A stretch of 64,000 nucleotides of DNA. Origin: Methanothrix sp. GTDB lineage: Archaea; Halobacteriota; Methanosarcinia; Methanotrichales; Methanotrichaceae. Numbering within the stretch: position 1 is the stretch's first letter; every line of letters starts with the position of its first letter. Below, piece after piece: positions 1 to 64,000 of the stretch. The notes under the pieces are model-generated. The model saw only the letters and a program-made list of their open reading frames with translations. It made no database searches and was not told the DNA's origin. The DNA is taken from NCBI GenBank assembly GCA_029907715.1, contig JARYLI010000002.1, positions 186,001 to 250,000 on the forward strand, read 5' to 3'. The position numbers and the translations under genes were made by a program.

Positions 1-1314
<1,314 letters not shown>

Positions 1315-1325
1315 GTGATCCCCTC

Positions 1326-2045
1326 TCATATCCTGCTCAGGCTGCTGGATAGCTCCTCTGGCGATAGCAGCGTGGTAAGAAGGGGTATGTTCTCCACCCT
1401 TGCGATCTTCACAGCTACCGGATCCACGCGCTCAGCCTCTATGCCCTGGAGTATGACCGCGCCTGGTTTCAGGTTTGACACCCGTATCGCGACCAGCGGC
1501 GATCTCCCCCTTGTGACACCTGTGAATATAAGCGCTCTGGCAGTGCTTCGGCCGTAGATCTTGTAGAACTGCTCGGGCAGAAGCTCCAGTATCGCCTTTA
1601 TGCTATCGATTATCGTGTAGCCGTTGATCTGCACATCCGTGCTCCCGCATATAAGCGTCGCATCTATCTCTGCCATGAACTCCGCAAGCGTGACCGGCCT
1701 GGCATACTCGCAGACAGAGCATATCGCGCTCAGTCCGACCATGTCGCCGAACATGCTCTCGTATGCGCGCAGCACATTGCATCCTCTCAGCTCATCAATC
1801 TTGAGAAGCGCATCGATGATCTTGCTGACTATCAGTATGCCTGGTGATCGTCGTCTTCCGCTCTCGTAATCGCTTATCACGCTCGGTGATATGCCCAGGT
1901 AGTTCGAGAGCTCTGTCTGGCTTATCCCGAAGTTCCGGCGCCACTTTCTGAGGGTCTCGCCAGGGTTCTGGGAAAGCGTGATCTCGCCGGCGATCTTCTC
2001 GGCCAGCAAGCCCCTGATGTTTGAGAACTCCCCCTCAGAATTCAT
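1326..2045 (-). CDS. XRE-type HTH transcriptional regulator, COG1709-like
   Basis: About 239 aa. An N-terminal Cro/CI helix-turn-helix is visible ([19 protein letters not shown] followed by [11 protein letters not shown]). The remaining ~150 residues form a domain typical of the archaeal regulators that precede HMG-CoA synthase genes; they include a [13 protein letters not shown] segment with no obvious enzyme motif. The ATG at 2045 is chosen over the upstream TTG at 2063, since a TATA box (CTTTATAT) centres about 27 nt upstream of this ATG, so transcript start and start codon would coincide (leaderless). It overlaps mvaS and probably controls the mevalonate operon and itself; that role is inferred from position. 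Confidence 0.82.
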
Positions 2046-2068
2046 GCCAGTTAACTCGAGCAACTAGA

Positions 2069-2076
2069 ATATAAAG
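2069..2076 (-). promoter_or_regulatory. TATA box of regulator-mvaS operon, leaderless start
   Basis: CTTTATAT on the minus strand lies 27 nt before the ATG at 2045, the spacing expected between an archaeal TATA box and the transcription start, so the mRNA should begin at the start codon. Directly upstream at 2087-2104 is the imperfect inverted repeat TCGTT-CGTCATTT-AACGA, a candidate operator for the HTH protein it precedes. Confidence 0.55.
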
Positions 2077-2131
2077 ATGGCGAAATGTCGTTCGTCATTT
2101 AACGAAAGTGGGAGGGGACATAAAAGAGAGA

Positions 2132-2217
2132 TGCGCCGACCGGGATTCGAACCCGGGTTGTAGGCTTTCTTCGGGATGCTTGGAAGGCCCAAGTCATAAC
2201 CGCTAGACCATCGGCGC
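2132..2217 (-). tRNA. tRNA-Gly(UCC) with a short intron
   Basis: Minus-strand cloverleaf. Acceptor strands GCGCCGA and TCGGCGC pair fully, the D-arm is GTC/GAC, and the T-arm is CCGGG-TTCGAAT-CCCGG. The anticodon stem TGGGC pairs with GCCTA only if about 14 nt are removed after position 37 (loop CTTCCA then intron then A). That is the canonical archaeal intron site and leaves anticodon UCC. Discriminator base A, no encoded CCA. An A/T-rich element (CATTAAAAG on the minus strand, 2245-2254) about 30 nt upstream is a likely TATA box. Confidence 0.85.
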
Positions 2218-2373
2218 GCCCGCCATTCTGTCTCATGCCAGACTTTTAATGCTTTCGATTGAGCACGCCCGGATTGCCTGGTCCCACTGGTTGCTTCCTG
2301 CGCTTACAGAATTCCCAGTGACGCGCTCTTCCAGGCACCTCTGGTCACTCGCGTGGAGAATTCGGCATGCGCT

Positions 2374-3702
2374 TTACACAGGCACTCCCATCCGGTTCAG
2401 GTGTTTGCGTATCGCGTCAGCGAGCATGTTCTCGGGATCGATGAGCTCGTACCTGACAGAGGTCGATGGTTTGTTTATGCTCATCACGCGGCGCAGGTCG
2501 ACCGGCGTGGCGATGACCACTGCGTCACAGTCGCATCTGTTTATGCTCTCCTCGAGCTCTTTCATCTGCTCCGGGTAATAGCCGAGCGCGGGAAGGGCAT
2601 CCTTGATGTGACCGTACCTCTCGAGCGTCTCACGGATACTTCCGACGGCGAACGGCCTGGGATCCACGATCTCCGATGCGCCGCAGATCTCCGCTGCGAT
2701 CCTGCCGGCCCCTGATGGCATCCCTCCATGTGTCAGCGTGGGGCCGTCCTCGATCACGAGAACCCTCCTGCCCTTTATGAGATCCGGGTCCTGGACGCTT
2801 ATGGCAGAGGCTGCTCTGAGCACCCTGGCCCTGGGGTTGAGCCGTGCAGCGTTGCTCTCTATGGATGCAGCAGCATCCTCAGGAGCTGTGTTCACCTTGT
2901 TTATCACGATGATATCAGCGCATCTGAAGTTGACGCTTCCAGGGTGGTATGTGAGCTCGTGCCCGGGGCGCATCGCGTCCGCCACAGTGATCCAGAGGTC
3001 AGGTTTTACAAAAGGAAGATCGTTGTTTCCGCCATCCCAGACTATGATATCTGCTTCTCTCTCAGCCGCCCTGAGAACCATCTCGCAGTCAACGCCAGAA
3101 TAAACAGCTGTGCCCATCCTGATATGAGACTCGAACTCCTCGCGCTCCTCTATCGTCATGCCGGCTGAATCCAGCTCGTCGAGAGATGAGTACCTCCTGA
3201 CCGCTTCTTCCAGCAGATCTCTGTACGGCATGGGGTGGCGGATCACCACAGGGTTCAGGCCAGAAGATCTCAGCTGATTTACGATGTACCTGGCGGTCTG
3301 GCTCTTTCCTGCACCCGTCCTCACCGCACAGACGGCAACAACCGGTTTTGATGAGCGGAGCATCGTCCTCTGGCCCACAAGCTCAAAATCCGCGCCGCAG
3401 GAGAGCACCCTGGCTGCGATCTCCATGACCTCCTGGTTGCTCAGATCGCTGTATGCGAGAACGCATCTATCGACGTCCATCTCTCCGATCAGCCTCTCGA
3501 GATCGCTCTCAGGGAAGATGGGTATTCCATCAGGATACAGTGGACCCGCGAGTTCAGATGGATACAGGCGAAATGCGATGTTCGGTATCTGGGCGGCCGT
3601 GAACGCCACAACCAGATGCTCAGGATCGGAGCGGTATAGCACATTGAAGTTATGGAAGTCCCGCCCTGCAGCCCCCAGGATCAGGACCCTCTCTCTGGGC
3701 AT
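2374..3702 (-). CDS. COG2403 P-loop GTPase, cyclic 2,3-diphosphoglycerate synthase-like
   Basis: About 442 aa. The N-terminal ~120 residues look like a Rossmann-type region (RVLILGAAGRDFHNFN), followed by a Walker A motif RTGAGKSQTARYI near residues 128-140, and further on WDGGNND and the nucleotide-base motif INKVN. This architecture matches the COG2403 family, which includes cyclic 2,3-diphosphoglycerate synthetase of thermophilic methanogens (460 aa in Methanothermus), making a thermoprotectant from 2,3-diphosphoglycerate. Function in this organism is inference; other COG2403 members are uncharacterised. The ATG at 3702 is taken over an upstream TTG at 3729. Transcribed away from the nitroreductase. 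Confidence 0.75.
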   Translation of the reverse strand: MPRERVLILGAAGRDFHNFNVLYRSDPEHLVVAFTAAQIPNIAFRLYPSELAGPLYPDGIPIFPESDLERLIGEMDVDRCVLAYSDLSNQEVMEIAARVLSCGADFELVGQRTMLRSSKPVVAVCAVRTGAGKSQTARYIVNQLRSSGLNPVVIRHPMPYRDLLEEAVRRYSSLDELDSAGMTIEEREEFESHIRMGTAVYSGVDCEMVLRAAEREADIIVWDGGNNDLPFVKPDLWITVADAMRPGHELTYHPGSVNFRCADIIVINKVNTAPEDAAASIESNAARLNPRARVLRAASAISVQDPDLIKGRRVLVIEDGPTLTHGGMPSGAGRIAAEICGASEIVDPRPFAVGSIRETLERYGHIKDALPALGYYPEQMKELEESINRCDCDAVVIATPVDLRRVMSINKPSTSVRYELIDPENMLADAIRKHLNRMGVPV

Positions 3703-3773
3703 GATTTTTCTTGGGATGAACCACGGCAATAACTTTTTCCAGGAGGATCATTATGATCACAAGGTGATCCGGC

Positions 3774-4286
3774 ATGATGGAACTGCTGAGGAGCAGAAGG
3801 AGCATAAGGAGGTATAAGGCGAAGGATATCGAGCCTGAGAAGATTGAGATCTTAAAGGAAGCCGCTCTGAGATCTCCGACATCCCGTGGAATAAACCCGT
3901 GGAGGTTCTTTTTCATAAGAGACAGGAAGAAGCTTGAGGAGCTATCGCGCGCAAAGGAAAGCGGTTCATCGTTTCTCAAAGACGCGCGTCTGGGGGTCGT
4001 CGTCTGCGCTGAAGAGAGTGAATCTGATGTTTGGATAGAGGACTGCTCGATAGCATCCATAATCATGCAGCTCACAGCTCACAGCCTCGGGCTGGGATCC
4101 TGCTGGATCCAGATAAGGAACAGGATGCACAGTGCAAACAGGACCTCTGAGGAGTACGTCAGGGAGGTTCTTGGTCTTCCAGGAGATCTCCGTGTGGAGT
4201 CGATCATCGCCTTCGGCTACCCGGATGAGGTCAAGCCGCCTCTGCCAGCGGAAGAGCTGGAGTATGGGAAGATAACATCCGACTGA
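3774..4286 (+). CDS. nitroreductase-family FMN oxidoreductase
   Basis: 170 aa, close to the small-nitroreductase size. The N-terminus MMELLRSRRSIRRYKAKDIE holds the conserved RRSIRxY FMN phosphate-binding motif, then LRSPTSRGINPWRF, and near the C-terminus a GLGSCWIQIR segment and FGYPDE. Members reduce flavins, quinones or nitroaromatics with NAD(P)H, and the physiological substrate cannot be read from sequence. A strong ribosome-binding site (AAGGTGATCC) lies just before the ATG. Divergent from the COG2403 gene with a 71-bp gap that contains ATCATTATGAT and GATCACAAGGTGATC inverted repeats. Confidence 0.85.
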   Translation: MMELLRSRRSIRRYKAKDIEPEKIEILKEAALRSPTSRGINPWRFFFIRDRKKLEELSRAKESGSSFLKDARLGVVVCAEESESDVWIEDCSIASIIMQLTAHSLGLGSCWIQIRNRMHSANRTSEEYVREVLGLPGDLRVESIIAFGYPDEVKPPLPAEELEYGKITSD

Positions 4287-4465
4287 AAAGACTGTCAGAA
4301 ACGAGGACGGATGCAGACAAGATTGGGGGCGTGCTCATATCACTGGGCCCAGAGGTATGCGACCCTGTAGCGCATGTGGCGTTGTGTCACTGCACCTGGT
4401 ATTCAGATGGCCACACCTCATCTCAGATACCTTGATATATCGGTTGCTGCTGGTTGTGTAAGGCA

Positions 4466-5002
4466 ATGAATATAATCGTACACTCCATCTGGCTGATGCT
4501 GCCTGCATATGTCCCCAACAACTTCGCAGCGCTTTTCGGTGGTGGCACGCCTCTCGATCTGGGGATGAGCCTTCCCGATGGGCACCGTGTGTTTGGAAAT
4601 GGAAAGACGATTCGTGGAACGATCGCCGGGGTCGCTGGGGGAATTATCGCAGGAGTGCTCCAGAACAGCATCGCCGGAGTCCTAGGGCTTCCAGGCTTCG
4701 GTGATGGGATGGAGATGTTTCTTGTTTTATTTGGACTCTCAGCTGGATCCATGCTAGGCGATCTTGCAGCCAGCTTCATCAAGCGACGCCTGGGCATGGA
4801 GCGCGGAGCATCGTTCTTTCTTGTTGATCAGCTCGACTTTGTCATGGGCGCATGGGCCCTGACATTTCTGCTCGCCCCAGAGTGGTTCAACGCACAGTTC
4901 ACCTCACCTGTCATAATCCTCGTTCTTCTGATAACCCCCGTTCTGCATCGCCTCGCAAATGTGATAGGCTACATGGTCGGGGCGAAGAAGGAGCCATGGT
5001 GA
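4466..5002 (+). CDS. carS: CDP-archaeol synthase (CarS)
   Basis: Transfers CTP onto unsaturated archaetidic acid to make CDP-archaeol, the activated precursor for polar head-group attachment. The ~178-aa hydrophobic protein has about five predicted membrane segments and the family signatures [29 protein letters not shown] and the [12 protein letters not shown] and FFLVDQLDF segments. The ATG at 4466 is preferred to the in-frame TTG at 4454; a TGATATAT element lies ~29 nt upstream, so the leader is very short. CDP-archaeol is the substrate of the archaetidylserine synthase at 48.0 kb in this window. Confidence 0.92.
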
Positions 5003-5055
5003 GATCAAAAGATTGAATACATATCATGTTTCTCTGATCCTCAGGAGGTGAGATT

Positions 5056-5208
5056 GTGGCCGAGTACATGCGGGGTTTTGAGCAGAAGACCGTCCCACCC
5101 ATGGGCGAGGATTCCGGAAAGATGGCATATCTCCCGCTGATAGCCATCCTGGGGTTTGGCGTTTTCTCCCTGATAGTCGCATATATGGTCAAGATGCTGG
5201 CCTCCTGA
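5056..5208 (+). CDS. small single-span membrane protein upstream of mtr
   Basis: A 50-aa ORF starting at GTG 5056 behind a near-perfect ribosome-binding site (AGGAGGTGA, 5043-5051). The N-terminus is polar and charged (AEYMRGFEQKTVPPMGEDSG), followed by one hydrophobic span (LPLIAILGFGVFSLIVAYMV) and a short KMLAS tail. I recognise no family. It is followed by a hairpin terminator and then the mtr promoter, so it is a separate small transcript between carS and the methyltransferase operon. An accessory role for a membrane complex such as Mtr is speculation from position. Confidence 0.7.
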   Translation: MAEYMRGFEQKTVPPMGEDSGKMAYLPLIAILGFGVFSLIVAYMVKMLAS

Positions 5209-5227
5209 GACCGGCATCTTTCATATT
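5191..5227 (+). terminator. hairpin terminator after the 50-aa ORF
   Basis: AAGATGCTGG (5191-5200) pairs with CCGGCATCTT (5211-5220) with one G-T wobble and a 10-nt loop containing the stop codon, then a pyrimidine-rich tail (TCATATTCTCCCTTT). Confidence 0.6.
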
Positions 5228-5505
5228 CTCCCTTTCGTTAAAAGCGAATGTTTTGGGTCGCTATTAAAACAACCAGAAATCTTTGATCATCTCCTTCATA
5301 AACCATTATGCCATCCACTGTCAGTGGTGCAGCCACACAACCAGCAGGCGCACAAAATAAAATTTATGGTAATATGAATCTTAATTCTGATATGCAGCAA
5401 TGGTTTTTGTTCGCGAAACCTTTATAAGCCTGGCTAAAGGATAAGACAGCGTTATTGGCCAAATTTATCATAATGATTTGGCGAAAATGAATAGGAGGAG
5501 GAAAA
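5209..5505 (+). promoter_or_regulatory. mtr promoter and structured 5' leader
   Basis: This ~300-bp gap holds no gene. A TATA box TTTATAAG (5421-5428) predicts a start near 5450, giving a ~55-nt leader. The leader contains an inverted repeat GCCAAAT (5458-5464) / ATTTGGC (5476-5482) around a second small repeat ATCAT-A-ATGAT. Inside it is an upstream ATG at 5473 followed by four codons and TGA (5488-5490). The ribosome-binding site AGGAGGAGG (5493-5501) precedes the mtrE ATG. The upstream part (5250-5410) is A/T-rich with no recognisable operator. Confidence 0.65.
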
Positions 5506-6411
5506 ATGGACGCATTGAGCATGGGGCTCGTCGCTGCTATGGGGGCCCTTGCGACCGTTGCTGGAGCCAGTGAGGATATCGAGTCTGATGTGGGCTCACA
5601 GAGCAATCCAAACTCACAGGTCCAGCTTGCTGCTCAGGTCGGAAACCCCCACAGGATATACAATAAGGCGATCTCAGGCGAGCCACCGGCGAACGCCCTT
5701 TGGGCTACAACCGCTGCTGTTGTGGCTTACACGCTGATAACAAAGTTCGCAATGCCTGCGCTCTTCGCAATAGCCATAGGCGCGTCGGTTGCAGCGCTCT
5801 TCAACGGAGTCTTCTCAACCAGTGCCTACTTCGGCAGGAACGCAAGCCAGCGGAGGTTCAACCAGTGGATATATCTGGATATAGTGCGTTACACAACGAC
5901 ATCGATAATGGCACATGCATGGATAACCGCTTTCTGCATAACATGTATTGCATACATACAGACTCAGATTTTGACACCGCACCATCCGTTCCCGATGCCT
6001 GTTATTGCTCTGATATGGGGATTGACCGTTGGTGCGATCGGCTCTTCTGTTGGTGATATTCATTACGGAGGCGAGCGTGAGTTCCAGTGGAGGCTCTTCG
6101 GTCAGGGTCTCAACACGATGCTCTCAGGCCAGATTGTGAGAAAGGCCGAGGCGGGATTGAGGAACTCCATAGACAACGCATGGTTCTGCACCAAGCTTGG
6201 AGGGCCTCTCACAGGTCTCGGATTTGGCCTGACGGTCTTCCTGGACAACTGGCGCACCACGGTCTTCGACCCGGTGACGCAGGCTGGTCTGGCCATTGGT
6301 ATGGGTCTCTTCTTCGTGATACTTATGAACCTCTACAACTTCTACGTTGAGACCTCGATAAGAAAGAAGTACGGCCCGTATCCAGGGTACAAGGGGGATA
6401 TCGCAGCATGA
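5506..6411 (+). CDS. mtrE: tetrahydromethanopterin S-methyltransferase subunit E
   Basis: Integral membrane subunit (301 aa) of the Mtr complex, which moves the methyl group from methyl-tetrahydro(sarcina)pterin to coenzyme M and pumps Na+ outward. The sequence begins MDALSMGLVAAMGALATVAGA and has about six hydrophobic spans with the family stretch FGRNASQRRFNQ in a loop and GSSVGDIHYGGEREFQW. MtrC, D and E form the membrane part proposed to carry the Na+ path. It is first in an eight-gene operon and overlaps mtrD by ATGA. Strong ribosome-binding site AGGAGGAGG. Confidence 0.97.
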   Translation: MDALSMGLVAAMGALATVAGASEDIESDVGSQSNPNSQVQLAAQVGNPHRIYNKAISGEPPANALWATTAAVVAYTLITKFAMPALFAIAIGASVAALFNGVFSTSAYFGRNASQRRFNQWIYLDIVRYTTTSIMAHAWITAFCITCIAYIQTQILTPHHPFPMPVIALIWGLTVGAIGSSVGDIHYGGEREFQWRLFGQGLNTMLSGQIVRKAEAGLRNSIDNAWFCTKLGGPLTGLGFGLTVFLDNWRTTVFDPVTQAGLAIGMGLFFVILMNLYNFYVETSIRKKYGPYPGYKGDIAA

Positions 6412-7097
6412 ACTTTGATGCTTTAACCATTGTGTACATTCTGGAGATCATAGTGGGTGGACTGCTGGTCGGCGTGGGCGTTCACTTCGTGCCGGTAGGC
6501 GGCGCGCCTGCGGCCATGGCACAGGCCACAGGAATCGGCACGGGCACGGTTCAGCTGGCAGCCGGCTCCGGGCTTACAGGACTGCTGGCTGCTGGTCTCA
6601 TGATGTCGGTCACAGATAACATCTGGCCAATCCTTGCATCAGGCGCGGTCGGGGCAATGATAATGATAGATGCCACGATGATGACCGGCGGCTGGATATA
6701 TGCTTACGCGGTTGGCGCCCCGTTCGCATCGGCCAAGGTCAACTACGATCCCATCACCGGATACTCGCAGCCTCCATATGTCGCCCCGGGCACTGTCGGG
6801 CAGGGGATTCCCACAGTCTGCTACGTGAGCGGCACAATCGGCGCCTTCATGGGCGGTCTCGGTGGCGCGCTGATCTACTACCCGCTGATGATGACAAACC
6901 ACAACCCATCTCTGAGCGCTCTCTTCGCGATCGGCATATTCCTGGTGAATGCTGTTCTGGCGTCGTGGAACATCCAGGGAACGATCGAGGGGTTCCACGA
7001 TCCGAAGTTCAAGAGATGGCCGAAGGCGTTCAGATCATGCCTTGTCGCAACCCTGATTCTGGCGCTCGTGGCTGTTACAATAACAGGAGGTGCATGA
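6408..7097 (+). CDS. mtrD: tetrahydromethanopterin S-methyltransferase subunit D
   Basis: 229-aa polytopic membrane subunit of Mtr. The N-terminal span (IVYILEIIVGGLLVGVGVHF) is followed by the conserved VGGAPAAMAQATGIGTGTVQ region, MSVTDNIWPI, and C-terminal spans. It starts in the ATGA overlap with mtrE. With MtrC and MtrE it forms the Na+-translocating membrane module. Its stop overlaps the region of the mtrC ribosome-binding site, so translation of the two is likely coupled. Confidence 0.96.
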   Translation: MNFDALTIVYILEIIVGGLLVGVGVHFVPVGGAPAAMAQATGIGTGTVQLAAGSGLTGLLAAGLMMSVTDNIWPILASGAVGAMIMIDATMMTGGWIYAYAVGAPFASAKVNYDPITGYSQPPYVAPGTVGQGIPTVCYVSGTIGAFMGGLGGALIYYPLMMTNHNPSLSALFAIGIFLVNAVLASWNIQGTIEGFHDPKFKRWPKAFRSCLVATLILALVAVTITGGA

Positions 7098-7098
7098 G

Positions 7099-7926
7099 AT
7101 GACAGTAGCAGGAGGAGCACCAACTGCACCTGCAGCGATAACCCCTGAGAAGCTCAGGATCTATGGGCTTGGAGGAGCACTTGTCGGGATATACCTTGCT
7201 GCTGTGCTCAACAGTGTCCTGGGAACAGACATATTCTCGATTCTAGCTGCAGCAGGAGCTGTGGCAGCTGCGGTAACCGGGGCGAATGCGGTCCGGAGGG
7301 TCTGCGGCTACGGTATCGGTACCGGTGTCCCATCGATAGGGATGCTGGCGCTGGGTATGGGCATAGTCGGAGCGTCGTTCGGTCTCTCGACCGCGCAGCA
7401 GCTGGGAGTATCGATGGCAGGTGTCATCATAGCGCTGGTCTATGCGATGGTCTTCGGTTACATCGTGGGTGCGATCGCAAACAGGGTCATGGGCTTCAAC
7501 ATACCAATAATGGAGGAGGGTCTCACCGATCTCTCAGGTGCAGGCGCCATGGCCATCATCGGCTGGTCCTATGCGATCTCCGGATCGCTGGGGTATGCAG
7601 ACATGGTGACGAAGGTGTTCAACACCGGATACCTTGCGATAGTATTCATCTGCGGCGGTCTTGCGATTCTGCATCCGTTCAACGCGAACCTTGGGCCGGA
7701 CGAGAAGCAGGACAGGACGCTGGTGAACGGGCTGATGGTCGGCTCTCTGGCTGTCGTCGCTGTCGGTCTGTGTTCCCTGGCAACGCTCAGCACCACTGCA
7801 GCAATCATAACCATTGTGATCGGTGCGGCCGCGTGGTACTACTTCTACGTATGGTACTACAGGCTGGTCAAGAGAGATGCTGCGGCTGTTGTTGGAACAG
7901 GCCTGCTGCCGCCGAGCGCGCTATGA
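7099..7926 (+). CDS. mtrC: tetrahydromethanopterin S-methyltransferase subunit C
   Basis: About 275 aa, with seven or so hydrophobic spans and the typical features LRIYGLGGALVGIYLA, RRVCGYGIGTGVPSIG, NPF-like HPFNANLGPDE and a C-terminal AAWYYFYVWYYRLVKRDA. Third of the membrane core subunits of Mtr. The ATG at 7099 is chosen because AGGAGG at 7085-7090 is ideally spaced from it; the in-frame GTG at 7090 is part of that site and cannot be the start. It sits between mtrD and mtrB with only a few bases of spacing on each side. Confidence 0.96.
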   Translation: MTVAGGAPTAPAAITPEKLRIYGLGGALVGIYLAAVLNSVLGTDIFSILAAAGAVAAAVTGANAVRRVCGYGIGTGVPSIGMLALGMGIVGASFGLSTAQQLGVSMAGVIIALVYAMVFGYIVGAIANRVMGFNIPIMEEGLTDLSGAGAMAIIGWSYAISGSLGYADMVTKVFNTGYLAIVFICGGLAILHPFNANLGPDEKQDRTLVNGLMVGSLAVVAVGLCSLATLSTTAAIITIVIGAAAWYYFYVWYYRLVKRDAAAVVGTGLLPPSAL

Positions 7927-7938
7927 GGAGGCACAAAG

Positions 7939-8289
7939 ATGGGATTCGTCAGAATATCTCCAGAACTGGGGCTGCTCTTCGATCCACTTAAGGGAGTTGT
8001 CGCGGAGCAGAGGGAGGATGTGGTTCTGTACACATTCGATCCGGTTATGGACAGGATTGAGAGGCTTGATGCGATCGCAGACGACCTGATGAACCAGCTG
8101 GTCCCGGATAATGAGCTGCTGGAGTCTTACAAGAACAGAGGAAAGACCTCTCTCATAGGCGGCCTTTACACCAACATCTGGGTCGGCTTCATCATAGGTC
8201 TGGTGATCTCATTCGTCGTGCTGATCGGCATGGTCTTCAGCGATCCGGCGAAGCTTGAGATGCTCAGAAAGGCTATGGGAGGTGCGTGA
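7939..8289 (+). CDS. mtrB: tetrahydromethanopterin S-methyltransferase subunit B
   Basis: 116 aa: a polar N-terminal domain (FVRISPELGLLFDPLKGVV) and a single C-terminal membrane span (FIIGLVISFVVLIGMVF). MtrB is a peripheral/stalk subunit of the methyltransferase complex. Ribosome-binding site GAGGAGG before the ATG; its TGA lies inside the mtrA ribosome-binding region. Confidence 0.95.
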   Translation: MGFVRISPELGLLFDPLKGVVAEQREDVVLYTFDPVMDRIERLDAIADDLMNQLVPDNELLESYKNRGKTSLIGGLYTNIWVGFIIGLVISFVVLIGMVFSDPAKLEMLRKAMGGA

Positions 8290-8291
8290 TT

Positions 8292-9023
8292 ATGGTGCTA
8301 AAGAAGAAACCCGCTGAGCCCTGGCCTGTGATCACCGGCGAGTATGAGGTCGGCAACCCGGAGAGCCCTGTGGCTGTTGTGACCTGCGGCTCTCACCTCA
8401 AGAACTCTGAGCTGATAGCAGCTGGTGCAGCTCTGGCCGGGCCGTGCAAGACCGAGAACATAGGCATAGAGAAGATGGTCGCCAACGTGATCTCCAACCC
8501 GAATATCAGATACCTGCTGATCACAGGTATGGAGGTCAAGGGTCACATCACAGGGCAGGCGATAGAGGCGTTCACTGCAAACGGAATAGACAAGGAGGGC
8601 AGGATCGTCGGGGCCAAGGGCGCAATTCCGTTCATCCAGAACCTGACGCCTGAGGCGATAGAGCGGTGGAGGCAGCAGATCACCACGATCAACATGATCG
8701 ACACAGAGGATATGGGTGCCATCACCGCGAAGATAAAGGAACTCGTCGCCAAAGATCCCGGCGCATTGGATGTCGAGCCGATGATCGTCGAGATCAAGGA
8801 GGCTGGCGCCGAGGAGGGTGAGGGCGGTCTCAGGCCGATGGCCGCGGAGGTCGTGGAGGTTCGTTCGAGGATCCGGGCCATGGATATGGCCGTGACGAAC
8901 AACGGCCTGCTCAATAAATTCCAGGCTGGAGTTTATGTGGGCAAGATAGAGGGGATCGCGCTTGGAATGACCCTGACCCTGGCCATATTCGGGCTTATAC
9001 TCAAGATGGTAGGAGGGAGCTGA
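8292..9023 (+). CDS. mtrA: tetrahydromethanopterin S-methyltransferase subunit A (corrinoid protein)
   Basis: Carries the cobamide cofactor that accepts the methyl group from the pterin via MtrH and passes it to coenzyme M. The 243-aa protein has the soluble corrinoid domain (WPVITGEYEVGNPESPVAV, CGSHLKNSELI), the conserved GHITGQAIEAF with the histidine (about residue 85) that is the cobalt ligand in characterised MtrA, and a C-terminal anchor (GIALGMTLTLAIFGLIL). ATG 8292 is preferred over GTG 8286, as GGGAGGTG (8277-8284) is too close to the latter. Methyl transfer from Co(I)/Co(III) cycling drives the Na+ pump. Confidence 0.97.
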   Translation: MVLKKKPAEPWPVITGEYEVGNPESPVAVVTCGSHLKNSELIAAGAALAGPCKTENIGIEKMVANVISNPNIRYLLITGMEVKGHITGQAIEAFTANGIDKEGRIVGAKGAIPFIQNLTPEAIERWRQQITTINMIDTEDMGAITAKIKELVAKDPGALDVEPMIVEIKEAGAEEGEGGLRPMAAEVVEVRSRIRAMDMAVTNNGLLNKFQAGVYVGKIEGIALGMTLTLAIFGLILKMVGGS

Positions 9024-9025
9024 GA

Positions 9026-9250
9026 ATGGCAGAGGAAATAGCATACGGACAGGGAACTCCGGCTGTTATAGAGCCTGCAATGCCCCTCTTCGATCAGATC
9101 GTGGACGACATCAAGTACAAGGCGCAGCTCCTGGCCAGGGAGACTAAGCTGAGCTCTGGCGTCATTGCGGCGACCCCGCAGGGATTTGCGATCGGCTTCT
9201 TCCTCGCCGTGGCCATGATGCTGGGCCCCTTCCTGCTAGTGGGGGTGTGA
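9026..9250 (+). CDS. mtrF: tetrahydromethanopterin S-methyltransferase subunit F
   Basis: 74 aa with a short cytoplasmic part (MPLFDQIVDDIKYKAQLLAR) and one C-terminal membrane span (FAIGFFLAVAMMLGPFLLV). The N-terminal half resembles the tail of MtrA, a known relationship in the family. Sits two bases after mtrA. Confidence 0.93.
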   Translation: MAEEIAYGQGTPAVIEPAMPLFDQIVDDIKYKAQLLARETKLSSGVIAATPQGFAIGFFLAVAMMLGPFLLVGV

Positions 9251-9253
9251 GTT

Positions 9254-9508
9254 GTGGCGGATGAGGCAAAGGATACAAAGCCCGTCGTCCCTGTTGCAGT
9301 GGTCGATCGCGACCAGTACAGGGAGATAATGGCGCGTCTCGATAAGATCGAGGAGAAGATCGAGTTCTACTCGGCTGAGAAGTTCCTGAGAGCCGGAAAG
9401 TCCGTGGGCAGGGATCTGGGCGTTGCCTACGGCGTGTGTGCTGGACTGATAATAATATTGGCGTACATACTGTTCATGTATGCCGGCAACTGGGTGAAGG
9501 TGATTTGA
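9254..9508 (+). CDS. mtrG: tetrahydromethanopterin S-methyltransferase subunit G
   Basis: 84 aa starting at GTG 9254. The middle is a helical segment (IMARLDKIEEKIEFYSAE) with heptad-like pattern, followed by the RAGKSVGRDLGVAYG stretch and a single membrane span (LIIILAYILFMYAG). Abuts mtrH. Confidence 0.93.
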   Translation: MADEAKDTKPVVPVAVVDRDQYREIMARLDKIEEKIEFYSAEKFLRAGKSVGRDLGVAYGVCAGLIIILAYILFMYAGNWVKVI

Positions 9509-10444
9509 ATGTTCAGGTTCGATAGAAAGCAGGAGGTCTTCGACTTCGGCAAGTTCAAGATCGGGGGTCAGCCTGGCGAGTACCCGACTTGCTGCATCGG
9601 CACTATGTTCTATGCCAGGCACAAGATAGTATCCGATCCGGAGCATGGGGTGTTCGATAAGAACGCTGCTGAGAAGCTCTGGAACCAGCAGGTTGAGATG
9701 AGCGAGATCACAGGGAACACCTGCATGAACCAGATCGTGGCAGAGACGAACGAGGCTATGCAGAAGGAGATCGACTGGTTCGTGGAGATCTCCGACTACC
9801 CGTTCCTCATCGATTCCTCTGCTCCAGAGGTCCGCGCCTTCGGGGTCAAGTACGCCACCGAGATCGGGGTCGCGGACAGGGCGGTGCACAACTCCATCAA
9901 CGCCTCGATAACGGATGAGGAGCTGCAGGCGCTCAAGGAGAGCGATCTTGACGCAGCGATTGTCTTGGCGTTCAACGCGATGGAGAAGGGAACCAAGGGG
10001 AAGATGGATATACTCACGAAGGCCGCAGGCGGCGCAAAGAAGGGGATGCTCGAGTACGCTAAGGACTGCGGCATAACGAGGATTCTCATAGACACAGCGG
10101 CGATGCCGCTGGGCGCTGGCTCAGGAGCCACATACAGAGCATGCATCGCTGTCAAGGCGATGCTGGGCCTGCCGGTCGGCGGAGGCTTCCACAACGCTGC
10201 GTCCGCATGGGACTGGATGAAGAAGTGGAAGAAGACCCACAAGGAGGCATTCGCTCCTGTGGATATCGGCTCGAACCTCGTCGCCGGAATCGTGGGCGCA
10301 GACTTCTACCTCTACGGCCCGATCGAGAACGCGCCGATGATATTCCCGGCTGCTGCGATGGTCGACATCATGAAGGCCGAGTCGATCCAGGAGCTCGGCC
10401 TCGAGGTGCTGGATCCGAACCATCCGATAAAGAAGACCCTGTAG
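9509..10444 (+). CDS. mtrH: tetrahydromethanopterin S-methyltransferase subunit H
   Basis: 311-aa soluble subunit that catalyses methyl transfer from methyl-tetrahydro(sarcina)pterin to the cobamide of MtrA. TIM-barrel methyltransferase of the pterin-binding type: MFRFDRKQEVFDFGKFKIGG, GTMFYARHKIVSD, GNTCMNQIVAET, and the C-terminal HNAASAWDWMKKW and APVDIGSNLVAGIVGADF. Last gene of the operon, directly following mtrG and closed by a hairpin terminator, so transcription ends before the unrelated YkgJ-family gene. Confidence 0.97.
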   Translation: MFRFDRKQEVFDFGKFKIGGQPGEYPTCCIGTMFYARHKIVSDPEHGVFDKNAAEKLWNQQVEMSEITGNTCMNQIVAETNEAMQKEIDWFVEISDYPFLIDSSAPEVRAFGVKYATEIGVADRAVHNSINASITDEELQALKESDLDAAIVLAFNAMEKGTKGKMDILTKAAGGAKKGMLEYAKDCGITRILIDTAAMPLGAGSGATYRACIAVKAMLGLPVGGGFHNAASAWDWMKKWKKTHKEAFAPVDIGSNLVAGIVGADFYLYGPIENAPMIFPAAAMVDIMKAESIQELGLEVLDPNHPIKKTL

Positions 10445-10471
10445 GGCGTTTCTCCGCCCTGCTCTTATTTT
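10443..10471 (+). terminator. mtr operon terminator
   Basis: AGGGCG (10443-10448) and CGCCCT (10455-10460) form a six-pair GC hairpin with a T/C-rich loop, overlapping the mtrH stop and followed by the T-rich GCTCTTATTTTC. Confidence 0.65.
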
Positions 10472-10489
10472 CATTCCAGGAGTCCTGTT

Positions 10490-11122
10490 TTGCCCAGAGT
10501 CTACGTCTCTCTGTCCTTTGACAGGGTTCGCTTCAAATGCCAGCGCTGTGGCGCGTGCTGCCACCACCGCAGGCCGTCTGAGTTTTCAGAGCTGATACCT
10601 CCAGAGCTGGTGCAGAGGTTCGTCGAGCGCTCGAACCTCATACATCTGAATGAGGATGAGATCTCCAGGATATCGAGAATTTATGGTCTCAGGCCTGAGG
10701 AGTTTGTGGATACACTCTATCCCTATGATGGGAGGGCCGTCAGGATATCGGATGATGGTTCTGGGGTGGTGCTGGATATACCTGTACTTAAATCCAAGCC
10801 GGATACGACCTGCGTCTTTTACGACAATGGCTGCAGGATATACCCGCACAGGCCCAGGGCGTGCAGGCTCTTTCCCTTTCGCATATCTGAGCGTGAGATC
10901 GCGGGGGATGTGGTTCTCAGCATAGATTACAATCCAGGCTGCCCCGGTATCGGAAAGGGGGATTATGCTGATACGAGAAAAATACGGGAGCTGGCGGTGG
11001 AGATCTTCTCAAAACGCATGAACGCTATCACCCGCGAGACAAAGGAGCTCATCGCATCGGGATCCATCAAGCCTGGTATGGTGGTGTACAGAACCATGCC
11101 CGGTGGACCCCGAACCAGGTGA
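10490..11122 (+). CDS. YkgJ-family cysteine-cluster protein
   Basis: 210 aa from TTG 10490. The signature FKCQRCGACCHH near residue 15 (CxxCxxCC) and the later CVFYDNGCRIYPHRPRACR with conserved cysteines are typical of the UPF0153/YkgJ family, which is thought to bind an iron-sulfur cluster or zinc. Function in archaea is unknown. It follows the mtr terminator, so it has its own transcript or is read by leak-through. No membrane span or signal peptide. Downstream at 11139-11181 are two copies of a 17-bp repeat. Confidence 0.75.
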   Translation: MPRVYVSLSFDRVRFKCQRCGACCHHRRPSEFSELIPPELVQRFVERSNLIHLNEDEISRISRIYGLRPEEFVDTLYPYDGRAVRISDDGSGVVLDIPVLKSKPDTTCVFYDNGCRIYPHRPRACRLFPFRISEREIAGDVVLSIDYNPGCPGIGKGDYADTRKIRELAVEIFSKRMNAITRETKELIASGSIKPGMVVYRTMPGGPRTR

Positions 11123-11138
11123 TCGGTTGCCTGATCTA

Positions 11139-11181
11139 TGGATGCATCGCATATGCATGTTCGGTGGATGCATCGCATATG
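11139..11181. repeat. 17-bp direct repeat pair
   Basis: TGGATGCATCGCATATG occurs perfectly at 11139-11155 and 11165-11181. Each copy contains the palindrome GATGCATC. Located between the YkgJ-family gene and the TPR gene, ~100 bp before the latter's TATA-like TTTATAAAG (11268-11276). Confidence 0.8.
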
Positions 11182-11384
11182 TATTTTCGTCGATCTTTTT
11201 TAGAATTTTGAGGCGTTTCGATCAACTCAGTAACCCTGAAATAGAACGCACTTCAAAAAACGTAGATTTTATAAAGGAGAAGATTTACTACAGTGAGAAT
11301 ATCTGAGCGGATATGTGGGGAGATCCGCAAAGTGGGGATTCATCTTGTCCATGATCATGCTTCTCTGTGTAAAGGAGGTATTAC

Positions 11385-14300
11385 GTGGTGGATGAGGCCG
11401 GAGCCTTGTGTGCCATCGCAGGCTTTCTGGATGGTGATGTTGGGGATCACAGGGTGATTGAGCGGATCGCGCTGGAGGCTGATGGGCCGCTGGCATCGCT
11501 GGCAAGAGCTGTGCAGTCCTCAGATATATCCAGGGCACTGTCACATCTGGATGATCTCGCAGAGCAGTATTCGGCATCCACAGATTGCAGCATCTGGTTC
11601 TCTCTGGGCACAATATCACACCGTCTCGGTTCGCTTGAACGGGCGGTGAGCCATCTCTCAAGAGCTCTGGAGCTCGCATCCGGAGCATATGAGGTCAGAA
11701 TTCTCTCCCGACTCGGGTCGATCTATGCGGATGTTGAGGACTGGGATCGGGCGATCTCTCTATACAGGGATGCTCTCGCGCGGGTGGAGCGCGGGGATCC
11801 GGATCGCGCTGGCATTCTCATAAAACTCTCAAGAGCATGCAGAGAGGCTAGAAGATGGGATGAGGCACTGCAGTGCAGCTCTGATGCGATAGATCTCCTC
11901 AGATCATCAGGAGACAGAAGCTCCGTCGCGAGGGCGATCATGGAGGAGGCCGAGATCCGGAGGGAGATGGGGGATTTATCATCTGCTGAGGAGCTCTACA
12001 GGACGTGCCTTGAGGAGTTCGAGCGGCTGGGGGAGATTCCGTTCGTGTGCAGGTCTCTGGAGATGCTGGGTCGCATATCTCAGCTCAGAGGCGAATCCAG
12101 GAGAGCTGAGGACCTTTTCGATATGGCCATGCACAGGTACGAGCACTGCCATGAGATAGAGGGAGCATCGAGGACTGCACTTCTTCTGGGAGATCTGCAT
12201 GCGATCGAGGGGAGGTTTTCCAGCGCGGAGGAGTGCTACCTGAAGGCGCTGGAGGGCTTTCGAGAGGTATCAGATCGCGAGAGCGTGGCGAACACACTGC
12301 TGAGCCTCGCCAGGCTCTACGGGTCCATGGGCGAGTGGAGGGGAGCTGTCGAGCGCTATCGCGAGGCTCTTGATATCCTGCAGTCTGAGCAGTCACAGGA
12401 TCTCGCAAGGGCTCTAAGAGAGATGGGGACTGCATGCTACAGATTGAGAGATTATGAGATGGCGCAGAATTATTTCATGAAGTCTCTCGAGCTCAGCGAG
12501 GCCCTCGGGGAGAGGGACGGCATGGCTGCATCGCACACAGGCATGGGTCACATGCTCTCAGACCTTGGCGATTGGGATGGCGCTGTAGAGCACTATGAGA
12601 GGGGTGCCGAGCTCCTGCGTGAGATGGGAGATCTCAGGGGTGCTGCAGCATGCACATCAAACATAGCGAGCGTGTACCAGATGATGGGGGATCTGGAGAA
12701 GGCGCTGGATATCTATCACGATGCTCTTCAGATCCAGGAGCGGCTTGGCGATATGCAGGGCGCATCGAAGACCCTGAACAACATGGGTCTCGTCTACCAG
12801 CACATGGGCGAGATCGAGGCTGCTGAGAGAAACTACATGCGCTGCCTGGAGCTGAAGGAGCAGCTCGGGGATGTCCACGGCGCTGCGAACACGCACATCA
12901 ACCTCGCGACCCTTTACGAGATCCAGAGGCGCTGGGATGATGCCATAGCCCATTATCAGGATGCTCTGGAGACGTTCGAGGCGATCGGCGATCGCAGGGG
13001 CATGGCTGCGGTTATGAACAACCTCGGAAATGTGTACGAGGAGAAGGGGGACATCCTGCAGGCGATAAAGAGCTACAGGATGAGCATGGAGCTCGATGGT
13101 GGAGATGCAAGCATCGCGAAGATATCATGGAATCTTGGGGGGCTCTACCAGAGGATCGGGGATGCTGAGAGCGCGGAGAAGTGCTACAGGGCCAGCCTGG
13201 AAGCCTTCCAGAGCATTGGAGATGAGAGGGGTGCGGCCTATGCTCTCATGGGCCTCGGCAGCATCGCGCTGGAGCGTGGCCTTTGGGACGATGCGCTGGA
13301 CTGTTTTAAGAGGTGTGTCGATCTCAGGCTTGATACGCCAGAGGCCCTGAGGGTGCTTGGAAGCATCGCATCTGTTTATGAGAGAAAGGGCATGTGGCAG
13401 GAGGCCCTTGCAGAGTACAGGAAGGTGCTTGAGAGGTTCAGGGGGATGGGAGATTCTCTCGGTGTTGCAGCGGTTCTGAGCACAATCGGCAACCTCCTGG
13501 CGGAGCAGGGGCACTGGGATGATGCCCTTGAGCACTACAGTGAGAGCCTTGAGATATTCGAGAGGCTCGGCGACGGCTACAGCACAGCGGTCACCACAAA
13601 CAACATGGCAAATGTGCTTTACAGGCGGGGAGACTGGGACAGGGCTCTGAGCATGTACACAAAAGCGATGGAGCACTTCCAGCGGGTTGGGGACATGCAG
13701 AGCCATGGAGCCACGCTGAGCAACGTCGCGAGCATACACTACAGGAGGGGCGAGTGGGAGAGGGCGATAGAGCTCTACCACAAAAGCCTCGAGATATTCG
13801 AGGGGCTCGACGATTCGAGGGCATCCTCGATGGTGCTCAACAACCTCGGGCTCCTCTACCACAGGAGGGGCGAGTGGTCGCTGGCAGTGGACCACTTCAG
13901 GCTGGCAGTGGAGTACGCGATGCGTGCCGGAGACCGTGAGGCTGCCACGGAGTTCCAGGCCAACATAGACATGGTGAGATCATGCCGCGGAGAGGCATCT
14001 GTCGACATCGAGGGGTATCTCAAAAAGCTGGAGGAGCTCGAGAAGGCAGAGGACGTTGAGGCGGCTGCAGAGATGCACGGGATACTGGCAAATGCATATG
14101 CTGACATCTTCCGCTGGGAAGAGGCGCTGGATCATTACCAGAAGAGCCTGGAGCTCTTCGAGCGCACCGGCGACAGGTACAGCGCTGCGGAGACGATGTT
14201 CAACATGGCTCTGATCTACAGGGATCGGGGTGAGTGGTCGATCGCCGAGGACCTCCTCTCGAGGAGCATGAGCGAGTTCAGAGCGCTGAAGGCATCGCCA

Positions 14301-15191
14301 TGCTACAGCATGTCGCGCCTCAACCTGGGGCTTTTGAAGGAGATCAGAGGAGCAGATCCTGAGGAGGATATACTATCCGCGATCACCACGTTTGAGAGCA
14401 TAGGCGCGATTCCGGATCTCTGCGAGGCATATCTCGCGATGGCCAGGGTGAAGCTGAACAGAGGGGAGATGAGCGAGGCGCGCTTCTACCTCTCTGAGGC
14501 TGAGACGCTCATACTGAAGACAGGTTACGATTCCATGAGGATCAGGCTTTACATCGAGTGGGGCGATTTTTATCTATCACAAACGCCCGCCGAGGCCAGG
14601 AGCTGCTACAGCAAGGCCCTTGCGCTTGCTAGAAAGATGGGGCTCACCAGGGATGAGGGTGCAGCGCTTCGGAGCCTCGGTGCTGCGTCTCTGAACGCCG
14701 GAGATTATGATGATGCAGAGGAGCACCTCCAGAAAGCCCTCGAGCTCTTCAAATCCATCAACTCCATGTACGATCTCCTCTCCACATATGCGCTTATTGC
14801 GACGCTGTACTTCAACAGAAAGGATCACGCCAGGGCGGAGGAGACAGCTCTGCTCCTTGAGAGACAGGCCAGGAGGCTCGGCTACAGGGATCTGCAGGTC
14901 AAGGCGCTGGAGGTGATGGCTGGCTGTGAGCTGGCGACCTCAAGGACAGATGCAGCTGTGAGCACCTACCTGGAGGCGCTTAACATAGCGCAGTCGGATG
15001 GGGTATCGAAGAGGCTGCTATCAGAGCTGACCAGGAACATAGTCAGCAGCCTCCAGGAGATACTTAGGGAGAGGGCGAATCTCTCTGATATGTCTGCAAT
15101 AAAAACGGTCGAGTGCCTGCTCGAGGCGCTCCGTGCGGGTCTGACGTGCAGGGTGGATTTCGCAGACGATATCGTGCTCGGAGGCGCATAG
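11385..15191 (+). CDS. giant tetratricopeptide-repeat protein (1268 aa)
   Basis: Almost the whole protein is an array of TPRs of ~40-residue spacing with the pattern NNLGLVYQHMGE / WDDALEHYSESLEIFERLGD, i.e. the longer-repeat LGN/Rapsyn-like type. There are roughly two dozen units by eye, with more diverged ones at both ends (from ~residue 40, and after residue 870). No signal peptide, membrane span or enzymatic domain is seen, so it should be a cytoplasmic scaffold for protein-protein contacts. GTG 11385 follows a good AAAGGAGG site. A TATA-like element lies at ~11268, implying a leader of about 90 nt. Partner proteins cannot be deduced from the neighbours. Confidence 0.85.
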   Translation: MVDEAGALCAIAGFLDGDVGDHRVIERIALEADGPLASLARAVQSSDISRALSHLDDLAEQYSASTDCSIWFSLGTISHRLGSLERAVSHLSRALELASGAYEVRILSRLGSIYADVEDWDRAISLYRDALARVERGDPDRAGILIKLSRACREARRWDEALQCSSDAIDLLRSSGDRSSVARAIMEEAEIRREMGDLSSAEELYRTCLEEFERLGEIPFVCRSLEMLGRISQLRGESRRAEDLFDMAMHRYEHCHEIEGASRTALLLGDLHAIEGRFSSAEECYLKALEGFREVSDRESVANTLLSLARLYGSMGEWRGAVERYREALDILQSEQSQDLARALREMGTACYRLRDYEMAQNYFMKSLELSEALGERDGMAASHTGMGHMLSDLGDWDGAVEHYERGAELLREMGDLRGAAACTSNIASVYQMMGDLEKALDIYHDALQIQERLGDMQGASKTLNNMGLVYQHMGEIEAAERNYMRCLELKEQLGDVHGAANTHINLATLYEIQRRWDDAIAHYQDALETFEAIGDRRGMAAVMNNLGNVYEEKGDILQAIKSYRMSMELDGGDASIAKISWNLGGLYQRIGDAESAEKCYRASLEAFQSIGDERGAAYALMGLGSIALERGLWDDALDCFKRCVDLRLDTPEALRVLGSIASVYERKGMWQEALAEYRKVLERFRGMGDSLGVAAVLSTIGNLLAEQGHWDDALEHYSESLEIFERLGDGYSTAVTTNNMANVLYRRGDWDRALSMYTKAMEHFQRVGDMQSHGATLSNVASIHYRRGEWERAIELYHKSLEIFEGLDDSRASSMVLNNLGLLYHRRGEWSLAVDHFRLAVEYAMRAGDREAATEFQANIDMVRSCRGEASVDIEGYLKKLEELEKAEDVEAAAEMHGILANAYADIFRWEEALDHYQKSLELFERTGDRYSAAETMFNMALIYRDRGEWSIAEDLLSRSMSEFRALKASPCYSMSRLNLGLLKEIRGADPEEDILSAITTFESIGAIPDLCEAYLAMARVKLNRGEMSEARFYLSEAETLILKTGYDSMRIRLYIEWGDFYLSQTPAEARSCYSKALALARKMGLTRDEGAALRSLGAASLNAGDYDDAEEHLQKALELFKSINSMYDLLSTYALIATLYFNRKDHARAEETALLLERQARRLGYRDLQVKALEVMAGCELATSRTDAAVSTYLEALNIAQSDGVSKRLLSELTRNIVSSLQEILRERANLSDMSAIKTVECLLEALRAGLTCRVDFADDIVLGGA

Positions 15192-15243
15192 ATCGAGTGC
15201 CTCCTGCAATCCCCCGGCATCCTGTAACTTCACCCACTCTGAC

Positions 15244-15975
15244 TCAGTCAGCTCTTCGGTCGGCATGATCCCCCTCGACCTTCCATATCGCCTTCTTTAT
15301 CACGCCGAGAAGGGTGTTCGCCTCCCGCTCTGTCAGCTCAGCCCTTCCGAATATCCGGCGGAGCATCAGCACCACGTAGCGGATCTTGTGCTCTGGATAG
15401 TTGATGATCCTGAGGAGATGATCTGTGCTCTCGTATATCCTTTCCAGCATATCTCTGGCAGCCAGTCTGACCTCGAGCGTTGAATCGACCTGGCCGAGTT
15501 CGTAGAGGATCACGGTTGCTGCATGCGATAAATTCATAACTGGGTAATCGTCGCTCGTTGGTATTGACACAAGCACATCACAGGCCATCAGCTCGTCATT
15601 TGTCAGCCCCCAGTCCTCCCTCCCCAGCAGGAGGGCCACGGTCCCGTCCTTGTCCCTCAACCGCTCCGCGAGCTCTGATGGTGTGAGAAAGGGTACGCGG
15701 AGATGGAGTCTCAGATGATGGTGATCTCTGCCAAGACGCTTCCCGGTTGTGCCCACCACGAGGCTGGCACCCTCCAGGGCATCCTCAAGACGGTCCACAC
15801 TTCTGGCGGACTGGAGGATATCCTTTGCATGCGCTGCCATGGCCATGCAAAACGAGCCGAGCTCGCATGGCCTGACGAGAACGAGGTCGCTGAAGCCGAA
15901 GTTCTTCATAGACCTCGCCACTGCGCCCACGTTCCCTTCGTACCTGGGCTCTACGAGCACCACCCTCAGCTTCAT
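15244..15975 (-). CDS. trmJ: TrmJ-like tRNA (cytidine/uridine-2'-O-)-methyltransferase (SPOUT family)
   Basis: 243 aa. The N-terminal SPOUT domain starts LRVVLVEPRYEGNVGAVARSMKNFG, with the knot motifs VALLLGREDWGLTNDELMACD (slightly diverged) and SIPTSDDYPVMNLSHAATVILYE. This pattern matches TrmJ, which methylates the 2'-OH of nucleotide 32 in tRNA using S-adenosylmethionine. The C-terminal ~80 residues form the helical region typical of the family. Convergent with the TPR gene; the ATG lies 38 bp from the end of rtcB. Confidence 0.88.
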   Translation of the reverse strand: MKLRVVLVEPRYEGNVGAVARSMKNFGFSDLVLVRPCELGSFCMAMAAHAKDILQSARSVDRLEDALEGASLVVGTTGKRLGRDHHHLRLHLRVPFLTPSELAERLRDKDGTVALLLGREDWGLTNDELMACDVLVSIPTSDDYPVMNLSHAATVILYELGQVDSTLEVRLAARDMLERIYESTDHLLRIINYPEHKIRYVVLMLRRIFGRAELTEREANTLLGVIKKAIWKVEGDHADRRAD

Positions 15976-16012
15976 CCGCAGTTGCGGGTTCGTTTGAGCT
16001 CTTAAATCTAAC

Positions 16013-17434
16013 TCATCCCTTTGAGACCCCGAGGGGTATCATCTGTGCGACCTTCTTCGCAAGCCCCAGCGCATGCACGACCTCGACCACCTCATGGCTG
16101 GGCTTGTAGACCTCTGGCGCCTCCTCTGCGAGCACAGCAGGCTCCGTCGCCATCACCTTGATCCCCTCTCGCTGGAGGCTTGCCCTAACATCAGATCCCC
16201 TGTAGGTCTTCTTCGCCTGGCTCCTGCTCATTATCCGGCCGGAGCCATGGCATGCGCTGCCGAACGTGAGCTCCAGCGCCCTGTCCTGGCCACAGAGGAC
16301 ATACGAGGGGGTTCCCATGCTACCCGGGATCAGCAGGGGCTGTCCGACGTCTCTGTAGTCCTGGGGCACCTCTCTTCTGGAGGGGCCGAACGACCTGGTT
16401 GCACCCTTCCTGTGGACGTACAGCCTTTCGAGCTTTCCATCAACCATGTGCTCCTCTATCTTGGCGACGTTGTGCGCCACGTCGTAGACGAGAGGCATCT
16501 CCACATCACCGAAGTATTTCGCGAAGACCTCCCTGGTCCAGTGTGCTATGATCTGCCGGTTCGCCCAGGCGTAATTCGCTGCTGCAGCCATCGCCCCGAA
16601 GTAGTTCGTCGCCTCCGGAGTTCCTATGGGCGCGCATGCGAGCTGCTTGTCCGGCAGGTCGATATTGTACTTCCTCACAGCCCTTGACAGGACCTCAAGA
16701 TGATCTGTGCATATCTGATGTCCCGCGCCCCTCGACCCGCAGTGTATCATGACAGTCACCTGATTCTTGAAGAGTCCGAAGCGCCTGGCGATGCGCTCAT
16801 CATACACCTCTCCCACATACTGGACCTCGAGGAAGTGATTGCCGCTGCCGAGCGTACCGAACTGTGGCCTTCCGCGCTTTCTGGCCTTAGTGCTGACCTG
16901 GTTCGGGTCAGCACCCTTCAGGCAACCATTCTCCTCGCAGTGCTCCAGATCCTCATCAGTGCCGTAGCCCTGCTCCACAGCCCATCTCGCCCCGGTGACG
17001 AACGCCTCTGTGAGCTCGCTGTCTGACACATGGAGCCTGCTTGTGGCACCAACTCCCGATGGGATCTCCTTGAAAAGGGATTCGATTAGATCAGAGATCA
17101 CGGGCCTGACCTCATCAACAGTCAGGTCTGTGCGCAGGAGGCGCACGCCGCAGTTGATATCGAACCCAACACCGCCCGGGCTTATCACTCCGCCGTCCTC
17201 CCGGAATGCTGCGACGCCGCCTATCGGAAATCCGTATCCGAGGTGCGCATCCGGCATGGCCATGGAGTACTTCACTATCCCCGGCAGGGTGGCCACGTTT
17301 GCGACCTGCTCTATAGTTCCGGGCTCCACCATCTCCAGGAGAGACTCGGAGATGAATATCCTGCCCGGGACACGCATTCCATCCTTGTAGCCTATCGGCA
17401 GCTCGTAAATATTCTCATCTACCTTATTGAGCAT
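16013..17434 (-). CDS. rtcB: RNA-splicing ligase RtcB
   Basis: Joins 2',3'-cyclic phosphate and 5'-OH RNA ends using GTP and Mn2+; in archaea it seals tRNA exons after intron removal. The 473-aa protein shows MPDAHLGYGFPIGGVAAF, GGVGFDINCGVRLL (metal-binding Asp and Cys), GSGNHFLEV, HCGSRGAGHQ, and ACHGSGR with the region of the guanylylated histidine. ATG 17434 is chosen since GAGGTGATCAC directly precedes it; the TTG at 17449 is upstream of that site. Next to archease, its known activator. The intron-bearing tRNA-Gly and tRNA-Thr in this window are expected substrates. Confidence 0.96.
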   Translation of the reverse strand: MLNKVDENIYELPIGYKDGMRVPGRIFISESLLEMVEPGTIEQVANVATLPGIVKYSMAMPDAHLGYGFPIGGVAAFREDGGVISPGGVGFDINCGVRLLRTDLTVDEVRPVISDLIESLFKEIPSGVGATSRLHVSDSELTEAFVTGARWAVEQGYGTDEDLEHCEENGCLKGADPNQVSTKARKRGRPQFGTLGSGNHFLEVQYVGEVYDERIARRFGLFKNQVTVMIHCGSRGAGHQICTDHLEVLSRAVRKYNIDLPDKQLACAPIGTPEATNYFGAMAAAANYAWANRQIIAHWTREVFAKYFGDVEMPLVYDVAHNVAKIEEHMVDGKLERLYVHRKGATRSFGPSRREVPQDYRDVGQPLLIPGSMGTPSYVLCGQDRALELTFGSACHGSGRIMSRSQAKKTYRGSDVRASLQREGIKVMATEPAVLAEEAPEVYKPSHEVVEVVHALGLAKKVAQMIPLGVSKG

Positions 17435-17445
17435 GTGATCACCTC

Positions 17446-17871
17446 TCAAACATCGAGCACAACCTGCATCATCCAGGGACTGTTGGAATCTCCAGGTCTC
17501 ACCTCAAACTGGTGGAGTGTGACTGCCTTGATCTCGGTCTCGAATGAGTGCCTCCTCCTGTCTATATGCTCGCCACGGGCCCTGGCATTCAATCTCCACA
17601 TATCATTATGGCTCAGAGATATATCAAAATCTCTGAAGACCGCCATCTCCGCGCTGAACAGGAAGAGAAGCTCGGAGAGCCATCTGTACGCGAGGCTCTC
17701 CAGATCCTCGGCCTCCAGCTCAACCTCCCATACCCTCTCAGGTTTGATTGTGGCAGTATCCATCATGACGCTGAACATCGCCAGGGCCGCGTTTCTCAGC
17801 ATCTCCTCCGGGCTGGACCCATAGGCTCTGAACTTGACATCAGCTGTGTGCTCCAGAAACTCGTATTGCAT
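17446..17871 (-). CDS. archease, RtcB cofactor
   Basis: 141 aa, starting YEFLEHTADVKFRAYG, the archease signature with the metal-binding aspartate, and ending VDV-like VVLDV. Family work shows archease speeds guanylylation of RtcB and permits multiple turnover. It lies immediately upstream of rtcB in the same direction, 11 bp apart, consistent with a two-gene tRNA-splicing operon. Confidence 0.92.
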   Translation of the reverse strand: MQYEFLEHTADVKFRAYGSSPEEMLRNAALAMFSVMMDTATIKPERVWEVELEAEDLESLAYRWLSELLFLFSAEMAVFRDFDISLSHNDMWRLNARARGEHIDRRRHSFETEIKAVTLHQFEVRPGDSNSPWMMQVVLDV

Positions 17872-17912
17872 TTATCTCTGCCTCCAAAGAACCGGGGTCT
17901 GTCTCGTGCCCC

Positions 17913-18818
17913 TCAAATATCCTCCAGTCCCCTCGATAGGCCGGCAGCCCTTGCAAGCCGCAGGGCCTCACGGTACTCACTCAGCGTTATGCGCCTCGAG
18001 AGCTCTGTGTATTGATCTGCCCTGTACTCGGGCCTGTACTGGTCCATGATGTTGATGTACGTGTTCTTTGAGAGCTCTGATATGAACCTCACAACCTCCT
18101 CTGTGCCAGCCAGGTTGTTCGGGAGGACCAGATGGCGCACGAGCAGGCCTCTCACTGCGATCCCGTTCTCGATGACCAGATCTCCTACCTGCCGGTGCAT
18201 CTCCCTTATCGCAGCCTTCATGACCTCCACATATCCGGGTGCATTGGAGTATCTGATTGCCATCTCGTCAGAGCCGTATTTTGCGTCAGGCATGTATATG
18301 TCTATGATCCCATCCAGAAGGCGGAGCGTCTCCACGGAATCATACCCTCCGCTGTTGTAAACCAGAGGTATGCTCAGGCCCATCTCGCATGCGATGACCA
18401 GAGCCTCGAGTATCTGTGGCACAACATGCGTCGGCGTGACAAGATTGACGTTATGACATCCCGTCAGCTGGAGATGCATCATTATGCCGGCGAGGCGTTC
18501 TGCGGTGACCTCAACCCCCATATCGAGCTGGCTTATCTCGTAGTTCTGACAGAAGACGCATGCGAGGTTGCAGCCGGCGAAGAATATGGTTCCAGAGCCG
18601 TGGTATCCGACAAGCGGCGGTTCCTCTCCGTAGTGTGGACCCGCGCTGCTCACCTTCGCCAGGCGGCCTGTCCTGCAGAACCCCAGCTCTCCATCAGCCC
18701 GATTAACCCCACATCTCCTGGGGCATATATCGCAGTGCTCGAGCCTGCGAATCGCCTCCTCCGCCCTGGACTGAAGCTCCTCGGGAGGCATGCGATTGTA
18801 GACTGCCACGTGTATCAC
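17913..18818 (-). CDS. radical SAM protein, PflX/COG1313-like
   Basis: 301 aa. The N-terminal part has a CDICPRRCGVNR cysteine group, then the radical SAM cluster CNLACVFCQNYEIS (CxxxCxxC, near residue 83) preceded by GSGTIFFAGC. Later YNSGGYDSVETL and IDIYMPDAKYG are typical of the pyruvate-formate-lyase-activating-enzyme-like group COG1313, whose substrates in archaea are unknown. Upstream of archease in the same direction with a 41-bp gap; whether it is co-transcribed is uncertain. Confidence 0.85.
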   Translation of the reverse strand: MIHVAVYNRMPPEELQSRAEEAIRRLEHCDICPRRCGVNRADGELGFCRTGRLAKVSSAGPHYGEEPPLVGYHGSGTIFFAGCNLACVFCQNYEISQLDMGVEVTAERLAGIMMHLQLTGCHNVNLVTPTHVVPQILEALVIACEMGLSIPLVYNSGGYDSVETLRLLDGIIDIYMPDAKYGSDEMAIRYSNAPGYVEVMKAAIREMHRQVGDLVIENGIAVRGLLVRHLVLPNNLAGTEEVVRFISELSKNTYINIMDQYRPEYRADQYTELSRRITLSEYREALRLARAAGLSRGLEDI

Positions 18819-18971
18819 TTATTTCAGTGTGGAAATATTCGGCGATCAAGCTTTCGGTGTTGCTGTGATCTGATGGGCTCGATGACATTTGTCAGATGCA
18901 AAAGGACCGCGCTGGAGCTTCATGCACATCGCCACTTTCAGGGCCTGCTGGTGAGATGAATTCTCCAAAGG

Positions 18972-18979
18972 TTTTAATG
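18972..18979 (+). promoter_or_regulatory. TATA-like box of the marker-14 operon
   Basis: TTTTAATG lies 24-31 nt before the ATG at 19003 and no ribosome-binding site is present, which fits a leaderless transcript. Confidence 0.45.
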
Positions 18980-19002
18980 TCTGTCATGTATACGCGGGAA
19001 TC

Positions 19003-20517
19003 ATGAATATCTCCCGTCGTCTCTTCAAGCCAAAACCAAGGATAGCTGAAAGCCCGCCGGTGAAGCTGCTGGATCTCAGGAGCAAGCCGTACTACCTGGT
19101 GGCATCTGTGGAGGTGGGAAATACAACGACAAAATCGATACTCACAGCCACTGATATGGACACAGGCAAGACTCAGATAGTCAACAAGACCGTCCGCATG
19201 ACCAGGGATGTGAGGCCGCCCAAGCCCGGCGAGGAGATATTCGGCAGGACCATATGTGGCACGCCACTCACAAAGGAATCGATCGCAGAGCTCGTCAGGG
19301 ACACCCTGCTCGAGAGCCATCGTGCAGCCGGCCTTATGATCGAGAGGGATCTGAACTTCGTTGTGAGGTCCACAGGTGTTGTCGCCGAGTTTGACTCACC
19401 TGATGAGGTTGGCATATTCATCCAGGCGCTTGCGCAGGGATGTCTCGATGCTGGCGTTCCTCCACGGCTGATGACCCCTGCGATGTCCATACACAACATC
19501 CCTGAGAGGTTCCGCAGGTACTCGCTAATAGAGAAGATAGTCTTCAACGGGCCTGTGGCATCGGTCTGGCCGCCGATGGGAGCGACTGGTGTCGAGATCG
19601 TGGCAAACGAGATGGAGGGCGAGCTCGCGACCGCCGGGATAAAGCAGGGTGCAAAGTGGACGGATGTCGACTTCAGGAACCCGTGTCTTGCGATGGACTT
19701 CGGCACGACCCTGGATGGAAGGATAACCAGCGAGGAGATTCCCTACGCCAGGACGATAGGAAACTTCTGCGGCATTGCAGGGGCCATACCTGATGCTGTG
19801 GTCAGGGGAACGGGTCTTGTCGACGCGACCACAGGCACAGCGCTCGATCTCTTTAAAGATAAGAACTCAGGCGTGAACAAGAAGGCAAGGCTCTATGCCG
19901 AGGAGATCGATCACCACATAAAAGTGGAGCGCGTGCCTGCTGGAATGAAGCGTTACGGCTATGTCCCCCTCGATGCAGCGGCAGCGCAGAAGCTTGGAGT
20001 CGTGCTGATAGGCTGCGACTGCGGCGAGAACGGCTCGAAGCTCGATAGGCTCTCTGAGATCGGTGGAGAGATCTACAGGAGAGATGGTCTGAAGGTGCTA
20101 TCTGCAACACTCGACCTGGTGAGCGCCAGGGTCGCCAGGAGGCTCGTCGAGGTTGCGATCGAGGAGGGGCTTGTCACAAAGAGGACTGCGATAGGCGTCA
20201 CGGGGAGAGCCGGAATATCGGGGAACAAGCCGGAGCTCATCCTCGAGGAGATCGGCAGGCTGGGTCTGTATGATGAGCCTGAGAAGAACATCGTTTTTGT
20301 TGATGACGGGCTCGCACGCGGCGCCGCTGTCATGGCGAGATGCATGAACTCCATGGGCACACCCAAGAACCCGATGGGTGGGGTCAGGGGAGGAAGGTGC
20401 ATACTCAAGGAGAGGATTGAGTATGAGAAGAGCAAGCTCCCGACGGCAGGCATACCTCAGGCCGATAAGAGGTATGTGGTCAGCGATTATGTTGCAGAGG
20501 GTCACCTGAGAAGATGA
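19003..20517 (+). CDS. methanogenesis marker protein 14
   Basis: 504 aa, matching the methanogen-specific family known as methanogenesis marker 14. It has features of an ASKHA-type ATPase fold: VASVEVGNTTTKSILTATD near residue 35 (phosphate-1 type loop), VRSTGVVAEF, LAMDFGTTLDGRIT, and VFVDDGLARGAAVMAR near residue 430. Cysteine-containing segments FCGIAGA and GCDCGENGSK may bind metal. The biochemical role is unknown; the family co-occurs with methyl-coenzyme M reductase, so a part in cofactor maturation or activation is inference. It overlaps the next gene by ATGA. Confidence 0.88.
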   Translation: MNISRRLFKPKPRIAESPPVKLLDLRSKPYYLVASVEVGNTTTKSILTATDMDTGKTQIVNKTVRMTRDVRPPKPGEEIFGRTICGTPLTKESIAELVRDTLLESHRAAGLMIERDLNFVVRSTGVVAEFDSPDEVGIFIQALAQGCLDAGVPPRLMTPAMSIHNIPERFRRYSLIEKIVFNGPVASVWPPMGATGVEIVANEMEGELATAGIKQGAKWTDVDFRNPCLAMDFGTTLDGRITSEEIPYARTIGNFCGIAGAIPDAVVRGTGLVDATTGTALDLFKDKNSGVNKKARLYAEEIDHHIKVERVPAGMKRYGYVPLDAAAAQKLGVVLIGCDCGENGSKLDRLSEIGGEIYRRDGLKVLSATLDLVSARVARRLVEVAIEEGLVTKRTAIGVTGRAGISGNKPELILEEIGRLGLYDEPEKNIVFVDDGLARGAAVMARCMNSMGTPKNPMGGVRGGRCILKERIEYEKSKLPTAGIPQADKRYVVSDYVAEGHLRR

Positions 20518-21194
20518 GGCTCAAGCTTAGAGAGGGCTCGGAGGTACCGGTATCTGTGATCTCGATGGATTCGCGCGAGAGGTACCTGTGGATATCCATG
20601 GAGAGGATACCGGAGGATCGGTTCCCGCCGTGTATGAGGAACATGCTCCACAGAGCATCTGAGGAGGGCAGCAACAGGGCCGGAGCTGTTCTCGCCTCAT
20701 TTCTCGGCCAGGCAGGCTGGAGCGAGGGTGATGCCCTGAAGCTCTGGAAGATCTTCGCTGAGAGGACCGGCCTGAGTGAATCTCTTTTCAGGAAGTGGTT
20801 CGCCAGGATGAACTGCCCCTCGTGCCGCACGATAAAGAGCGAGGCCAGGGGATACCCGGATCTGGGGCTACAGGGATTGAGCTACTGCGAGCCCGACGAG
20901 CGATGCAGAGATATATCCTGGCCTGTCGCATACTCTCTCGACGATCCAGACTGGGGCTGGCTCAAACCCCTGGGCAGGAAGAACAGGGTGCGCGTCTACA
21001 ACTGGATCACGGCCCGCGAGGAGGAGCTGGAGGTATCGGATGATCTGAGGGGTGAGATCGAGAAGATCCTCGCAGAGATCGGATCCGAGCAGCAGATATT
21101 CGTGACCAAGACCAGGGAGGGTGGGAGGCTCAGAATCAGGTTTCTCGTGAGGGACTCGGAGCTGAGAAAGAGCGTCCTCTCAGACCTTCTCTGA
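20514..21194 (+). CDS. stand-alone protein resembling the Fe-S C-terminal domain of DNA primase large subunit
   Basis: 226 aa. The segment FPPCMRNMLHRASEEGSNRA, then AVLASFLGQAGWSEGDALKLW, then CPSCRTIKS and YCEPDERC reproduces the order of the PriL C-terminal domain (PPC-x-IL, helical RxxLAxFL, SC-x-TI, then two closing cysteines). Cys40, Cys104, Cys125 and Cys131 could hold one [4Fe-4S] cluster. The N-terminal half of true PriL is absent. The rest (residues ~145-226) is charged and unrecognised. Translationally coupled (ATGA) to methanogenesis marker 14. Similarity was recognised by eye only; function unknown. Confidence 0.6.
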   Translation: MRLKLREGSEVPVSVISMDSRERYLWISMERIPEDRFPPCMRNMLHRASEEGSNRAGAVLASFLGQAGWSEGDALKLWKIFAERTGLSESLFRKWFARMNCPSCRTIKSEARGYPDLGLQGLSYCEPDERCRDISWPVAYSLDDPDWGWLKPLGRKNRVRVYNWITAREEELEVSDDLRGEIEKILAEIGSEQQIFVTKTREGGRLRIRFLVRDSELRKSVLSDLL

Positions 21195-21289
21195 AGACGA
21201 TTCCCTGAAAAGGTTTATCTTCTAGGAGCGCTTTTGCCAACCACGCCTGGGATGTGACCTGCAGGTTGAACCAGGCTGAGGTGAACGGA

Positions 21290-21877
21290 TTGAGGTCTTT
21301 CTACGGATACATAAAAGATGCCTGGAACTCTCCCGCGAAGAGCTATGTTGGAAGGCTCAGAGCGCAGAGGATGATAGCCTGGCGGCGTGAGATGAGCGTT
21401 CAGAGGATCGAGCGGCCGACGAGGCTCGACAGGGCCAGGGCGCTTGGATACAAGGCGAAGCAAGGCATAGTGCTGGCCAGGGTGAGGGTGAGAAGAGGCG
21501 CCCTCCGGAAGTCCAGGTACGTCAGGAACAGAAGGACGAAGCACATGGCCATGCACAGGCAGAACCCGGGAAAGAGCCTCCAGCGGATCGCGGAGGAGAG
21601 GGCATCCAGGCGCTTCAGAAACATGGAGGTCCTTAACTCGTACTGGGTTGGGCAGGACGGCAGACACAAGTGGTTTGAGGTGATACTTGTAGACCCGAAC
21701 CACCCGGCAATTAAGAGCGACAGAGATCTCAGCTGGATCTGCGGCGGCTCTCACAGAGGCAGGGCCGAGAGGGGCAAGACCAGCGCAGGCAAGAAGGGAC
21801 GCGGTCTCCGCAGGAAGGGCTTCGGGACAGAGAAGACCCGCCCCAGCATAAGGGCTCATGACGGTAGGGGTAAGTGA
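21290..21877 (+). CDS. rpl15e: large ribosomal subunit protein eL15
   Basis: 195 aa. Starts [14 protein letters not shown], the family N-terminus, with a very basic body ([33 protein letters not shown]) and a Gly/Lys/Arg-rich tail. TTG 21290 is chosen because GAGGTGA at 21278-21284 precedes it by five bases and the product then matches the family; the upstream in-frame GTG codons would add unrelated residues. First gene of the exosome superoperon, as in many Euryarchaeota. Confidence 0.95.
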
Positions 21878-22290
21878 TCCACAGAGTTCACTTCAGAGCG
21901 TTCGTGTCGGTAACCGAGGATGAGGAGAGGGTCAGGAGAGCCCTTTCGATCTTCGTCCCCCTCGATCACATCAGGTCAACCAGGGCCAGTGGTTACTACG
22001 GGAACCCGATAACCATTCTGGAGGCAGAGCTGCGTAGGAAGGAGGGGCTGGAGTTCATTCACATGCTCAGAGAGCAGCTCTCCGCGGGTGAGCTCTCCCG
22101 GCTGCGCAGGGAGATCCCTGAGAGAGTTGATGAAGACTGCAAGCTGCATCTCCGTCTGGATAAGCAGGCCGCGTACAGGGGGATGGTCAGGCTCTCTGAG
22201 GCCGGGGACGCGATAGATGTGTCGGTGCATGTTGCAACATATCCCTCCAGGTATGAGGAGGCTGTGAGGCTGCTCAGGGAGATCATTTAA
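21874..22290 (+). CDS. COG1325 RNA-binding protein (exosome-operon protein)
   Basis: 138 aa from GTG 21874, overlapping the eL15 stop. [19 protein letters not shown] and the later [17 protein letters not shown] match the small archaeal RNA-binding family encoded in exosome superoperons. A link to ribosome assembly or RNA decay is inferred from context. Confidence 0.85.
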
Positions 22291-22301
22291 GGGGAGCCTC
22301 C

Positions 22302-23003
22302 ATGTACTATGAGCCAAGGGTTCATGTGATGCCCCAGGGTTCATCATCTCCCAGCAGGATGGCAATTGTTGCCCGGAGGTTGGGGTTCAGTGGCATAATC
22401 GTGATGGGCATCAACGGATCCGGAGACCTCCAGGGGCTGGATGCTGCATACAGGATAGGCGGCATAAGCGTAGCCAGAGGGGTCGAGGTCGCATCAAAGG
22501 ATCCGAGGAGCCTGAAGGGGAGGATCTCCTCTCTGAGGGATCGCTATCCGTTTCTCGCAGTTCATGCGACCAGCGAGCCCGTGCTTCGAGAGGCCCTTGA
22601 CGATCCCAGGGTGGATCTGGTTTTGAATGCCGGATTCAGGCTGACAGTCCCAGAGGCCAGATCTGCCAGGAGGAATCAGGTGGCTCTCGCCATCGATCTC
22701 CAGCCGATGATCCGGCTCAGGGGGGTATCTAGGTCGAGATGGCTGGATCTGCAGAGGTACAACGTGCGGGTTGCAAGGAAGTTTGGGATTCCGCTTGTTA
22801 TAACAGCTAGCCCGAGATCACATCTGGATCTGAGAGCGCCGAGGGATATGATAGCAATGGCTCATATACTTGGGATCACCAGGGAGGAGGCCATTGATGC
22901 GCTCCGGCTGCCAGGCAGGATCCTTGAGATGAACCAGCGGAGGTGGGCATCTCCCGGGGTGGAGGTGCTTGAGACAGGTCGAAATGAGGAGCGTGGGATC
23001 TGA
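22302..23003 (+). CDS. rnp3: ribonuclease P protein component 3 (Rpp30 homolog)
   Basis: 233 aa. TIM-barrel-like Rpp30 family: YYEPRVHVMPQ, RRLGFSGIIVM, GVEVASKDPRSL, LVLNAGFRLT and LVITASPRSHLDLRAPRDM (the last a strongly conserved segment). In archaeal RNase P it pairs with Rnp2/Pop5 and supports 5' maturation of pre-tRNA by the RNA catalyst. Its gene directly precedes rnp2, matching the physical pair. Confidence 0.93.
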   Translation: MYYEPRVHVMPQGSSSPSRMAIVARRLGFSGIIVMGINGSGDLQGLDAAYRIGGISVARGVEVASKDPRSLKGRISSLRDRYPFLAVHATSEPVLREALDDPRVDLVLNAGFRLTVPEARSARRNQVALAIDLQPMIRLRGVSRSRWLDLQRYNVRVARKFGIPLVITASPRSHLDLRAPRDMIAMAHILGITREEAIDALRLPGRILEMNQRRWASPGVEVLETGRNEERGI

Positions 23004-23024
23004 TTGAGGAGCAGACTGCCGGTG

Positions 23025-23528
23025 ATGCGGGACAGGCGGCGTTATTTGGTCTTCGAGCTTGAGTCCGAGGGGCATCTCGATGCCAGGGATGTCTCGATCG
23101 AGATTCAGTCCTCCTACCTGAGCCTCTTCGGGGATTCAGGAGGCGCCAGCCCCAGGCTAATATCTTTCGACGGGCGCTTTGGCATAGTGAGGTGCAGAAA
23201 TGGTCATGTGGAGGAGCTGAGAGCATCTCTTGCAACCATTCATGCAATCGCAGGATTCCGGGCTGCGATACGGATCCGTGGCGTCTCCGGGACGATCAAA
23301 ACCGCCACAGAAAAGTATATACCGCAATCTAGCATAAAACCGGAGGAGCATCGGAGAAGAGTAGACCTAAAGGGAATTTCTGGAGTGATTGTGAGCACCC
23401 GCGGTCATGAGATCGATGTATCTCCGGATGACCATATAGAGGGTCTGGATACCAGATATCTGGGTCTTACATATTTTGACTTGGAAGGAGGATGTGATTA
23501 TGCAGATGGCACCTCAGATGGGGTATGA
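23025..23528 (+). CDS. rnp2: ribonuclease P protein component 2 (Pop5 homolog), with C-terminal extension
   Basis: Starts [16 protein letters not shown], the usual Pop5 start, so ATG 23025 is used instead of the TTG at 23004. The core (to about residue 110) includes LFGDSGGAS and [16 protein letters not shown]. The ~50-residue remainder (from about [10 protein letters not shown] to the end) goes beyond the usual archaeal length of ~120-130 residues, and its last 29 nt overlap the proteasome alpha gene. Partner of Rnp3 in RNase P. The extension may be real or may mark a frameshift near residue 115. Confidence 0.88.
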
Positions 23529-24240
23529 CCGGGCGATCACAGTGTTCAGCCCGGACGGCCGGCTCTTTCAGGTTGAGTACGCGAGAGAGGCGGTCAGGCG
23601 AGGCACGACAGCGGTGGGCATAAAGGCCACGGATGGGGTCGCGGTTCTTGTTGATAAGAGAATAACGAGCAGGCTCATGGAGCCGGAGTCGATAGAGAAG
23701 ATTTTCCAGATAGACACTCACATAGGTGCTGCAACATCCGGGCTTGTTGCGGATGCCAGGATACTGGTTGACAGGGCGAGGGTCGAGTGTCAGATAAACA
23801 GGCTGATCTACGATGAGAGAATCGGCGTTGAGGCACTCTCGAAGAAGATATGCGACTTCAAGCAGACCTACACCCAGTACGGCGGTGTCAGGCCATTTGG
23901 AACAGCTCTCCTCATAATAGGGGCTGAGGATAACAGGGTGAGGCTCTTCGAGACGGATCCCAGCGGTGCGCTCCTCGAGTACAAGGCAACAGGGATAGGG
24001 GCTGGCAGAGCAGCCGTCATGGAGGTCTTCGAGGCGAAGTACCGTGAGGATATGAACATGAGGGAGGCCATTCTCCTCGGGCTTGAGGCCCTCTACAGGG
24101 CATCAGAGGGGAAGCTCGACGCCTCGACGACGGAGATAGGGGTTATAATGCTGGAGGACAAGAAGTTCCGCAAGCTCGAGGAGTCTGAGGTCGCTGAGTA
24201 CATCGAGATGCTGAAATCACAGCTCGGAGGCGAGGCCTAG
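23500..24240 (+). CDS. psmA: proteasome alpha subunit
   Basis: 246-aa alpha subunit of the 20S proteasome: [24 protein letters not shown] is the conserved N-terminal gate and H0 helix, followed by [34 protein letters not shown] and the C-terminal tail. It forms the outer rings that gate access to the beta proteolytic chamber. ATG 23500 is set by the ribosome-binding site GGAAGGAGG (23483-23491). The alpha gene in the exosome superoperon is a well-known archaeal arrangement; the beta gene is not in this window. Confidence 0.96.
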
Positions 24241-24241
24241 G

Positions 24242-24940
24242 ATGGTAAAGCTCGATGAGGCTGTTCCCGCGAGGCTGAAGAGCCACGGCGCGGTCTTCGA
24301 GGTTCTTGTGGATCCCGATGGAGCCCTTGCGATGCGCCGCGGGGAGGATGTCAGAATAGAGGACATACTCGCGGTCGAGGATGTCTTCGAGAACGCGAGC
24401 AGAGGGGATAGAAGCGCTGAGGAGGACCTCCTCAAGGCTTTCGGCACAACAGATCCTCTCGCAATAGCGGAGATCATCATAAAGAAGGGCGAGATCAGCC
24501 TCACGGCAGAGCAGCGCCGGAGGGTCATAGAGTCTAAGAAGCGGCAGGTAATCGAGCTGATCGCGAGGAATGCGATAAACCCGCAGACCAGGACACCACA
24601 TCCTCCATCGAGGATCGAGCAGGCGATGGCAGAGGCAAAGGTTCACATCGATCCGACGAAGTCCCTCGAGGAGCTTGTCGCGATAACGATGAAGGCCATA
24701 CGCCCCATAATCCCCATAAGGTTCGAGGAGGTTGAGGTCGCGGTGAAGGTTCCTGCGAGCTATGCCGCGAAGTCTTACGGTGAGATATCAACCTTCGGCA
24801 AGCTCGTGAGGGAGGCATGGCAGAACGACGGCTCCTGGATCGGGGTTATCAGGATCCCTGCAGGGATGCAGACGGAGTTCTACTCTCTCGTGAACAGGCT
24901 CACAAAGGGTGATGCGGAGACCAAGCTGCTGAAGCACTGA
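24242..24940 (+). CDS. sdo1: ribosome maturation protein SBDS (Sdo1)
   Basis: 232 aa. VKLDEAVPARLKSHGAVFEVLVDPDGAL is the SBDS N-terminal domain; the central helices (ELIARNAINPQTRTPHPPSRIE) and C-terminal ferredoxin-like domain (VKVPASYAAKSYG) follow. With EF-2-like GTPases it removes aIF6 from the large subunit. One base separates it from psmA. Confidence 0.95.
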   Translation: MVKLDEAVPARLKSHGAVFEVLVDPDGALAMRRGEDVRIEDILAVEDVFENASRGDRSAEEDLLKAFGTTDPLAIAEIIIKKGEISLTAEQRRRVIESKKRQVIELIARNAINPQTRTPHPPSRIEQAMAEAKVHIDPTKSLEELVAITMKAIRPIIPIRFEEVEVAVKVPASYAAKSYGEISTFGKLVREAWQNDGSWIGVIRIPAGMQTEFYSLVNRLTKGDAETKLLKH

Positions 24941-24950
24941 GGATCTTGTG

Positions 24951-25616
24951 ATGGACCGCAAAATCGTGATACCCGGGGATCTGCTCTCTGAGGACACAAG
25001 GAGAGCGGGTGAAGGCACATACGTGAGGAACGGCAAGGTGTACTCTCTTCTCTACGGGATTGCCAGCTTCAGGGACAGGATCAGCGTGATCCCCCTTGCA
25101 GGCAAGTATATCCCTGCGGTCGGGGATAACGTGATCGGAGTCGTCAAGGACATAACATTCTCGAACTGGATTCTGGATATCAACTCACCCTACGACGGTC
25201 TCCTTCACATCTCCGAGTTTCCAAAGAAGATAGATGTCGAGGATATGTCAAAGTATCTTCGCATAGGCAGCTCGGTCATGGCCAGGGTGAAGGATGTCGA
25301 TCCCGCGATGAAGGTGGAGCTGACCCTGAACGACAGGAGGCTTGGCGTCATCAAGACGGGGAGGGTCGTGGAGATAAGCCACACCAGGGTTCCGAGGCTC
25401 ATAGGAAAGGGCGGTTCGATGATAAGCATGCTCAAGAAGGAGCTGAACTGCAACATATTCGTCGGGCAGAACGGCAGGATATGGGTCAGCGGGAACGAGG
25501 AGGATATGGACCTGGCCTTGAAGACCATACTCCTGATCGAGAGGGAGGCCCACACGAACGGCCTCACAGACAGGATTGTTGAGTACATTAAGGATGCGAG
25601 AAGGGCCAGAGGATGA
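24951..25616 (+). CDS. rrp4: exosome complex RNA-binding protein Rrp4
   Basis: 221 aa. [14 protein letters not shown] opens the N-terminal domain; an S1 domain ([31 protein letters not shown]) and a KH domain with [14 protein letters not shown] follow. It caps the archaeal exosome ring and feeds RNA to Rrp41/Rrp42. A GTG immediately precedes the ATG. Confidence 0.95.
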
Positions 25617-25620
25617 TTAT

Positions 25621-26358
25621 ATGGATGAGAGGGTATTCATAAAGGATGGAATTCGTCTTGACGGCAGACGCTTCGATGAGCTCCGGCCCATAAAGATGGA
25701 GGTTGGCGTGCTCAAAAGAGCCGATGGCTCATGCTACATGGAGATGGGTGATAACAAGGTCATAGCTGCTGTGTACGGACCGCGGGAGGTCCATCCCAGG
25801 CATCTCCAGGAGGTCAACAGGGCCATAATAAGGTACAGATACAACATGGCCTCCTTCTCCGTGGAGGAGCGGAGGAGGCCCGGACCAGACAGAAGAAGCT
25901 ACGAGCTCTCGAAGGTCAGCCGTGAGGCCCTGGAGCCTGTGATACTGACATCATACTTTCCGAAGTCTGTTATAGACATATTCGTGGAGGTGCTTCAGGC
26001 GGATGCCGGAACCAGGACAGCAGGTATAAATGCTGCATCCGTCGCGCTTGCAGACGCTGGCATTCCAATGAGGAGCCTAGTGTCATCATGCGCAGCCGGA
26101 AAGGTTGATGGCCAGATAGTCCTGGATCCCATGAAGGATGAGGACAACTTCGGCCAGGCGGACATGCCGATAGCAATAACGCCCACTGGCGAGATCACGC
26201 TCCTTCAGATGGACGGGATGATGACCAGGGATGAGTTCCGCCAGGCAATAGAGCTCGCTAAGAGGGGTTGCCAGGAGATCTACAGGATCCAGAGAAAGGT
26301 GCTCATAGACAGATACAGCCAGTTCGAGGACCTTCAGGATGAGGGGAGCAGAAGATGA
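25621..26358 (+). CDS. rrp41: exosome catalytic subunit Rrp41
   Basis: 245 aa, RNase PH family and the active phosphorolytic subunit of the hexameric ring. [55 protein letters not shown] and [19 protein letters not shown] are typical; the DxxxxD pair near the last of these provides catalytic acids. ATG 25621 follows the rrp4 stop closely. Confidence 0.95.
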
Positions 26359-27128
26359 GCAGCGTGATATCTGAGATAAGAAAGGACTATCTGTACAACC
26401 TGCTGCTGCGCGGCGAGCGTGCGGATGGAAGATCCTTCACCCAGTACAGGCCTATAGAGATCGAGAGGAATATAATAAAAAAGGCTGAGGGCAGCGCTCT
26501 TGTCAGGCTCGGAAAAACCCAGGTCATGGTCGGGATCAAGATACAGCCCGGGGAGCCGTTCCCGGACGCTCCGAACCGCGGTGTGATAGTGACGAACGCG
26601 GAGCTTGTCCCGCTGGCATCTCCAATATTCGAGCCGGGTCCGCCGAACGAGTACGGAATAGAGCTCGCGCGTGTCGTTGACAGGGGGGTTCGCGAGTCGG
26701 GCGCTGTGGACCTGGACGCGCTCTGCATCGTTCCCGGGGAGAAGGTCTGGGTGATATTCATAGACATACACATACTGGACGACTGCGGAAACATCATGGA
26801 CGCATCCAGCCTTGGCGCCATCGCAGCTCTTCTCGGAGCCACGGTGCCGGCGAGCAGGTTCGGTCTGGGTGATGACTTCCAGCTTCCGGTCAGGGATATA
26901 CCCATTGCCACGACAGCCGTCGAGTTCGGGGATGTGGTGCTCTTCGATCCGGACATAGACGAGGAGGCCATAGCCGATGCCAAGCTCACCGTGATAACAA
27001 AGGCAGACGGCACGATATGCGGGATGCAGAAGAGCGGCCCTGGAATGCTCTCAGAGGAGCAGGTGTACCGCATTGTTGATATAGCATGTGAGAATGCTAG
27101 GGAGATCCGAGAGAAGTTTCTGGAATGA
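26355..27128 (+). CDS. rrp42: exosome subunit Rrp42
   Basis: 257 aa, the non-catalytic RNase PH paralog that alternates with Rrp41 in the ring and contributes to RNA binding. Recognised by [52 protein letters not shown]-like text and [23 protein letters not shown] overlap with rrp41. Confidence 0.95.
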
Positions 27129-27134
27129 TGCATT

Positions 27135-27419
27135 ATGGTCAAGCAGTTCAAGAAGGGAAGGAAGACCAGATCCGCGGCCAGGTTTGGGCCAAGGTATGGA
27201 AGGAAGGTCAGAAAGCTTGTAGCCGATATCGAGGAGAAGAGCAGGGCCAGGTATGACTGCCCGAGGTGCAACAGGACCAGGATCAGGAGGGTCAGCACCG
27301 CGATATGGCAGTGCTCCAAGTGCGGCTACGAGTTCGCAGGTGGTGCGTACCTTCCAGTGACGTCAGCCGGGAGATCTGTTGTGAGATCGATGATCAAGAG
27401 GTCGATGGAGACGGAGTAG
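27135..27419 (+). CDS. rpl37ae: large ribosomal subunit protein eL43 (L37Ae)
   Basis: 94 aa with basic N-terminus ([17 protein letters not shown]) and a zinc finger [20 protein letters not shown] then [13 protein letters not shown] (CxxC...CxxC). Standard member of the exosome superoperon. Confidence 0.95.
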
Positions 27420-27557
27420 ATGGCCTACAAGTGTGCCAGGTGCAAGAGGACTGTGGAAGTTGATTATGAGTACGCTGGCGTGAGATGCCCCTACTGCGGC
27501 CACAGAATACTTATGAAGGAACGGCCCACCACCGTAAAGCGAATGAAGGCGATCTGA
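27420..27557 (+). CDS. rpoP: DNA-directed RNA polymerase subunit P (Rpo12)
   Basis: 45 aa, starting at the ATG that abuts the eL43 stop. [15 protein letters not shown] and [10 protein letters not shown] give the zinc ribbon CxxC...CxxC of the subunit that anchors Rpo3/Rpo10 in archaeal RNA polymerase; the ending [11 protein letters not shown] is characteristic. Confidence 0.94.
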
Positions 27558-27561
27558 TGGC

Positions 27562-27789
27562 ATGAGGGGCCGTGCAGAGATCGTCTTTGAGCTCCCGGAT
27601 CCAGAGCTGGTATTCCGTGCACTGGAGCCGGAGCTTGATGACGAACTCCATCGTGGGAAGGTGGCGATCCGCGCCGTGGATAATGGAATGGTGCTGATTG
27701 TCGAGGGTGATGATGTGGTCTCCCTGAGAGCGGCCCTGAACACCTGGCTGCGGCTTGTCAGGATATGTGTGGAGATGGTTGAGATATGA
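27562..27789 (+). CDS. pcc1: KEOPS complex subunit Pcc1
   Basis: 75 aa: AEIVFELPDPELVFRALEPE and GMVLIVEGDDVVSLRAALNT followed by a C-terminal helix match Pcc1, the dimerising subunit of the KEOPS complex that makes t6A37 in tRNA with Kae1 and Bud32. Overlaps prefoldin beta by four bases. Confidence 0.9.
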   Translation: MRGRAEIVFELPDPELVFRALEPELDDELHRGKVAIRAVDNGMVLIVEGDDVVSLRAALNTWLRLVRICVEMVEI

Positions 27790-28148
27790 GCGGAGAGTTA
27801 CCCCCTCAGGTGCAGAATCAGCTTGCTCAGCTGCAGCAGCTGCAGCAGCAGGCGCAGGCACTGGTTGCGCAGAAGAGCCAGATAGAGCTCCTCAAGAAGG
27901 AGGCGGAGGCTGCGATCAAGGAGCTGGACAAGTCTCCGGATGATGTGGTGGTCTACAAGAATGTCGGAGAGCTTATGCTCAGATCCGACAAGGCGACGCT
28001 GATGACAGAGCTGAAGGAGAGGGTGGATCTCCTCGATCTCCGCCTGAAGACAGTTGCCAAGCAGGAGGAGCGGATACAGTCGAGGTTCAATCAGCTTCAG
28101 GACCAGCTGAGGCAGTCGCTTGGCCAGATGCCGCCAAGGGGCGGATGA
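27786..28148 (+). CDS. pfdB: prefoldin beta subunit
   Basis: 120 aa, two long heptad-rich helices (NQLAQLQQLQQQAQALVAQK and ELKERVDLLDLRLKTVAKQE) joined by the beta-hairpin segment VVVYKNVGELML. The jellyfish-shaped prefoldin hexamer hands unfolded proteins to the thermosome. Last protein gene of the superoperon. Confidence 0.95.
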   Translation: MSGELPPQVQNQLAQLQQLQQQAQALVAQKSQIELLKKEAEAAIKELDKSPDDVVVYKNVGELMLRSDKATLMTELKERVDLLDLRLKTVAKQEERIQSRFNQLQDQLRQSLGQMPPRGG

Positions 28149-28156
28149 AACCGAAT

Positions 28157-28231
28157 GGACCCGTGGCTTAGCCAGGATATAGCACCGGGCTTCTAACCCG
28201 GGGGTCGCGGGTTCGAGTCCCGCCGGGTCCG
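28157..28231 (+). tRNA. tRNA-Arg(UCU)
   Basis: Complete cloverleaf without intron: acceptor GGACCCG/CGGGTCC, anticodon stem CCGGG/CCCGG with loop CTTCTAA (anticodon TCT), T-arm GCGGG-TTCGAGT-CCCGC, discriminator G. Lies just after pfdB and before the CooT-like gene, same strand. No CCA encoded. Confidence 0.93.
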
Positions 28232-28250
28232 TCATATTCACGGTGATGCT

Positions 28251-28436
28251 ATGTGTGAGCTGTCGGTCTACATGGTTGCCGGTGGCAAAAAGGAGCTGGT
28301 AATGGACAGCGTGGTCAGGATCGTTGTCATGGATGGCAGGATCCTCTTCGAGGGCATACTTGGCGGATCGAAGGAGGTCGATGGGAAGCTCAAGGAGATC
28401 AACATACTGTCGCAGGAGGTCCTGATAGAGGCCTGA
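28251..28436 (+). CDS. CooT-family nickel-binding protein
   Basis: 61 aa beginning MCELSVYMV, with the N-terminal cysteine typical of the CooT family; the small beta-rich body includes VMDSVVRIVVMDGRILFEG. CooT binds Ni2+ and aids nickel insertion into CO dehydrogenase in bacteria. Two further CODH maturation or enzyme genes (CooC at 31 kb, CooS at 57 kb) are in this window, so a nickel-delivery role is plausible but inferred. Confidence 0.75.
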   Translation: MCELSVYMVAGGKKELVMDSVVRIVVMDGRILFEGILGGSKEVDGKLKEINILSQEVLIEA

Positions 28437-28472
28437 CCGCCCAGAGCGTCTGGGTGAGCTCATCCTGCGTTT

Positions 28473-28596
28473 CGCTCTTATGTATTCAGCAACTTGAAGG
28501 ACATGCAGGCCGGTTGCTGAATGCACTCATTTCCCCATCACGAGCGCATAGCTTGAATGGTACCTCTTCGGACAAGTTATCAGATGGATAAGAGCG
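28473..28596 (+). repeat. dispersed 124-nt element, copy A
   Basis: Begins CGCTCTTATGTATTCAGCAA and ends TATCAGATGGATAAGAGCG, giving imperfect terminal inverted repeats of ~20 nt (outer 9 perfect). An internal perfect 9-bp inverted repeat, TTCAGCAAC (28485-28493) and GTTGCTGAA (28513-28521), could form a hairpin. Copies B-E are at 37232, 42589, 42977 and 60253. Confidence 0.9.
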
Positions 28597-28833
28597 TTGC
28601 GTTTTATCCCATTGAATGCGATCTGTCAGTCTGTTTCTCAGGCGTATTCACATCGCTGAAGCCCTCACTGGACCGCAATGTATGCGGGGCTCGGCATGAA
28701 TGGCAGACATCGGGGCGCAAACTCCTGAGGCGGGGGTGGTCGCCAGTTCGATCGATCAACTGGCCGATGAGCTGCGATCCCAGCGATTCCCGTTACTGTT
28801 TATCTCGAAGTCCCGCATCCGGATGGCAATTTC

Positions 28834-28840
28834 TTTATAA
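28834..28840 (+). promoter_or_regulatory. TATA box, leaderless start
   Basis: TTTATAA centres 27 nt before the ATG at 28864, and no ribosome-binding site is present. Confidence 0.6.
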
Positions 28841-28863
28841 AAGCTCGGATCAGACCTCAGATC

Positions 28864-29388
28864 ATGATCGAGCTCAGGAGCGATCCTTATGTCCTCAAGC
28901 CGAGGCTGGCTCCCCCAACGGAGAGCGATTTCAGGGTGCACCTGAACATCGGATGGTGCAGGGGTGTTCTCTTCAATGTCGTCGCCCTGAAGAACTCCGT
29001 GGCGATAGTGGAGTACGATGCCATCCTCTGGTCAGAGGACTCGGTTATGTTCGTGGAGTACAAGGACTCTGTGGCAGCATACAAGAGCCTCTCAGCAAGA
29101 AGAATACAGCAGATGGACAGCCTGGCGAAGAACATCGCGAGGGGACTGGGGTACAGGAGATACTGCTTCGTCATCGTCGTGAAGGATCTGCAGGAGATCA
29201 CATCGAGGGGTGGCGTCGATGTCATTCCGCTGTACATGCTTGGAAGCTACGAGCCAGCTTTTGTATCGACATACAGCGAGCTCGATTACCTGGAGAAGCT
29301 CATGGCAAAGTACACACGTGAGGAGAAGCCAGAGTTCGTTAAGGAGCTCGATAAGCTGAGAAGGATGATAGAGACCGGTCTGGCGTGA
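28864..29388 (+). CDS. PD-(D/E)XK nuclease-like hypothetical protein
   Basis: 174 aa, no signal peptide or membrane span. The segment VAIVEYDAILWSEDSVMFVE followed by YKDS has the E...D...ExK layout of NERD/restriction-like nuclease folds (acidic residues near 48-49, the E-x-K near 67-69). The rest contains a helix RRIQQMDSLAKNIARGLG and a VVKDLQEIT strand region. I do not recognise a named family. It is monocistronic, with a leaderless promoter. A nuclease or nucleic-acid repair role is only a fold-level guess. Confidence 0.6.
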   Translation: MIELRSDPYVLKPRLAPPTESDFRVHLNIGWCRGVLFNVVALKNSVAIVEYDAILWSEDSVMFVEYKDSVAAYKSLSARRIQQMDSLAKNIARGLGYRRYCFVIVVKDLQEITSRGGVDVIPLYMLGSYEPAFVSTYSELDYLEKLMAKYTREEKPEFVKELDKLRRMIETGLA

Positions 29389-29404
29389 GATCATTCTGAA
29401 AGCC

Positions 29405-29524
29405 TCATGGTAGCATGAGAATCTGGACCGTGCCGGCAAAGTGGATACACCGGCGGAGACCGTGTGGAATAATGAATCATGGGAGCATGAGAATCTGGAC
29501 CGTGCCGGCAAAGAGGATGTCACC
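29405..29524 (+). repeat. ~47-bp direct repeat pair before shikimate kinase
   Basis: TCATGG-(T/G)-AGCATGAGAATC and onward repeats at 29405-29451 and 29477-29524; the core of 30 nt (29412-29441 and 29484-29513) is identical. Copy 2 ends exactly at the start codon and supplies the GAGGATGTCACC leader; copy 1 has GTGGATACACC in its place and no ATG. Confidence 0.9.
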
Positions 29525-30391
29525 ATGAAAGGATACGCCACTGCATACGGCGCAGCAACTGTGCTGAATGCCATCGCGAACTGGAAGGGCTCTGCGTTCG
29601 GAATATCGCTCAGAACATCCGCAGAGGTTGTGCTTGATGATTCTGAGAGGGTGGTGGGTGATGCATCGGGTGTTGACACAACGCTCATAGTCAGATGCGT
29701 TGAGCGCGTGCTGAATCACTTCGGACTCGATTATGGCGGCGTTGTCAGGACCAGGAGCGAGATACCGGTTGCAAGCGGCCTGAAGTCGAGCAGCGCTGCT
29801 GCGAACGCCGCGGTGCTCGCCACTCTGGATGCGCTGGGCGAGGAGATCGATATGATAGATGCTGTGCGGATCGGGGTCGAGGCAGCACTCGAGGCAGGTG
29901 TCACGGTGACCGGCGCGTTCGATGACGCGTGCGCCTCAATGCTCGGCGGTGTTGTGGTGACAGACAACCTGGAGAAAGCCCTCTTAAAAAGAGATGCGCT
30001 GCACTCAGATGTGATTCTACTAATTCCAGATGAGCGGTTCTTCTCACGGGATGTCGATGTGGAGCGGTGCCGGCTCTTCTCCCGGGTTGCGGATGCTGTT
30101 TTTGATATGGCGATGGAGGGAGATTATGCAGCAGCCATGACCCTGAACGGGCTTCTGTACTGCACAGCGCTTCGCAGATCTCCCGAGCCTGTGGTCCTCG
30201 CGCTCAGGGCGGGCGCTGCGGGAGCGACGCTATCCGGCACCGGACCCGCGTACGCTGCACTTGTTGATGAGGTCTCAGGAGATGATGTTGCTGCGGCATG
30301 GTCATCGCTCGGCGGAAGGATCATAAGGACAGCGGTTGAGAACAGAAGCGCCAGGATGGGTCAGGCAGATCTCTTCCAGGAGGGGATATGA
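29525..30391 (+). CDS. aroK: archaeal shikimate kinase (GHMP family)
   Basis: Phosphorylates shikimate at O-3 on the way to chorismate. The 288-aa GHMP-kinase type protein has MKGYATAYGAATVLNAIANW, the ATP-binding PVASGLKSSSAAANAA (near residue 82), GAFDDACASMLGG and SGTGPAYAALV. Unrelated to the bacterial AroK fold. ATG 29525 is preferred to the GTG at 29441, which would read through the duplicated leader. Overlaps the chorismate mutase gene by four bases. Confidence 0.93.
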   Translation: MKGYATAYGAATVLNAIANWKGSAFGISLRTSAEVVLDDSERVVGDASGVDTTLIVRCVERVLNHFGLDYGGVVRTRSEIPVASGLKSSSAAANAAVLATLDALGEEIDMIDAVRIGVEAALEAGVTVTGAFDDACASMLGGVVVTDNLEKALLKRDALHSDVILLIPDERFFSRDVDVERCRLFSRVADAVFDMAMEGDYAAAMTLNGLLYCTALRRSPEPVVLALRAGAAGATLSGTGPAYAALVDEVSGDDVAAAWSSLGGRIIRTAVENRSARMGQADLFQEGI

Positions 30392-30675
30392 TGGGCTTGG
30401 TTGAGCATCGCATGGAGGTTCAGAAGATAGACGAGGAGATCCTGAGGCTGATACAGAAGCGCATGGCTCTTGCAGAGGAGATATACAGGGATAAGGCTGC
30501 GCTCGGTCTCTCGATATCCGATCCGGACCAGGAGGCTCTGGTGCTCGGCAGAGCTGTGGATATGGCCACAGAGCTCGGTCTCGATCCGGGAAGCATAAAG
30601 AGCATATTCAGAATACTCATCGATATGAGCCTGCAGAGGCAGCACGGCCTCCGTGGCGAGGACAACCTGCCCTGA
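30388..30675 (+). CDS. chorismate mutase, AroQ type
   Basis: 95 aa all-helical: HRMEVQKIDEEILRLIQKRM carries the conserved arginine and lysine of AroQ enzymes, ending with an FRILIDMSLQRQ helix. Converts chorismate to prephenate for Phe/Tyr synthesis. AGGAGGG site before the ATG and coupling to shikimate kinase make a two-gene aromatic operon. Confidence 0.9.
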   Translation: MMGLVEHRMEVQKIDEEILRLIQKRMALAEEIYRDKAALGLSISDPDQEALVLGRAVDMATELGLDPGSIKSIFRILIDMSLQRQHGLRGEDNLP

Positions 30676-30809
30676 GATGGATATCATCTCAAAGTGCATC
30701 AGCAATCGATGATGACTCTGCCAGCAGCTGCGACCCTTCGAAGCTGGGTGGTTTGGGTCTCGAATTGATGAGGACTGATTGAAACTGGCGATGGCAGGAA
30801 AATCCCCCC

Positions 30810-31571
30810 TCAGGGGACCCCCTCAAATCTCCTGACCAGCTCTTCCTTGATCCTCTTTATCGCCTCGACAGCAGGACCGCCCACGTCTATGGGTGCCTTT
30901 CCTTGAAGATCAGCATCTATCAGATTCCTGTCGAATGGTATGGTTCCGAGAACAGGTATGCCCATCTCCTCGAGCTTCTCCTTCACTATTCCAGGATCGT
31001 CGGTTTTGTTGATCACAGCCAGCAGGTTTGTTATTCCTATGTTCTCGCCAAGTCGTTTGATCCGCTCCACGGTCTCTATGGATCGCAGGCCTGGCTCGAC
31101 GACCACTATCATCGCATCAACGCCTCTCGCAGTGCCCCTGCCGAGGTGCTCTATGCCTGCCTCCATGTCAAGTATCACGACATCCTTCTCCCTGGAGATG
31201 ACATGCCTGAGAAGCGCCTTCAGGAATGCGCTCGCAGGGCACATGCATCCGCTTCCGCCAGTCTCCAGGGTGCCCATGACCGCGAACCTCACCCCGTCCG
31301 GACCTGTGCATCCGCATCTGTCTATCACATCATCCACCTTTGGGTTCATGCGATACATGCCCATCGGCATGCTGGCCCTCTCCTCGATGAGTTCCTTGTA
31401 CTCCGTTATCGGCCTCGGATTCTCCTTTATGCCGAGGGCGGATCCGAGGTTCATGTCAGGGTCTGCATCTATCGCAAGAACCCTGTAGCCATCACGGGCG
31501 AACAGACGCGCCAGCGTTCCAGCAAGAGTTGTCTTGCCAACACCACCCTTTCCTGAGACTGCGAGCTTTAT
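30810..31571 (-). CDS. cooC: CooC-type CO dehydrogenase maturation ATPase, apparent ATA start
   Basis: P-loop NTPase of the MinD/CooC group that inserts nickel into CO dehydrogenase. The N-terminus reads (I)KLAVSGKGGVGKTTLAGT with the deviant Walker A, then VLAIDADPDMNLGSALG, GSGCMCPASAFL with the CxC dimer motif, and VINKTDDPG. The shortest ATG start (31454) would cut off the Walker A motif. The frame continues to a TAA upstream with no ATG, GTG or TTG; homologs begin exactly at the ATA codon 31571-31569, and a TATA box (TATAAA, 31600-31595) is 26-27 nt away, so a leaderless ATA start is proposed. A CTG at 31586 is the only other option. 253 aa. Confidence 0.85.
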   Translation of the reverse strand: MKLAVSGKGGVGKTTLAGTLARLFARDGYRVLAIDADPDMNLGSALGIKENPRPITEYKELIEERASMPMGMYRMNPKVDDVIDRCGCTGPDGVRFAVMGTLETGGSGCMCPASAFLKALLRHVISREKDVVILDMEAGIEHLGRGTARGVDAMIVVVEPGLRSIETVERIKRLGENIGITNLLAVINKTDDPGIVKEKLEEMGIPVLGTIPFDRNLIDADLQGKAPIDVGGPAVEAIKRIKEELVRRFEGVP

Positions 31572-31594
31572 TGCGACGACCCCCAGAGTCTGAG

Positions 31595-31626
31595 TTTATA
31601 TCCACGTAAAGGATAGAGGTATATAT
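31595..31626. promoter_or_regulatory. divergent leaderless promoters of cooC and nrdJ
   Basis: TATAAA on the minus strand (31600-31595) is 26-27 nt from the cooC ATA; TATATAT on the plus strand (31620-31626) is 26 nt from a CTG at 31649. The two TATA boxes are only ~20 bp apart, so the two genes probably compete for or share factors. Confidence 0.65.
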
Positions 31627-31648
31627 CGTTTGCACCGGGGGGAGCGAG

Positions 31649-33682
31649 CTGGTCGAGAAGATAAGAAAGAGGGATGGGAGAACAGTCGATTTCGATCCCT
31701 CCAGGATATCCAGGGCGATATCCAAGGCATTCGATGCGCTGGGCATCGTGGACGAAAGAACACCTGTGGAGCTCGCCGGAAGGGTTGTGAGCATAGTGGA
31801 TGAACGCTTCAGGGATAAAATACCGTCCGTGGAGGATGTCCAGGACATCGTCGAGGAGGTTCTGATCGATGCGGGATACGCCCAGGTCGCCAAGGCGTAC
31901 ATACTCTACAGGCAGAAACGATCAGATATAAGAGAGGCGAAGCACTATCTGGGCGTTTCAGATGATCTCAAGCTGAGCGTCAACGCGGTCGAGGTTCTGA
32001 AGAAGAGGTATCTCAGAAGGGATGAGCTTGGGAATGTCATCGAGACCCCTGGGGAGATGTTCGAGCGGGTCGCATCCGCGGTATCCGCTGTGGAGAGGCG
32101 CTACGGTGGAGATGCTGATGATGCCAAAAAGAAGTTCCTCTCGATGATGAGATCTCTCAGCTTCCTCCCGAACTCCCCGACGCTGATGAATGCGGGCCTT
32201 CCCCTCGGCCAGCTCTCGGCGTGCTTTGTGGTTCCTGTGGAGGACTCAATCTCGGGGATATTCGACGCCCTGAAGTACATGGCTCTGATACATCAGAGTG
32301 GGGGCGGGACGGGCTTCAGCTTCTCCAGGCTCCGCCCGAAGGGGGATGTTGTGAGAAGCACCGGAGGTGTTGCGAGCGGCCCCGTGTCATTCATGCGCAT
32401 ATTCGATGCAGCCACAGAGGTCATAAAACAGGGCGGGAGGAGAAGGGGCGCGAACATGGGTGTTTTGAGGGTGGATCATCCGGATGTGACTGAGTTCATC
32501 GCATGCAAGGATCGCGGCGGCATGGAGAACTTCAACATCTCAGTGGCGATAACGGATGATTTCATGCGCAGGTGTGAGAGCGACGGATCGATTGAGCTGA
32601 TAAACCCCAGGACTGGAGAAGCCACCGGTGAGATGAACGCCAGGGATCTGATGGTCATGATGGCGACGTACGCATGGCGCCGTGGAGATCCTGGGGTGAT
32701 ATTCATAGACAGGATAAATGCGCTGCACCCTCTCCCCGGGGTCATAGAGGCGACGAATCCCTGTGGAGAGCAGCCGCTCCTGCCATTCGAGTCGTGCAAC
32801 CTGGGTTCTGTGAACCTGAGCAGGATGGTGGAGAGAGGGGAGATCTGCTGGGATAGACTTGAGGAGACCGTCAGGCTTGGTGTCAGATTTCTTGACGATG
32901 TCATAGACGCGAACAGGTTCCCTCTGAAGCAGATAGAGGAGGCAACCCTGCGCACGAGAAAGATCGGCCTCGGGGTCATGGGTTTCGCCGAGATGTTGAT
33001 TCAGCTAGGTGTATCGTACGCATCCCAGGACGCCCTCAGGATCGCAGAGGAGCTGATGGCGTTTGTCACAAGAACAGCGCGCGAAGAGTCATGCGCCCTG
33101 GGACATGAGAGGGGTTCGTTCCCGCTCTTCGAGGAGTCCTCTCTGAAGGACTGGGATGCGATGAGGAACGCAACCGTGACCACAATCGCCCCCACAGGCA
33201 CGATAAGCATCATCGCCGGCACCTCCTCTGGCATAGAGCCGCTCTTTGCTGTATCTTTTGTCAGGCATGTCCTCGAGGGGGCGAGGCTTATAGAGAGCTC
33301 GCCGCTCTTCGAGAGGATGGCAGCCGAGAGGGGCATAATGACCCCGGCACTGAGAGCAGAGGTCGCGCGCAGGGGATCGATACAGGAGATTCCGGGGATC
33401 CCGGATGATATGAAGGAGCTGTTCCTCACAGCACTGGACATAAATCCGGAGCAGCACGTCAGGATCCAGGCTGCGTTTCAGAAGCACACAGACAATGCGG
33501 TCTCGAAGACCGTGAACCTCCCGGAAAAAGCGTCTGTGAGCGATGTCATCAGGGTCTACAGTCTCGCGTACAGGCTGGGCTGCAAGGGGATTACCGTATA
33601 CAGATACGGCTCAAGAGAGCAGGTCCTCTACCTTGGCGAGCCAGACGCCCTCGCGAACGGCTGCAGGTTCTGCGGTGGATGA
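31649..33682 (+). CDS. nrdJ: adenosylcobalamin-dependent (class II) ribonucleoside-diphosphate reductase with ATP cone, apparent CTG start
   Basis: Makes deoxyribonucleotides without oxygen using B12. The frame from CTG 31649 encodes an ATP cone (VEKIRKRDGRTVDFDPSRI) and then SLSFLPNSPTLMNAG, QLSACFVVPVEDS, NPCGEQPLLPFESCNLGS (radical cysteine and glutamate), GTISIIAGTSSGIEPLF, and a C-terminal CRFCGG redox pair. The first ordinary start, GTG 31748, would delete most of the ATP cone. TATATAT at 31620-31626 is 26 nt from the CTG, suggesting a leaderless CTG start; length would be 677 aa. Confidence 0.9.
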   Translation: MVEKIRKRDGRTVDFDPSRISRAISKAFDALGIVDERTPVELAGRVVSIVDERFRDKIPSVEDVQDIVEEVLIDAGYAQVAKAYILYRQKRSDIREAKHYLGVSDDLKLSVNAVEVLKKRYLRRDELGNVIETPGEMFERVASAVSAVERRYGGDADDAKKKFLSMMRSLSFLPNSPTLMNAGLPLGQLSACFVVPVEDSISGIFDALKYMALIHQSGGGTGFSFSRLRPKGDVVRSTGGVASGPVSFMRIFDAATEVIKQGGRRRGANMGVLRVDHPDVTEFIACKDRGGMENFNISVAITDDFMRRCESDGSIELINPRTGEATGEMNARDLMVMMATYAWRRGDPGVIFIDRINALHPLPGVIEATNPCGEQPLLPFESCNLGSVNLSRMVERGEICWDRLEETVRLGVRFLDDVIDANRFPLKQIEEATLRTRKIGLGVMGFAEMLIQLGVSYASQDALRIAEELMAFVTRTAREESCALGHERGSFPLFEESSLKDWDAMRNATVTTIAPTGTISIIAGTSSGIEPLFAVSFVRHVLEGARLIESSPLFERMAAERGIMTPALRAEVARRGSIQEIPGIPDDMKELFLTALDINPEQHVRIQAAFQKHTDNAVSKTVNLPEKASVSDVIRVYSLAYRLGCKGITVYRYGSREQVLYLGEPDALANGCRFCGG

Positions 33683-33800
33683 TTGCATAGCTCCCGGCCG
33701 GCAACTGGAATCAAGTCTCAGAAAGCTTGAGCCGTTTGCCGGATCAGGCGGACCATGGGCATGCTGTAAAAGGTATGAGTAGCACATGGGTTTATCAGCA

Positions 33801-35519
33801 TCAACGAATCCCTAGATGTCTCATGAGCTCCTCTGTGCTCAGTGTGTTTATCACATCAGATGGCTCCAGCCATCCCCTGCGTGCGACCGTGACCCCGTAG
33901 CGCATGAATTCGAGCTGCTCAGGCGAATGCGCGTCTGTGCTGATCGCCATTTTCACCCCGAGTTCTTTCGCGCGCCTCGCCCATTCATCACTGAGATCTA
34001 ACCTCTCAGGATAGGCGTTTATCTCCATGATCGTGCCGGTCTTGGCAGCCGTCTCCAGTATGAGCTCCATGTCGACCTGGTACGGCTCCCTCCTCCCTAT
34101 GATCCGCCCTGTTGGATGCGCTATTATGTCGACATGCTCGTTCTCCATCGCGGCCACGAGCCTGCTGTTGATCTCGCGCTCCCTCTGGCTCTGCGCCATG
34201 TGGATCGCAGCCACCACCACATCACATCTCTCCAGGATATCATCTGTGTAGTCCAGGCTCCCGTCCGCCCTTATGTCCACCTCTGTGCCGGCGAGTATCC
34301 TGAACCCATCGAGCCTCTCGTTCATCCTGGATATCGCATCCACTTTCTCCAGCAGTCTTTCATCGGACAGCCCCCCCGCTATCCCGACGCTCGGCGAGTG
34401 GTCTGTGATTGCCACGTACTCATACCCCAGCGATCTCGCATGAGCGACCAGATCCTCAATGGATCCGATACCATCAGACCATGTGCTGTGCACATGGAGA
34501 TCGCCCTTCATGCTCGAGAGTTCCACAAGATCGGGAAGATGACTGGCCAGCGCTGCCTCGATCTCGCCGCGATCCTCCCTCAGCTCAGGGGGTATGTACT
34601 GCATGCCAAGCGCCTTGTACACATCCTCCTCGCGATCAAAGAAGAGCTCCTCGCCTGTATCCAGCCTTTTGAGGGAGTACTCCGAGAGGGAGTAGCCGCG
34701 CTGCAGTGCTATGCTGCGCAACTTAACGTTGTGCTCCTTAGAGCCTGTGAAGTACTGGAGCAGTGTTCCGTATGATCTCGGCTCAACGATCCTGAGATCG
34801 ACCTGAACAGTCCCCTCGACGATGATGCTTGCCTTCGTCGGCCCCTGGCCGAGGATCTCGTCGACCATCGGCATGCGAACGAACGCGGCTATGGATTCTG
34901 AGGGCCGGGAGGATGTCGCCAGGATGTCTATATCCCCAACGGTCTCCTTCCCCCTCCGGAAGCTACCGGCGACGGTGATGTTGCTCAGCCCCTCAATACC
35001 CTCCAGGTGTCTCATGATTCTCTCCACAATGCGTGCAGCTGCGCTGAGCGGTATGCGTGTGGAGCGCCTCCTGTACCGCTCTATCGCCTTCAGTATGTTT
35101 GCCTCCTTCGTCGGTCCCATGCCGGGAAGCCTTCGGATTCTGTGCTGCCGCGCAGCAGCCTCGAGCTCGTCGATTGTTGAGATGTTGAGCTTCTCGTGGA
35201 GGAGCGCAACCGTCTTGGGTCCCACGCCCTGCAGCTGGAGCAGCTCCTTCATTCCCTGCGGGATGGTGGAGACAAGCTCATCATACGCTTTTATGTGGCC
35301 TGTCGTTAGGTACTCTGAGATCTTCTCTGCTATCGCCTTCCCAACTCCGGGTATCCTGTCGAGCTCTCCGCGCCTCCATACCTCCTCGATGTCCTCTTTA
35401 AGAGACTCAATGGCCCTCGCTGCTTTGCTGTACGCTATGACCTTGAAGCGGTTCTCTCCCCTGATCTCCAGCAGCTCCCCCATCTCATAGAGTATGGCCG
35501 CGATCTCCTTGTTTCTCAC
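33801..35519 (-). CDS. polX: family X DNA polymerase with PHP domain (PolX)
   Basis: 572 aa. N-terminal 8-kDa-like helices (NKEIAAILYEMGELLEIRG), two helix-hairpin-helix segments (IPGVGKAIAEKI, LQGVGPKTVALL), the nucleotidyltransferase palm with GSFRRGKETVGDIDIL, then a C-terminal PHP phosphoesterase (HVHSTWSDG, TDHSPS, GTEVDI, AHPTGR, STDAHS). Family enzymes fill gaps in base excision repair and the PHP part gives 3'-exonuclease activity. GTG 35519 is chosen: a TTATA box (35546-35542) lies ~25 nt upstream, and the product then begins like other PolX proteins; the ATG at 35600 would add 27 unrelated residues. Confidence 0.93.
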   Translation of the reverse strand: MRNKEIAAILYEMGELLEIRGENRFKVIAYSKAARAIESLKEDIEEVWRRGELDRIPGVGKAIAEKISEYLTTGHIKAYDELVSTIPQGMKELLQLQGVGPKTVALLHEKLNISTIDELEAAARQHRIRRLPGMGPTKEANILKAIERYRRRSTRIPLSAAARIVERIMRHLEGIEGLSNITVAGSFRRGKETVGDIDILATSSRPSESIAAFVRMPMVDEILGQGPTKASIIVEGTVQVDLRIVEPRSYGTLLQYFTGSKEHNVKLRSIALQRGYSLSEYSLKRLDTGEELFFDREEDVYKALGMQYIPPELREDRGEIEAALASHLPDLVELSSMKGDLHVHSTWSDGIGSIEDLVAHARSLGYEYVAITDHSPSVGIAGGLSDERLLEKVDAISRMNERLDGFRILAGTEVDIRADGSLDYTDDILERCDVVVAAIHMAQSQREREINSRLVAAMENEHVDIIAHPTGRIIGRREPYQVDMELILETAAKTGTIMEINAYPERLDLSDEWARRAKELGVKMAISTDAHSPEQLEFMRYGVTVARRGWLEPSDVINTLSTEELMRHLGIR

Positions 35520-35695
35520 GTGATTAAATTGTGCAAGCTGGTATAACAAACTTGGCCATGTGTGCGGCCGCATGAGAGATCTGTGATTATACAGATCCAC
35601 GCTGAGTTACAACTCCATAACAGTGCAGGTTCTCATTGAGATGCTCTTTGACCCTCGAATTGCCTGGAATCTCAGGAGCACAGCTTCAAAACAGA

Positions 35696-36157
35696 TCATC
35701 TCAGCTTGTCAAGCGCTGAGCATGATGGATATCCGCCCTGCAACTGTACTGGCGTTATCATCACGTTGGACGTCGCGACAGCGCTCCCGCCCCTGCCCAT
35801 GTTGATCGCTATGACTGTGATCTTGTCAAGAGAGATGTCCATGTAGTTTATCCTGGGCGCGCTCTCAGCGATCTCGCCGTCGTATGAGAGATCCCTCTCC
35901 ATATTCGAGTTCAGAGCAACGAGATCTCCTGTGCTGGAAGGCGCGAGCCTGGCGAAAGACGCACTTGGTATCTCAGGGATATCTGTCTGCATTAAACTCA
36001 GGTTGCTGGATTTGCGGAGAAAATCCTGATGGAACGCCCGTACATCCTCTATGGAGAGACCCTGCACGCTCTCCTGGGCAGATGCATTTGCAAGAAAAAT
36101 CAGTGCAACACCCGTCAGCAAAATCATAATGCTGACGGGCGATTGCATCTCGTTCAT
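35696..36157 (-). CDS. secreted hypothetical protein
   Basis: 153 aa. A signal peptide is clear (VSIMILLTGVALIFLANASA, cleavage likely after ASA). The mature part has no cysteines until a single one near the C-terminus, and no recognised domain; it includes FARLAPSSTGDLVALNSN and GGSAVATSNVMITPVQLQGG. It follows another small secreted protein gene by 21 bp on the same strand, so the two are probably co-transcribed and may act together outside the cell. Confidence 0.65.
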   Translation of the reverse strand: MNEMQSPVSIMILLTGVALIFLANASAQESVQGLSIEDVRAFHQDFLRKSSNLSLMQTDIPEIPSASFARLAPSSTGDLVALNSNMERDLSYDGEIAESAPRINYMDISLDKITVIAINMGRGGSAVATSNVMITPVQLQGGYPSCSALDKLR

Positions 36158-36178
36158 CTCCTCCTGCTACTCCCCTGC

Positions 36179-36598
36179 TCACTTCTGCTGTGTTGTTATT
36201 GTGACTGTGTTAGTGGCTCTGCTGCCGGCACCAGCGCCAAGGGCTATCTGCTGTGGAAGTCCGATCCTCTCGAGGTTGACGGTTGTTGGTGCGGTATTTC
36301 CAAGATTACAGCAGGCGTTTGCATCCTGGTTCTTGGTCACCGTCTTTGAGTTCGCTGCAACCGCGCCGAATGCCGCAACAGCCACATCCGGGCCTGCTGC
36401 GGAGTAGATGTCATCGTAGTTGTAGTTCTGTCCTGGAATGACCGGGAAAGCAAAGCCAGCGCCGCCCGCGGAGTAGACTCCATTGGCAGCTATGAACGCT
36501 GTCTGAGATGTGCCCATCCCAGCCATCGGGGCAAAGTCCTGGGCCATGGCAGTGGTCAACAGCGCCAGTGTCACAGCCAGCAATATCGCTCCTTTCAT
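36179..36598 (-). CDS. small Ala/Gly-rich secreted protein
   Basis: About 139 aa from ATG 36598, preceded by GGTGGTGA. Signal peptide MKGAILLAVTLALLTTAMA, then a low-complexity Ala/Gly/Asn/Thr-rich mature chain (AGMGTSQTAFIAANGVYSAG, AVAAFGAVAANSKTV) with an adjacent Cys pair (ANACCNLG). The composition suggests a cell-surface or matrix protein; no family recognised. The 760 bp upstream are A/T-rich and gene-free. Confidence 0.65.
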   Translation of the reverse strand: MKGAILLAVTLALLTTAMAQDFAPMAGMGTSQTAFIAANGVYSAGGAGFAFPVIPGQNYNYDDIYSAAGPDVAVAAFGAVAANSKTVTKNQDANACCNLGNTAPTTVNLERIGLPQQIALGAGAGSRATNTVTITTQQK

Positions 36599-36616
36599 GT
36601 TTTTTTCACCACCCAT

Positions 36617-37380
36617 ACATCCTTTAGATGTAAGAGTTAATCTACTTGGAATTATTTATATTTTTTGGTAACTTTCTTAAGTCACGGTTATATATTCTAA
36701 CAAAGATATCAAATGAATCTAACCGCATGCCGGTAATTAAATCTGATGGATAATAAATGCACTGGTCGTATGACAGTGCAGAGTCTCCCAAAAATGATCC
36801 AGGTCTCGACACCAGACATCGTATACTATCATAATATAATATTCAAAACTGAATAGCAAAGCTAACTCTGTTTGTTGAGAGAAACCCTTCGCGCAGCTAA
36901 AAGCCGCAAACCTGTGGAGGTAATGCTGTCAGTTACCCTTCAGTGCTACCCATCCATCGTTGCACTTTGTGCTCATGGGGTATAAACTTTCCGAAAATGA
37001 TGATGAACACCGCAGGTGGTCTACCTTTGTTGAGTTGATCCGATGGGGTTGGCTCCCTGAATGTGTTTATTTTGAAAGATATCGACATCGAAATCGATAT
37101 CCAGTGGTCTGTTAGTTTTTTGACGTCTCATTGTTTGGTTGATGGCTATGAATCGCCTGCAGTTATTTCTTTTGCGCTTATCCACACATCACAGGTAGAT
37201 TACCACACCGTAAGAGCACAGAGAATCCGCACGCTCTTATCCATATGATAACTTACCCATAGAAGTGCTGGTTCTGCTATGCATCCCTGGTGAATGAATA
37301 AGTGCGTTCAGCAATCACATTGTACGACCCACAAGTTGCCAAGCACATAAGAGCGAATACGCATGCTGTCTGTTTAGTAA
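36617..37380. other. long A/T-rich noncoding region with repeat B
   Basis: No gene supported over ~760 bp. The first ~150 bp are markedly A/T-rich and likely hold the promoter of the secreted-protein genes. A perfect 8-bp inverted repeat GATATCGA (37078-37085) / TCGATATC (37094-37101) lies in the middle. Repeat copy B is at 37232-37355. Some short ORFs here have no ribosome-binding site. Confidence 0.6.
37232..37355 (-). repeat. dispersed 124-nt element, copy B
   Basis: Same length and ends as copy A but on the opposite strand: CGCTCTTATCCATATGATAA at the left and CATAAGAGCG at the right. The interior is more diverged, and the internal hairpin is weaker (TTGGCAAC / GATTGCTGAAC). Lies 25 bp past the 3' end of tRNA-Thr. 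Confidence 0.85.
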
Positions 37381-37475
37381 AGCCGCCGATGGGATTCGAA
37401 CCCATGAACTGCTGATATCCCGGAGCCTGAGGCTCATACGAATCAGCCGCTCTAACCGGGCTAAGCCACGGCGGC
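37381..37475 (-). tRNA. tRNA-Thr(CGU) with a 20-nt intron
   Basis: Minus strand. Acceptor GCCGCCG/CGGCGGC, D-arm GCTT/GAGC, T-arm ATGGG-TTCGAAT-CCCAT, discriminator U. The anticodon stem GCTGA pairs with TCAGC, leaving TTCGTA + 20 nt + A in the loop; removing the 20 nt after position 37 gives a 7-nt loop with anticodon CGT. The intron site is canonical. Confidence 0.87.
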
Positions 37476-37874
37476 ACAGGATGGTGTTGAGGAAGATCCT
37501 GATTTAAGCGTTGCGATCGTGAGAATGACTGCTTACATCACAATGTGCTTCCCGGACCACATACTCATCCGGATGCCAGTGTATTTCAGATGCATGCGGC
37601 CTGTTGGGGTCATGTGGCGTGTCAGCCGTCAGACAGCTCGTTCAGTAATTCGAGCCAGTGACCATGGCCCGGCTTATAGTATTCCGCATAAGTTACTATA
37701 ATATAGAATATCACATAAAATCGTCTATGAAGTATGACATATCCAGTAGCTTTTAAATGGGTTTACATGGAGTGACGCAAAGAACTATAATCTCTGCAGA
37801 CCACGCCGCAGACCGGGAGCTCTGCCAATTCAGGCGGTTGTCATTCATCTGGGACATACGAAGCGAGGATGGAT
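37476..37874. other. noncoding gap with second repeat family
   Basis: No gene supported. Contains copy 1 of the ~131-bp repeat (37676-37806). The rest shows no nameable feature. Confidence 0.55.
37676..37806 (+). repeat. second dispersed repeat (~131 nt), copy 1
   Basis: Starts ATAGTATTCCGCATAAGTT, passes CACATAAAATCGTCTATGAA and CTTTTAAATGGGTTTACATG, and ends near GACCACGCC. The reverse complement of 42840-42973 aligns along the whole length with the first 19 bases identical and no large gap. The CTTTTAAATGG segment resembles a TATA box, so a small transcript is possible. Confidence 0.8.
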
Positions 37875-38096
37875 TCAGGCCCTCCCCTCATCTCCAGTCT
37901 CGACCCTGTCCAGTATCGCCTTGAACTCTGGCCACAGCTCTATTGGTATGCGCACGCCGTTCTTCGACCATCCAGTATATCTCTCAGAGGTAAGGTACTC
38001 TCTGATATCCACACCCACAGATCCCCTGAACTCCGTCTTCCTGATCACAACCTCTGTGCTCTCATTCTTCCTGATCCTCCCGATCTCCTCCTCCAC
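37875..38096 (-). CDS. PC4/p15-like transcriptional coactivator (ssDNA-binding)
   Basis: About 73 aa. VVIRKTEFRGSVGVDIREYL, then YTGWSKNGVRIPIELWPEFK, matches the PC4 core fold with the G-x-DIREY and K-x-GI-type signature. Archaeal and bacterial PC4 relatives bind single-stranded DNA or melted promoters. Of three closely spaced GTG codons the one at 38096 is best spaced from GGGAGGTGA (38110-38102). Divergent from the next gene, 60 bp apart. Confidence 0.75.
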   Translation of the reverse strand: MEEEIGRIRKNESTEVVIRKTEFRGSVGVDIREYLTSERYTGWSKNGVRIPIELWPEFKAILDRVETGDEGRA

Positions 38097-38156
38097 CACA
38101 TTCACCTCCCAGACCCAGATCTCCGCTCCTGCTAAATACTTTGTGCGCCTAACAGA

Positions 38157-38960
38157 ATGAGAAACCTGCGGGATGTGAGCATGGACAGAGCACTCTTCGA
38201 GATGGAGTACATAAAGTGGATACGGTCTGTTGCAGGGAAGGTCGGCAGCAGGATGGCATGCCTGTCAAAGCCTGAGCGGGATCGTCTTTTGAGCGAGTAC
38301 AGGAGGCTTGAGGATCCTCTGGAGGTATTTCGCGAACTTTCCAGCATCGATCGTGTGAGGGGCCTGCAATGTGAGGATATGGAGAGGCACATATTTCTTG
38401 AGACGGATACGATCAACTTCTTCCCATCGCTTGGTGAAAGGAGCAACGCGCTCGACTTCTCGATCTCGATGAGCAGGCGCATGTACTACAGGGGTCTGTG
38501 GTTCTCGATGATATCTCTCAACAGGAGCTATGCAGAGAGGGCAACGGAGAAGATGCTTCTCTTCACACTGGAGCACGAGCTCGAGGTGGCAAGGATATTC
38601 GAGGATATAACAAGGGATTCAGGCTCGGAGATCAGGACGTACGATTCAGAGCGTATGGGAAGACTGAACATAACCCCCGAAGATCTGAGGGAGGACGAGA
38701 GGCTTTTTCTGGAGCTGATCGAGACGCAGCCCCTCCTGCCCAGACCGTACTCGGAGATGGCTCTTCTTCTCTACCTTGAGGAGAACTTCTCGCTCCTTAG
38801 GGGCTTCGGTACGCCAAGCACGACTGCAGATGAGGAGGCGTTCGGCGCAGGCCTCTACGAGGAGTTCATCGGCTGGAAGGGTTTCACACAGGACAGCTAC
38901 AGGATATTCGTCTCTGAGATAAGGAGCAAGATAAGAGACGCGTATGCAGGCTATGCCTGA
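38157..38960 (+). CDS. conserved-looking cytoplasmic protein, unrecognised
   Basis: 267 aa, charged, helix-rich, no signal peptide or membrane span. Notable parts: RDVSMDRALFEMEYIKWIRS at the start, RMACLSKPERDRLLSEYRRL, FLETDTINFFPSLGERSNAL, MLLFTLEHELEVARIFEDI and the C-terminal helix IFVSEIRSKIRDAYAGYA. I cannot assign a family. It sits between a PC4-like protein (divergent) and aIF2-gamma (same strand, 70 bp away), so a link to replication, transcription or translation is possible but not shown. A CTAAATAC element lies ~22 nt before the ATG. Confidence 0.7.
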   Translation: MRNLRDVSMDRALFEMEYIKWIRSVAGKVGSRMACLSKPERDRLLSEYRRLEDPLEVFRELSSIDRVRGLQCEDMERHIFLETDTINFFPSLGERSNALDFSISMSRRMYYRGLWFSMISLNRSYAERATEKMLLFTLEHELEVARIFEDITRDSGSEIRTYDSERMGRLNITPEDLREDERLFLELIETQPLLPRPYSEMALLLYLEENFSLLRGFGTPSTTADEEAFGAGLYEEFIGWKGFTQDSYRIFVSEIRSKIRDAYAGYA

Positions 38961-38977
38961 GACCTGTTCGTGAAGTA

Positions 38978-38985
38978 TTTATATA
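38978..38985 (+). promoter_or_regulatory. TATA box of aIF2-gamma cluster
   Basis: TTTATATA, ~50 nt before the TTG at 39031. Predicted start near 39008 leaves a ~23-nt leader that holds GAGGAGATC (39017-39025) as ribosome-binding site. Confidence 0.6.
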
Positions 38986-39030
38986 GTGTATGCTGTAGGG
39001 TGCATCATCGATACTCGAGGAGATCCAAAA

Positions 39031-40260
39031 TTGCCAAAACCGGAAGTTAACATAGGCATGGTCGGCCATGTGGACCATGGGAAGACCACACTGGTCAGGG
39101 CACTGTCCGGCGTATGGACCGATCAGCACAGCGAGGAGATAAAGAGAGGCATATCGATAAGGCTTGGCTATGCCGATGCTACCTTCAGAAAGTGTCCTAA
39201 CTGCCCGGCACCCGACTGCTACACGGTGGACGAGGTGTGCAAGCACTGTGGATCCCCTACCACAGTTCTGAGAACAGTCTCCTTTGTGGACTCCCCAGGG
39301 CACGAGACTCTCATGGCCACAATGCTCTGCGGGGCTGCGATAATGGATGGGGCTGTCCTGGTGATAGCCGCCAACGAGCCATGCCCCCAGCCCCAGACGA
39401 AAGAGCATCTCATGGCCCTGAACATAACAGGGATCGACAGGATAGTCATAGTGCAGAACAAGATAGATCTCATCTCGAAGGAGGAGGTGCTAGAGCACTA
39501 CAGGCAGATAAAGGCATTTGTAAAGGGCACTGTTGCTGAGAACGCCCCTGTGGTGCCGATATCGGCTCAGCAGAACATAAACATAGATATGGTGATCCAG
39601 GCGATAGAGGAGGTCATCCCCACCCCGTCCAGGGACACCAAGAAGCCGCCGTTGCTCAAGATAGCGAGATCGTTCGATGTCAATCGCCCTGGTACATCGG
39701 TCGAGAGCCTGGTTGGCGGAGTGGTCGGCGGCTCCCTGAGCCAGGGCGTGCTTCGGAAGGGCGACAAGCTGGAAATAGTCCCTGGCAGGCTCGTTGAGGC
39801 AGAGGGCAAGAAGCAGTGGGTTCCGATACAGACCAAGGTGACGAACCTGAGGGCGGGCGGTGAGGACGTCGCAGAGGTCACCCCGGGAGGTCTGATCGGC
39901 GTCGGAACAAATCTCGACCCCTCGATAACGAAGAGCGATAATCTGGTTGGGCAGGTCGCAGGCGCTCCTGGGAAGCTTCCCCCAGTGTGGCAGAGCTTCG
40001 TCATGGACATGAAGCTCCTGGAGAGGGTGGTTGGATCCACTGAGGAGGCCGCTGTTGAGCCGATACACACAAGCGAGCCGCTGATGCTCAACGTGGGCAC
40101 AGCTACGACTGTGGGGGTTGTCACGAGCGCGAGGGAGAGCGGCCAGGTCCAGGTGCAGCTCAAGAGGCCGGTCTGCGCGGAGGTGGGGGACAGGGTCGCG
40201 GTCAGCAGGCGCATCGGGGCCAGATGGCGTCTGATCGGTGTTGGAACCATAGTCTCCTAG
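39031..40260 (+). CDS. eif2g: translation initiation factor aIF2 subunit gamma
   Basis: GTPase subunit that carries initiator Met-tRNA to the small ribosomal subunit. 409 aa: [20 protein letters not shown] (G1), a zinc knuckle [36 protein letters not shown] (G3), IVQNKIDLI (G4), then two beta-barrel domains. TTG 39031 gives the usual family length and sits behind GAGGAGATC; earlier codons would add 15 unrelated residues. First gene of a conserved archaeal translation/transcription cluster. Confidence 0.95.
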
Positions 40261-40273
40261 AGGTAGAGGGTGC

Positions 40274-40657
40274 TTGAAGGTCCTCCTGGATACAAACGCG
40301 CTGATGATGCCGGAGCAGTTCGGAGTCGATATATTCTCTGAGCTCGAGAGGCTGGGGTACTTCGAGTACCTTGTACCGACAGCTGTGATCAGGGAGCTCA
40401 GGGCAATCTCAAGGCTTGGAGACAGGGGAAAAGACAGACGCGCTGCAAGCGTCGCGCTCGGCCTCCTGTCCAGATGCAGAATTCTCGATGCAGATGGTGA
40501 TGCAGATGACGTCCTGGAGAAGCTCGCATCCGAGACAGGAGCTGCCGTTCTCACGGGAGATAAGGAGCTCAGGAAAAGGTTATCTAAGAGAGGCATCACG
40601 GTTATCTACCTGCGCCAGAGCCAGTACCTCGAGATCGATGCGCAGGGGAGGTTCTGA
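40274..40657 (+). CDS. PIN-domain protein (Fcf1/VapC9-like)
   Basis: 127 aa from TTG 40274. KVLLDTNALMMPEQF has the first PIN aspartate, VIRELR the second acidic site, and AAVLTGDKELRKRLSKRG the third and fourth. In this position (between aIF2-gamma and Rpo7) archaea have a conserved PIN protein related to rRNA-processing nuclease Fcf1, so rRNA or tRNA cleavage rather than toxin activity is likely. Confidence 0.85.
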   Translation: MKVLLDTNALMMPEQFGVDIFSELERLGYFEYLVPTAVIRELRAISRLGDRGKDRRAASVALGLLSRCRILDADGDADDVLEKLASETGAAVLTGDKELRKRLSKRGITVIYLRQSQYLEIDAQGRF

Positions 40658-41271
40658 TGTACAGAAGGATGAAGCTTGAGGGTGTGGTGAGGATACCCCC
40701 TGAGGATATGGGCAAACCCTTGAACGACGCGGTGGAGATGGCCCTCCGGACCAAGTACGAGGCAAGGGTCGACAGGACGCTGGGCGCCATTGTGGCCATC
40801 CTCGGCGTTGACAGCATAGGAGAGGGTCGCATAATAGCTGGCGACGGCGCTGTGTATTACGATGCCGTGTTCGATGCGATAGTCTTCAAGCCCGAGATGC
40901 AGGAGGTCGTGGAGGGGGAGGTCGTAGAGATAGTCAAGTTCGGCGCGTTCGTGAGCATAGGGCCGTTCGACGGTCTGCTCCACGTGAGCCAGATAACAGA
41001 TGAGTACATGGCATACGATGAGAAGAACGCGAGGCTTGTGAGCAAGGACACAAACAAGTTCCTGGCCGAGGGAGACAGGGTTCGCGCGAGGATAATTGCT
41101 GTGAGTCTGAACGAGAAAGATCCCAGGGGAAGCAAGATCGGGCTCACAATGCGCCAGACAGGCCTGGGGAAGATCGAGTGGCTCGAGGCCCTGCGGCGCG
41201 GGGAGACCCAGGAGGCAAAGGAGCCTGTGAAGAAGACCGAGAGCGCTGAGCAGAAGGCGGAGGCTGAATGA
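40657..41271 (+). CDS. rpoE1: DNA-directed RNA polymerase subunit Rpo7 (E')
   Basis: 204 aa. N-terminal tip domain (MYRRMKLEGVVRIPPEDMG) and S1 domain (VEGEVVEIVKFGAFVSIGPF, DGLLHVSQI). It forms the RNAP stalk with Rpo4 and helps open promoters. The C-terminal ~20 residues are a Lys/Glu-rich tail (AKEPVKKTESAEQKAEAE) longer than the minimal S1 end. Shares one base with the PIN gene stop. Confidence 0.94.
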   Translation: MYRRMKLEGVVRIPPEDMGKPLNDAVEMALRTKYEARVDRTLGAIVAILGVDSIGEGRIIAGDGAVYYDAVFDAIVFKPEMQEVVEGEVVEIVKFGAFVSIGPFDGLLHVSQITDEYMAYDEKNARLVSKDTNKFLAEGDRVRARIIAVSLNEKDPRGSKIGLTMRQTGLGKIEWLEALRRGETQEAKEPVKKTESAEQKAEAE

Positions 41272-41453
41272 CCGAGCAGGCATGTCGTGAGTGCCACAGG
41301 ATCGTTGAGGGGCTGGTGTGCCCAATCTGCGGATCGTCCTCGCTGAGCAAGGACTGGGCCGGATATGTGGTGGTCATAGATCCGAAGGGCTCTGAGGTTG
41401 CTGCAAAGCTGGGCATAACGCTGCCCGGAAGATATGCTCTGAAGGTGCGATAG
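41268..41453 (+). CDS. spt4: transcription elongation factor Spt4 (RpoE'')
   Basis: 61 aa: ACRECHRIVEGLVCPICGSS gives the four-cysteine zinc site, then LSKDWAGYVVVIDPKGSEVA and the family ending PGRYALKVR. Partners Spt5 on RNA polymerase. ATGA overlap with Rpo7. Confidence 0.94.
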   Translation: MTEQACRECHRIVEGLVCPICGSSSLSKDWAGYVVVIDPKGSEVAAKLGITLPGRYALKVR

Positions 41454-41454
41454 C

Positions 41455-41991
41455 TTGAGAGTTCTTTTACTTCCTGAGGAGATGCGCGATGAGCTGAAGG
41501 AGCCGCTTGGCATCCTCTACCGATGTCACGGGGTCGAGTGCGTCGAGAGGATGGCAGAGCATCTGAGAGGTGCGAAGAGGCTTATCGCGGTTGGGGATAT
41601 AACCACATTCTACATCCTCAAGGCATCCTTAATGCCGGACCTGATGATAGTCGATCACAAGACCAAGAGGTCTCCTGTCGAGGACAGCATCAAGCGGAGG
41701 CATCTCGAGGGAAGCTACAGGGTTGTGACGGTCGAGAATCCGCCCGGGACCCTCACGGATGAGCTTCTGGGCGCGGTCCGCGAATCTCTGAACGGATGCA
41801 CACCCACAGAGATCATAGTCGATGGCGAGGAGGACCTGGCGGCCCTGCCCGCGATACTCTACGCGCCAGTTGGATCTGCTGTCGTCTACGGCCAGCCGTC
41901 TGTTGGAAGTGTTCTTGTCATGGTCACACCTGAGAAGAAGAGTGAGATCGAAGGCATTCTTAAAAGAATGATAGTTAAAGAAAAGGTTTAA
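41455..41991 (+). CDS. GTP-dependent dephospho-CoA kinase (DUF359)
   Basis: 178 aa from TTG 41455. LIAVGDITTFYILKASLMPD and MIVDHKTKRSPVE followed by VENPPGTLTDEL and IIVDGEEDLAALPAILYAP are family hallmarks. The archaeal enzyme catalyses the last step of coenzyme A synthesis with GTP and is unrelated to bacterial CoaE. Starts one base after the spt4 stop. Confidence 0.92.
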   Translation: MRVLLLPEEMRDELKEPLGILYRCHGVECVERMAEHLRGAKRLIAVGDITTFYILKASLMPDLMIVDHKTKRSPVEDSIKRRHLEGSYRVVTVENPPGTLTDELLGAVRESLNGCTPTEIIVDGEEDLAALPAILYAPVGSAVVYGQPSVGSVLVMVTPEKKSEIEGILKRMIVKEKV

Positions 41992-42017
41992 GAGATGTGG
42001 AGGAAGGTGATCCGATT

Positions 42018-42317
42018 ATGGATATAGAGATCTTGAGCGAGCGCGAGAATCCGCTGCTGAAGAGGCGGGAGATCGTGCTGAGGGTTGTTCACAGTGAGGG
42101 TTCGACACCAACAAGGAAGAGCGTCCTGGAGAGGCTTGCAGCCATCAAGGACTCAAAGCCCGGACTGGTCGTTATAAGAAAGATGAACAGCCTCTTTGGG
42201 AAGAGGGAGAGCATAGCCCATGCGAGGATATACGAGAGCGAGGAGCGCATGAGGCAGGTGGAGAACCCGCATATAGTCAAGAGAAACGTCCTCTCAGAGC
42301 AGAAGGAGGCCAGCTAG
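42018..42317 (+). CDS. rps24e: small ribosomal subunit protein eS24
   Basis: 99 aa: MDIEILSERENPLLKRREIV, then TPTRKSVLERLAA and VVIRKMNSLFGKRESIAHAR. ATG 42018 follows GGAAGGTGATCC, an ideal site; the GTG at 41997 is upstream of that site. Confidence 0.95.
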   Translation: MDIEILSERENPLLKRREIVLRVVHSEGSTPTRKSVLERLAAIKDSKPGLVVIRKMNSLFGKRESIAHARIYESEERMRQVENPHIVKRNVLSEQKEAS

Positions 42318-42467
42318 ATGGCTGTGCACAGGTACTATCAGCTCAGCGGGGAGACGATAAAGGCGCGAAAGCCCATCTGTCCGAGGTGCGGGAACGGCGT
42401 CTTTCTCGCCGAGCACAAGGACAGGATGAGCTGTGGCAGGTGCGGCTACACAGAGTTCAAGAAGTGA
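42318..42467 (+). CDS. rps27ae: small ribosomal subunit protein eS31 (S27Ae)
   Basis: 49 aa, ATG directly after the eS24 stop. [19 protein letters not shown], zinc finger [16 protein letters not shown] then [11 protein letters not shown]. In many archaea the kae1-bud32 gene follows; here a long noncoding region does. Confidence 0.94.
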
Positions 42468-42588
42468 GGGCTCATCCCGGTGATTCGGCAGATCGATAAT
42501 CTCACAGGAAGATGTAAAGTCGGTTGACGTTGGTTTGGTCTGCCAGAGCTCGCCTATCCGGCTGATTCAACCACTGAGTTAAAGTGAA

Positions 42589-42712
42589 CGCTCTTATCCA
42601 TCTGATAGCTTGCCCGAAGAAGCACCAGTGACGCTGTGCGCTCGTGGCGAGCGAATGAGTGCATTCAGCAACCGGCCTGCATATCCTTCAAGTTGCTGAA
42701 TACATAAGAGCG
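42589..42712 (-). repeat. dispersed 124-nt element, copy C
   Basis: Reverse orientation. After reverse-complementing, it differs from copy A at about 16 of 124 positions by eye, with only one difference in the first 58. It keeps the TTCAGCAAC/GTTGCTGAA hairpin and the CGCTCTTAT ends. Confidence 0.9.
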
Positions 42713-42839
42713 AAAGTGAAAATTGAAGTCCTGTAGTGCGATCGTGTTCGGGTTGGGAGCGATGCAAAGGCGGAGCGCATGAGGACGCTCCCATGTTCTG
42801 ATCAATCTTCTCCGTTGGCCCACTTGTGCCCGGATGAAT

Positions 42840-42973
42840 GGTGTGGTCGTCGAACTTGCTTTGTAGTCCTTTGCATCACTTCATGTACATCCATTTAAAA
42901 TCTAGTAAATATGTCGCACTTCATAGATTATTTTATGTAACACGTAATTATATCAACTTATGCGGAATACTAT
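42840..42973 (-). repeat. second dispersed repeat, copy 2
   Basis: Reverse complement aligns to 37676-37806 over its full length, sharing the initial ATAGTATTCCGCATAAGTT and the TTTTAAATGG segment. It ends three bases before element copy D. Confidence 0.8.
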
Positions 42974-42976
42974 GGT

Positions 42977-43098
42977 CGCTCTTGTTTGTTTGGCAACTTG
43001 GAGGCTGTTCAGTGAGTGCTGTAATCACTCAATCATCTGCCATGAACGCATAGAAGGACCGTTGCCTCTTCGGGCAGTTCATCAGATGGATAAGAGCG
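42977..43098 (+). repeat. dispersed 124-nt element, copy D (diverged, 122 nt)
   Basis: Starts CGCTCTTGTTTGTTTGGCAA and ends CATCAGATGGATAAGAGCG. The right end (CTCTTCGGGCAG onward) is close to copies A and C; the middle is diverged and the internal hairpin is lost (it has AGTGAGTGCTGTAATCACT, another small palindrome). Confidence 0.8.
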
Positions 43099-43270
43099 CT
43101 TAGATCTGGCAAACAGCATCGGAGCTTACAGCTGAGTATTCCTATTAACCCCCTTTTCACGATTTGCCCATGTCGCTAAGTAATTGTATAGATGATTTTT
43201 TATATCAAAAACTGGTTCTTAGGAATTCTCAGCCATATCGCATGGCATCGCAGGCCCGGATGCTGTGGTG

Positions 43271-45769
43271 TCAGATCGAGACCATCGCTCTCTCGCTCGT
43301 GAAATCTGCTGGGTCCATCGGGCTGCTCGACCAGGCCACATCGATGCTGTCCAGGACCTCATCACCTGAGATCAGTTTGAGGTCTGTCAGATGGAGGCGC
43401 GAACGCTCTCCGAGCATCACGAACTTCGTCGGGTTGAACCTGAGGGCGACGGTGCTGTTTCCCTTTCTCAGCGAAGCTGTGTTCGCGATCTCCCCTATCA
43501 CATCGCCATCATCGTTCCTGAGTCTGGCTGTGATCGTGTAGGTTCCGGGGACGTTGACCGTCACGCCGACCCCTATAACGATGCTGCTTATCCTGCCCCC
43601 AGCCCTCTCGCTCATATCCGTAAAGCTCCTGCTGAAGTATGCCTGCGGCGGCTGGAAGTCGGAGGGGCTTCTGTCGATGATTCTCGTCTGGTTGTACTCC
43701 TCTAAAACATCGCCATCCTCGCCGTAGAGGATGATATCTCTGAGGGAGAGAGGGCCGCATCCACCGCTCTTCCAGATCTCTCTGCCATCGGCCCTGAGCT
43801 CGATATTGCCGGTGCCGCTGATAGCTGCGGAGCCTCTCATCCATTTTATCAGCCTGCCAGAACAGTCGAAGATCCCGCCCTCGGCTCTGTAAACACCCGG
43901 AACAGGAGCATTCACCGCGACCATTATGGAGAGCGCATCTGCAGAACCATCATGATCTCTGTCCTCAAAACTGATGTCATCCACACCCTTCACAGAGGCG
44001 CCTGCGACTGTGACAGTGACAGGTATCTCGAGTGAGCTGTTGTCCCCTCGAATCTCCAGGTACCCACGGACCTCTTTCCCGGGCGCCCCCTCAGGCACCC
44101 GGAGTGTGAGGCTGACGTTTGCAGCAGTGCCAGGCTGGATCTCCTCTGGACCAGAAACATCGAGCCATCCCCAGGGCTCTCTTGTGTGGAGCGTTGTTAC
44201 AAGCTCGAAGTTCTGTTTATCAGAAAAGACATCATAGCCTATGACAACGACAGTCCAGCTTCCGGGAGGGGGGTCGTAGACCTGGATCTCCTCGGTGCTC
44301 TCATAGCCCTCAGATCTGGCCGCAAGCCTCCCGTTCGGCGAGTAAAGCCTGAGATCGAGATCGCTCTTCGGGTTGTCCCAGAGGAGCCTGAGCGAGAGCC
44401 GCCTCACATCCTCAGGAACATCGAACTTCGCTGTCCAGGAGAGCCTCTCGCTCACATAGCCATCTATGCTGAATGATGTGCTGTTCTCCACGATTCCGCT
44501 GTAGCTGATGTTCCTGAGTGGGAGTCCATAATTACGGAGCTGTATGCTCACAGAGGCCACCCCGCCGGGCATCAGAACGCCGGCATTCCATGCGCCCGGC
44601 TCGCTCTTCACAAAAGATCTCTCGACCCTGAGCAGGAATCTCTCGGAGCTGCTCGCATTCCTCTGATGCACCGCAAGAATCCATCTGCCCGAGGCGGGGT
44701 TGTTGAGAACAGTCTCCTCCATGCCATTCGAGGAATCCTCATGATAGTACTCGCTCGTAGGCGCAAGAAGGAACAAATCCATGTCTGAGCTTCCGGACCA
44801 GCTCAGCCTGCTCCTGATCTGCTGTGTTCCCAGAGGCACATCCAGATAGTAGTAGCGCCAGGATCCGGGAGATATCTCATCAGCTAAAGATGCGCTTCCC
44901 ATCACACTGATCAGGGGTGAAGCGACCTCAACGCGCACAGGCACCGAGATTATGGGTGTGCCCTTCTCGCAGATCTCGATCGATCCGGTGTAGACCCCAG
45001 GTGAGGTCCCGTTTGGCACTGCTATGCTCGCGCCGAAGACTGCATGGCTGTTTTCCGGCATGGATTCCGGCAGATCCATGACTGTTATCCAGCCTGCAAC
45101 GTCTCCAGTCACATCAATGCTCAGGTTCTCTCGCTCTCTGTCGGTGAAGAACACGAATCTGGTGGTCCAGTCCTCGTCACCTGGCGCGAGCGCGTATATC
45201 TTCTTCTGTGGCCTGTCAGCGCCTGAGTCGAGACCTGCAGAGACCGCCTTCCCGCCGCTCATGAACGCCCATCTGCCCACCATCCAGCGGTCAGGCATAA
45301 CACCACACAGATCATCGCTCAGGAGCCTGTACGAATTGTAGGCGTTCACAAGCCCTGCTCCCTGATAGTAAGGCTCGTACTCCTCTCCGAGCGTGTTGTT
45401 CAGACTGACCGCGCCCTTCAAAAGCGCGGCCTTAACACCTGCAGGGCTCAGCGAGGGGTCCTTCTGGAGGAGAAGCGCAGCGACGCCTGCAACAGCAGGT
45501 GTTGAGAGCGAGGTTCCAGACGATTTTGCGTAGTATGTATCCACATATTTGAGATCCTTGAGCCCCAGAGGAGCTGATGCTATGACGTTGACCCCGGGGG
45601 CGACGACGTCCGGCTTCGTTCTGCCATCCCTTGTCGGCCCGGATCCGCTGAAGTCCGCCACATGCCCTCTGCAATCTGTGGCTCCCACAGTTATGACCTT
45701 CACGCCATCTCCTGGAGAATCAATGCATCCGCTGAGGGCGAGCAGCATACCTGCGAGAACCATCAATTT
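43271..45769 (-). pseudogene. secreted subtilase, C-terminal part after frameshift
   Basis: Continuation of the subtilisin-like protease in the +1 frame. It starts in SPGDGVKVITVGATD and has the catalytic serine in SGTSLSTPAVAGVAALLLQ, then ~650 residues: a bacterial pre-peptidase C-terminal-like domain (SGSSDMDLFLLAP, ASGRWILAVHQRN), a second such domain (PKSDLDLRLYSPNGRL, PPPGSWTVVVIGYD) and beta-rich repeats to the end. No PGF-type sorting tail is visible. The Asp and His of the triad lie in the preceding frame (45768-46580). Convergent with the ribosomal cluster. Confidence 0.8.
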
Positions 45770-46580
45770 AACCGTTGTTTCCGGCTGCAACACAGACCAC
45801 CGCTCCGGCATCCATCGCTTTATCCGCGGCCATCGTGACCGGAGGATTCGTCTCGCCCAGGTTCAGCCCTGCCAGGCTCAGGCTCAGAACTTTGGCGCCG
45901 TTGTCCAGAGACCACTCGATCCCCGCGATTATATCTGAGACCTTTCCGTTGCCATCGCTCCCTATGACCCTGACGTTCAGAAGCTGCGCTCCTGGTGCGA
46001 TTCCCCTGTATCTCCCGCCTGACGCCCTTCCGGAGCCAGCGATGATGCCAGCGCAGAGCGTTCCGTGCCCGACGAGATCCTCTGTCGTGTCCTCACCCTC
46101 CACGAAGTTCTTCTCGCCGACGACCTTTCCGATGAGATCTGGATGGTTCTTATCGATCCCTGAGTCTATGATGGCCACGATCACTCCAGAGCCATTTATT
46201 CCCTCAGCCCACACCCTCTCAGCATCGACCATCTCTGACGGACAGACGGAATCTACGCCCTCTGGGGGCACAGGGGCAGTGACGCTCACATCCCCGTCCA
46301 GGTATATCCCCTCCACGTCATCATCCTCAGCGAGCCTTTTTATCTCATCCCTGCTGCAGACCGCAGAGATCCCGTTTATGAGATGGTACCTGTACCGAAC
46401 ATCTATATCCTGCAGATCGGGAGAGCGTCCATCTCTGAAAATGACTATCACCGGTACCGGCCCGTCGCTGCTCATCATCCTCTTAACCGCAGGATCGATC
46501 TTCACGCTCTCGGTATGCGCAAATTGCATGGAGAGCAGAAGGGCTGCAGCAAGAACGAACACAAGAGGCTCACGTCTCAT
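45768..46580 (-). pseudogene. secreted subtilase, N-terminal part before frameshift
   Basis: 270 codons. A signal peptide (LVFVLAAALLLSMQFAHTES), an inhibitor-like propeptide (VPVIVIFRDGRSPDL, YHLINGISAVCSRDE), then the S8 domain with catalytic Asp in VIVAIIDSGIDKNHPD, His in GHGTLCAGIIAG and oxyanion Asn in VCVAAGNNG. It stops at TAA 45768-45770 right after AAGNNG, while the Ser part follows in the +1 frame, so one base or two are gained or lost near 45770, or recoding occurs. ATG 46580 follows GGAGGAG. Confidence 0.82.
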
Positions 46581-46689
46581 AACTCCTCCGGTTGCGGGAC
46601 AGCGTGGATCCTCCATCTACGGATCCATTCCCGCTCTCCAGCTCTCTGAGAGATAATGCTAAATAAACCTGCCCTTCAAGATCATAACA

Positions 46690-47451
46690 ATGACAGGCGG
46701 CATTCTCTGGCTCAGCTTGATACTGCTTCTCATCTCATCTGTTACCAGACGTTCCGGGATCTCCAGCGCCGGGTGGGTGCTTCTCGGGGCATACTGGCTC
46801 ATGGAGGCGTGGCACTACGCCTCGATTAAGGATTACTTCAACGTGATGGTGGTCGTTGGAGCTGCTGCGATCTCGTTCTCCTTTGGCTGGAGGATCCTCT
46901 CCATGGGAATGTCGGAGACAGCTGAATGGATCAGCATGGCAGCCGCCATCTGTGGCATCCTGTACTTCCCATTCGCAGAGGTCCAGAGCCTGTCGGAGAT
47001 CCTGATAAGATGGACGACGCTTCTTACCTTCTGGCTGCTTGCCGGACTGAACGTCCCAGTCTCAATGGAGAGCTGGAATATGCTGGCGCTCAACGGCCGA
47101 TCGGTGGAGATCGTGCTCGCGTGCACCGCCATAGAGAGCATCGCGCTGTTTGCAGGCGTGATACTCTCGGTCAGAGCCCCCAGGACAAGAAGGCTTGGAG
47201 CTCTAATGCTCTCCACGGCGACGATATACATTCTCAATATCGGCAGGAACGCCTTCGTGCTCCTCGCCTACGGAGAGGAGTGGTTCGGGCAGGACAGCTT
47301 CTATCTGGCGCACAACGTGATCGCCAAGGTGGGATCCACACTGGTGCTGCTCCTCATAGCGTACATGGTCTTTGCGATTCTCCCCGAGCTGCTCATGCTG
47401 ATCGATGATCTCTTCGCCGAGCTCAGGGCATCAAGGAGGCCTGAGGTTTGA
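46690..47451 (+). CDS. artA: archaeosortase A
   Basis: 253-aa membrane protein with about seven to eight spans. The exosortase/archaeosortase catalytic set is present: Cys in EIVLACTAIESIALFAG, Arg in LNIGRNAFVLL and His in LAHNVIAK. ArtA removes the PGF-CTERM tail of surface proteins such as the S-layer and couples them to archaeal lipid. It is followed without gap by the archaetidylserine decarboxylase and synthase genes. A CTAAATAAAC box about 28 nt before the ATG suggests a leaderless start. Confidence 0.9.
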   Translation: MTGGILWLSLILLLISSVTRRSGISSAGWVLLGAYWLMEAWHYASIKDYFNVMVVVGAAAISFSFGWRILSMGMSETAEWISMAAAICGILYFPFAEVQSLSEILIRWTTLLTFWLLAGLNVPVSMESWNMLALNGRSVEIVLACTAIESIALFAGVILSVRAPRTRRLGALMLSTATIYILNIGRNAFVLLAYGEEWFGQDSFYLAHNVIAKVGSTLVLLLIAYMVFAILPELLMLIDDLFAELRASRRPEV

Positions 47452-48035
47452 GCTTCAGGCTCGCCCCGGGATCGCTGCCATGGGTTGCGATTCCGTTTGC
47501 GGCATCCATTCTGGTTTATCCCCTGAGCATCGCGCTTTCACTGATCTTTCTGCTCGTGACAGCTTTCATGATCCACTTCCACCGTGATCCAGAGAGGTTT
47601 CCTGAGGGTGAGGGTATGCTATCGCCGGCGGATGGGAGGATAGTCGAGGCAGATGAGCGACATATCTACATATTCATGGGGCCTATGGATGTCCACGTTA
47701 ACAGATCCCCTCTGGATGGGGTTGTGAGAAGCGTTGAATTTAGAGAAGGAGATCACTCGCCGGCGTTCCGCAACCCGCTCAGGAACGCGCACAGCATCAT
47801 TGAGATCGAGGGTGAGACGGGGCGCTTCACGCTGAAGCAGATATCCGGAATGGCTGCGAGAAGGGTGGTCTGCTGGGTCTCGCCCGGTGAGAGGCTGAAG
47901 CGCGGCCAGAGGATTGGCATGATAAGATTTGGCTCCGGAGTGATAGTCACAGCCCCGCCAGGATACAGGATCACCGTACACAAGGGATCGCACGTACGAG
48001 CAGGCCAGACGGTGATCGCGGAGCTGAGGGAATGA
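47448..48035 (+). CDS. asd: archaetidylserine decarboxylase
   Basis: 195 aa from an ATGA-type overlap. Two N-terminal hydrophobic spans, HRDPER, LSPADGRIVEADE, FMGPMDVHVNRSPLDG, and a C-terminal FGSG (near residue 163) in place of the usual LGST/FGSS pyruvoyl cleavage site. Converts archaetidylserine to archaetidylethanolamine; lipid of this kind has been linked with archaeosortase-dependent anchoring in haloarchaea. Confidence 0.9.
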   Translation: MSFRLAPGSLPWVAIPFAASILVYPLSIALSLIFLLVTAFMIHFHRDPERFPEGEGMLSPADGRIVEADERHIYIFMGPMDVHVNRSPLDGVVRSVEFREGDHSPAFRNPLRNAHSIIEIEGETGRFTLKQISGMAARRVVCWVSPGERLKRGQRIGMIRFGSGVIVTAPPGYRITVHKGSHVRAGQTVIAELRE

Positions 48036-48673
48036 GGCTCAGAGCGCAGGATCTTCTCTCCATCATGAACGCGATATCAGGTTACAGCGCCATGGTTTTA
48101 GCGCATCTCGAGCTCTGGAACCTATCTGTGCTCATGCTGATGGCAGCGGCGCTCTTCGATGGAGCCGATGGCATTGTTGCAAGGAGGTCCGAGCAGAGCG
48201 AGCTGGGCCCTCATCTGGATTCGCTTGCCGATCTGGTATCGTTTGGGGTTGCACCAGCTGCTATGGCGTTCTTCATCCACAGCGAGCCGTACCTTCTGGT
48301 ACTCTGCACGCTCTACATGCTCTGCGGAATGCTCAGGCTTGCCAGGTACAACATCTCTCCAGCGGAATGGACGCACTTCGAGGGTCTCCCCATAACAGCC
48401 TCAGGTCTGATCCTTGGCGTCAGCCTACTTCTGGATTCGTCCATCTTCACATCCGGACTGATGATCCTTCTCTCGGCTCTCATGGTGAGCACACTGCCAT
48501 ATCCGAAGCTGAGGGACCCGAGGGTGGTTCCTGTATGTCTGATGGCTGGGGCAGCTGCGCTTTTCGCGCTTCATCTTTCGGGCGTGAAGGCCTCAGCGAT
48601 CGTCATCCTGATCTCGATGGCGTTTTATCTGATGATGCCGGTGGTGAGAATTTGTACACCTCGAGGGAGATAG
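48032..48673 (+). CDS. archaetidylserine synthase (CDP-alcohol phosphatidyltransferase)
   Basis: 213 aa, six or so spans. The CDP-alcohol transferase motif is complete: DGADGIVARRSEQSELGPHL followed by DSLADLVSFG (DxxDGxxAR...GxxxDxxxD). Transfers the archaetidyl group of CDP-archaeol (product of CarS at 4.5 kb) to serine. Overlaps the decarboxylase gene. Confidence 0.92.
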   Translation: MRLRAQDLLSIMNAISGYSAMVLAHLELWNLSVLMLMAAALFDGADGIVARRSEQSELGPHLDSLADLVSFGVAPAAMAFFIHSEPYLLVLCTLYMLCGMLRLARYNISPAEWTHFEGLPITASGLILGVSLLLDSSIFTSGLMILLSALMVSTLPYPKLRDPRVVPVCLMAGAAALFALHLSGVKASAIVILISMAFYLMMPVVRICTPRGR

Positions 48674-48978
48674 CAGCATTCGAGGCAGGGATAAAGCTGG
48701 GTGCTCTGTACCACCAGTTCGTCGGCACGCCCGTAAGCGAGGAGACCGCGGACTCGCTGGAGCGAGCGATCGAGCGATCAATATCCCTGCAGCCGTATGT
48801 GGAATCCGTGAGCGTGCGGATAGACAGAGGCATGCTCAGGGGGAACGTCTTCGGCTACTCAGAGCTCTCCGGGAAGATGATCAGGGCAGAGGTCGAGGTT
48901 GCATATGAGGGTGCACATGTGAGGGCGGTTCTTGAGTACGACCGGGAAAAAGATTACCCGATGATGCATCTGGAGTAA
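48652..48978 (+). CDS. mptD: archaeal dihydroneopterin aldolase MptD (DUF372)
   Basis: 108 aa starting TTG 48652, after GGTGGTGA. SREIAAFEAGIKLGALYHQF, then TADSLERAIERSISLQPY and the ending DYPMMHLE are typical. It cleaves 7,8-dihydroneopterin derivatives in methanopterin synthesis, so it supplies the C1 carrier used by Mtr. Overlaps the previous gene by 22 bases; its cotranscription with lipid genes is probably opportunistic. Confidence 0.85.
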   Translation: MYTSREIAAFEAGIKLGALYHQFVGTPVSEETADSLERAIERSISLQPYVESVSVRIDRGMLRGNVFGYSELSGKMIRAEVEVAYEGAHVRAVLEYDREKDYPMMHLE

Positions 48979-49215
48979 CTGATGCGTTTGTGACCGCTCA
49001 AATTGCAGAACCTAATGTGGTGCAGGGGTATCGGAAACCTGCTTCAGGCCGGAGCAGCTGATTGTGATCTCGTGATGCGGGGGTGCACAGCTGGGGGGGT
49101 ACTCTCAGAGGTAGTATCCTTCGGTATGCCCTCTTCAGCACGGCACGCTGATGTCGAGAGGCCCGTATGGATTACTTTTTTATGTCTCCCTCCCTCTGTA
49201 GCATTGGTGCTGATC

Positions 49216-50331
49216 ATGAGCAAGGTAACTGTGAGCCTTATAAAGGCTGATGTGGGCGGATGGCCCGGGCATGCCTCCGTGCATCCAGCGCTGATCGAGA
49301 GGGCTGAGGAGGTTTTATCAGAGGCCAAATCCGCAGGCACGCTCATAGACTTCAAGGTCATGGCATGTGGAGACGATCTCGAGCTTCTGATGACACACAG
49401 GCTCGGGACCGATGAGGCGGAGATCCATGCGATCGCCTGGGAGACTTTCGAGAAGGCGACAGCAGAGGCGAAGAGCCTGAAGCTCTACGGCGCTGGGCAG
49501 GACCTGCTCTGCGATGCGTTCTCCGGCAACGTCCGCGGGATGGGGCCCGGTGTTGCTGAGATGCAGTTCACGGAGCGCGGCGCGGAACCTCTGGTCGCGT
49601 TCATGATGGACAAGACCGAGCCCGGAGCGTTCAACCTTCCCATCTTCAGGATGTTTGCGGACCCCTTCAACACGGCAGGTCTTGTCATAGATCCAACGCT
49701 CCACCACGGCTTCATCTTCGAGATATGGGATATAATAGATCACAAGAAGGTGTTCATGTCCAGCCCCGAGGAGATGTACGACATCCTGGCGCTCATCGGG
49801 GCGAAGAGCCGGTATGTCATAAAGAGGGTATACCCCAAGCCCGGGGGCAAGCTCCCATCTGAGGAGCCCGTCGCGGTGGTGAGCACCGAGAAGCTGTACC
49901 AGACCGCGGGAACATACGTCGGAAAGGACGACCCGGTCGCGCTCGTTAGGGCACAGTCCGGGCTTCCTGCACTCGGAGAAGTTCTGGAGCCGTTTGCCCT
50001 GGGCCATCTCGTCTCGGGATGGATGCGCGGCTCCCACAACGGCCCGCTGATGCCCTGCGCCTTCGAAGATGCTCATCCAACAAGATTCGACGGCCCGCCG
50101 CGGGTGATCGCAGCTGGATTCCAGCTCTGCAACGGGCTTCTCATAGGGCCTGTGGATCTCTTCGCGGATGTCGCCTTTGATCTCACCAGGATGAGAGTGC
50201 TGGAGATCACCGACTATATGAGGGCGCACGGGCCGTTTGAGCCTCACAGGCTGCCGCTTGAGGAGATGGAGTACACGACGCTCCCCCACGTGATGAAGAG
50301 GCTCGCGGAGAGGTTCGAGCCTGCGGAGTGA
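49216..50331 (+). CDS. fbp: fructose-1,6-bisphosphate aldolase/phosphatase
   Basis: 371-aa bifunctional archaeal gluconeogenic enzyme: VTVSLIKADVGGWPGHASVH, DLLCDAFSGNVRGMGPGVAE (metal-binding), FADPFNTAGLVIDP, GSHNGPLMPC and FDGPPRVIAAGFQL. It turns triose phosphates directly into fructose 6-phosphate, needed by an autotroph or acetotroph. ATG 49216 is used since the family begins there; upstream in-frame codons from 49003 have no homology-like content. A TTTTTTATG box lies ~36 nt before it. Confidence 0.95.
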   Translation: MSKVTVSLIKADVGGWPGHASVHPALIERAEEVLSEAKSAGTLIDFKVMACGDDLELLMTHRLGTDEAEIHAIAWETFEKATAEAKSLKLYGAGQDLLCDAFSGNVRGMGPGVAEMQFTERGAEPLVAFMMDKTEPGAFNLPIFRMFADPFNTAGLVIDPTLHHGFIFEIWDIIDHKKVFMSSPEEMYDILALIGAKSRYVIKRVYPKPGGKLPSEEPVAVVSTEKLYQTAGTYVGKDDPVALVRAQSGLPALGEVLEPFALGHLVSGWMRGSHNGPLMPCAFEDAHPTRFDGPPRVIAAGFQLCNGLLIGPVDLFADVAFDLTRMRVLEITDYMRAHGPFEPHRLPLEEMEYTTLPHVMKRLAERFEPAE

Positions 50332-50382
50332 TGTCGATCACAGTTGGCATCTCTCCCAGTGCATTTTCTTCAGGAGATGTAA

Positions 50383-50997
50383 ATGAAAAAGAGTTTGAAG
50401 GAATGTTTCGATGAGATGGGGCCTGAGCAGAGGCTTGAGTATGTAATAAGCAATCTGCGAAGCCTTCCGGATGAGCTTGTTGATCCTGCGATAGATCTCC
50501 TGCTGAGGGCAAATGAGATTGAATATGCTGTGGTGCTGTGCAGGGAGCACGGCATGATCCAGAGGGCGGTTGATATTCTGGTGGATGCTGGAGACTACCT
50601 CTGGGCAGCCCAGATCACGAAGAGCGCAGGATTCCCCGAGGAGGCGGATCGGCTGCTGCGCAGCGGCCTTGAGTACTACATATCTATGGAGATGTACGGA
50701 AGGGCGATAAGCGCAGCCACTGCCCTGAAACTGCCTCCGGATCAGATAGACGCCCTCTACAGGGAGGGCATCGCATTCGAGAGCAAGAGCCTGGATCTGG
50801 GCAGGGCACATGCAGCTCTGGAGAGCCTGATGTCTGCGGTTGCGATGCTGGAGATGGACGAGGGGATGAAGAGGGATCTCATGGATGCTATACAGGATGA
50901 GCTTGACAGGGAGCGCAGCTCAGCCACCCCCCCTCCCGCGACCAGATCCAGGACTCAGAGAAAAGAGGACGATATCGATGGTGGCCGGTTCTGCTGA
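50383..50997 (+). CDS. helical-repeat hypothetical protein
   Basis: 204 aa, no membrane span. Runs of paired helices (RLEYVISNLRSLPDELVDPA, AVVLCREHGMIQRAVDILVD, YLWAAQITKSAGFPEEADRL) look like degenerate TPR/solenoid repeats to about residue 160, followed by a basic, Pro/Ser/Thr-rich tail (SSATPPPATRSRTQRKED). Ribosome-binding site CAGGAGA. No family recognised; monocistronic after the FBP aldolase/phosphatase. Confidence 0.65.
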   Translation: MKKSLKECFDEMGPEQRLEYVISNLRSLPDELVDPAIDLLLRANEIEYAVVLCREHGMIQRAVDILVDAGDYLWAAQITKSAGFPEEADRLLRSGLEYYISMEMYGRAISAATALKLPPDQIDALYREGIAFESKSLDLGRAHAALESLMSAVAMLEMDEGMKRDLMDAIQDELDRERSSATPPPATRSRTQRKEDDIDGGRFC

Positions 50998-51107
50998 CGG
51001 TCTACGCAGCGGTTAGCGACATGCACACCCCCACTGGAGTTCTGTATGCCCGGCCAGAGCGGTGGCGGTCCCGGCTCGCAGATCTGAAATCCCAGACGAT
51101 CCACATT

Positions 51108-53018
51108 TCAGGTTGATTTTACAACAATGACCGTCAGGCCGTACCTCTTCGGGACCGCACGCTCTATACTGTCTGCTATCTCTGATGCGCTATTCGCTCT
51201 GGAGCTGCGGACCACTCCTATGAGATGCTCCAGGCCGAAGCCCTGCGCCTCGATCATGCCCTCCGAGTATATCACCAGAACATCCCCATCTGAGATGGAT
51301 CGCCGCTCATACCCGATATCGAGATCATCCCTGATCGCCATGGATATCCCATCGCCACAGAGCGTATCCACAGATCCGTCCTGTCCCACCAGAAACGGCG
51401 GGGCATGTCCTGCATTCGAGTAAACCATCTCTTTCGAGTTTTGGTCGAGAACTGCGTAGAAGCAGGAGATCGGGGCGGATGAGCTCTTTGCCAGGATGCC
51501 ATTCGCACGCTTTATCGCATCATCCGGATGCGGAGACGAGAGCGCTCTGATAACCGCCCTGGCGGTGGCAGCGAGGACAGCAGAGTCCAGCAAATCTCCA
51601 CCCGCCCTGCCCATGCACAGAGCGACCTTCCCATGCTGGATCTCCAGGATGTCGTGGAATGTGCCACCTATCGATATCTGGCGAACGCAGATATCATATC
51701 CCTCGATCAGGGGCAGAGATTCTGCGGAGAGGAAGCGATCGAATGTTTTCAGCACAGAACTCTCCTTATCCTGAGATCCCCTTTCATACCCCTCGGCCCT
51801 GGTCCTGTCGACGATAGCCCTGAGAGATTTGCGCATGGATTCCACAGATTCCGCGATACCCTCAAGATCGCAGTCTGCAGGCAGGCGCTTGTCCAAGTCG
51901 CCCTCACCGATGCGCCTCAGAGTCTCGGATATGCACCCCACAGATCTTCTGAACTGCCTGCGGAGAGTTATTCCTATCAATCCGAATACCGCGCCGGAGA
52001 TGAGCATAAGGAGCAGACCTCTGGAGAGTATCGTAGCTGCGCAGCTGCGCATGAGTTCCGCAGATCTCTGGCTGATGGAGTTCAAGCTGCTCTCCATGAG
52101 GCTGAGAGGCACCATCATCTTCTCGGAGGGGTATGCAACAACAACAGTCCAGCCGACGCTCTTCACGGGCGAATAAACCACAAACCAGCCCCGGCCATCT
52201 ATCGTGAGAAAATCGGATCCGCTCTTGCCCTTCGAGATGCGATCGCCGAGCTCTGCGAATGCAGAGATGTTGGATCCGTAGAGGTTCCCGGAGAGGAGAA
52301 GATTGTCCCAGGGAGAGTCCCCCCTCCTCACCTTCGGCATCATCACAAGATCGCCGGTTCTGTTCACTATGAATGGATAACCGCTGCCTCTCAGCCCTGA
52401 GAGATCTGCATAGATATCTGACAGAGATACCTCTGATGCAGCAACGCAGTAGAGCGTGATGTTACGGTAAGCAGGCGCTGCGCATATCAGGTGCATATCA
52501 TCTCCAGGGATCCACACTGTTCCTCCGGCAGCCTGTGCTGCGGTGTACCATCTCAATGAACTGATCTCAGATGCATTCCTTGCAGTCCTCCTGATACCGT
52601 CCGCCTCAGGCCATGTGGCGAGCCTCCCATCAGCGGTAGCCAGGTATATGTGCTCTATCGCGCTGTTTCTCTTTATCGCTCTTCTCAGGGTCAGTGACAG
52701 GGAGCTGTTCGGATCTGCCACTCGATCGATGTCCGAGATTCCGGATGCGAGATAGTCTGCCACGAACTGGTTGCTCTCTGCGATCCTTCTGAAGAACTCC
52801 TCGTACTGCAGCGCCTTGGAGGTGACAATGATCTCCTGATCTGTTGCTCCTGAGGAGTAGTTTATCGCGGTGCTGTTGATATCGCCGAGCTGCGCCTGGA
52901 TCGATCCCGATATCCGGCTGACCTCCGTGCTGAAAAGCAGCCCCATAATCGCTGCAGGTACCACTGCTGCAATCACCACGAGAGCGATCAGAGTCGAAGA
53001 TACAGGCGGTCTCATCAT
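51108..53018 (-). CDS. membrane sensor with extracytoplasmic sensory domain, HAMP and SpoIIE-type PP2C phosphatase
   Basis: 636 aa. N-terminal span (LIALVVIAAVVPAAIMGLLF), a ~300-residue double-Cache-like exterior (AIEHIYLATADGRLATWPEA, GYPFIVNRTGDLVMMPKV, GWFVVYSPVKSVGWTVVVAY), a second span, a HAMP-like linker (SETLRRIGEGDLDKRLP), then an RsbU/SpoIIE phosphatase (EILEIQHG-type core, ALCMGRAGGDLLDSAV, VYSNAGHAPPFLV, DGDVLVIYSEGMIEAQG). In bacteria such proteins control partner-switching regulators by dephosphorylation. No anti-sigma-like partner is in the adjacent genes. Confidence 0.85.
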   Translation of the reverse strand: MMRPPVSSTLIALVVIAAVVPAAIMGLLFSTEVSRISGSIQAQLGDINSTAINYSSGATDQEIIVTSKALQYEEFFRRIAESNQFVADYLASGISDIDRVADPNSSLSLTLRRAIKRNSAIEHIYLATADGRLATWPEADGIRRTARNASEISSLRWYTAAQAAGGTVWIPGDDMHLICAAPAYRNITLYCVAASEVSLSDIYADLSGLRGSGYPFIVNRTGDLVMMPKVRRGDSPWDNLLLSGNLYGSNISAFAELGDRISKGKSGSDFLTIDGRGWFVVYSPVKSVGWTVVVAYPSEKMMVPLSLMESSLNSISQRSAELMRSCAATILSRGLLLMLISGAVFGLIGITLRRQFRRSVGCISETLRRIGEGDLDKRLPADCDLEGIAESVESMRKSLRAIVDRTRAEGYERGSQDKESSVLKTFDRFLSAESLPLIEGYDICVRQISIGGTFHDILEIQHGKVALCMGRAGGDLLDSAVLAATARAVIRALSSPHPDDAIKRANGILAKSSSAPISCFYAVLDQNSKEMVYSNAGHAPPFLVGQDGSVDTLCGDGISMAIRDDLDIGYERRSISDGDVLVIYSEGMIEAQGFGLEHLIGVVRSSRANSASEIADSIERAVPKRYGLTVIVVKST

Positions 53019-53379
53019 ACTTCACGGTTCATTTTTGCTGCACAGCCTGGCGCGCTTACAATCTCTGTAAATCCTTTCCTATAAACCACTTTTCAGGCCA
53101 GATGGTGGAGTGGCAGTGCGCTGAATTGTTTGAGTCTCATTCAGCTGATGGCAGGCGCTCATCCATTGACCGCGGCTGTTCTTCCATTCCCGAAGAGCGA
53201 ATCTGGCTGGCATGCGCTTTCAGACACAAAAGAGCGAACAACTGAGAGCGAGTGGGCTCATCAACAACTTCATCGATGTCCAAAAGCCCGGCCTGGATCT
53301 CTGATGATTCGCGGATGTGCACTCCCGTGAGTGATGCGGGCGCATCTGGTGGCGCGTCTATCCAGAAGAGCTTTTCTCC
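53019..53379. other. gap without recognised feature
   Basis: About 360 bp between the phosphatase gene's 5' end and the ferredoxin gene's 3' end. Short ORFs on both strands have no ribosome-binding site or recognisable content. It may contain the promoter of the sensor gene. Confidence 0.5.
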
Positions 53380-53769
53380 TCACACCCCTCCCCTGATCCG
53401 GATGCATTGCCAGGCATGCGACCTGCGCTGCATGTCTCTCCGGCATTCAGGGCAGAGATCGAGCCAGTTCTTGTGCATCTCAGGGAAACAGGATGCCACA
53501 TGATCGATCTCCCGCTCCGTGGCGAAGGGCTCTCCACAGACGCTGCACCGTCTCATCCTGAAGGTGAGCGTGATGATCTCAGCTGCGATGCCCGCTGATA
53601 TCGCAGCTGCCGGGCATGCCTCGATCAGCCTCTCTGTCAGGGTGTCGTCATGTGAACGAAACGTTATGCTCCGAATTCCTGCATTCTCTGATATGGATAT
53701 GCTTTCTGATATCGCCGAGCACGCACGGCAGCCGATGCATCTCCTCTCATCTACCTTCATGTGGATCAC
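53380..53769 (-). CDS. hybrid ferredoxin / zinc-ribbon protein
   Basis: 129 aa. The start VDERRCIGCRACSAISESIS plus a distant EACPAA gives one [4Fe-4S] cluster (CxxCxxC...CP). The C-terminal half has CSVCGEPFATEREIDHVASC and LDLCPECRRDMQRR, two CxxC pairs likely to bind zinc or a second cluster. Fifth and last gene of the CODH/formate dehydrogenase-like operon (ATGA overlap), so it probably serves in electron transfer or assembly there. Confidence 0.8.
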   Translation of the reverse strand: MIHMKVDERRCIGCRACSAISESISISENAGIRSITFRSHDDTLTERLIEACPAAAISAGIAAEIITLTFRMRRCSVCGEPFATEREIDHVASCFPEMHKNWLDLCPECRRDMQRRSHAWQCIRIRGGV

Positions 53770-54200
53770 CTCAGCCTGGCTGCAAGAACGCCTGCAGCCC
53801 TCGCTCTGGTGGATCTGGTTATCGCATCAACATCTCCACGCACAAGAGCCTCTGTTGGGCATGTCATGACGCAGACCGGCGTGCCACTGCAGAGATCGCA
53901 TCTCTTTATCTCAGACCCGAGCTCTATCGCTCCGAAGGGGCACGCAACGGCGCACAGACCACAGAGTGTGCAGAGATCCGGATTGAACACAACCATCTCA
54001 CCATCAATCCGCAGGGAGTCGGTGTGGCAGACAGCAACACATGGCGCTGCGTCACACTGGTGGCAGTATACGGGCACAGCTGCCAGATCGTCCACAACGC
54101 CCACAGATATCCGCGGATGACCGTGCTCCCTCTCGCACGCGACCTCGCATGAGCGGCAGCCGATGCACCTCTCCGGGTCAAGGTATATCCTGGTCATCAA
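53766..54200 (-). CDS. 4Fe-4S ferredoxin, HycB/CooF-like electron carrier
   Basis: 144 aa with four cysteine clusters: CIGCRSCEVAC, CHQCDAAPCVAVC, CTLCGLCAVAC and CDLCSGTPVCVMTC, the pattern of HydN/HycB/CooF iron-sulfur subunits carrying up to four [4Fe-4S] clusters. Encoded between the molybdoenzyme and the smaller ferredoxin, overlapping both by four bases. Likely partner of the molybdoenzyme. Confidence 0.9.
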   Translation of the reverse strand: MMTRIYLDPERCIGCRSCEVACEREHGHPRISVGVVDDLAAVPVYCHQCDAAPCVAVCHTDSLRIDGEMVVFNPDLCTLCGLCAVACPFGAIELGSEIKRCDLCSGTPVCVMTCPTEALVRGDVDAITRSTRARAAGVLAARLR

Positions 54201-56200
54201 TCAGCCCTCCAGATTCTGCATGCAGCAACCTTGAGCTCGGGCATCATCGATTTCTCATCAAGAAGCTCTGATGCCACCAGGTTAGTCTCCGGGAAGTGGA
54301 AGGGCATGAAGAGAGTCCCGCGCTTCTGTCCTGGGGTGAGCTTCGCCCGTGCCCGTGCCCTGCCCCATCTCGTCTCGATCATGACGGTATCCCCATCAGC
54401 CACGCCGAACCGCACGGCATCGTCGGGATGCACATCTACGTGAAGCTCCGGCTCTCGTTTCACAAGCCCTTCACTCCTCATTGTCATCGATCCTGAGTTG
54501 TAGTGGAGTACAACACGTCCTGTGATGAGGATCATCGGGTGCTCTGGGGATGTGCGCTCAGGAGCAGGGTGATGGACTGGGGTGATCCTTGCCCTTCCAT
54601 CTGGAGTGGAGAACCTCTCCGTATGGAGAACAGGAGTTCCCGGGTGATCTGGATGCGGGCATGGCCAGATGATCCCGCCGCGCCTTCCTGCATTCATCCT
54701 GCATATGCCACCGTATGCAGGAACCGCCTGGTTTATCTCCGCCAGGACCTCCTCCGGGTCGTGGGGGAGATCGAATCCAAGGCGCGCGGCCACTTCCGAG
54801 AGTATCCAGAGATCTGGCCGCGCATCTCCTGGAGGCTCTCGTGCTCGAGATACCCACTGAACCCTTCGCTCTGTTGATGTGAATGTCCCCTCCTTCTCCG
54901 CCCAGGCAGCAGCCGGAAGCACAAGATCTGCAAGCTTTGCGGTGTCGGTCAGGAATATGTCCTGCACGACCACGAAGCCTCTCTTCAGCCTCTCCCTCCT
55001 CCGGGCCACCGCTGGATGAGAGTTCACAATATCCTCGCCCATCACGTAAAGAAACCTGAGATCGGCATCCGGCATCATATCAGCGGTCAGCCCGCGGCCC
55101 AACGGAAGTGATCTCGCATTCCAGAGACGCCTGAGCTCATCTATCGCCCCGGAATCGTCCACAGATCTCCATCCAGGATAGAAATCGGCCAGGGCCCCCA
55201 TGTCGCATGCCCCCTGGACGTTGTTCTGCCCGCGGAGTGGAAGTATGCCGGTGCCGGGTCTTCCAACCTGCCCGCAGATGAGGGCAAGATTAGCGCATGC
55301 GGTCACGTTCTCTGTTCCGCATGAGTGCTGGGTGATGCCCATGCAGTAGACTATTGAAGATGCACCGGCTTTTGCGTACAGCCTCGCGGCTCTGACAATA
55401 TCTGCGGCACTTAGACCTGTTATTGATGATACCCTTTCAGGCGTGTAATCGCTGACATCAAGCTCCTCAAATCCCCTGGTCCTCTCCCTTATGAACGACC
55501 TGTCCTCCAGCCCCTCGCCGAGTATGACGTTGATCATGCCGTTGATGAGCGCGATGTCTGTGCCCGGGTTCAGCTGGAGGTGGAGATCTGCGAGCCATGC
55601 GGTTGGCGTAACCCTTGGATCAGCGACGATCACAGCCGCTCCCCTGTCCTTCGCTCTCAGGATCCACCGGGCAACCACAGGATGGTTCTCAGCCAGGTTT
55701 GATCCGATCACAAAGATGCAATCGGACAGCGCGAGATCTGATATTGGATTGGTCATCGCAGGGGTTCCGAGCATCCGGCGCAGCGCGATGATAGTCGGAG
55801 AGTGGCAGCGTCTTGCGCTGTTGTCGATGCTGTTCGTTCCCATCAGACGCGCGATCTTCTGGAAAGTGTAGTTCTCCTCGTTGGTGCATTTTGCAGACCC
55901 GAGGAATGCGAGGGCCTTCGGACCCTTCTCCCTCAAAGCCCTCGGCATCTCCTCTGCGACCCTGTCAAGCGCCTCGCTCCAGGATACCCTGATCCAGCCA
56001 TCTCCAGTTCTCATCATCGGGTACCGCAGCCTCTCCACGTGATTCAGGACATCAGGGGCCACGTTCCCCTTCGGGCAGAGAGAGCCCTCATTTACAGGGT
56101 GGTCCTGCATGTACTCCACGCCGTTCGGGGTGATGTAAAACCCGCAACCCACAGCGCAGTAGGGGCATACTGTGGGAGTCCTGGACGTCATCCCGATCAC
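54197..56200 (-). CDS. fdhA: formate dehydrogenase-type molybdopterin oxidoreductase, catalytic subunit
   Basis: 667 aa. N-terminal cluster motif VCPYCAVGCGFYI with LCPKGN downstream, the active-site Cys in NSARRCHSPTIIALRR (Cys instead of selenocysteine), GSNLAENHPVVARWIL, GQVGRPGTGILPLRGQNNVQ and QDIFLTDTAKLADLVLPAA. These match the FdhA/FdhF family that interconverts formate and CO2. The C-terminal dinucleotide-binding domain is present (LHYNSGSMTMRSEGL). Assigned as formate dehydrogenase by motifs only; it lies in an operon with CO dehydrogenase, and no FdhB is beside it. Confidence 0.88.
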   Translation of the reverse strand: MIGMTSRTPTVCPYCAVGCGFYITPNGVEYMQDHPVNEGSLCPKGNVAPDVLNHVERLRYPMMRTGDGWIRVSWSEALDRVAEEMPRALREKGPKALAFLGSAKCTNEENYTFQKIARLMGTNSIDNSARRCHSPTIIALRRMLGTPAMTNPISDLALSDCIFVIGSNLAENHPVVARWILRAKDRGAAVIVADPRVTPTAWLADLHLQLNPGTDIALINGMINVILGEGLEDRSFIRERTRGFEELDVSDYTPERVSSITGLSAADIVRAARLYAKAGASSIVYCMGITQHSCGTENVTACANLALICGQVGRPGTGILPLRGQNNVQGACDMGALADFYPGWRSVDDSGAIDELRRLWNARSLPLGRGLTADMMPDADLRFLYVMGEDIVNSHPAVARRRERLKRGFVVVQDIFLTDTAKLADLVLPAAAWAEKEGTFTSTERRVQWVSRAREPPGDARPDLWILSEVAARLGFDLPHDPEEVLAEINQAVPAYGGICRMNAGRRGGIIWPCPHPDHPGTPVLHTERFSTPDGRARITPVHHPAPERTSPEHPMILITGRVVLHYNSGSMTMRSEGLVKREPELHVDVHPDDAVRFGVADGDTVMIETRWGRARARAKLTPGQKRGTLFMPFHFPETNLVASELLDEKSMMPELKVAACRIWRAD

Positions 56201-56709
56201 CGGCTGCTTGCAGCCACACCCTGCGCGAGCTTGAGGGCGGATGCGGCTCTTCTCGCTCCGGAGACCTCCTCAACCTCTCCGTAGATCAGAGCGCGTGTGG
56301 GGCAGGCAGCGACGCAGGCCGGGATCTCACGATCCGGACACCTGTCGCATTTTATCGCAGCACGTGCCCTTCTGTCCCTCCCGATCACGCCGTAGGTGCA
56401 GACAGAGGCGCACGTCCAGCACCCGATGCAGAGATCTCTGTTATGACGCACCACTCCTGTGAGGGAGTCCTGCGTCAGCGCTCCCGTGGGGCAGACTCCA
56501 ACACATGGCGCATCCTCGCAGTGCCTGCAGAGCATGGGCACGGCGAGCGAGTGCTCCGGAACGTGCTCCACGTAGAGCCGCTTCTGCGGCATCTCTGATA
56601 GTGCTTTGAAGAGATCCCTGCTCTGGGAGTGCTCGACAGCGCATGCTATCTCGCATGAGCGGCAGCCCACGCACCTCTCAGGGCGTACAAGTATCTCCTT
56701 CATGATCAC
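56197..56709 (-). CDS. cooF: CooF-like iron-sulfur protein
   Basis: 170 aa with CVGCRSCEIAC, CRHCEDAPCVGVC, CIGCWTCASVC and CDRCPDREIPACVAAC, again four clusters. CooF takes electrons from CO dehydrogenase; here it sits directly after cooS (ATGA overlap). A long helical tail (GARRAASALKLAQGVA) ends the protein. Confidence 0.9.
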   Translation of the reverse strand: MIMKEILVRPERCVGCRSCEIACAVEHSQSRDLFKALSEMPQKRLYVEHVPEHSLAVPMLCRHCEDAPCVGVCPTGALTQDSLTGVVRHNRDLCIGCWTCASVCTYGVIGRDRRARAAIKCDRCPDREIPACVAACPTRALIYGEVEEVSGARRAASALKLAQGVAASSR

Positions 56710-58583
56710 ACCTTCAGGCCCAGCGCCTTCCTCTTGCTCTCAATGTGATCTGTAATGAGTCTGGCTGCCTTGAACGGATCCGGCTCGACCGCAAACGTCG
56801 CCCCAACAGCATCGCCGAGGTCCTTTGTCAGGATTCTCGTGACCACAGGGCTTCCGAGAACAGGCGGAACCGTGCCCAGCACTGTAAACACTCCGGATGC
56901 AACAACATATGCCCCAATGCTGACCGCCTTCTCGCTCATCCACTCAGGAGCAGCACCCGCAACCGGCAGATCGCTCATGTCCACGCCGAGCCTGTTCGCG
57001 ATCGCAGCTGCCACCACGAGGATCCTGCTGATGTCAACGCATGATCCCATATGGAGAACCGGCGGGATGCCGAGGGACTCGCAGACGCCTCTGAGACCGT
57101 CTCCAGCCTCCTTTGCAGCCGCAGGCCTGAGCAGCCCTGCTTTTGCGCAGGCGATCGCGTTGCATCCTGTGGTTACTACGAGCACGTTGTTCCTGATCAG
57201 CTCCCTGACGAGGTTGACGTGACCATGGTCGTGCGGAACCTTTGGGTTGTTGCACCCGACGACAGCCGCGATGCCCTTTATGGATCCGTTTACTATCGCA
57301 TCTATCAGCGGCTGCGGTGTTCCGCCGAGCGCATTGAGTATCGCCTCAACGCTGAACCCGACCATGCACTCGCTCTTCTCTCTGGGTATGATCACCCTGC
57401 TCATGTCCCTGTTCCTGTAGTTCTCGACCGCAGTCCTCACGATCTCCCTTGCGATCTCTGCTGCCCTCTCCTCGCTGAACTCCATCCTGAGCGCCCCGGG
57501 GAACTCTGCCTTTGGAGAGGTCGAGATGAACTTCGTGTGATAGCACGCGGCGAGGCCGCCGAGCGACGGCATGATGCACTGCACATCAACCACCATGGCA
57601 TCAACAGCACCTGTGATCACGGCGAGCTCCTGCTGGAGGAAGTTCCCTGCCACAGGAATACCATGGCGCATCAGCACCTCATTTCCCGTGCAGCATATGC
57701 CGGCGACGTTGATCCCCTTCGCACCGAGGCTCTTTGCAAGCTGGATCATCTCCGGATCTGACGCGGCCTCCACTATCATCTCCGAGAGGATGGGCTCGTG
57801 GCCGTGGACTATGATGTTGACCTCATCCTCCTTCAGCACGCCCAGGTTTGCCTCTGATTTCCTGGGAGACGGCGTCCCGAAGAGGATATCCTGCACCTCA
57901 GTCGCAATCATCGACGCGCCCCAGCCGTCGGCGATGCCTGTCCTAAGTCCCTGCAGCAGGATGTGAAGCGGTTCATTGTCCACGCCCATATGGGTGCGGT
58001 GCATGCACTCCACGATCTCCCTGTCGATGCCCCTGGGGATTATGCCCAGCCCCTCCCATATCTTCCGGCGCTTCTCAGGGGCTCTGCGGGTGAGCGTCAC
58101 ATACCCCTCCTGCCTTCCGAAATCCGAGAGCATGGCGTTTGCGAGATCTGCTGCATCCCCACGCTCCTCCCAGCTCGAGATGTTGTACTCAGCTGCAAGC
58201 GCTCTCAGCTTGGCCTCATCTTTGATCTTATAGCTGCTCGCCTTCCCCTCGGCTGCCTCTTTGAACACAATGATTGCATCCCTTGCATGGTCTGCATGCG
58301 CTGCAGCACCTGCAGCTATCATCCTCAGGAGATTGCGCGCCACAATGATGTCAGCTGTCGCCCCACATACTCCCTTATCAGGCCCCTCCCCGAAGGGATC
58401 GATCCTGCACGGCCCCATGTTGCAGTTGCGGCAGCATATACCAAGCTGTCCGAATCCGCATTGCGGTTGCTGTTTTTTGAAACGGTCCCAGGCAGTCTCA
58501 AGACCAGCCCTGCGGGCCTCGCGCAGCATCCTCGTGGCGGCCGGATCGATGCTCTCAGTTGCAGGTTTCCTCTCCATAATCAT
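56706..58583 (-). CDS. cooS: monofunctional nickel CO dehydrogenase (CooS type)
   Basis: 625 aa, catalyses CO + H2O to CO2 + 2 e- + 2 H+. N-terminal clusters B and D ligands in QPQCGFGQLGICCRNCNMGP and CRIDPFGEGPDKGVCG, then IIVHGHEPILSEMI, ICCTGNEVLMRHG, DVQCIMPSL, VVGCNNPK, TTGCNAIACAKAGLL and MGSCVDISR, which hold C-cluster ligands. Distinct from the CdhA subunit of the acetyl-CoA synthase complex. ATG 58583 is fixed by AAAAGGAGGGGC; the upstream in-frame ATG at 58667 lacks such a site. First gene of the five-gene operon. Confidence 0.95.
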   Translation of the reverse strand: MIMERKPATESIDPAATRMLREARRAGLETAWDRFKKQQPQCGFGQLGICCRNCNMGPCRIDPFGEGPDKGVCGATADIIVARNLLRMIAAGAAAHADHARDAIIVFKEAAEGKASSYKIKDEAKLRALAAEYNISSWEERGDAADLANAMLSDFGRQEGYVTLTRRAPEKRRKIWEGLGIIPRGIDREIVECMHRTHMGVDNEPLHILLQGLRTGIADGWGASMIATEVQDILFGTPSPRKSEANLGVLKEDEVNIIVHGHEPILSEMIVEAASDPEMIQLAKSLGAKGINVAGICCTGNEVLMRHGIPVAGNFLQQELAVITGAVDAMVVDVQCIMPSLGGLAACYHTKFISTSPKAEFPGALRMEFSEERAAEIAREIVRTAVENYRNRDMSRVIIPREKSECMVGFSVEAILNALGGTPQPLIDAIVNGSIKGIAAVVGCNNPKVPHDHGHVNLVRELIRNNVLVVTTGCNAIACAKAGLLRPAAAKEAGDGLRGVCESLGIPPVLHMGSCVDISRILVVAAAIANRLGVDMSDLPVAGAAPEWMSEKAVSIGAYVVASGVFTVLGTVPPVLGSPVVTRILTKDLGDAVGATFAVEPDPFKAARLITDHIESKRKALGLKV

Positions 58584-58817
58584 GCCCCTCCTTTTATCAC
58601 GGACCCGCAGTGCAGATGCGTGAATGCGTGCGTGTCTGTGACATACTCCGTTAATCATGGCCCTCATAAAAAACTATCCTTGCTGAGCAATTTTATGACG
58701 GATGTTTTTGGTCTGAGCTATTTTTGTGATTTTGCAACAAACGGCATCAATTCATGATTATTCACAATTGTTATTGCATCAAAATTGCCACGCTAACACC
58801 AGATGCTATCAGCAGCC

Positions 58818-58832
58818 ATAAGCAATGCTTAT
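58818..58832. promoter_or_regulatory. inverted repeat upstream of DUF2111 gene
   Basis: ATAAGC-AAT-GCTTAT, a 6-bp perfect palindrome with 3-nt centre, ends 27 nt before the ATG at 58859, i.e. where the TATA box would be expected. Possibly an operator shared with divergent cooS. Confidence 0.35.
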
Positions 58833-58858
58833 CTCCCTGCAGCACAATAGAAATTTTT

Positions 58859-59242
58859 ATGCCCAGGATAGAGATATCAGAAAACTCAGGTGCTGAGGAG
58901 CTCGCACCCATCGCAATCGCCATAAACGAGATACTCAACCTTCCCGTCACCATGAGGAGCGCCGGAGCCAGAGGCGTGAGGGTGGAGAGAGGAAAGGTGG
59001 TCGATGACGACTACACAGGCCCTGTCCTGGAGGACGTTCTCAGATCCGGAAGGGCGGTGAGAACGATACCGTCCAGCGGCGCCTTCAGGGGGGTTCCGGT
59101 ATCCGTCGCACCTATCAGGCTCGGGGATCGTGTACTTGCTGCTGTCGGTGTGGTCGATGTTATTGGCACGATCGACATACCCGAGATCTTCGGAGCATAC
59201 GTGGAGGTCGTGAGACAGGTTTCGGAGCACAGGAAGCCCTGA
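58859..59242 (+). CDS. DUF2111 family protein
   Basis: 127 aa. PRIEISENSGAEELAPIAIA, then LNLPVTMRSAGARGVRVERG and LGDRVLAAVGVVDVIGTIDI match the DUF2111 family of methanogens, of unknown function. Divergent from the cooS operon with ~275 bp between. ATG 58859 is preferred; the upstream frame to 58754 is low-complexity and has no ribosome-binding site. Confidence 0.75.
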   Translation: MPRIEISENSGAEELAPIAIAINEILNLPVTMRSAGARGVRVERGKVVDDDYTGPVLEDVLRSGRAVRTIPSSGAFRGVPVSVAPIRLGDRVLAAVGVVDVIGTIDIPEIFGAYVEVVRQVSEHRKP

Positions 59243-59246
59243 ACAC

Positions 59247-59684
59247 ATGCGGATCCGCAGAGCTTGCATTGAGGATCTCGACAGGATCGTGGAGATCGAG
59301 AGGCTCTGCTTTCCAGAGGAGGTCCTGTTCACAAGAGGTCTCTTCTCATTTCTTTTGAGAAATGCGACAGCCCTTGTGGCCTGCGATGACGAGATCATGG
59401 GATTTGTGATAGGGTATCTCTCCGGAAGAACAGGCGTGATATATACGCTCGATGTGCCTCCGGATCACAGACGAAAGGGGGTGGGATCAGCGCTGCTTGA
59501 TGCCATCGAGAGGGAGATGCAGGCAGCTGGTGCGAGGCGGTTCAGGCTCGAGGCCGCGATCTCGAATACAGCCGCGCTGAACCTCTACCGCAGAGCTGGA
59601 TATGTTGATGGGGAGCTGCTCAGGAACTACTACGGCTATGGTAAGGACGCGGTGAGGCTCTGGAAGGAGGTGTCAACCACCTGA
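59247..59684 (+). CDS. GNAT-family N-acetyltransferase (RimI-like)
   Basis: 145 aa: RRACIEDLDRIVEIERLCFP opens the fold, VIYTLDVPPDHRRKGVGSAL holds the acetyl-CoA loop (R/Q-x-x-G-x-G/A), and LEAAISNTAALNLYRRAGY is the typical RimI/Naa10 ending. Likely acetylates protein N-termini. Follows the DUF2111 gene by four bases, so co-transcribed. Confidence 0.87.
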   Translation: MRIRRACIEDLDRIVEIERLCFPEEVLFTRGLFSFLLRNATALVACDDEIMGFVIGYLSGRTGVIYTLDVPPDHRRKGVGSALLDAIEREMQAAGARRFRLEAAISNTAALNLYRRAGYVDGELLRNYYGYGKDAVRLWKEVSTT

Positions 59685-59721
59685 GAGAGTTCCCGCTGCC
59701 CTGCACAAAGGAGGTTGATCC

Positions 59722-60234
59722 ATGACCGATATGCGAGCCGCATGCATGTTCATCTGTTTGATCTTCAGCACGCTCTGCTGTGACGCAGGCGCAGAAACGA
59801 TTTCCCTCGGACCGGTGGACATCTACATCGATATGAGCTGCGTGCCGGATCCGTATGTTGTAACCCGTGAGACGATCGAGGAGACTCATGGGCCGTTCAA
59901 CTGCACACTTCACTCCACAACCATCGGACATGCGAATGATGTCATTCTGGAGCTTCACAGGCTTGATGGAGAGATGAACGTGAGCGTGGAGAGCATGCTT
60001 CCGTTTGCGGAGCACCTGATCCCGCAGGGCTGGAGCACAGAGCATGTGGATTTTGAGGTGGATGCTCATAATGGAGTTCTCATAAATGCGACAGATCTCT
60101 ACTATCCGAAGATGCGCCTGATATGCTTCAGCCCTGATGGCGACGACGGCTGGGGGCGCCACATAATCGTCGCGCGCTCCACGATATGGGGCAACCGCAG
60201 CATAGATCTCTTCAGATCGATACGGGTGCTGTAG
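59722..60234 (+). CDS. secreted hypothetical protein
   Basis: 170 aa. Signal peptide MRAACMFICLIFSTLCCDAG, possible cysteine-containing cleavage region. Mature part has CVPDPYVVTRETIEETHGPF and FNCTLHS; it alternates polar and hydrophobic positions like a beta protein and has no family I recognise. A sibling in style to other Methanosarcinales exported proteins. An AAAGGAGGTTGATCC site precedes the ATG (59722). Confidence 0.65.
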   Translation: MTDMRAACMFICLIFSTLCCDAGAETISLGPVDIYIDMSCVPDPYVVTRETIEETHGPFNCTLHSTTIGHANDVILELHRLDGEMNVSVESMLPFAEHLIPQGWSTEHVDFEVDAHNGVLINATDLYYPKMRLICFSPDGDDGWGRHIIVARSTIWGNRSIDLFRSIRVL

Positions 60235-60655
60235 AGATCGGGAAAATGCATCTGCTCTTATGCATCCAGCAACTTGAAGAACTGCAAGCTCATTGCTGAA
60301 TGCACTCATACTCTCGCCAGGCATTCGACGCAGTCGAAGATAAGTCGAAACGAGCGTGTGGCGTGGCTTTTCTTAGGGCAGGTTATCAGATGGATAAGAG
60401 CAAATGCATCCACTCCAGTCAGCATATATCGCATGGTCGCGATGCTATGTGGTGTGAGACCTGTGCTCATGCCATTGGTCATCGGTTAAGGATTTCCATG
60501 AAAGATATTATGATGAATATTTGACAATTTACTACTATCGCACCTGTGCCACTTGATGAGATCGATATAAATCATCATAACGCTTAATTTCAAGGCATCA
60601 CCCATGTAAAAATTATTGATCCATTCCTGCGTCAGACAGCCTTAACCGATGACAT
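60235..60655. other. noncoding gap with repeat copy E
   Basis: About 420 bp with no supported gene. Repeat copy E is at 60253-60402; the part 60480-60650 is A/T-rich and likely includes the promoter of the metallo-hydrolase gene (ATATAAATCATC near 60566). Confidence 0.6.
60253..60402 (+). repeat. dispersed element, copy E (150 nt, with ~26-nt insertion)
   Basis: Starts TGCTCTTATGCATCCAGCAA and ends GTTATCAGATGGATAAGAGC. In the middle it carries extra sequence including a perfect 6-bp hairpin TTCGAC-GCA-GTCGAA (60324-60338). Confidence 0.85.
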
Positions 60656-61450
60656 ATGGAGCTCATGCACAATCTGCGGACCATCCCGGCTGAGAACCTC
60701 ACATCTCCGTCATCATCCGATCCGGTTAAGTACACGCTCCCACAAGATGCTCTCATGCGATACAGGAACGTGTGCGACAGGGTTTATGCGGTCGGGGGCC
60801 CCGGCATATCGGGCGGTGATGACTGCTGCGTGTATCTTGTCGACTGTGGTGATGATCTCGCCCTCATCGATGCCGGCCTCGGGAGGAGTGTGGATAACAT
60901 CCTGAGAAACGTCCAGTCTGCGGGATACGAGCCGCACTGGATAAAGTACATCATAGCGACACACTGCCACATCGATCACATCGGGGGTATAGCGCCGCTG
61001 GTGAACCTCTACGGGCCAAAGGTCATTGCGCATGAGCTGGACCGGAGGGGCATAGAGGAAGTGCATGATGATCTCACAGCTGCAGACCTCTACGGCGTTG
61101 AATACATACCTGTAAAGGTCGATGTATCCCTGAAGGGGGAGGATGAGGTGATCCGCATCGGAGACCTTGATTTCCACATGATCCACACGCCAGGACACAC
61201 TCCGGGATCCATATCGCCATTCATCGACACACAGGACGGCAGGGTACTGTTCGGGCAGGACATCCATGGGCCTTTCTCGCCAAAATGGGGCTCGGATCTG
61301 GCGAAGTGGAGGGAGTCGATGGCCAGGCTGCTCTCACTTAATATCGATGTGCTCTGCGAGGGGCATGCAGGCGTCTACAGGGGAGAAAAGGCGAGAAGGT
61401 ACATCGAGTCGTACCTCAGAAGATACGGCCAGTCTCAGAGCACCTTCTAG
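60656..61450 (+). CDS. metallo-beta-lactamase-fold hydrolase
   Basis: 264 aa. Metal motif THCHIDHIGGIAPL (HxHxDH), a later histidine in HTPGHTPGSISPFI, DIHGPF (bridging Asp) and CEGHAGVY (last His) are all present, so an active binuclear site is likely. The N-terminal ~30 residues (ENLTSPSSSDPVKY) are extra; MRYRNVCDRVYAVGG at residue 34 could be a later start. The substrate cannot be read from sequence. Confidence 0.85.
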   Translation: MELMHNLRTIPAENLTSPSSSDPVKYTLPQDALMRYRNVCDRVYAVGGPGISGGDDCCVYLVDCGDDLALIDAGLGRSVDNILRNVQSAGYEPHWIKYIIATHCHIDHIGGIAPLVNLYGPKVIAHELDRRGIEEVHDDLTAADLYGVEYIPVKVDVSLKGEDEVIRIGDLDFHMIHTPGHTPGSISPFIDTQDGRVLFGQDIHGPFSPKWGSDLAKWRESMARLLSLNIDVLCEGHAGVYRGEKARRYIESYLRRYGQSQSTF

Positions 61451-61538
61451 GCGCGGCCTCAGTGGTCAGAGCTGTCTCCATTCTGCTCAAAATGGTTAAG
61501 TCTGATGATCCTGAACATCTGCACGTGGGGATGATGGT

Positions 61539-61781
61539 GTGATCGAGCTCGGCATGCTACTGCTGCTGATCGCAGTCCTGATCGGCCTGATCGTGATCCT
61601 GAAATCTCTCAGGACATTTGTGGTCAACGCGCTCATAGGCCTCTTCGTGCTCTACCTCGCAAATGCGGCAGCAGGTCTCGGCATAGGATATGACTGGCCT
61701 GTTGTCCTGATATGCGCGTTCGGCGGAGCTCTCGGCGCCCTGATGGTGATAGCGCTTCACATCATGGGATGGGCTTTCTGA
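61539..61781 (+). CDS. BofA-like small membrane protein
   Basis: 80 aa from GTG 61539 with a GGATGATG site. Two to three spans (LGMLLLLIAVLIGLIVILKS, ALIGLFVLYLANAAAGLGIG, LICAFGGALGALMVIALH) and the central NALIGLFVLYLANAAAG are typical of the BofA/DUF pro-sigma-K processing inhibitor-like family, which is also found in methanogens without sporulation. Role unknown. Confidence 0.75.
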   Translation: MIELGMLLLLIAVLIGLIVILKSLRTFVVNALIGLFVLYLANAAAGLGIGYDWPVVLICAFGGALGALMVIALHIMGWAF

Positions 61782-61800
61782 GATCCGATCTCTGTGCACC

Positions 61801-63063
61801 TCACAGAGCGGGCTGGATCTCCAGGAAGAGCCAGTAGACGGCCAGGTTCGCTGCTGTGAGAGGGATGCCGGCCCTGATGAATTCCATGAACGTTATCGTG
61901 GCTCCGTCCTTCTCTGCATTCTGAATGATTATGACGTTGCTTGCGGCCCCGAGTATCGAGAGGTTGCCAGCAATGGTGCTTCCAGCGGCCAGCGCAACCA
62001 TTGCCTGTGCGGTCGCTCCGATCTGGTTGAGCACCGGCAGGTAGAGTGCGACGAAGGGCACATTCGAGACCAGCTGGCTCAGTGTTACGCTCAGCCCGAG
62101 AACCATGGGTATGGAGGCGATTTCATCGCTGCCCAGATTCAGCGAGCCCTGGATGAAGCCGGACCTCCACACAGCCTCCATGAGAACGAACATCGATGCG
62201 AAGAATATCAGAGTCTCCCAGTCGATTCCCCTGAGTATCTCCCACCTGCGGTTGCTCAGAAGGATCGGAATAGCTGCTGCCACAGCGATGTATGTCAGCC
62301 TGAACGATTCTCCAGCGCCCCATATCACAGCCACAACCTTCAGCAGTATGAGAACAACGATCATGGCGAGAGAGATCCTGCACAGTCTTGCGAGATGTAC
62401 ATCTCTAAGTGCATCATTCACAGGTATCAGATCCAGCCTCCGGAACTCCTTCCTGTAAAAGGCCCTCAGCAGGAGATAGACTATGAAGAGGTTGATGCAT
62501 GTCGGTATGAATAGATTGCCGAAGAAGTCCACGAATGGGTTCTCCAGGCCACCGTCGATCGCTATGAGCAGGTTCTGGGGGTTGCCGATTGGGCTCATCG
62601 CGCTTCCTATTGTCACTGCGAACGCCAGCGAGAGGAGCATGAGGCCCGGTGCGACTCTGTGTACCCTTGAGAGGTAAAGCACCACAGGGGTGCCTATTAT
62701 CGCTATGGTGTCGTTCATGAGAAATGCGGAGAGCATGCCCATCCCGAAGAGCAGCATTATGAGAAGCTTGTCTGTGCTCTCAGCCCTGCCGAAGAGCCGG
62801 TTGGTGAGATGGAAGAGATAGCCGCTCCGACGCATCGCCTCCCCGACTATGAACATGCCTGCAAGAAAGACCATGACGTCGGCGTTGATCGATCTCATGG
62901 CATCCACCGGGGATATCTCGCCGAGCGCGACGACAGCTACCGCTCCGCCTGTCATTATCTGCCATATCTTCAGCCTGAGCCCGCCGACCTGCCTGAGAGC
63001 TATGAGCACGAGCACAAGAATCAGAATAAGTGGTGAGATCAACCGTGGGTCATCCTGATGCAT
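61801..63063 (-). CDS. ArsB/NhaD/SLC13-type anion permease
   Basis: About 420 aa with ~11 spans. INADVMVFLAGMFIVGEAMR, AFLMNDTIAIIGTPVV, GSAMSPIGNPQNLLI (family signature) and SNVPFVALYLPVL with LGAASNVIIIQ in the second half match the ion transporter superfamily (arsenite, Na+/H+ or dicarboxylate exporters). The ATG at 63063 is preferred to the one at 63084. The substrate is not determinable. TATA-like GGATATATACC lies ~40 nt upstream of the ATG. Confidence 0.85.
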   Translation of the reverse strand: MHQDDPRLISPLILILVLVLIALRQVGGLRLKIWQIMTGGAVAVVALGEISPVDAMRSINADVMVFLAGMFIVGEAMRRSGYLFHLTNRLFGRAESTDKLLIMLLFGMGMLSAFLMNDTIAIIGTPVVLYLSRVHRVAPGLMLLSLAFAVTIGSAMSPIGNPQNLLIAIDGGLENPFVDFFGNLFIPTCINLFIVYLLLRAFYRKEFRRLDLIPVNDALRDVHLARLCRISLAMIVVLILLKVVAVIWGAGESFRLTYIAVAAAIPILLSNRRWEILRGIDWETLIFFASMFVLMEAVWRSGFIQGSLNLGSDEIASIPMVLGLSVTLSQLVSNVPFVALYLPVLNQIGATAQAMVALAAGSTIAGNLSILGAASNVIIIQNAEKDGATITFMEFIRAGIPLTAANLAVYWLFLEIQPAL

Positions 63064-63204
63064 CGAGTTCCTTGACAGAAGCACATCCCAGCCATCTCAT
63101 GGTATATATCCTTTACTCCAGCAGTGGCGCGCCTGAGCACGATCCGCCATTCCCGGGCCTGTGCCCGGAAGCCAGAGGTGCATATCATGCTGCCGGCATG
63201 CAGC

Positions 63205-63762
63205 TCACGTGTCGCACCTCACAAACCTCTCGAGGATCCAGCGGTTTCTGACCTCGGGATTGAATAAAAGGCCGTAGACAGGGCGATCACGGCACACAAA
63301 CGCCTCACACTCCTCTGCAACCTCAATCAGTTCAGACGGAGGCACCAGACGGAAGCTGTGCAGATGGAACGCGGGTATCGTCCGCGGCTCTCCGAGAAGC
63401 CGGGTCTCTGCGATGATCTTCACGTCCTCCATCCCGATGTGGATGCCTGGCAGCACTCTTCCGCCGAGAACAGAGCATATGACAGCTGCGCCGGTGGCTA
63501 TGCCAAGCATCGGGCGTCTCCATTGCCGTATCCAGGAGAGGTGCTCATCATAAAGACAGCGCCTGTCCTTGAGAGCCGTGCCGCAGAGCACCACCTTCTC
63601 ATAACCGCTTGGATCATCAAGCTCTCTGTAATGCAGAATATCTATCTTCGCGCCGGCCCTGCGAAGCGCATTTGCAACAGGATCGACGAACTCGTACCTG
63701 GAGAGGGAGCCATCCCGATAGCATAGGTCCAGGACAAGAATCACGTTATCATCTCCGCACAT
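63205..63762 (-). CDS. class I glutamine amidotransferase-like protein lacking the catalytic cysteine
   Basis: 185 aa. ILVLDLCYRDGSLSRYEFVD, VVLCGTALKDR, then PMLGIATGAAVICSVLGG at the position of the usual GIC-x-G nucleophile elbow: an Ala (GIATG) replaces the Cys. FHLHSFRLV and LFNPEVRN follow at the positions of the usual catalytic His and Glu. So it probably lacks glutaminase activity, or serves a regulatory or binding role. Overlaps the diphthine-ammonia ligase gene by 14 bases. Confidence 0.75.
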   Translation of the reverse strand: MCGDDNVILVLDLCYRDGSLSRYEFVDPVANALRRAGAKIDILHYRELDDPSGYEKVVLCGTALKDRRCLYDEHLSWIRQWRRPMLGIATGAAVICSVLGGRVLPGIHIGMEDVKIIAETRLLGEPRTIPAFHLHSFRLVPPSELIEVAEECEAFVCRDRPVYGLLFNPEVRNRWILERFVRCDT

Positions 63763-64000
63763 CCACGCAATTCAGATGCCCGGGCTTCTCCACGAGCCTC
63801 GCGGACTCGATCACGTACCTCCCCCGATTACCGCTGAAGAGCCGTGTGGCTCTGAGCACCTCCAGGCGCCTCCTGAATATCGGCCCGTCCAGCACCAGCG
63901 TCTCCAGCTCGCCACCCTCTCCCGAGGGACTTATCCCGTATCTTCTCTGAAGCCCCTCGAGCTTTGCTATCATCCCATCATCGATCTCCGCCCCCAGAAA
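63749..64000 (-). CDS. diphthine-ammonia ligase (Dph6), 5' part outside window
   Basis: The visible 83 C-terminal codons contain FLGAEIDDGMIAKLEGLQ and GEGGELETLVLDGPIFRRR, the second being the hallmark of the diphthine-ammonia ligase (DUF71) family, which completes diphthamide on EF-2 with ATP and ammonia. The true start lies past 64000. Confidence 0.88.
   Translation of the reverse strand, partial: FLGAEIDDGMIAKLEGLQRRYGISPSGEGGELETLVLDGPIFRRRLEVLRATRLFSGNRGRYVIESARLVEKPGHLNCVDVRR

Follow-up and report, generated by a model that had tools for sequence, protein, structure and literature searches.

The dispersed 124-nt element found in five copies in the window (the whole 64,000-nt stretch of host contig analysed here, from the 2.0-Mb Methanothrix genome G000) is almost certainly a non-autonomous DNA transposon of the MITE type. 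It has no coding capacity and no transposase gene, and its assignment rests on 8-bp target-site duplications (TSDs), a feature absent from the earlier sequence-only reading, as well as on empty sites and nested insertions. The family is recently mobile, new and restricted to one genus, and belongs to a kind of element that is already known, MITEs having been described in bacteria and Sulfolobus. All five copies (A to E) are present with the coordinates and ends that had been reported for them, and three have exactly 124 nt. The features in the window are as follows:

28465 to 28472, no strand: left TSD of copy A, CTGCGTTT; the sister genome G005 has a single copy, CCGCGTTT
28473 to 28596, minus strand: MITE copy A, 124 nt; absent at the orthologous site of G005
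28597 to 28604, no strand: right TSD of copy A, TTGCGTTT, 7/8
28700 to 28707, no strand: empty target site, ATGGCAGA; G005 has its own MITE copy there, flanked by ATGGGAGA twice
37224 to 37231, no strand: left TSD of copy B, AATCCGCA
37232 to 37355, plus strand: MITE copy B, 124 nt; 25 nt from the 3' end of a tRNA gene
37356 to 37363, no strand: right TSD of copy B, AATACGCA, 7/8
37381 to 37475, minus strand: tRNA gene beside copy B (Rfam search)
42581 to 42588, no strand: left TSD of copy C, AAAGTGAA
42589 to 42712, plus strand: MITE copy C, 124 nt; up to 98% identity to other genomic copies
42713 to 42720, no strand: right TSD of copy C, AAAGTGAA, 8/8
42977 to 43098, minus strand: MITE copy D, 122 nt, diverged, TSD no longer present; adjoins another small repeat
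60245 to 60252, no strand: left TSD of copy E, AATGCATC
60253 to 60402, minus strand: MITE copy E, 150 nt; ends TGCTCTTAT; internal insert TTTCGACTTATCTTCGACTGCGTCGAA
60403 to 60410, no strand: right TSD of copy E, AATGCATC, 8/8

Copy A is drawn on the minus strand because its CCAT end lies on the right, and the insert of copy E also occurs in 171-175-nt copies elsewhere. The five copies align along their entire length with a mean column identity of 70%, and a separate repeat finder picks up A, B, C and D as long repeats (A-C over 129 nt, 89% complementary), showing that their resemblance extends beyond the ends. The terminal inverted repeats (TIRs) are imperfect and about 24 nt long, running from the tip CGCTCTTAT to an inner block AACTTG; the 9-bp tip is near-invariant across 71 copies, and the end sequence of the MITE is CGCTCTTATNNATNNRNNAACTTG.

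The target-site duplication is exactly 8 bp long and is decisive for the assignment as a MITE. Based on 40 rows of flanks (copies A and D each entering twice) compared at k from 4 to 12, with shuffled right flanks as control, flank identity at k=8 amounts to 72% versus 30% in the shuffles, and lies at background for k of 4-7 and 9-12. Perfect 8-bp TSDs are found in 19 of these 40 rows (A and D again counted twice). A survey of TSDs and lengths in a 464-kb sample of the host genome showed that, of the 39 copies with a length of 110-135 nt, 27 agree at 7 or more of the 8 flanking positions, for which the chance is approximately 4e-4 per copy; duplications also led to eight more copies that differ in length, from 109 to 455 nt. 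Among the five window copies, the TSDs are perfect for C and E, 7/8 for A and B, and lacking only in D. At positions 1-2 and 7-8 the duplicated sites are rich in A/T, a symmetric preference.

Comparison with sister genomes reveals that the family has moved. Copy A is missing in G005, which reads ...CATCCCGCGTTTTCTCCC... where the window has ...CATCCTGCGTTT, copy A and TTGCGTTTTATCCC..., and G005 carries a copy of its own approximately 100 bp away, between two ATGGGAGA, at a position where the window site ATGGCAGA is empty and single. Related species thus differ in their insertions at this one detailed site, and the element has therefore jumped after the species split. Five sister genomes lack copies C and D in the orthologous gap, which is too diverged for an exact empty site to be recognised. 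Moreover, the element inserts into other mobile DNA: one host copy (L017) interrupts an IS256 element with an 8-bp TSD that is single in the paralogue, which is uninterrupted at that place, the transposase gene of that paralogue is itself split by a second MITE with TAAGGGTA on both sides, and one MITE is nested in another with TTGGACTT duplications.

Further copies are numerous throughout the host genome. With the 24-nt TIR pattern and 3 or fewer mismatches allowed, we detected 365 ends in the whole genome, versus 0 for the reversed pattern used as control, and hence estimate about 180 copies; an independent count of 56 ends in a 320-kb sample of host contig C1 translates to about 175 copies per genome. 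The genome-wide number is thus of the order of 175-180 copies, or approximately 1% of the host genome. With copy C as query, at least 40 places in the host genome were matched at E<1e-37 (40 of 200 candidates scored), and pairwise identity in a 71-copy alignment ranges from 61 to 100% (mean 81%). Sampled copies measure 109, 119-125, 147-201, 396 or 455 nt, with a mode at 123-125 nt. The sequence-only reading had taken the conserved length for a sign of constraint on the whole unit. Yet this length is the mode of a range of 109-455 nt, and it recurs through descent of the copies from a single source; since variants above and below this length have transposed as well, leaving perfect TSDs, a constraint on the whole unit is not shown. 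The same reading had placed all copies in noncoding gaps, which stands as a strong intergenic preference and not as a rule: 12 of 47 sampled copies lie at least half inside a called ORF, versus 83% of random 124-mers (ORFs mechanically called, 86% of the sample being coding). The genes neighbouring sampled copies are found in all orientations and in mixed contexts. Selection against insertion into genes is the simplest explanation for this intergenic bias, and suffices to account for it.

Other functional readings were weighed against the MITE assignment. Single copies fold better than shuffles (z of -1.6 to -3.7), as would be expected if the element were a structured RNA family with the internal hairpin TTCAGCAAC/GTTGCTGAA as its functional part, but terminal inverted repeats give such scores in any inverted-repeat element. 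Among the 71 copies aligned for both covariation and consensus folding, the hairpin is mostly invariant, its columns pair as expected under independence and compensatory changes are absent, whereas the RNAalifold consensus reaches only -2.9 kcal/mol. An Rfam search yielded no match to the element, with only tRNAs found in the window, and long variants with other interiors transposed too, making an RNA family extremely unlikely. The dispersed, intergenic, palindromic and numerous copies also recall REP/BIME-like palindromes moved by a RAYT (Y1) transposase. Movement of this type involves units of 20-40 nt and leaves no target duplication, however, and is contradicted by a unit of 124 nt with 8-bp TSDs, such that we consider this origin next to impossible. 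Finally, the host might have adopted the MITE as a regulatory or chromosome-structuring element and kept the copies for their function, in line with their strong intergenic placement and with the position of one window copy (B) 25 nt from a tRNA gene. Such a use is very unlikely in view of the variation from about 5 to 308 ends among the species of the genus, of sites that are not common to species where checked, and of the mixed gene contexts. The MITE is probably without host function.

Which transposase moves the MITE is less clear-cut, as the transposase with matching ends that the sequence-only reading proposed to look for was found neither in the complete sister genome G002 nor in the sampled host genome. 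We searched for a same-end autonomous element in G002 (1,879,471 bp, which we take to be Methanothrix thermoacetophila (Methanosaeta thermophila) PT; about 90 ends listed), in approximately 580 kb of the host genome and in the surroundings of the IS5- and IS256-type transposases of the genus, and found none, 23 small host contigs (C33-C55, 0.5-2.4 kb), in which collapsed insertion sequences could lie, being outside this search. A PF01609 search of the six genomes of the genus, with the same 23 contigs outside it, likewise returned no transposase copy with its own CGCTCTTAT ends.

One locus has the appearance of a parent. A 1269-bp stretch of host contig C12 (G000:C12:3598-4866; L033 1168-2436) starts and stops with the MITE termini and contains a broken DDE_Tnp_1/DUF772 transposase (NF033581, IS5_4-type), as if the MITE were an internal-deletion derivative of this IS5-family element. 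Homologues of the C12 element elsewhere, however, stop at the inner ends GAGGATTCC.../...GGAATCCTC, which lie inward of the MITE termini by approximately 70 and 56 nt, and once the insert is removed the outer parts of the stretch correspond to one ordinary MITE copy. We therefore rejected the C12 element as the autonomous parent, an origin that is most improbable, because an insertion sequence landed inside a MITE copy: it is physically bounded by MITE ends, but has its own GAGGATTCC ends and is a passenger. The locus cautions that MITE ends around an insertion sequence need not mark the parent of the MITE. An element of approximately 97 nt at 43134-43230 of the window has ends (GAGTATTCCTA/GAGAATTCCTA) similar to those of the C12 IS5_4-type element, and is possibly a MITE of that insertion sequence.

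Several other candidates were discarded: the IS256 elements have their own ends (GGCAGTGTGCCGAAATTGCTGTAA), unlike those of the MITE, and the IS5-type, IS1634-like and truncated IS elements of G002 also differ in their ends. Two separate MITEs and a composite account for the end pairs of 3.2 kb and 638 bp seen in G002, and a pattern lead in the genome G019 (CGCTATTTTGTATGGG...) proved to be a different repeat of approximately 165 nt. A different dispersed element of approximately 165 nt (GGCTCCTCGCTATTT...GCGAAGAGCC) is found in G019 (L064-L068) and G015 (L070), which represent other genera of the taxonomic family.

The ISH1 group of the IS5 family is listed in the ISfinder table with -GC tips and an 8-bp duplication, and the MITE, with its YGC tips and 8-bp TSD, agrees with both. 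We thus infer, with weaker confidence, an ISH1-like member of the IS5 family as the candidate source transposase, since the ends and duplication fit this group and since TGCT ends and 8-bp duplications also characterise a multicopy IS5-family element of a sister genome. This G002 element (988 bp, nine copies, TIR TGCTGTGTTGGATAA, NF033579 at 250.6 bits) resembles the MITE in the (C/T)GCT starts of its ends and in its 8-bp duplications, whereas the inverted repeats diverge after the first four bases, and it is therefore not established as the parent. A transposase gene similar to that of the 988-bp element was not seen in G000. Seven copies compared at G002 loci L110-L116 share an identical 450-bp stretch that encodes no more of an IS5-type transposase than its C-terminal half, and a near-identical piece occurs both where G000 contig C6 begins and in G005. 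Most relatives of an associated transposase belong to MAGs that bear the names Methanosaeta, Methanothrix or Methanotrichaceae.

In the proposed mechanism, a DDE transposase supplied in trans would bind the inverted repeats through the CGCTCTTAT tip and the inner AACTTG block, excise or copy the element, and insert it into a target cut with an 8-bp stagger, the repair of which would give rise to the TSD. A broader scenario, in which the Methanothrix MITE is cross-mobilised by an unrelated transposase with no same-end partner in the genus, and several independent MITE families are rewriting the intergenic regions of the genus, seems unlikely.

Other small repeats lie close to the copies. One of them, 174 nt long and located 76 nt from copy E (60479-60652 of the window), has inverted ends that match perfectly over 12 bp (TCATCGGTTAAG), and a related repeat is found inside long MITE copies (L084 880-1233, L035 566-1020); it is probably a second MITE family, with no duplication identified. 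The repeat adjoining copy D is approximately 110 nt long (TATAGT...ACTATA; 42864-42972, and again at 37676-37787 of the window), has dozens of copies in G004 and G005, and is flanked by TA in 9 of 11 sampled copies. Like the 124-nt MITE, it is MITE-like and dispersed in the same genus, but it differs in its TA flanks and its ends, and resembles Correia/IS630-type MITEs. In G002, MITE copies and other features recur at an exact spacing of 6885 bp (C1 1641513, 1648398 and 1655283), a tandem triplication of approximately 6.9 kb. The same genome harbours a 255-nt MITE variant (C1 411534-411788, L073) with 7/8 duplications that has kept only the ends; its interior consists of a 71-nt tandem repeat, and thus of new cargo between the same MITE ends. 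Elsewhere in the window, 66-nt direct repeats at 11969-14173, mostly spaced at multiples of 120 nt, lie in the ORF 11385-15191, which probably encodes a TPR-like repeat protein, and a 42-nt direct repeat (29405-29446 and 29477-29518, 95% identical) occurs twice, 72 nt apart.

The family is found in all six genomes of the genus that were compared, with end counts of 308, 232, 90, 83, 28 and 5 when as many as 2 mismatches are allowed. Among 394 genomes of the phylum surveyed at up to 1 mismatch, only these six, all of the same genus, are positive, and no ends were detected in the 388 others, which span 135 other genera; nor did viral contigs yield an exact TIR match. We found no description of such a family for Methanothrix in the open papers searched. 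It is similar to the MITEs of Coxiella (PMC5896051) and to MITEAba12 (PMC6382973) in being short and transposase-free with inverted terminal repeats, and it shares with these bacterial and archaeal MITEs a fixed-length TSD, many copies and an intergenic bias. Unlike them, the Methanothrix family is confined to one genus, and no sequence relation to them came to light.

The element accounts for part of the intergenic repeat content, and could act as a strain and lineage marker. The source transposase of the MITE is a concrete and answerable question, in a genus that is a major biogenic source of methane.
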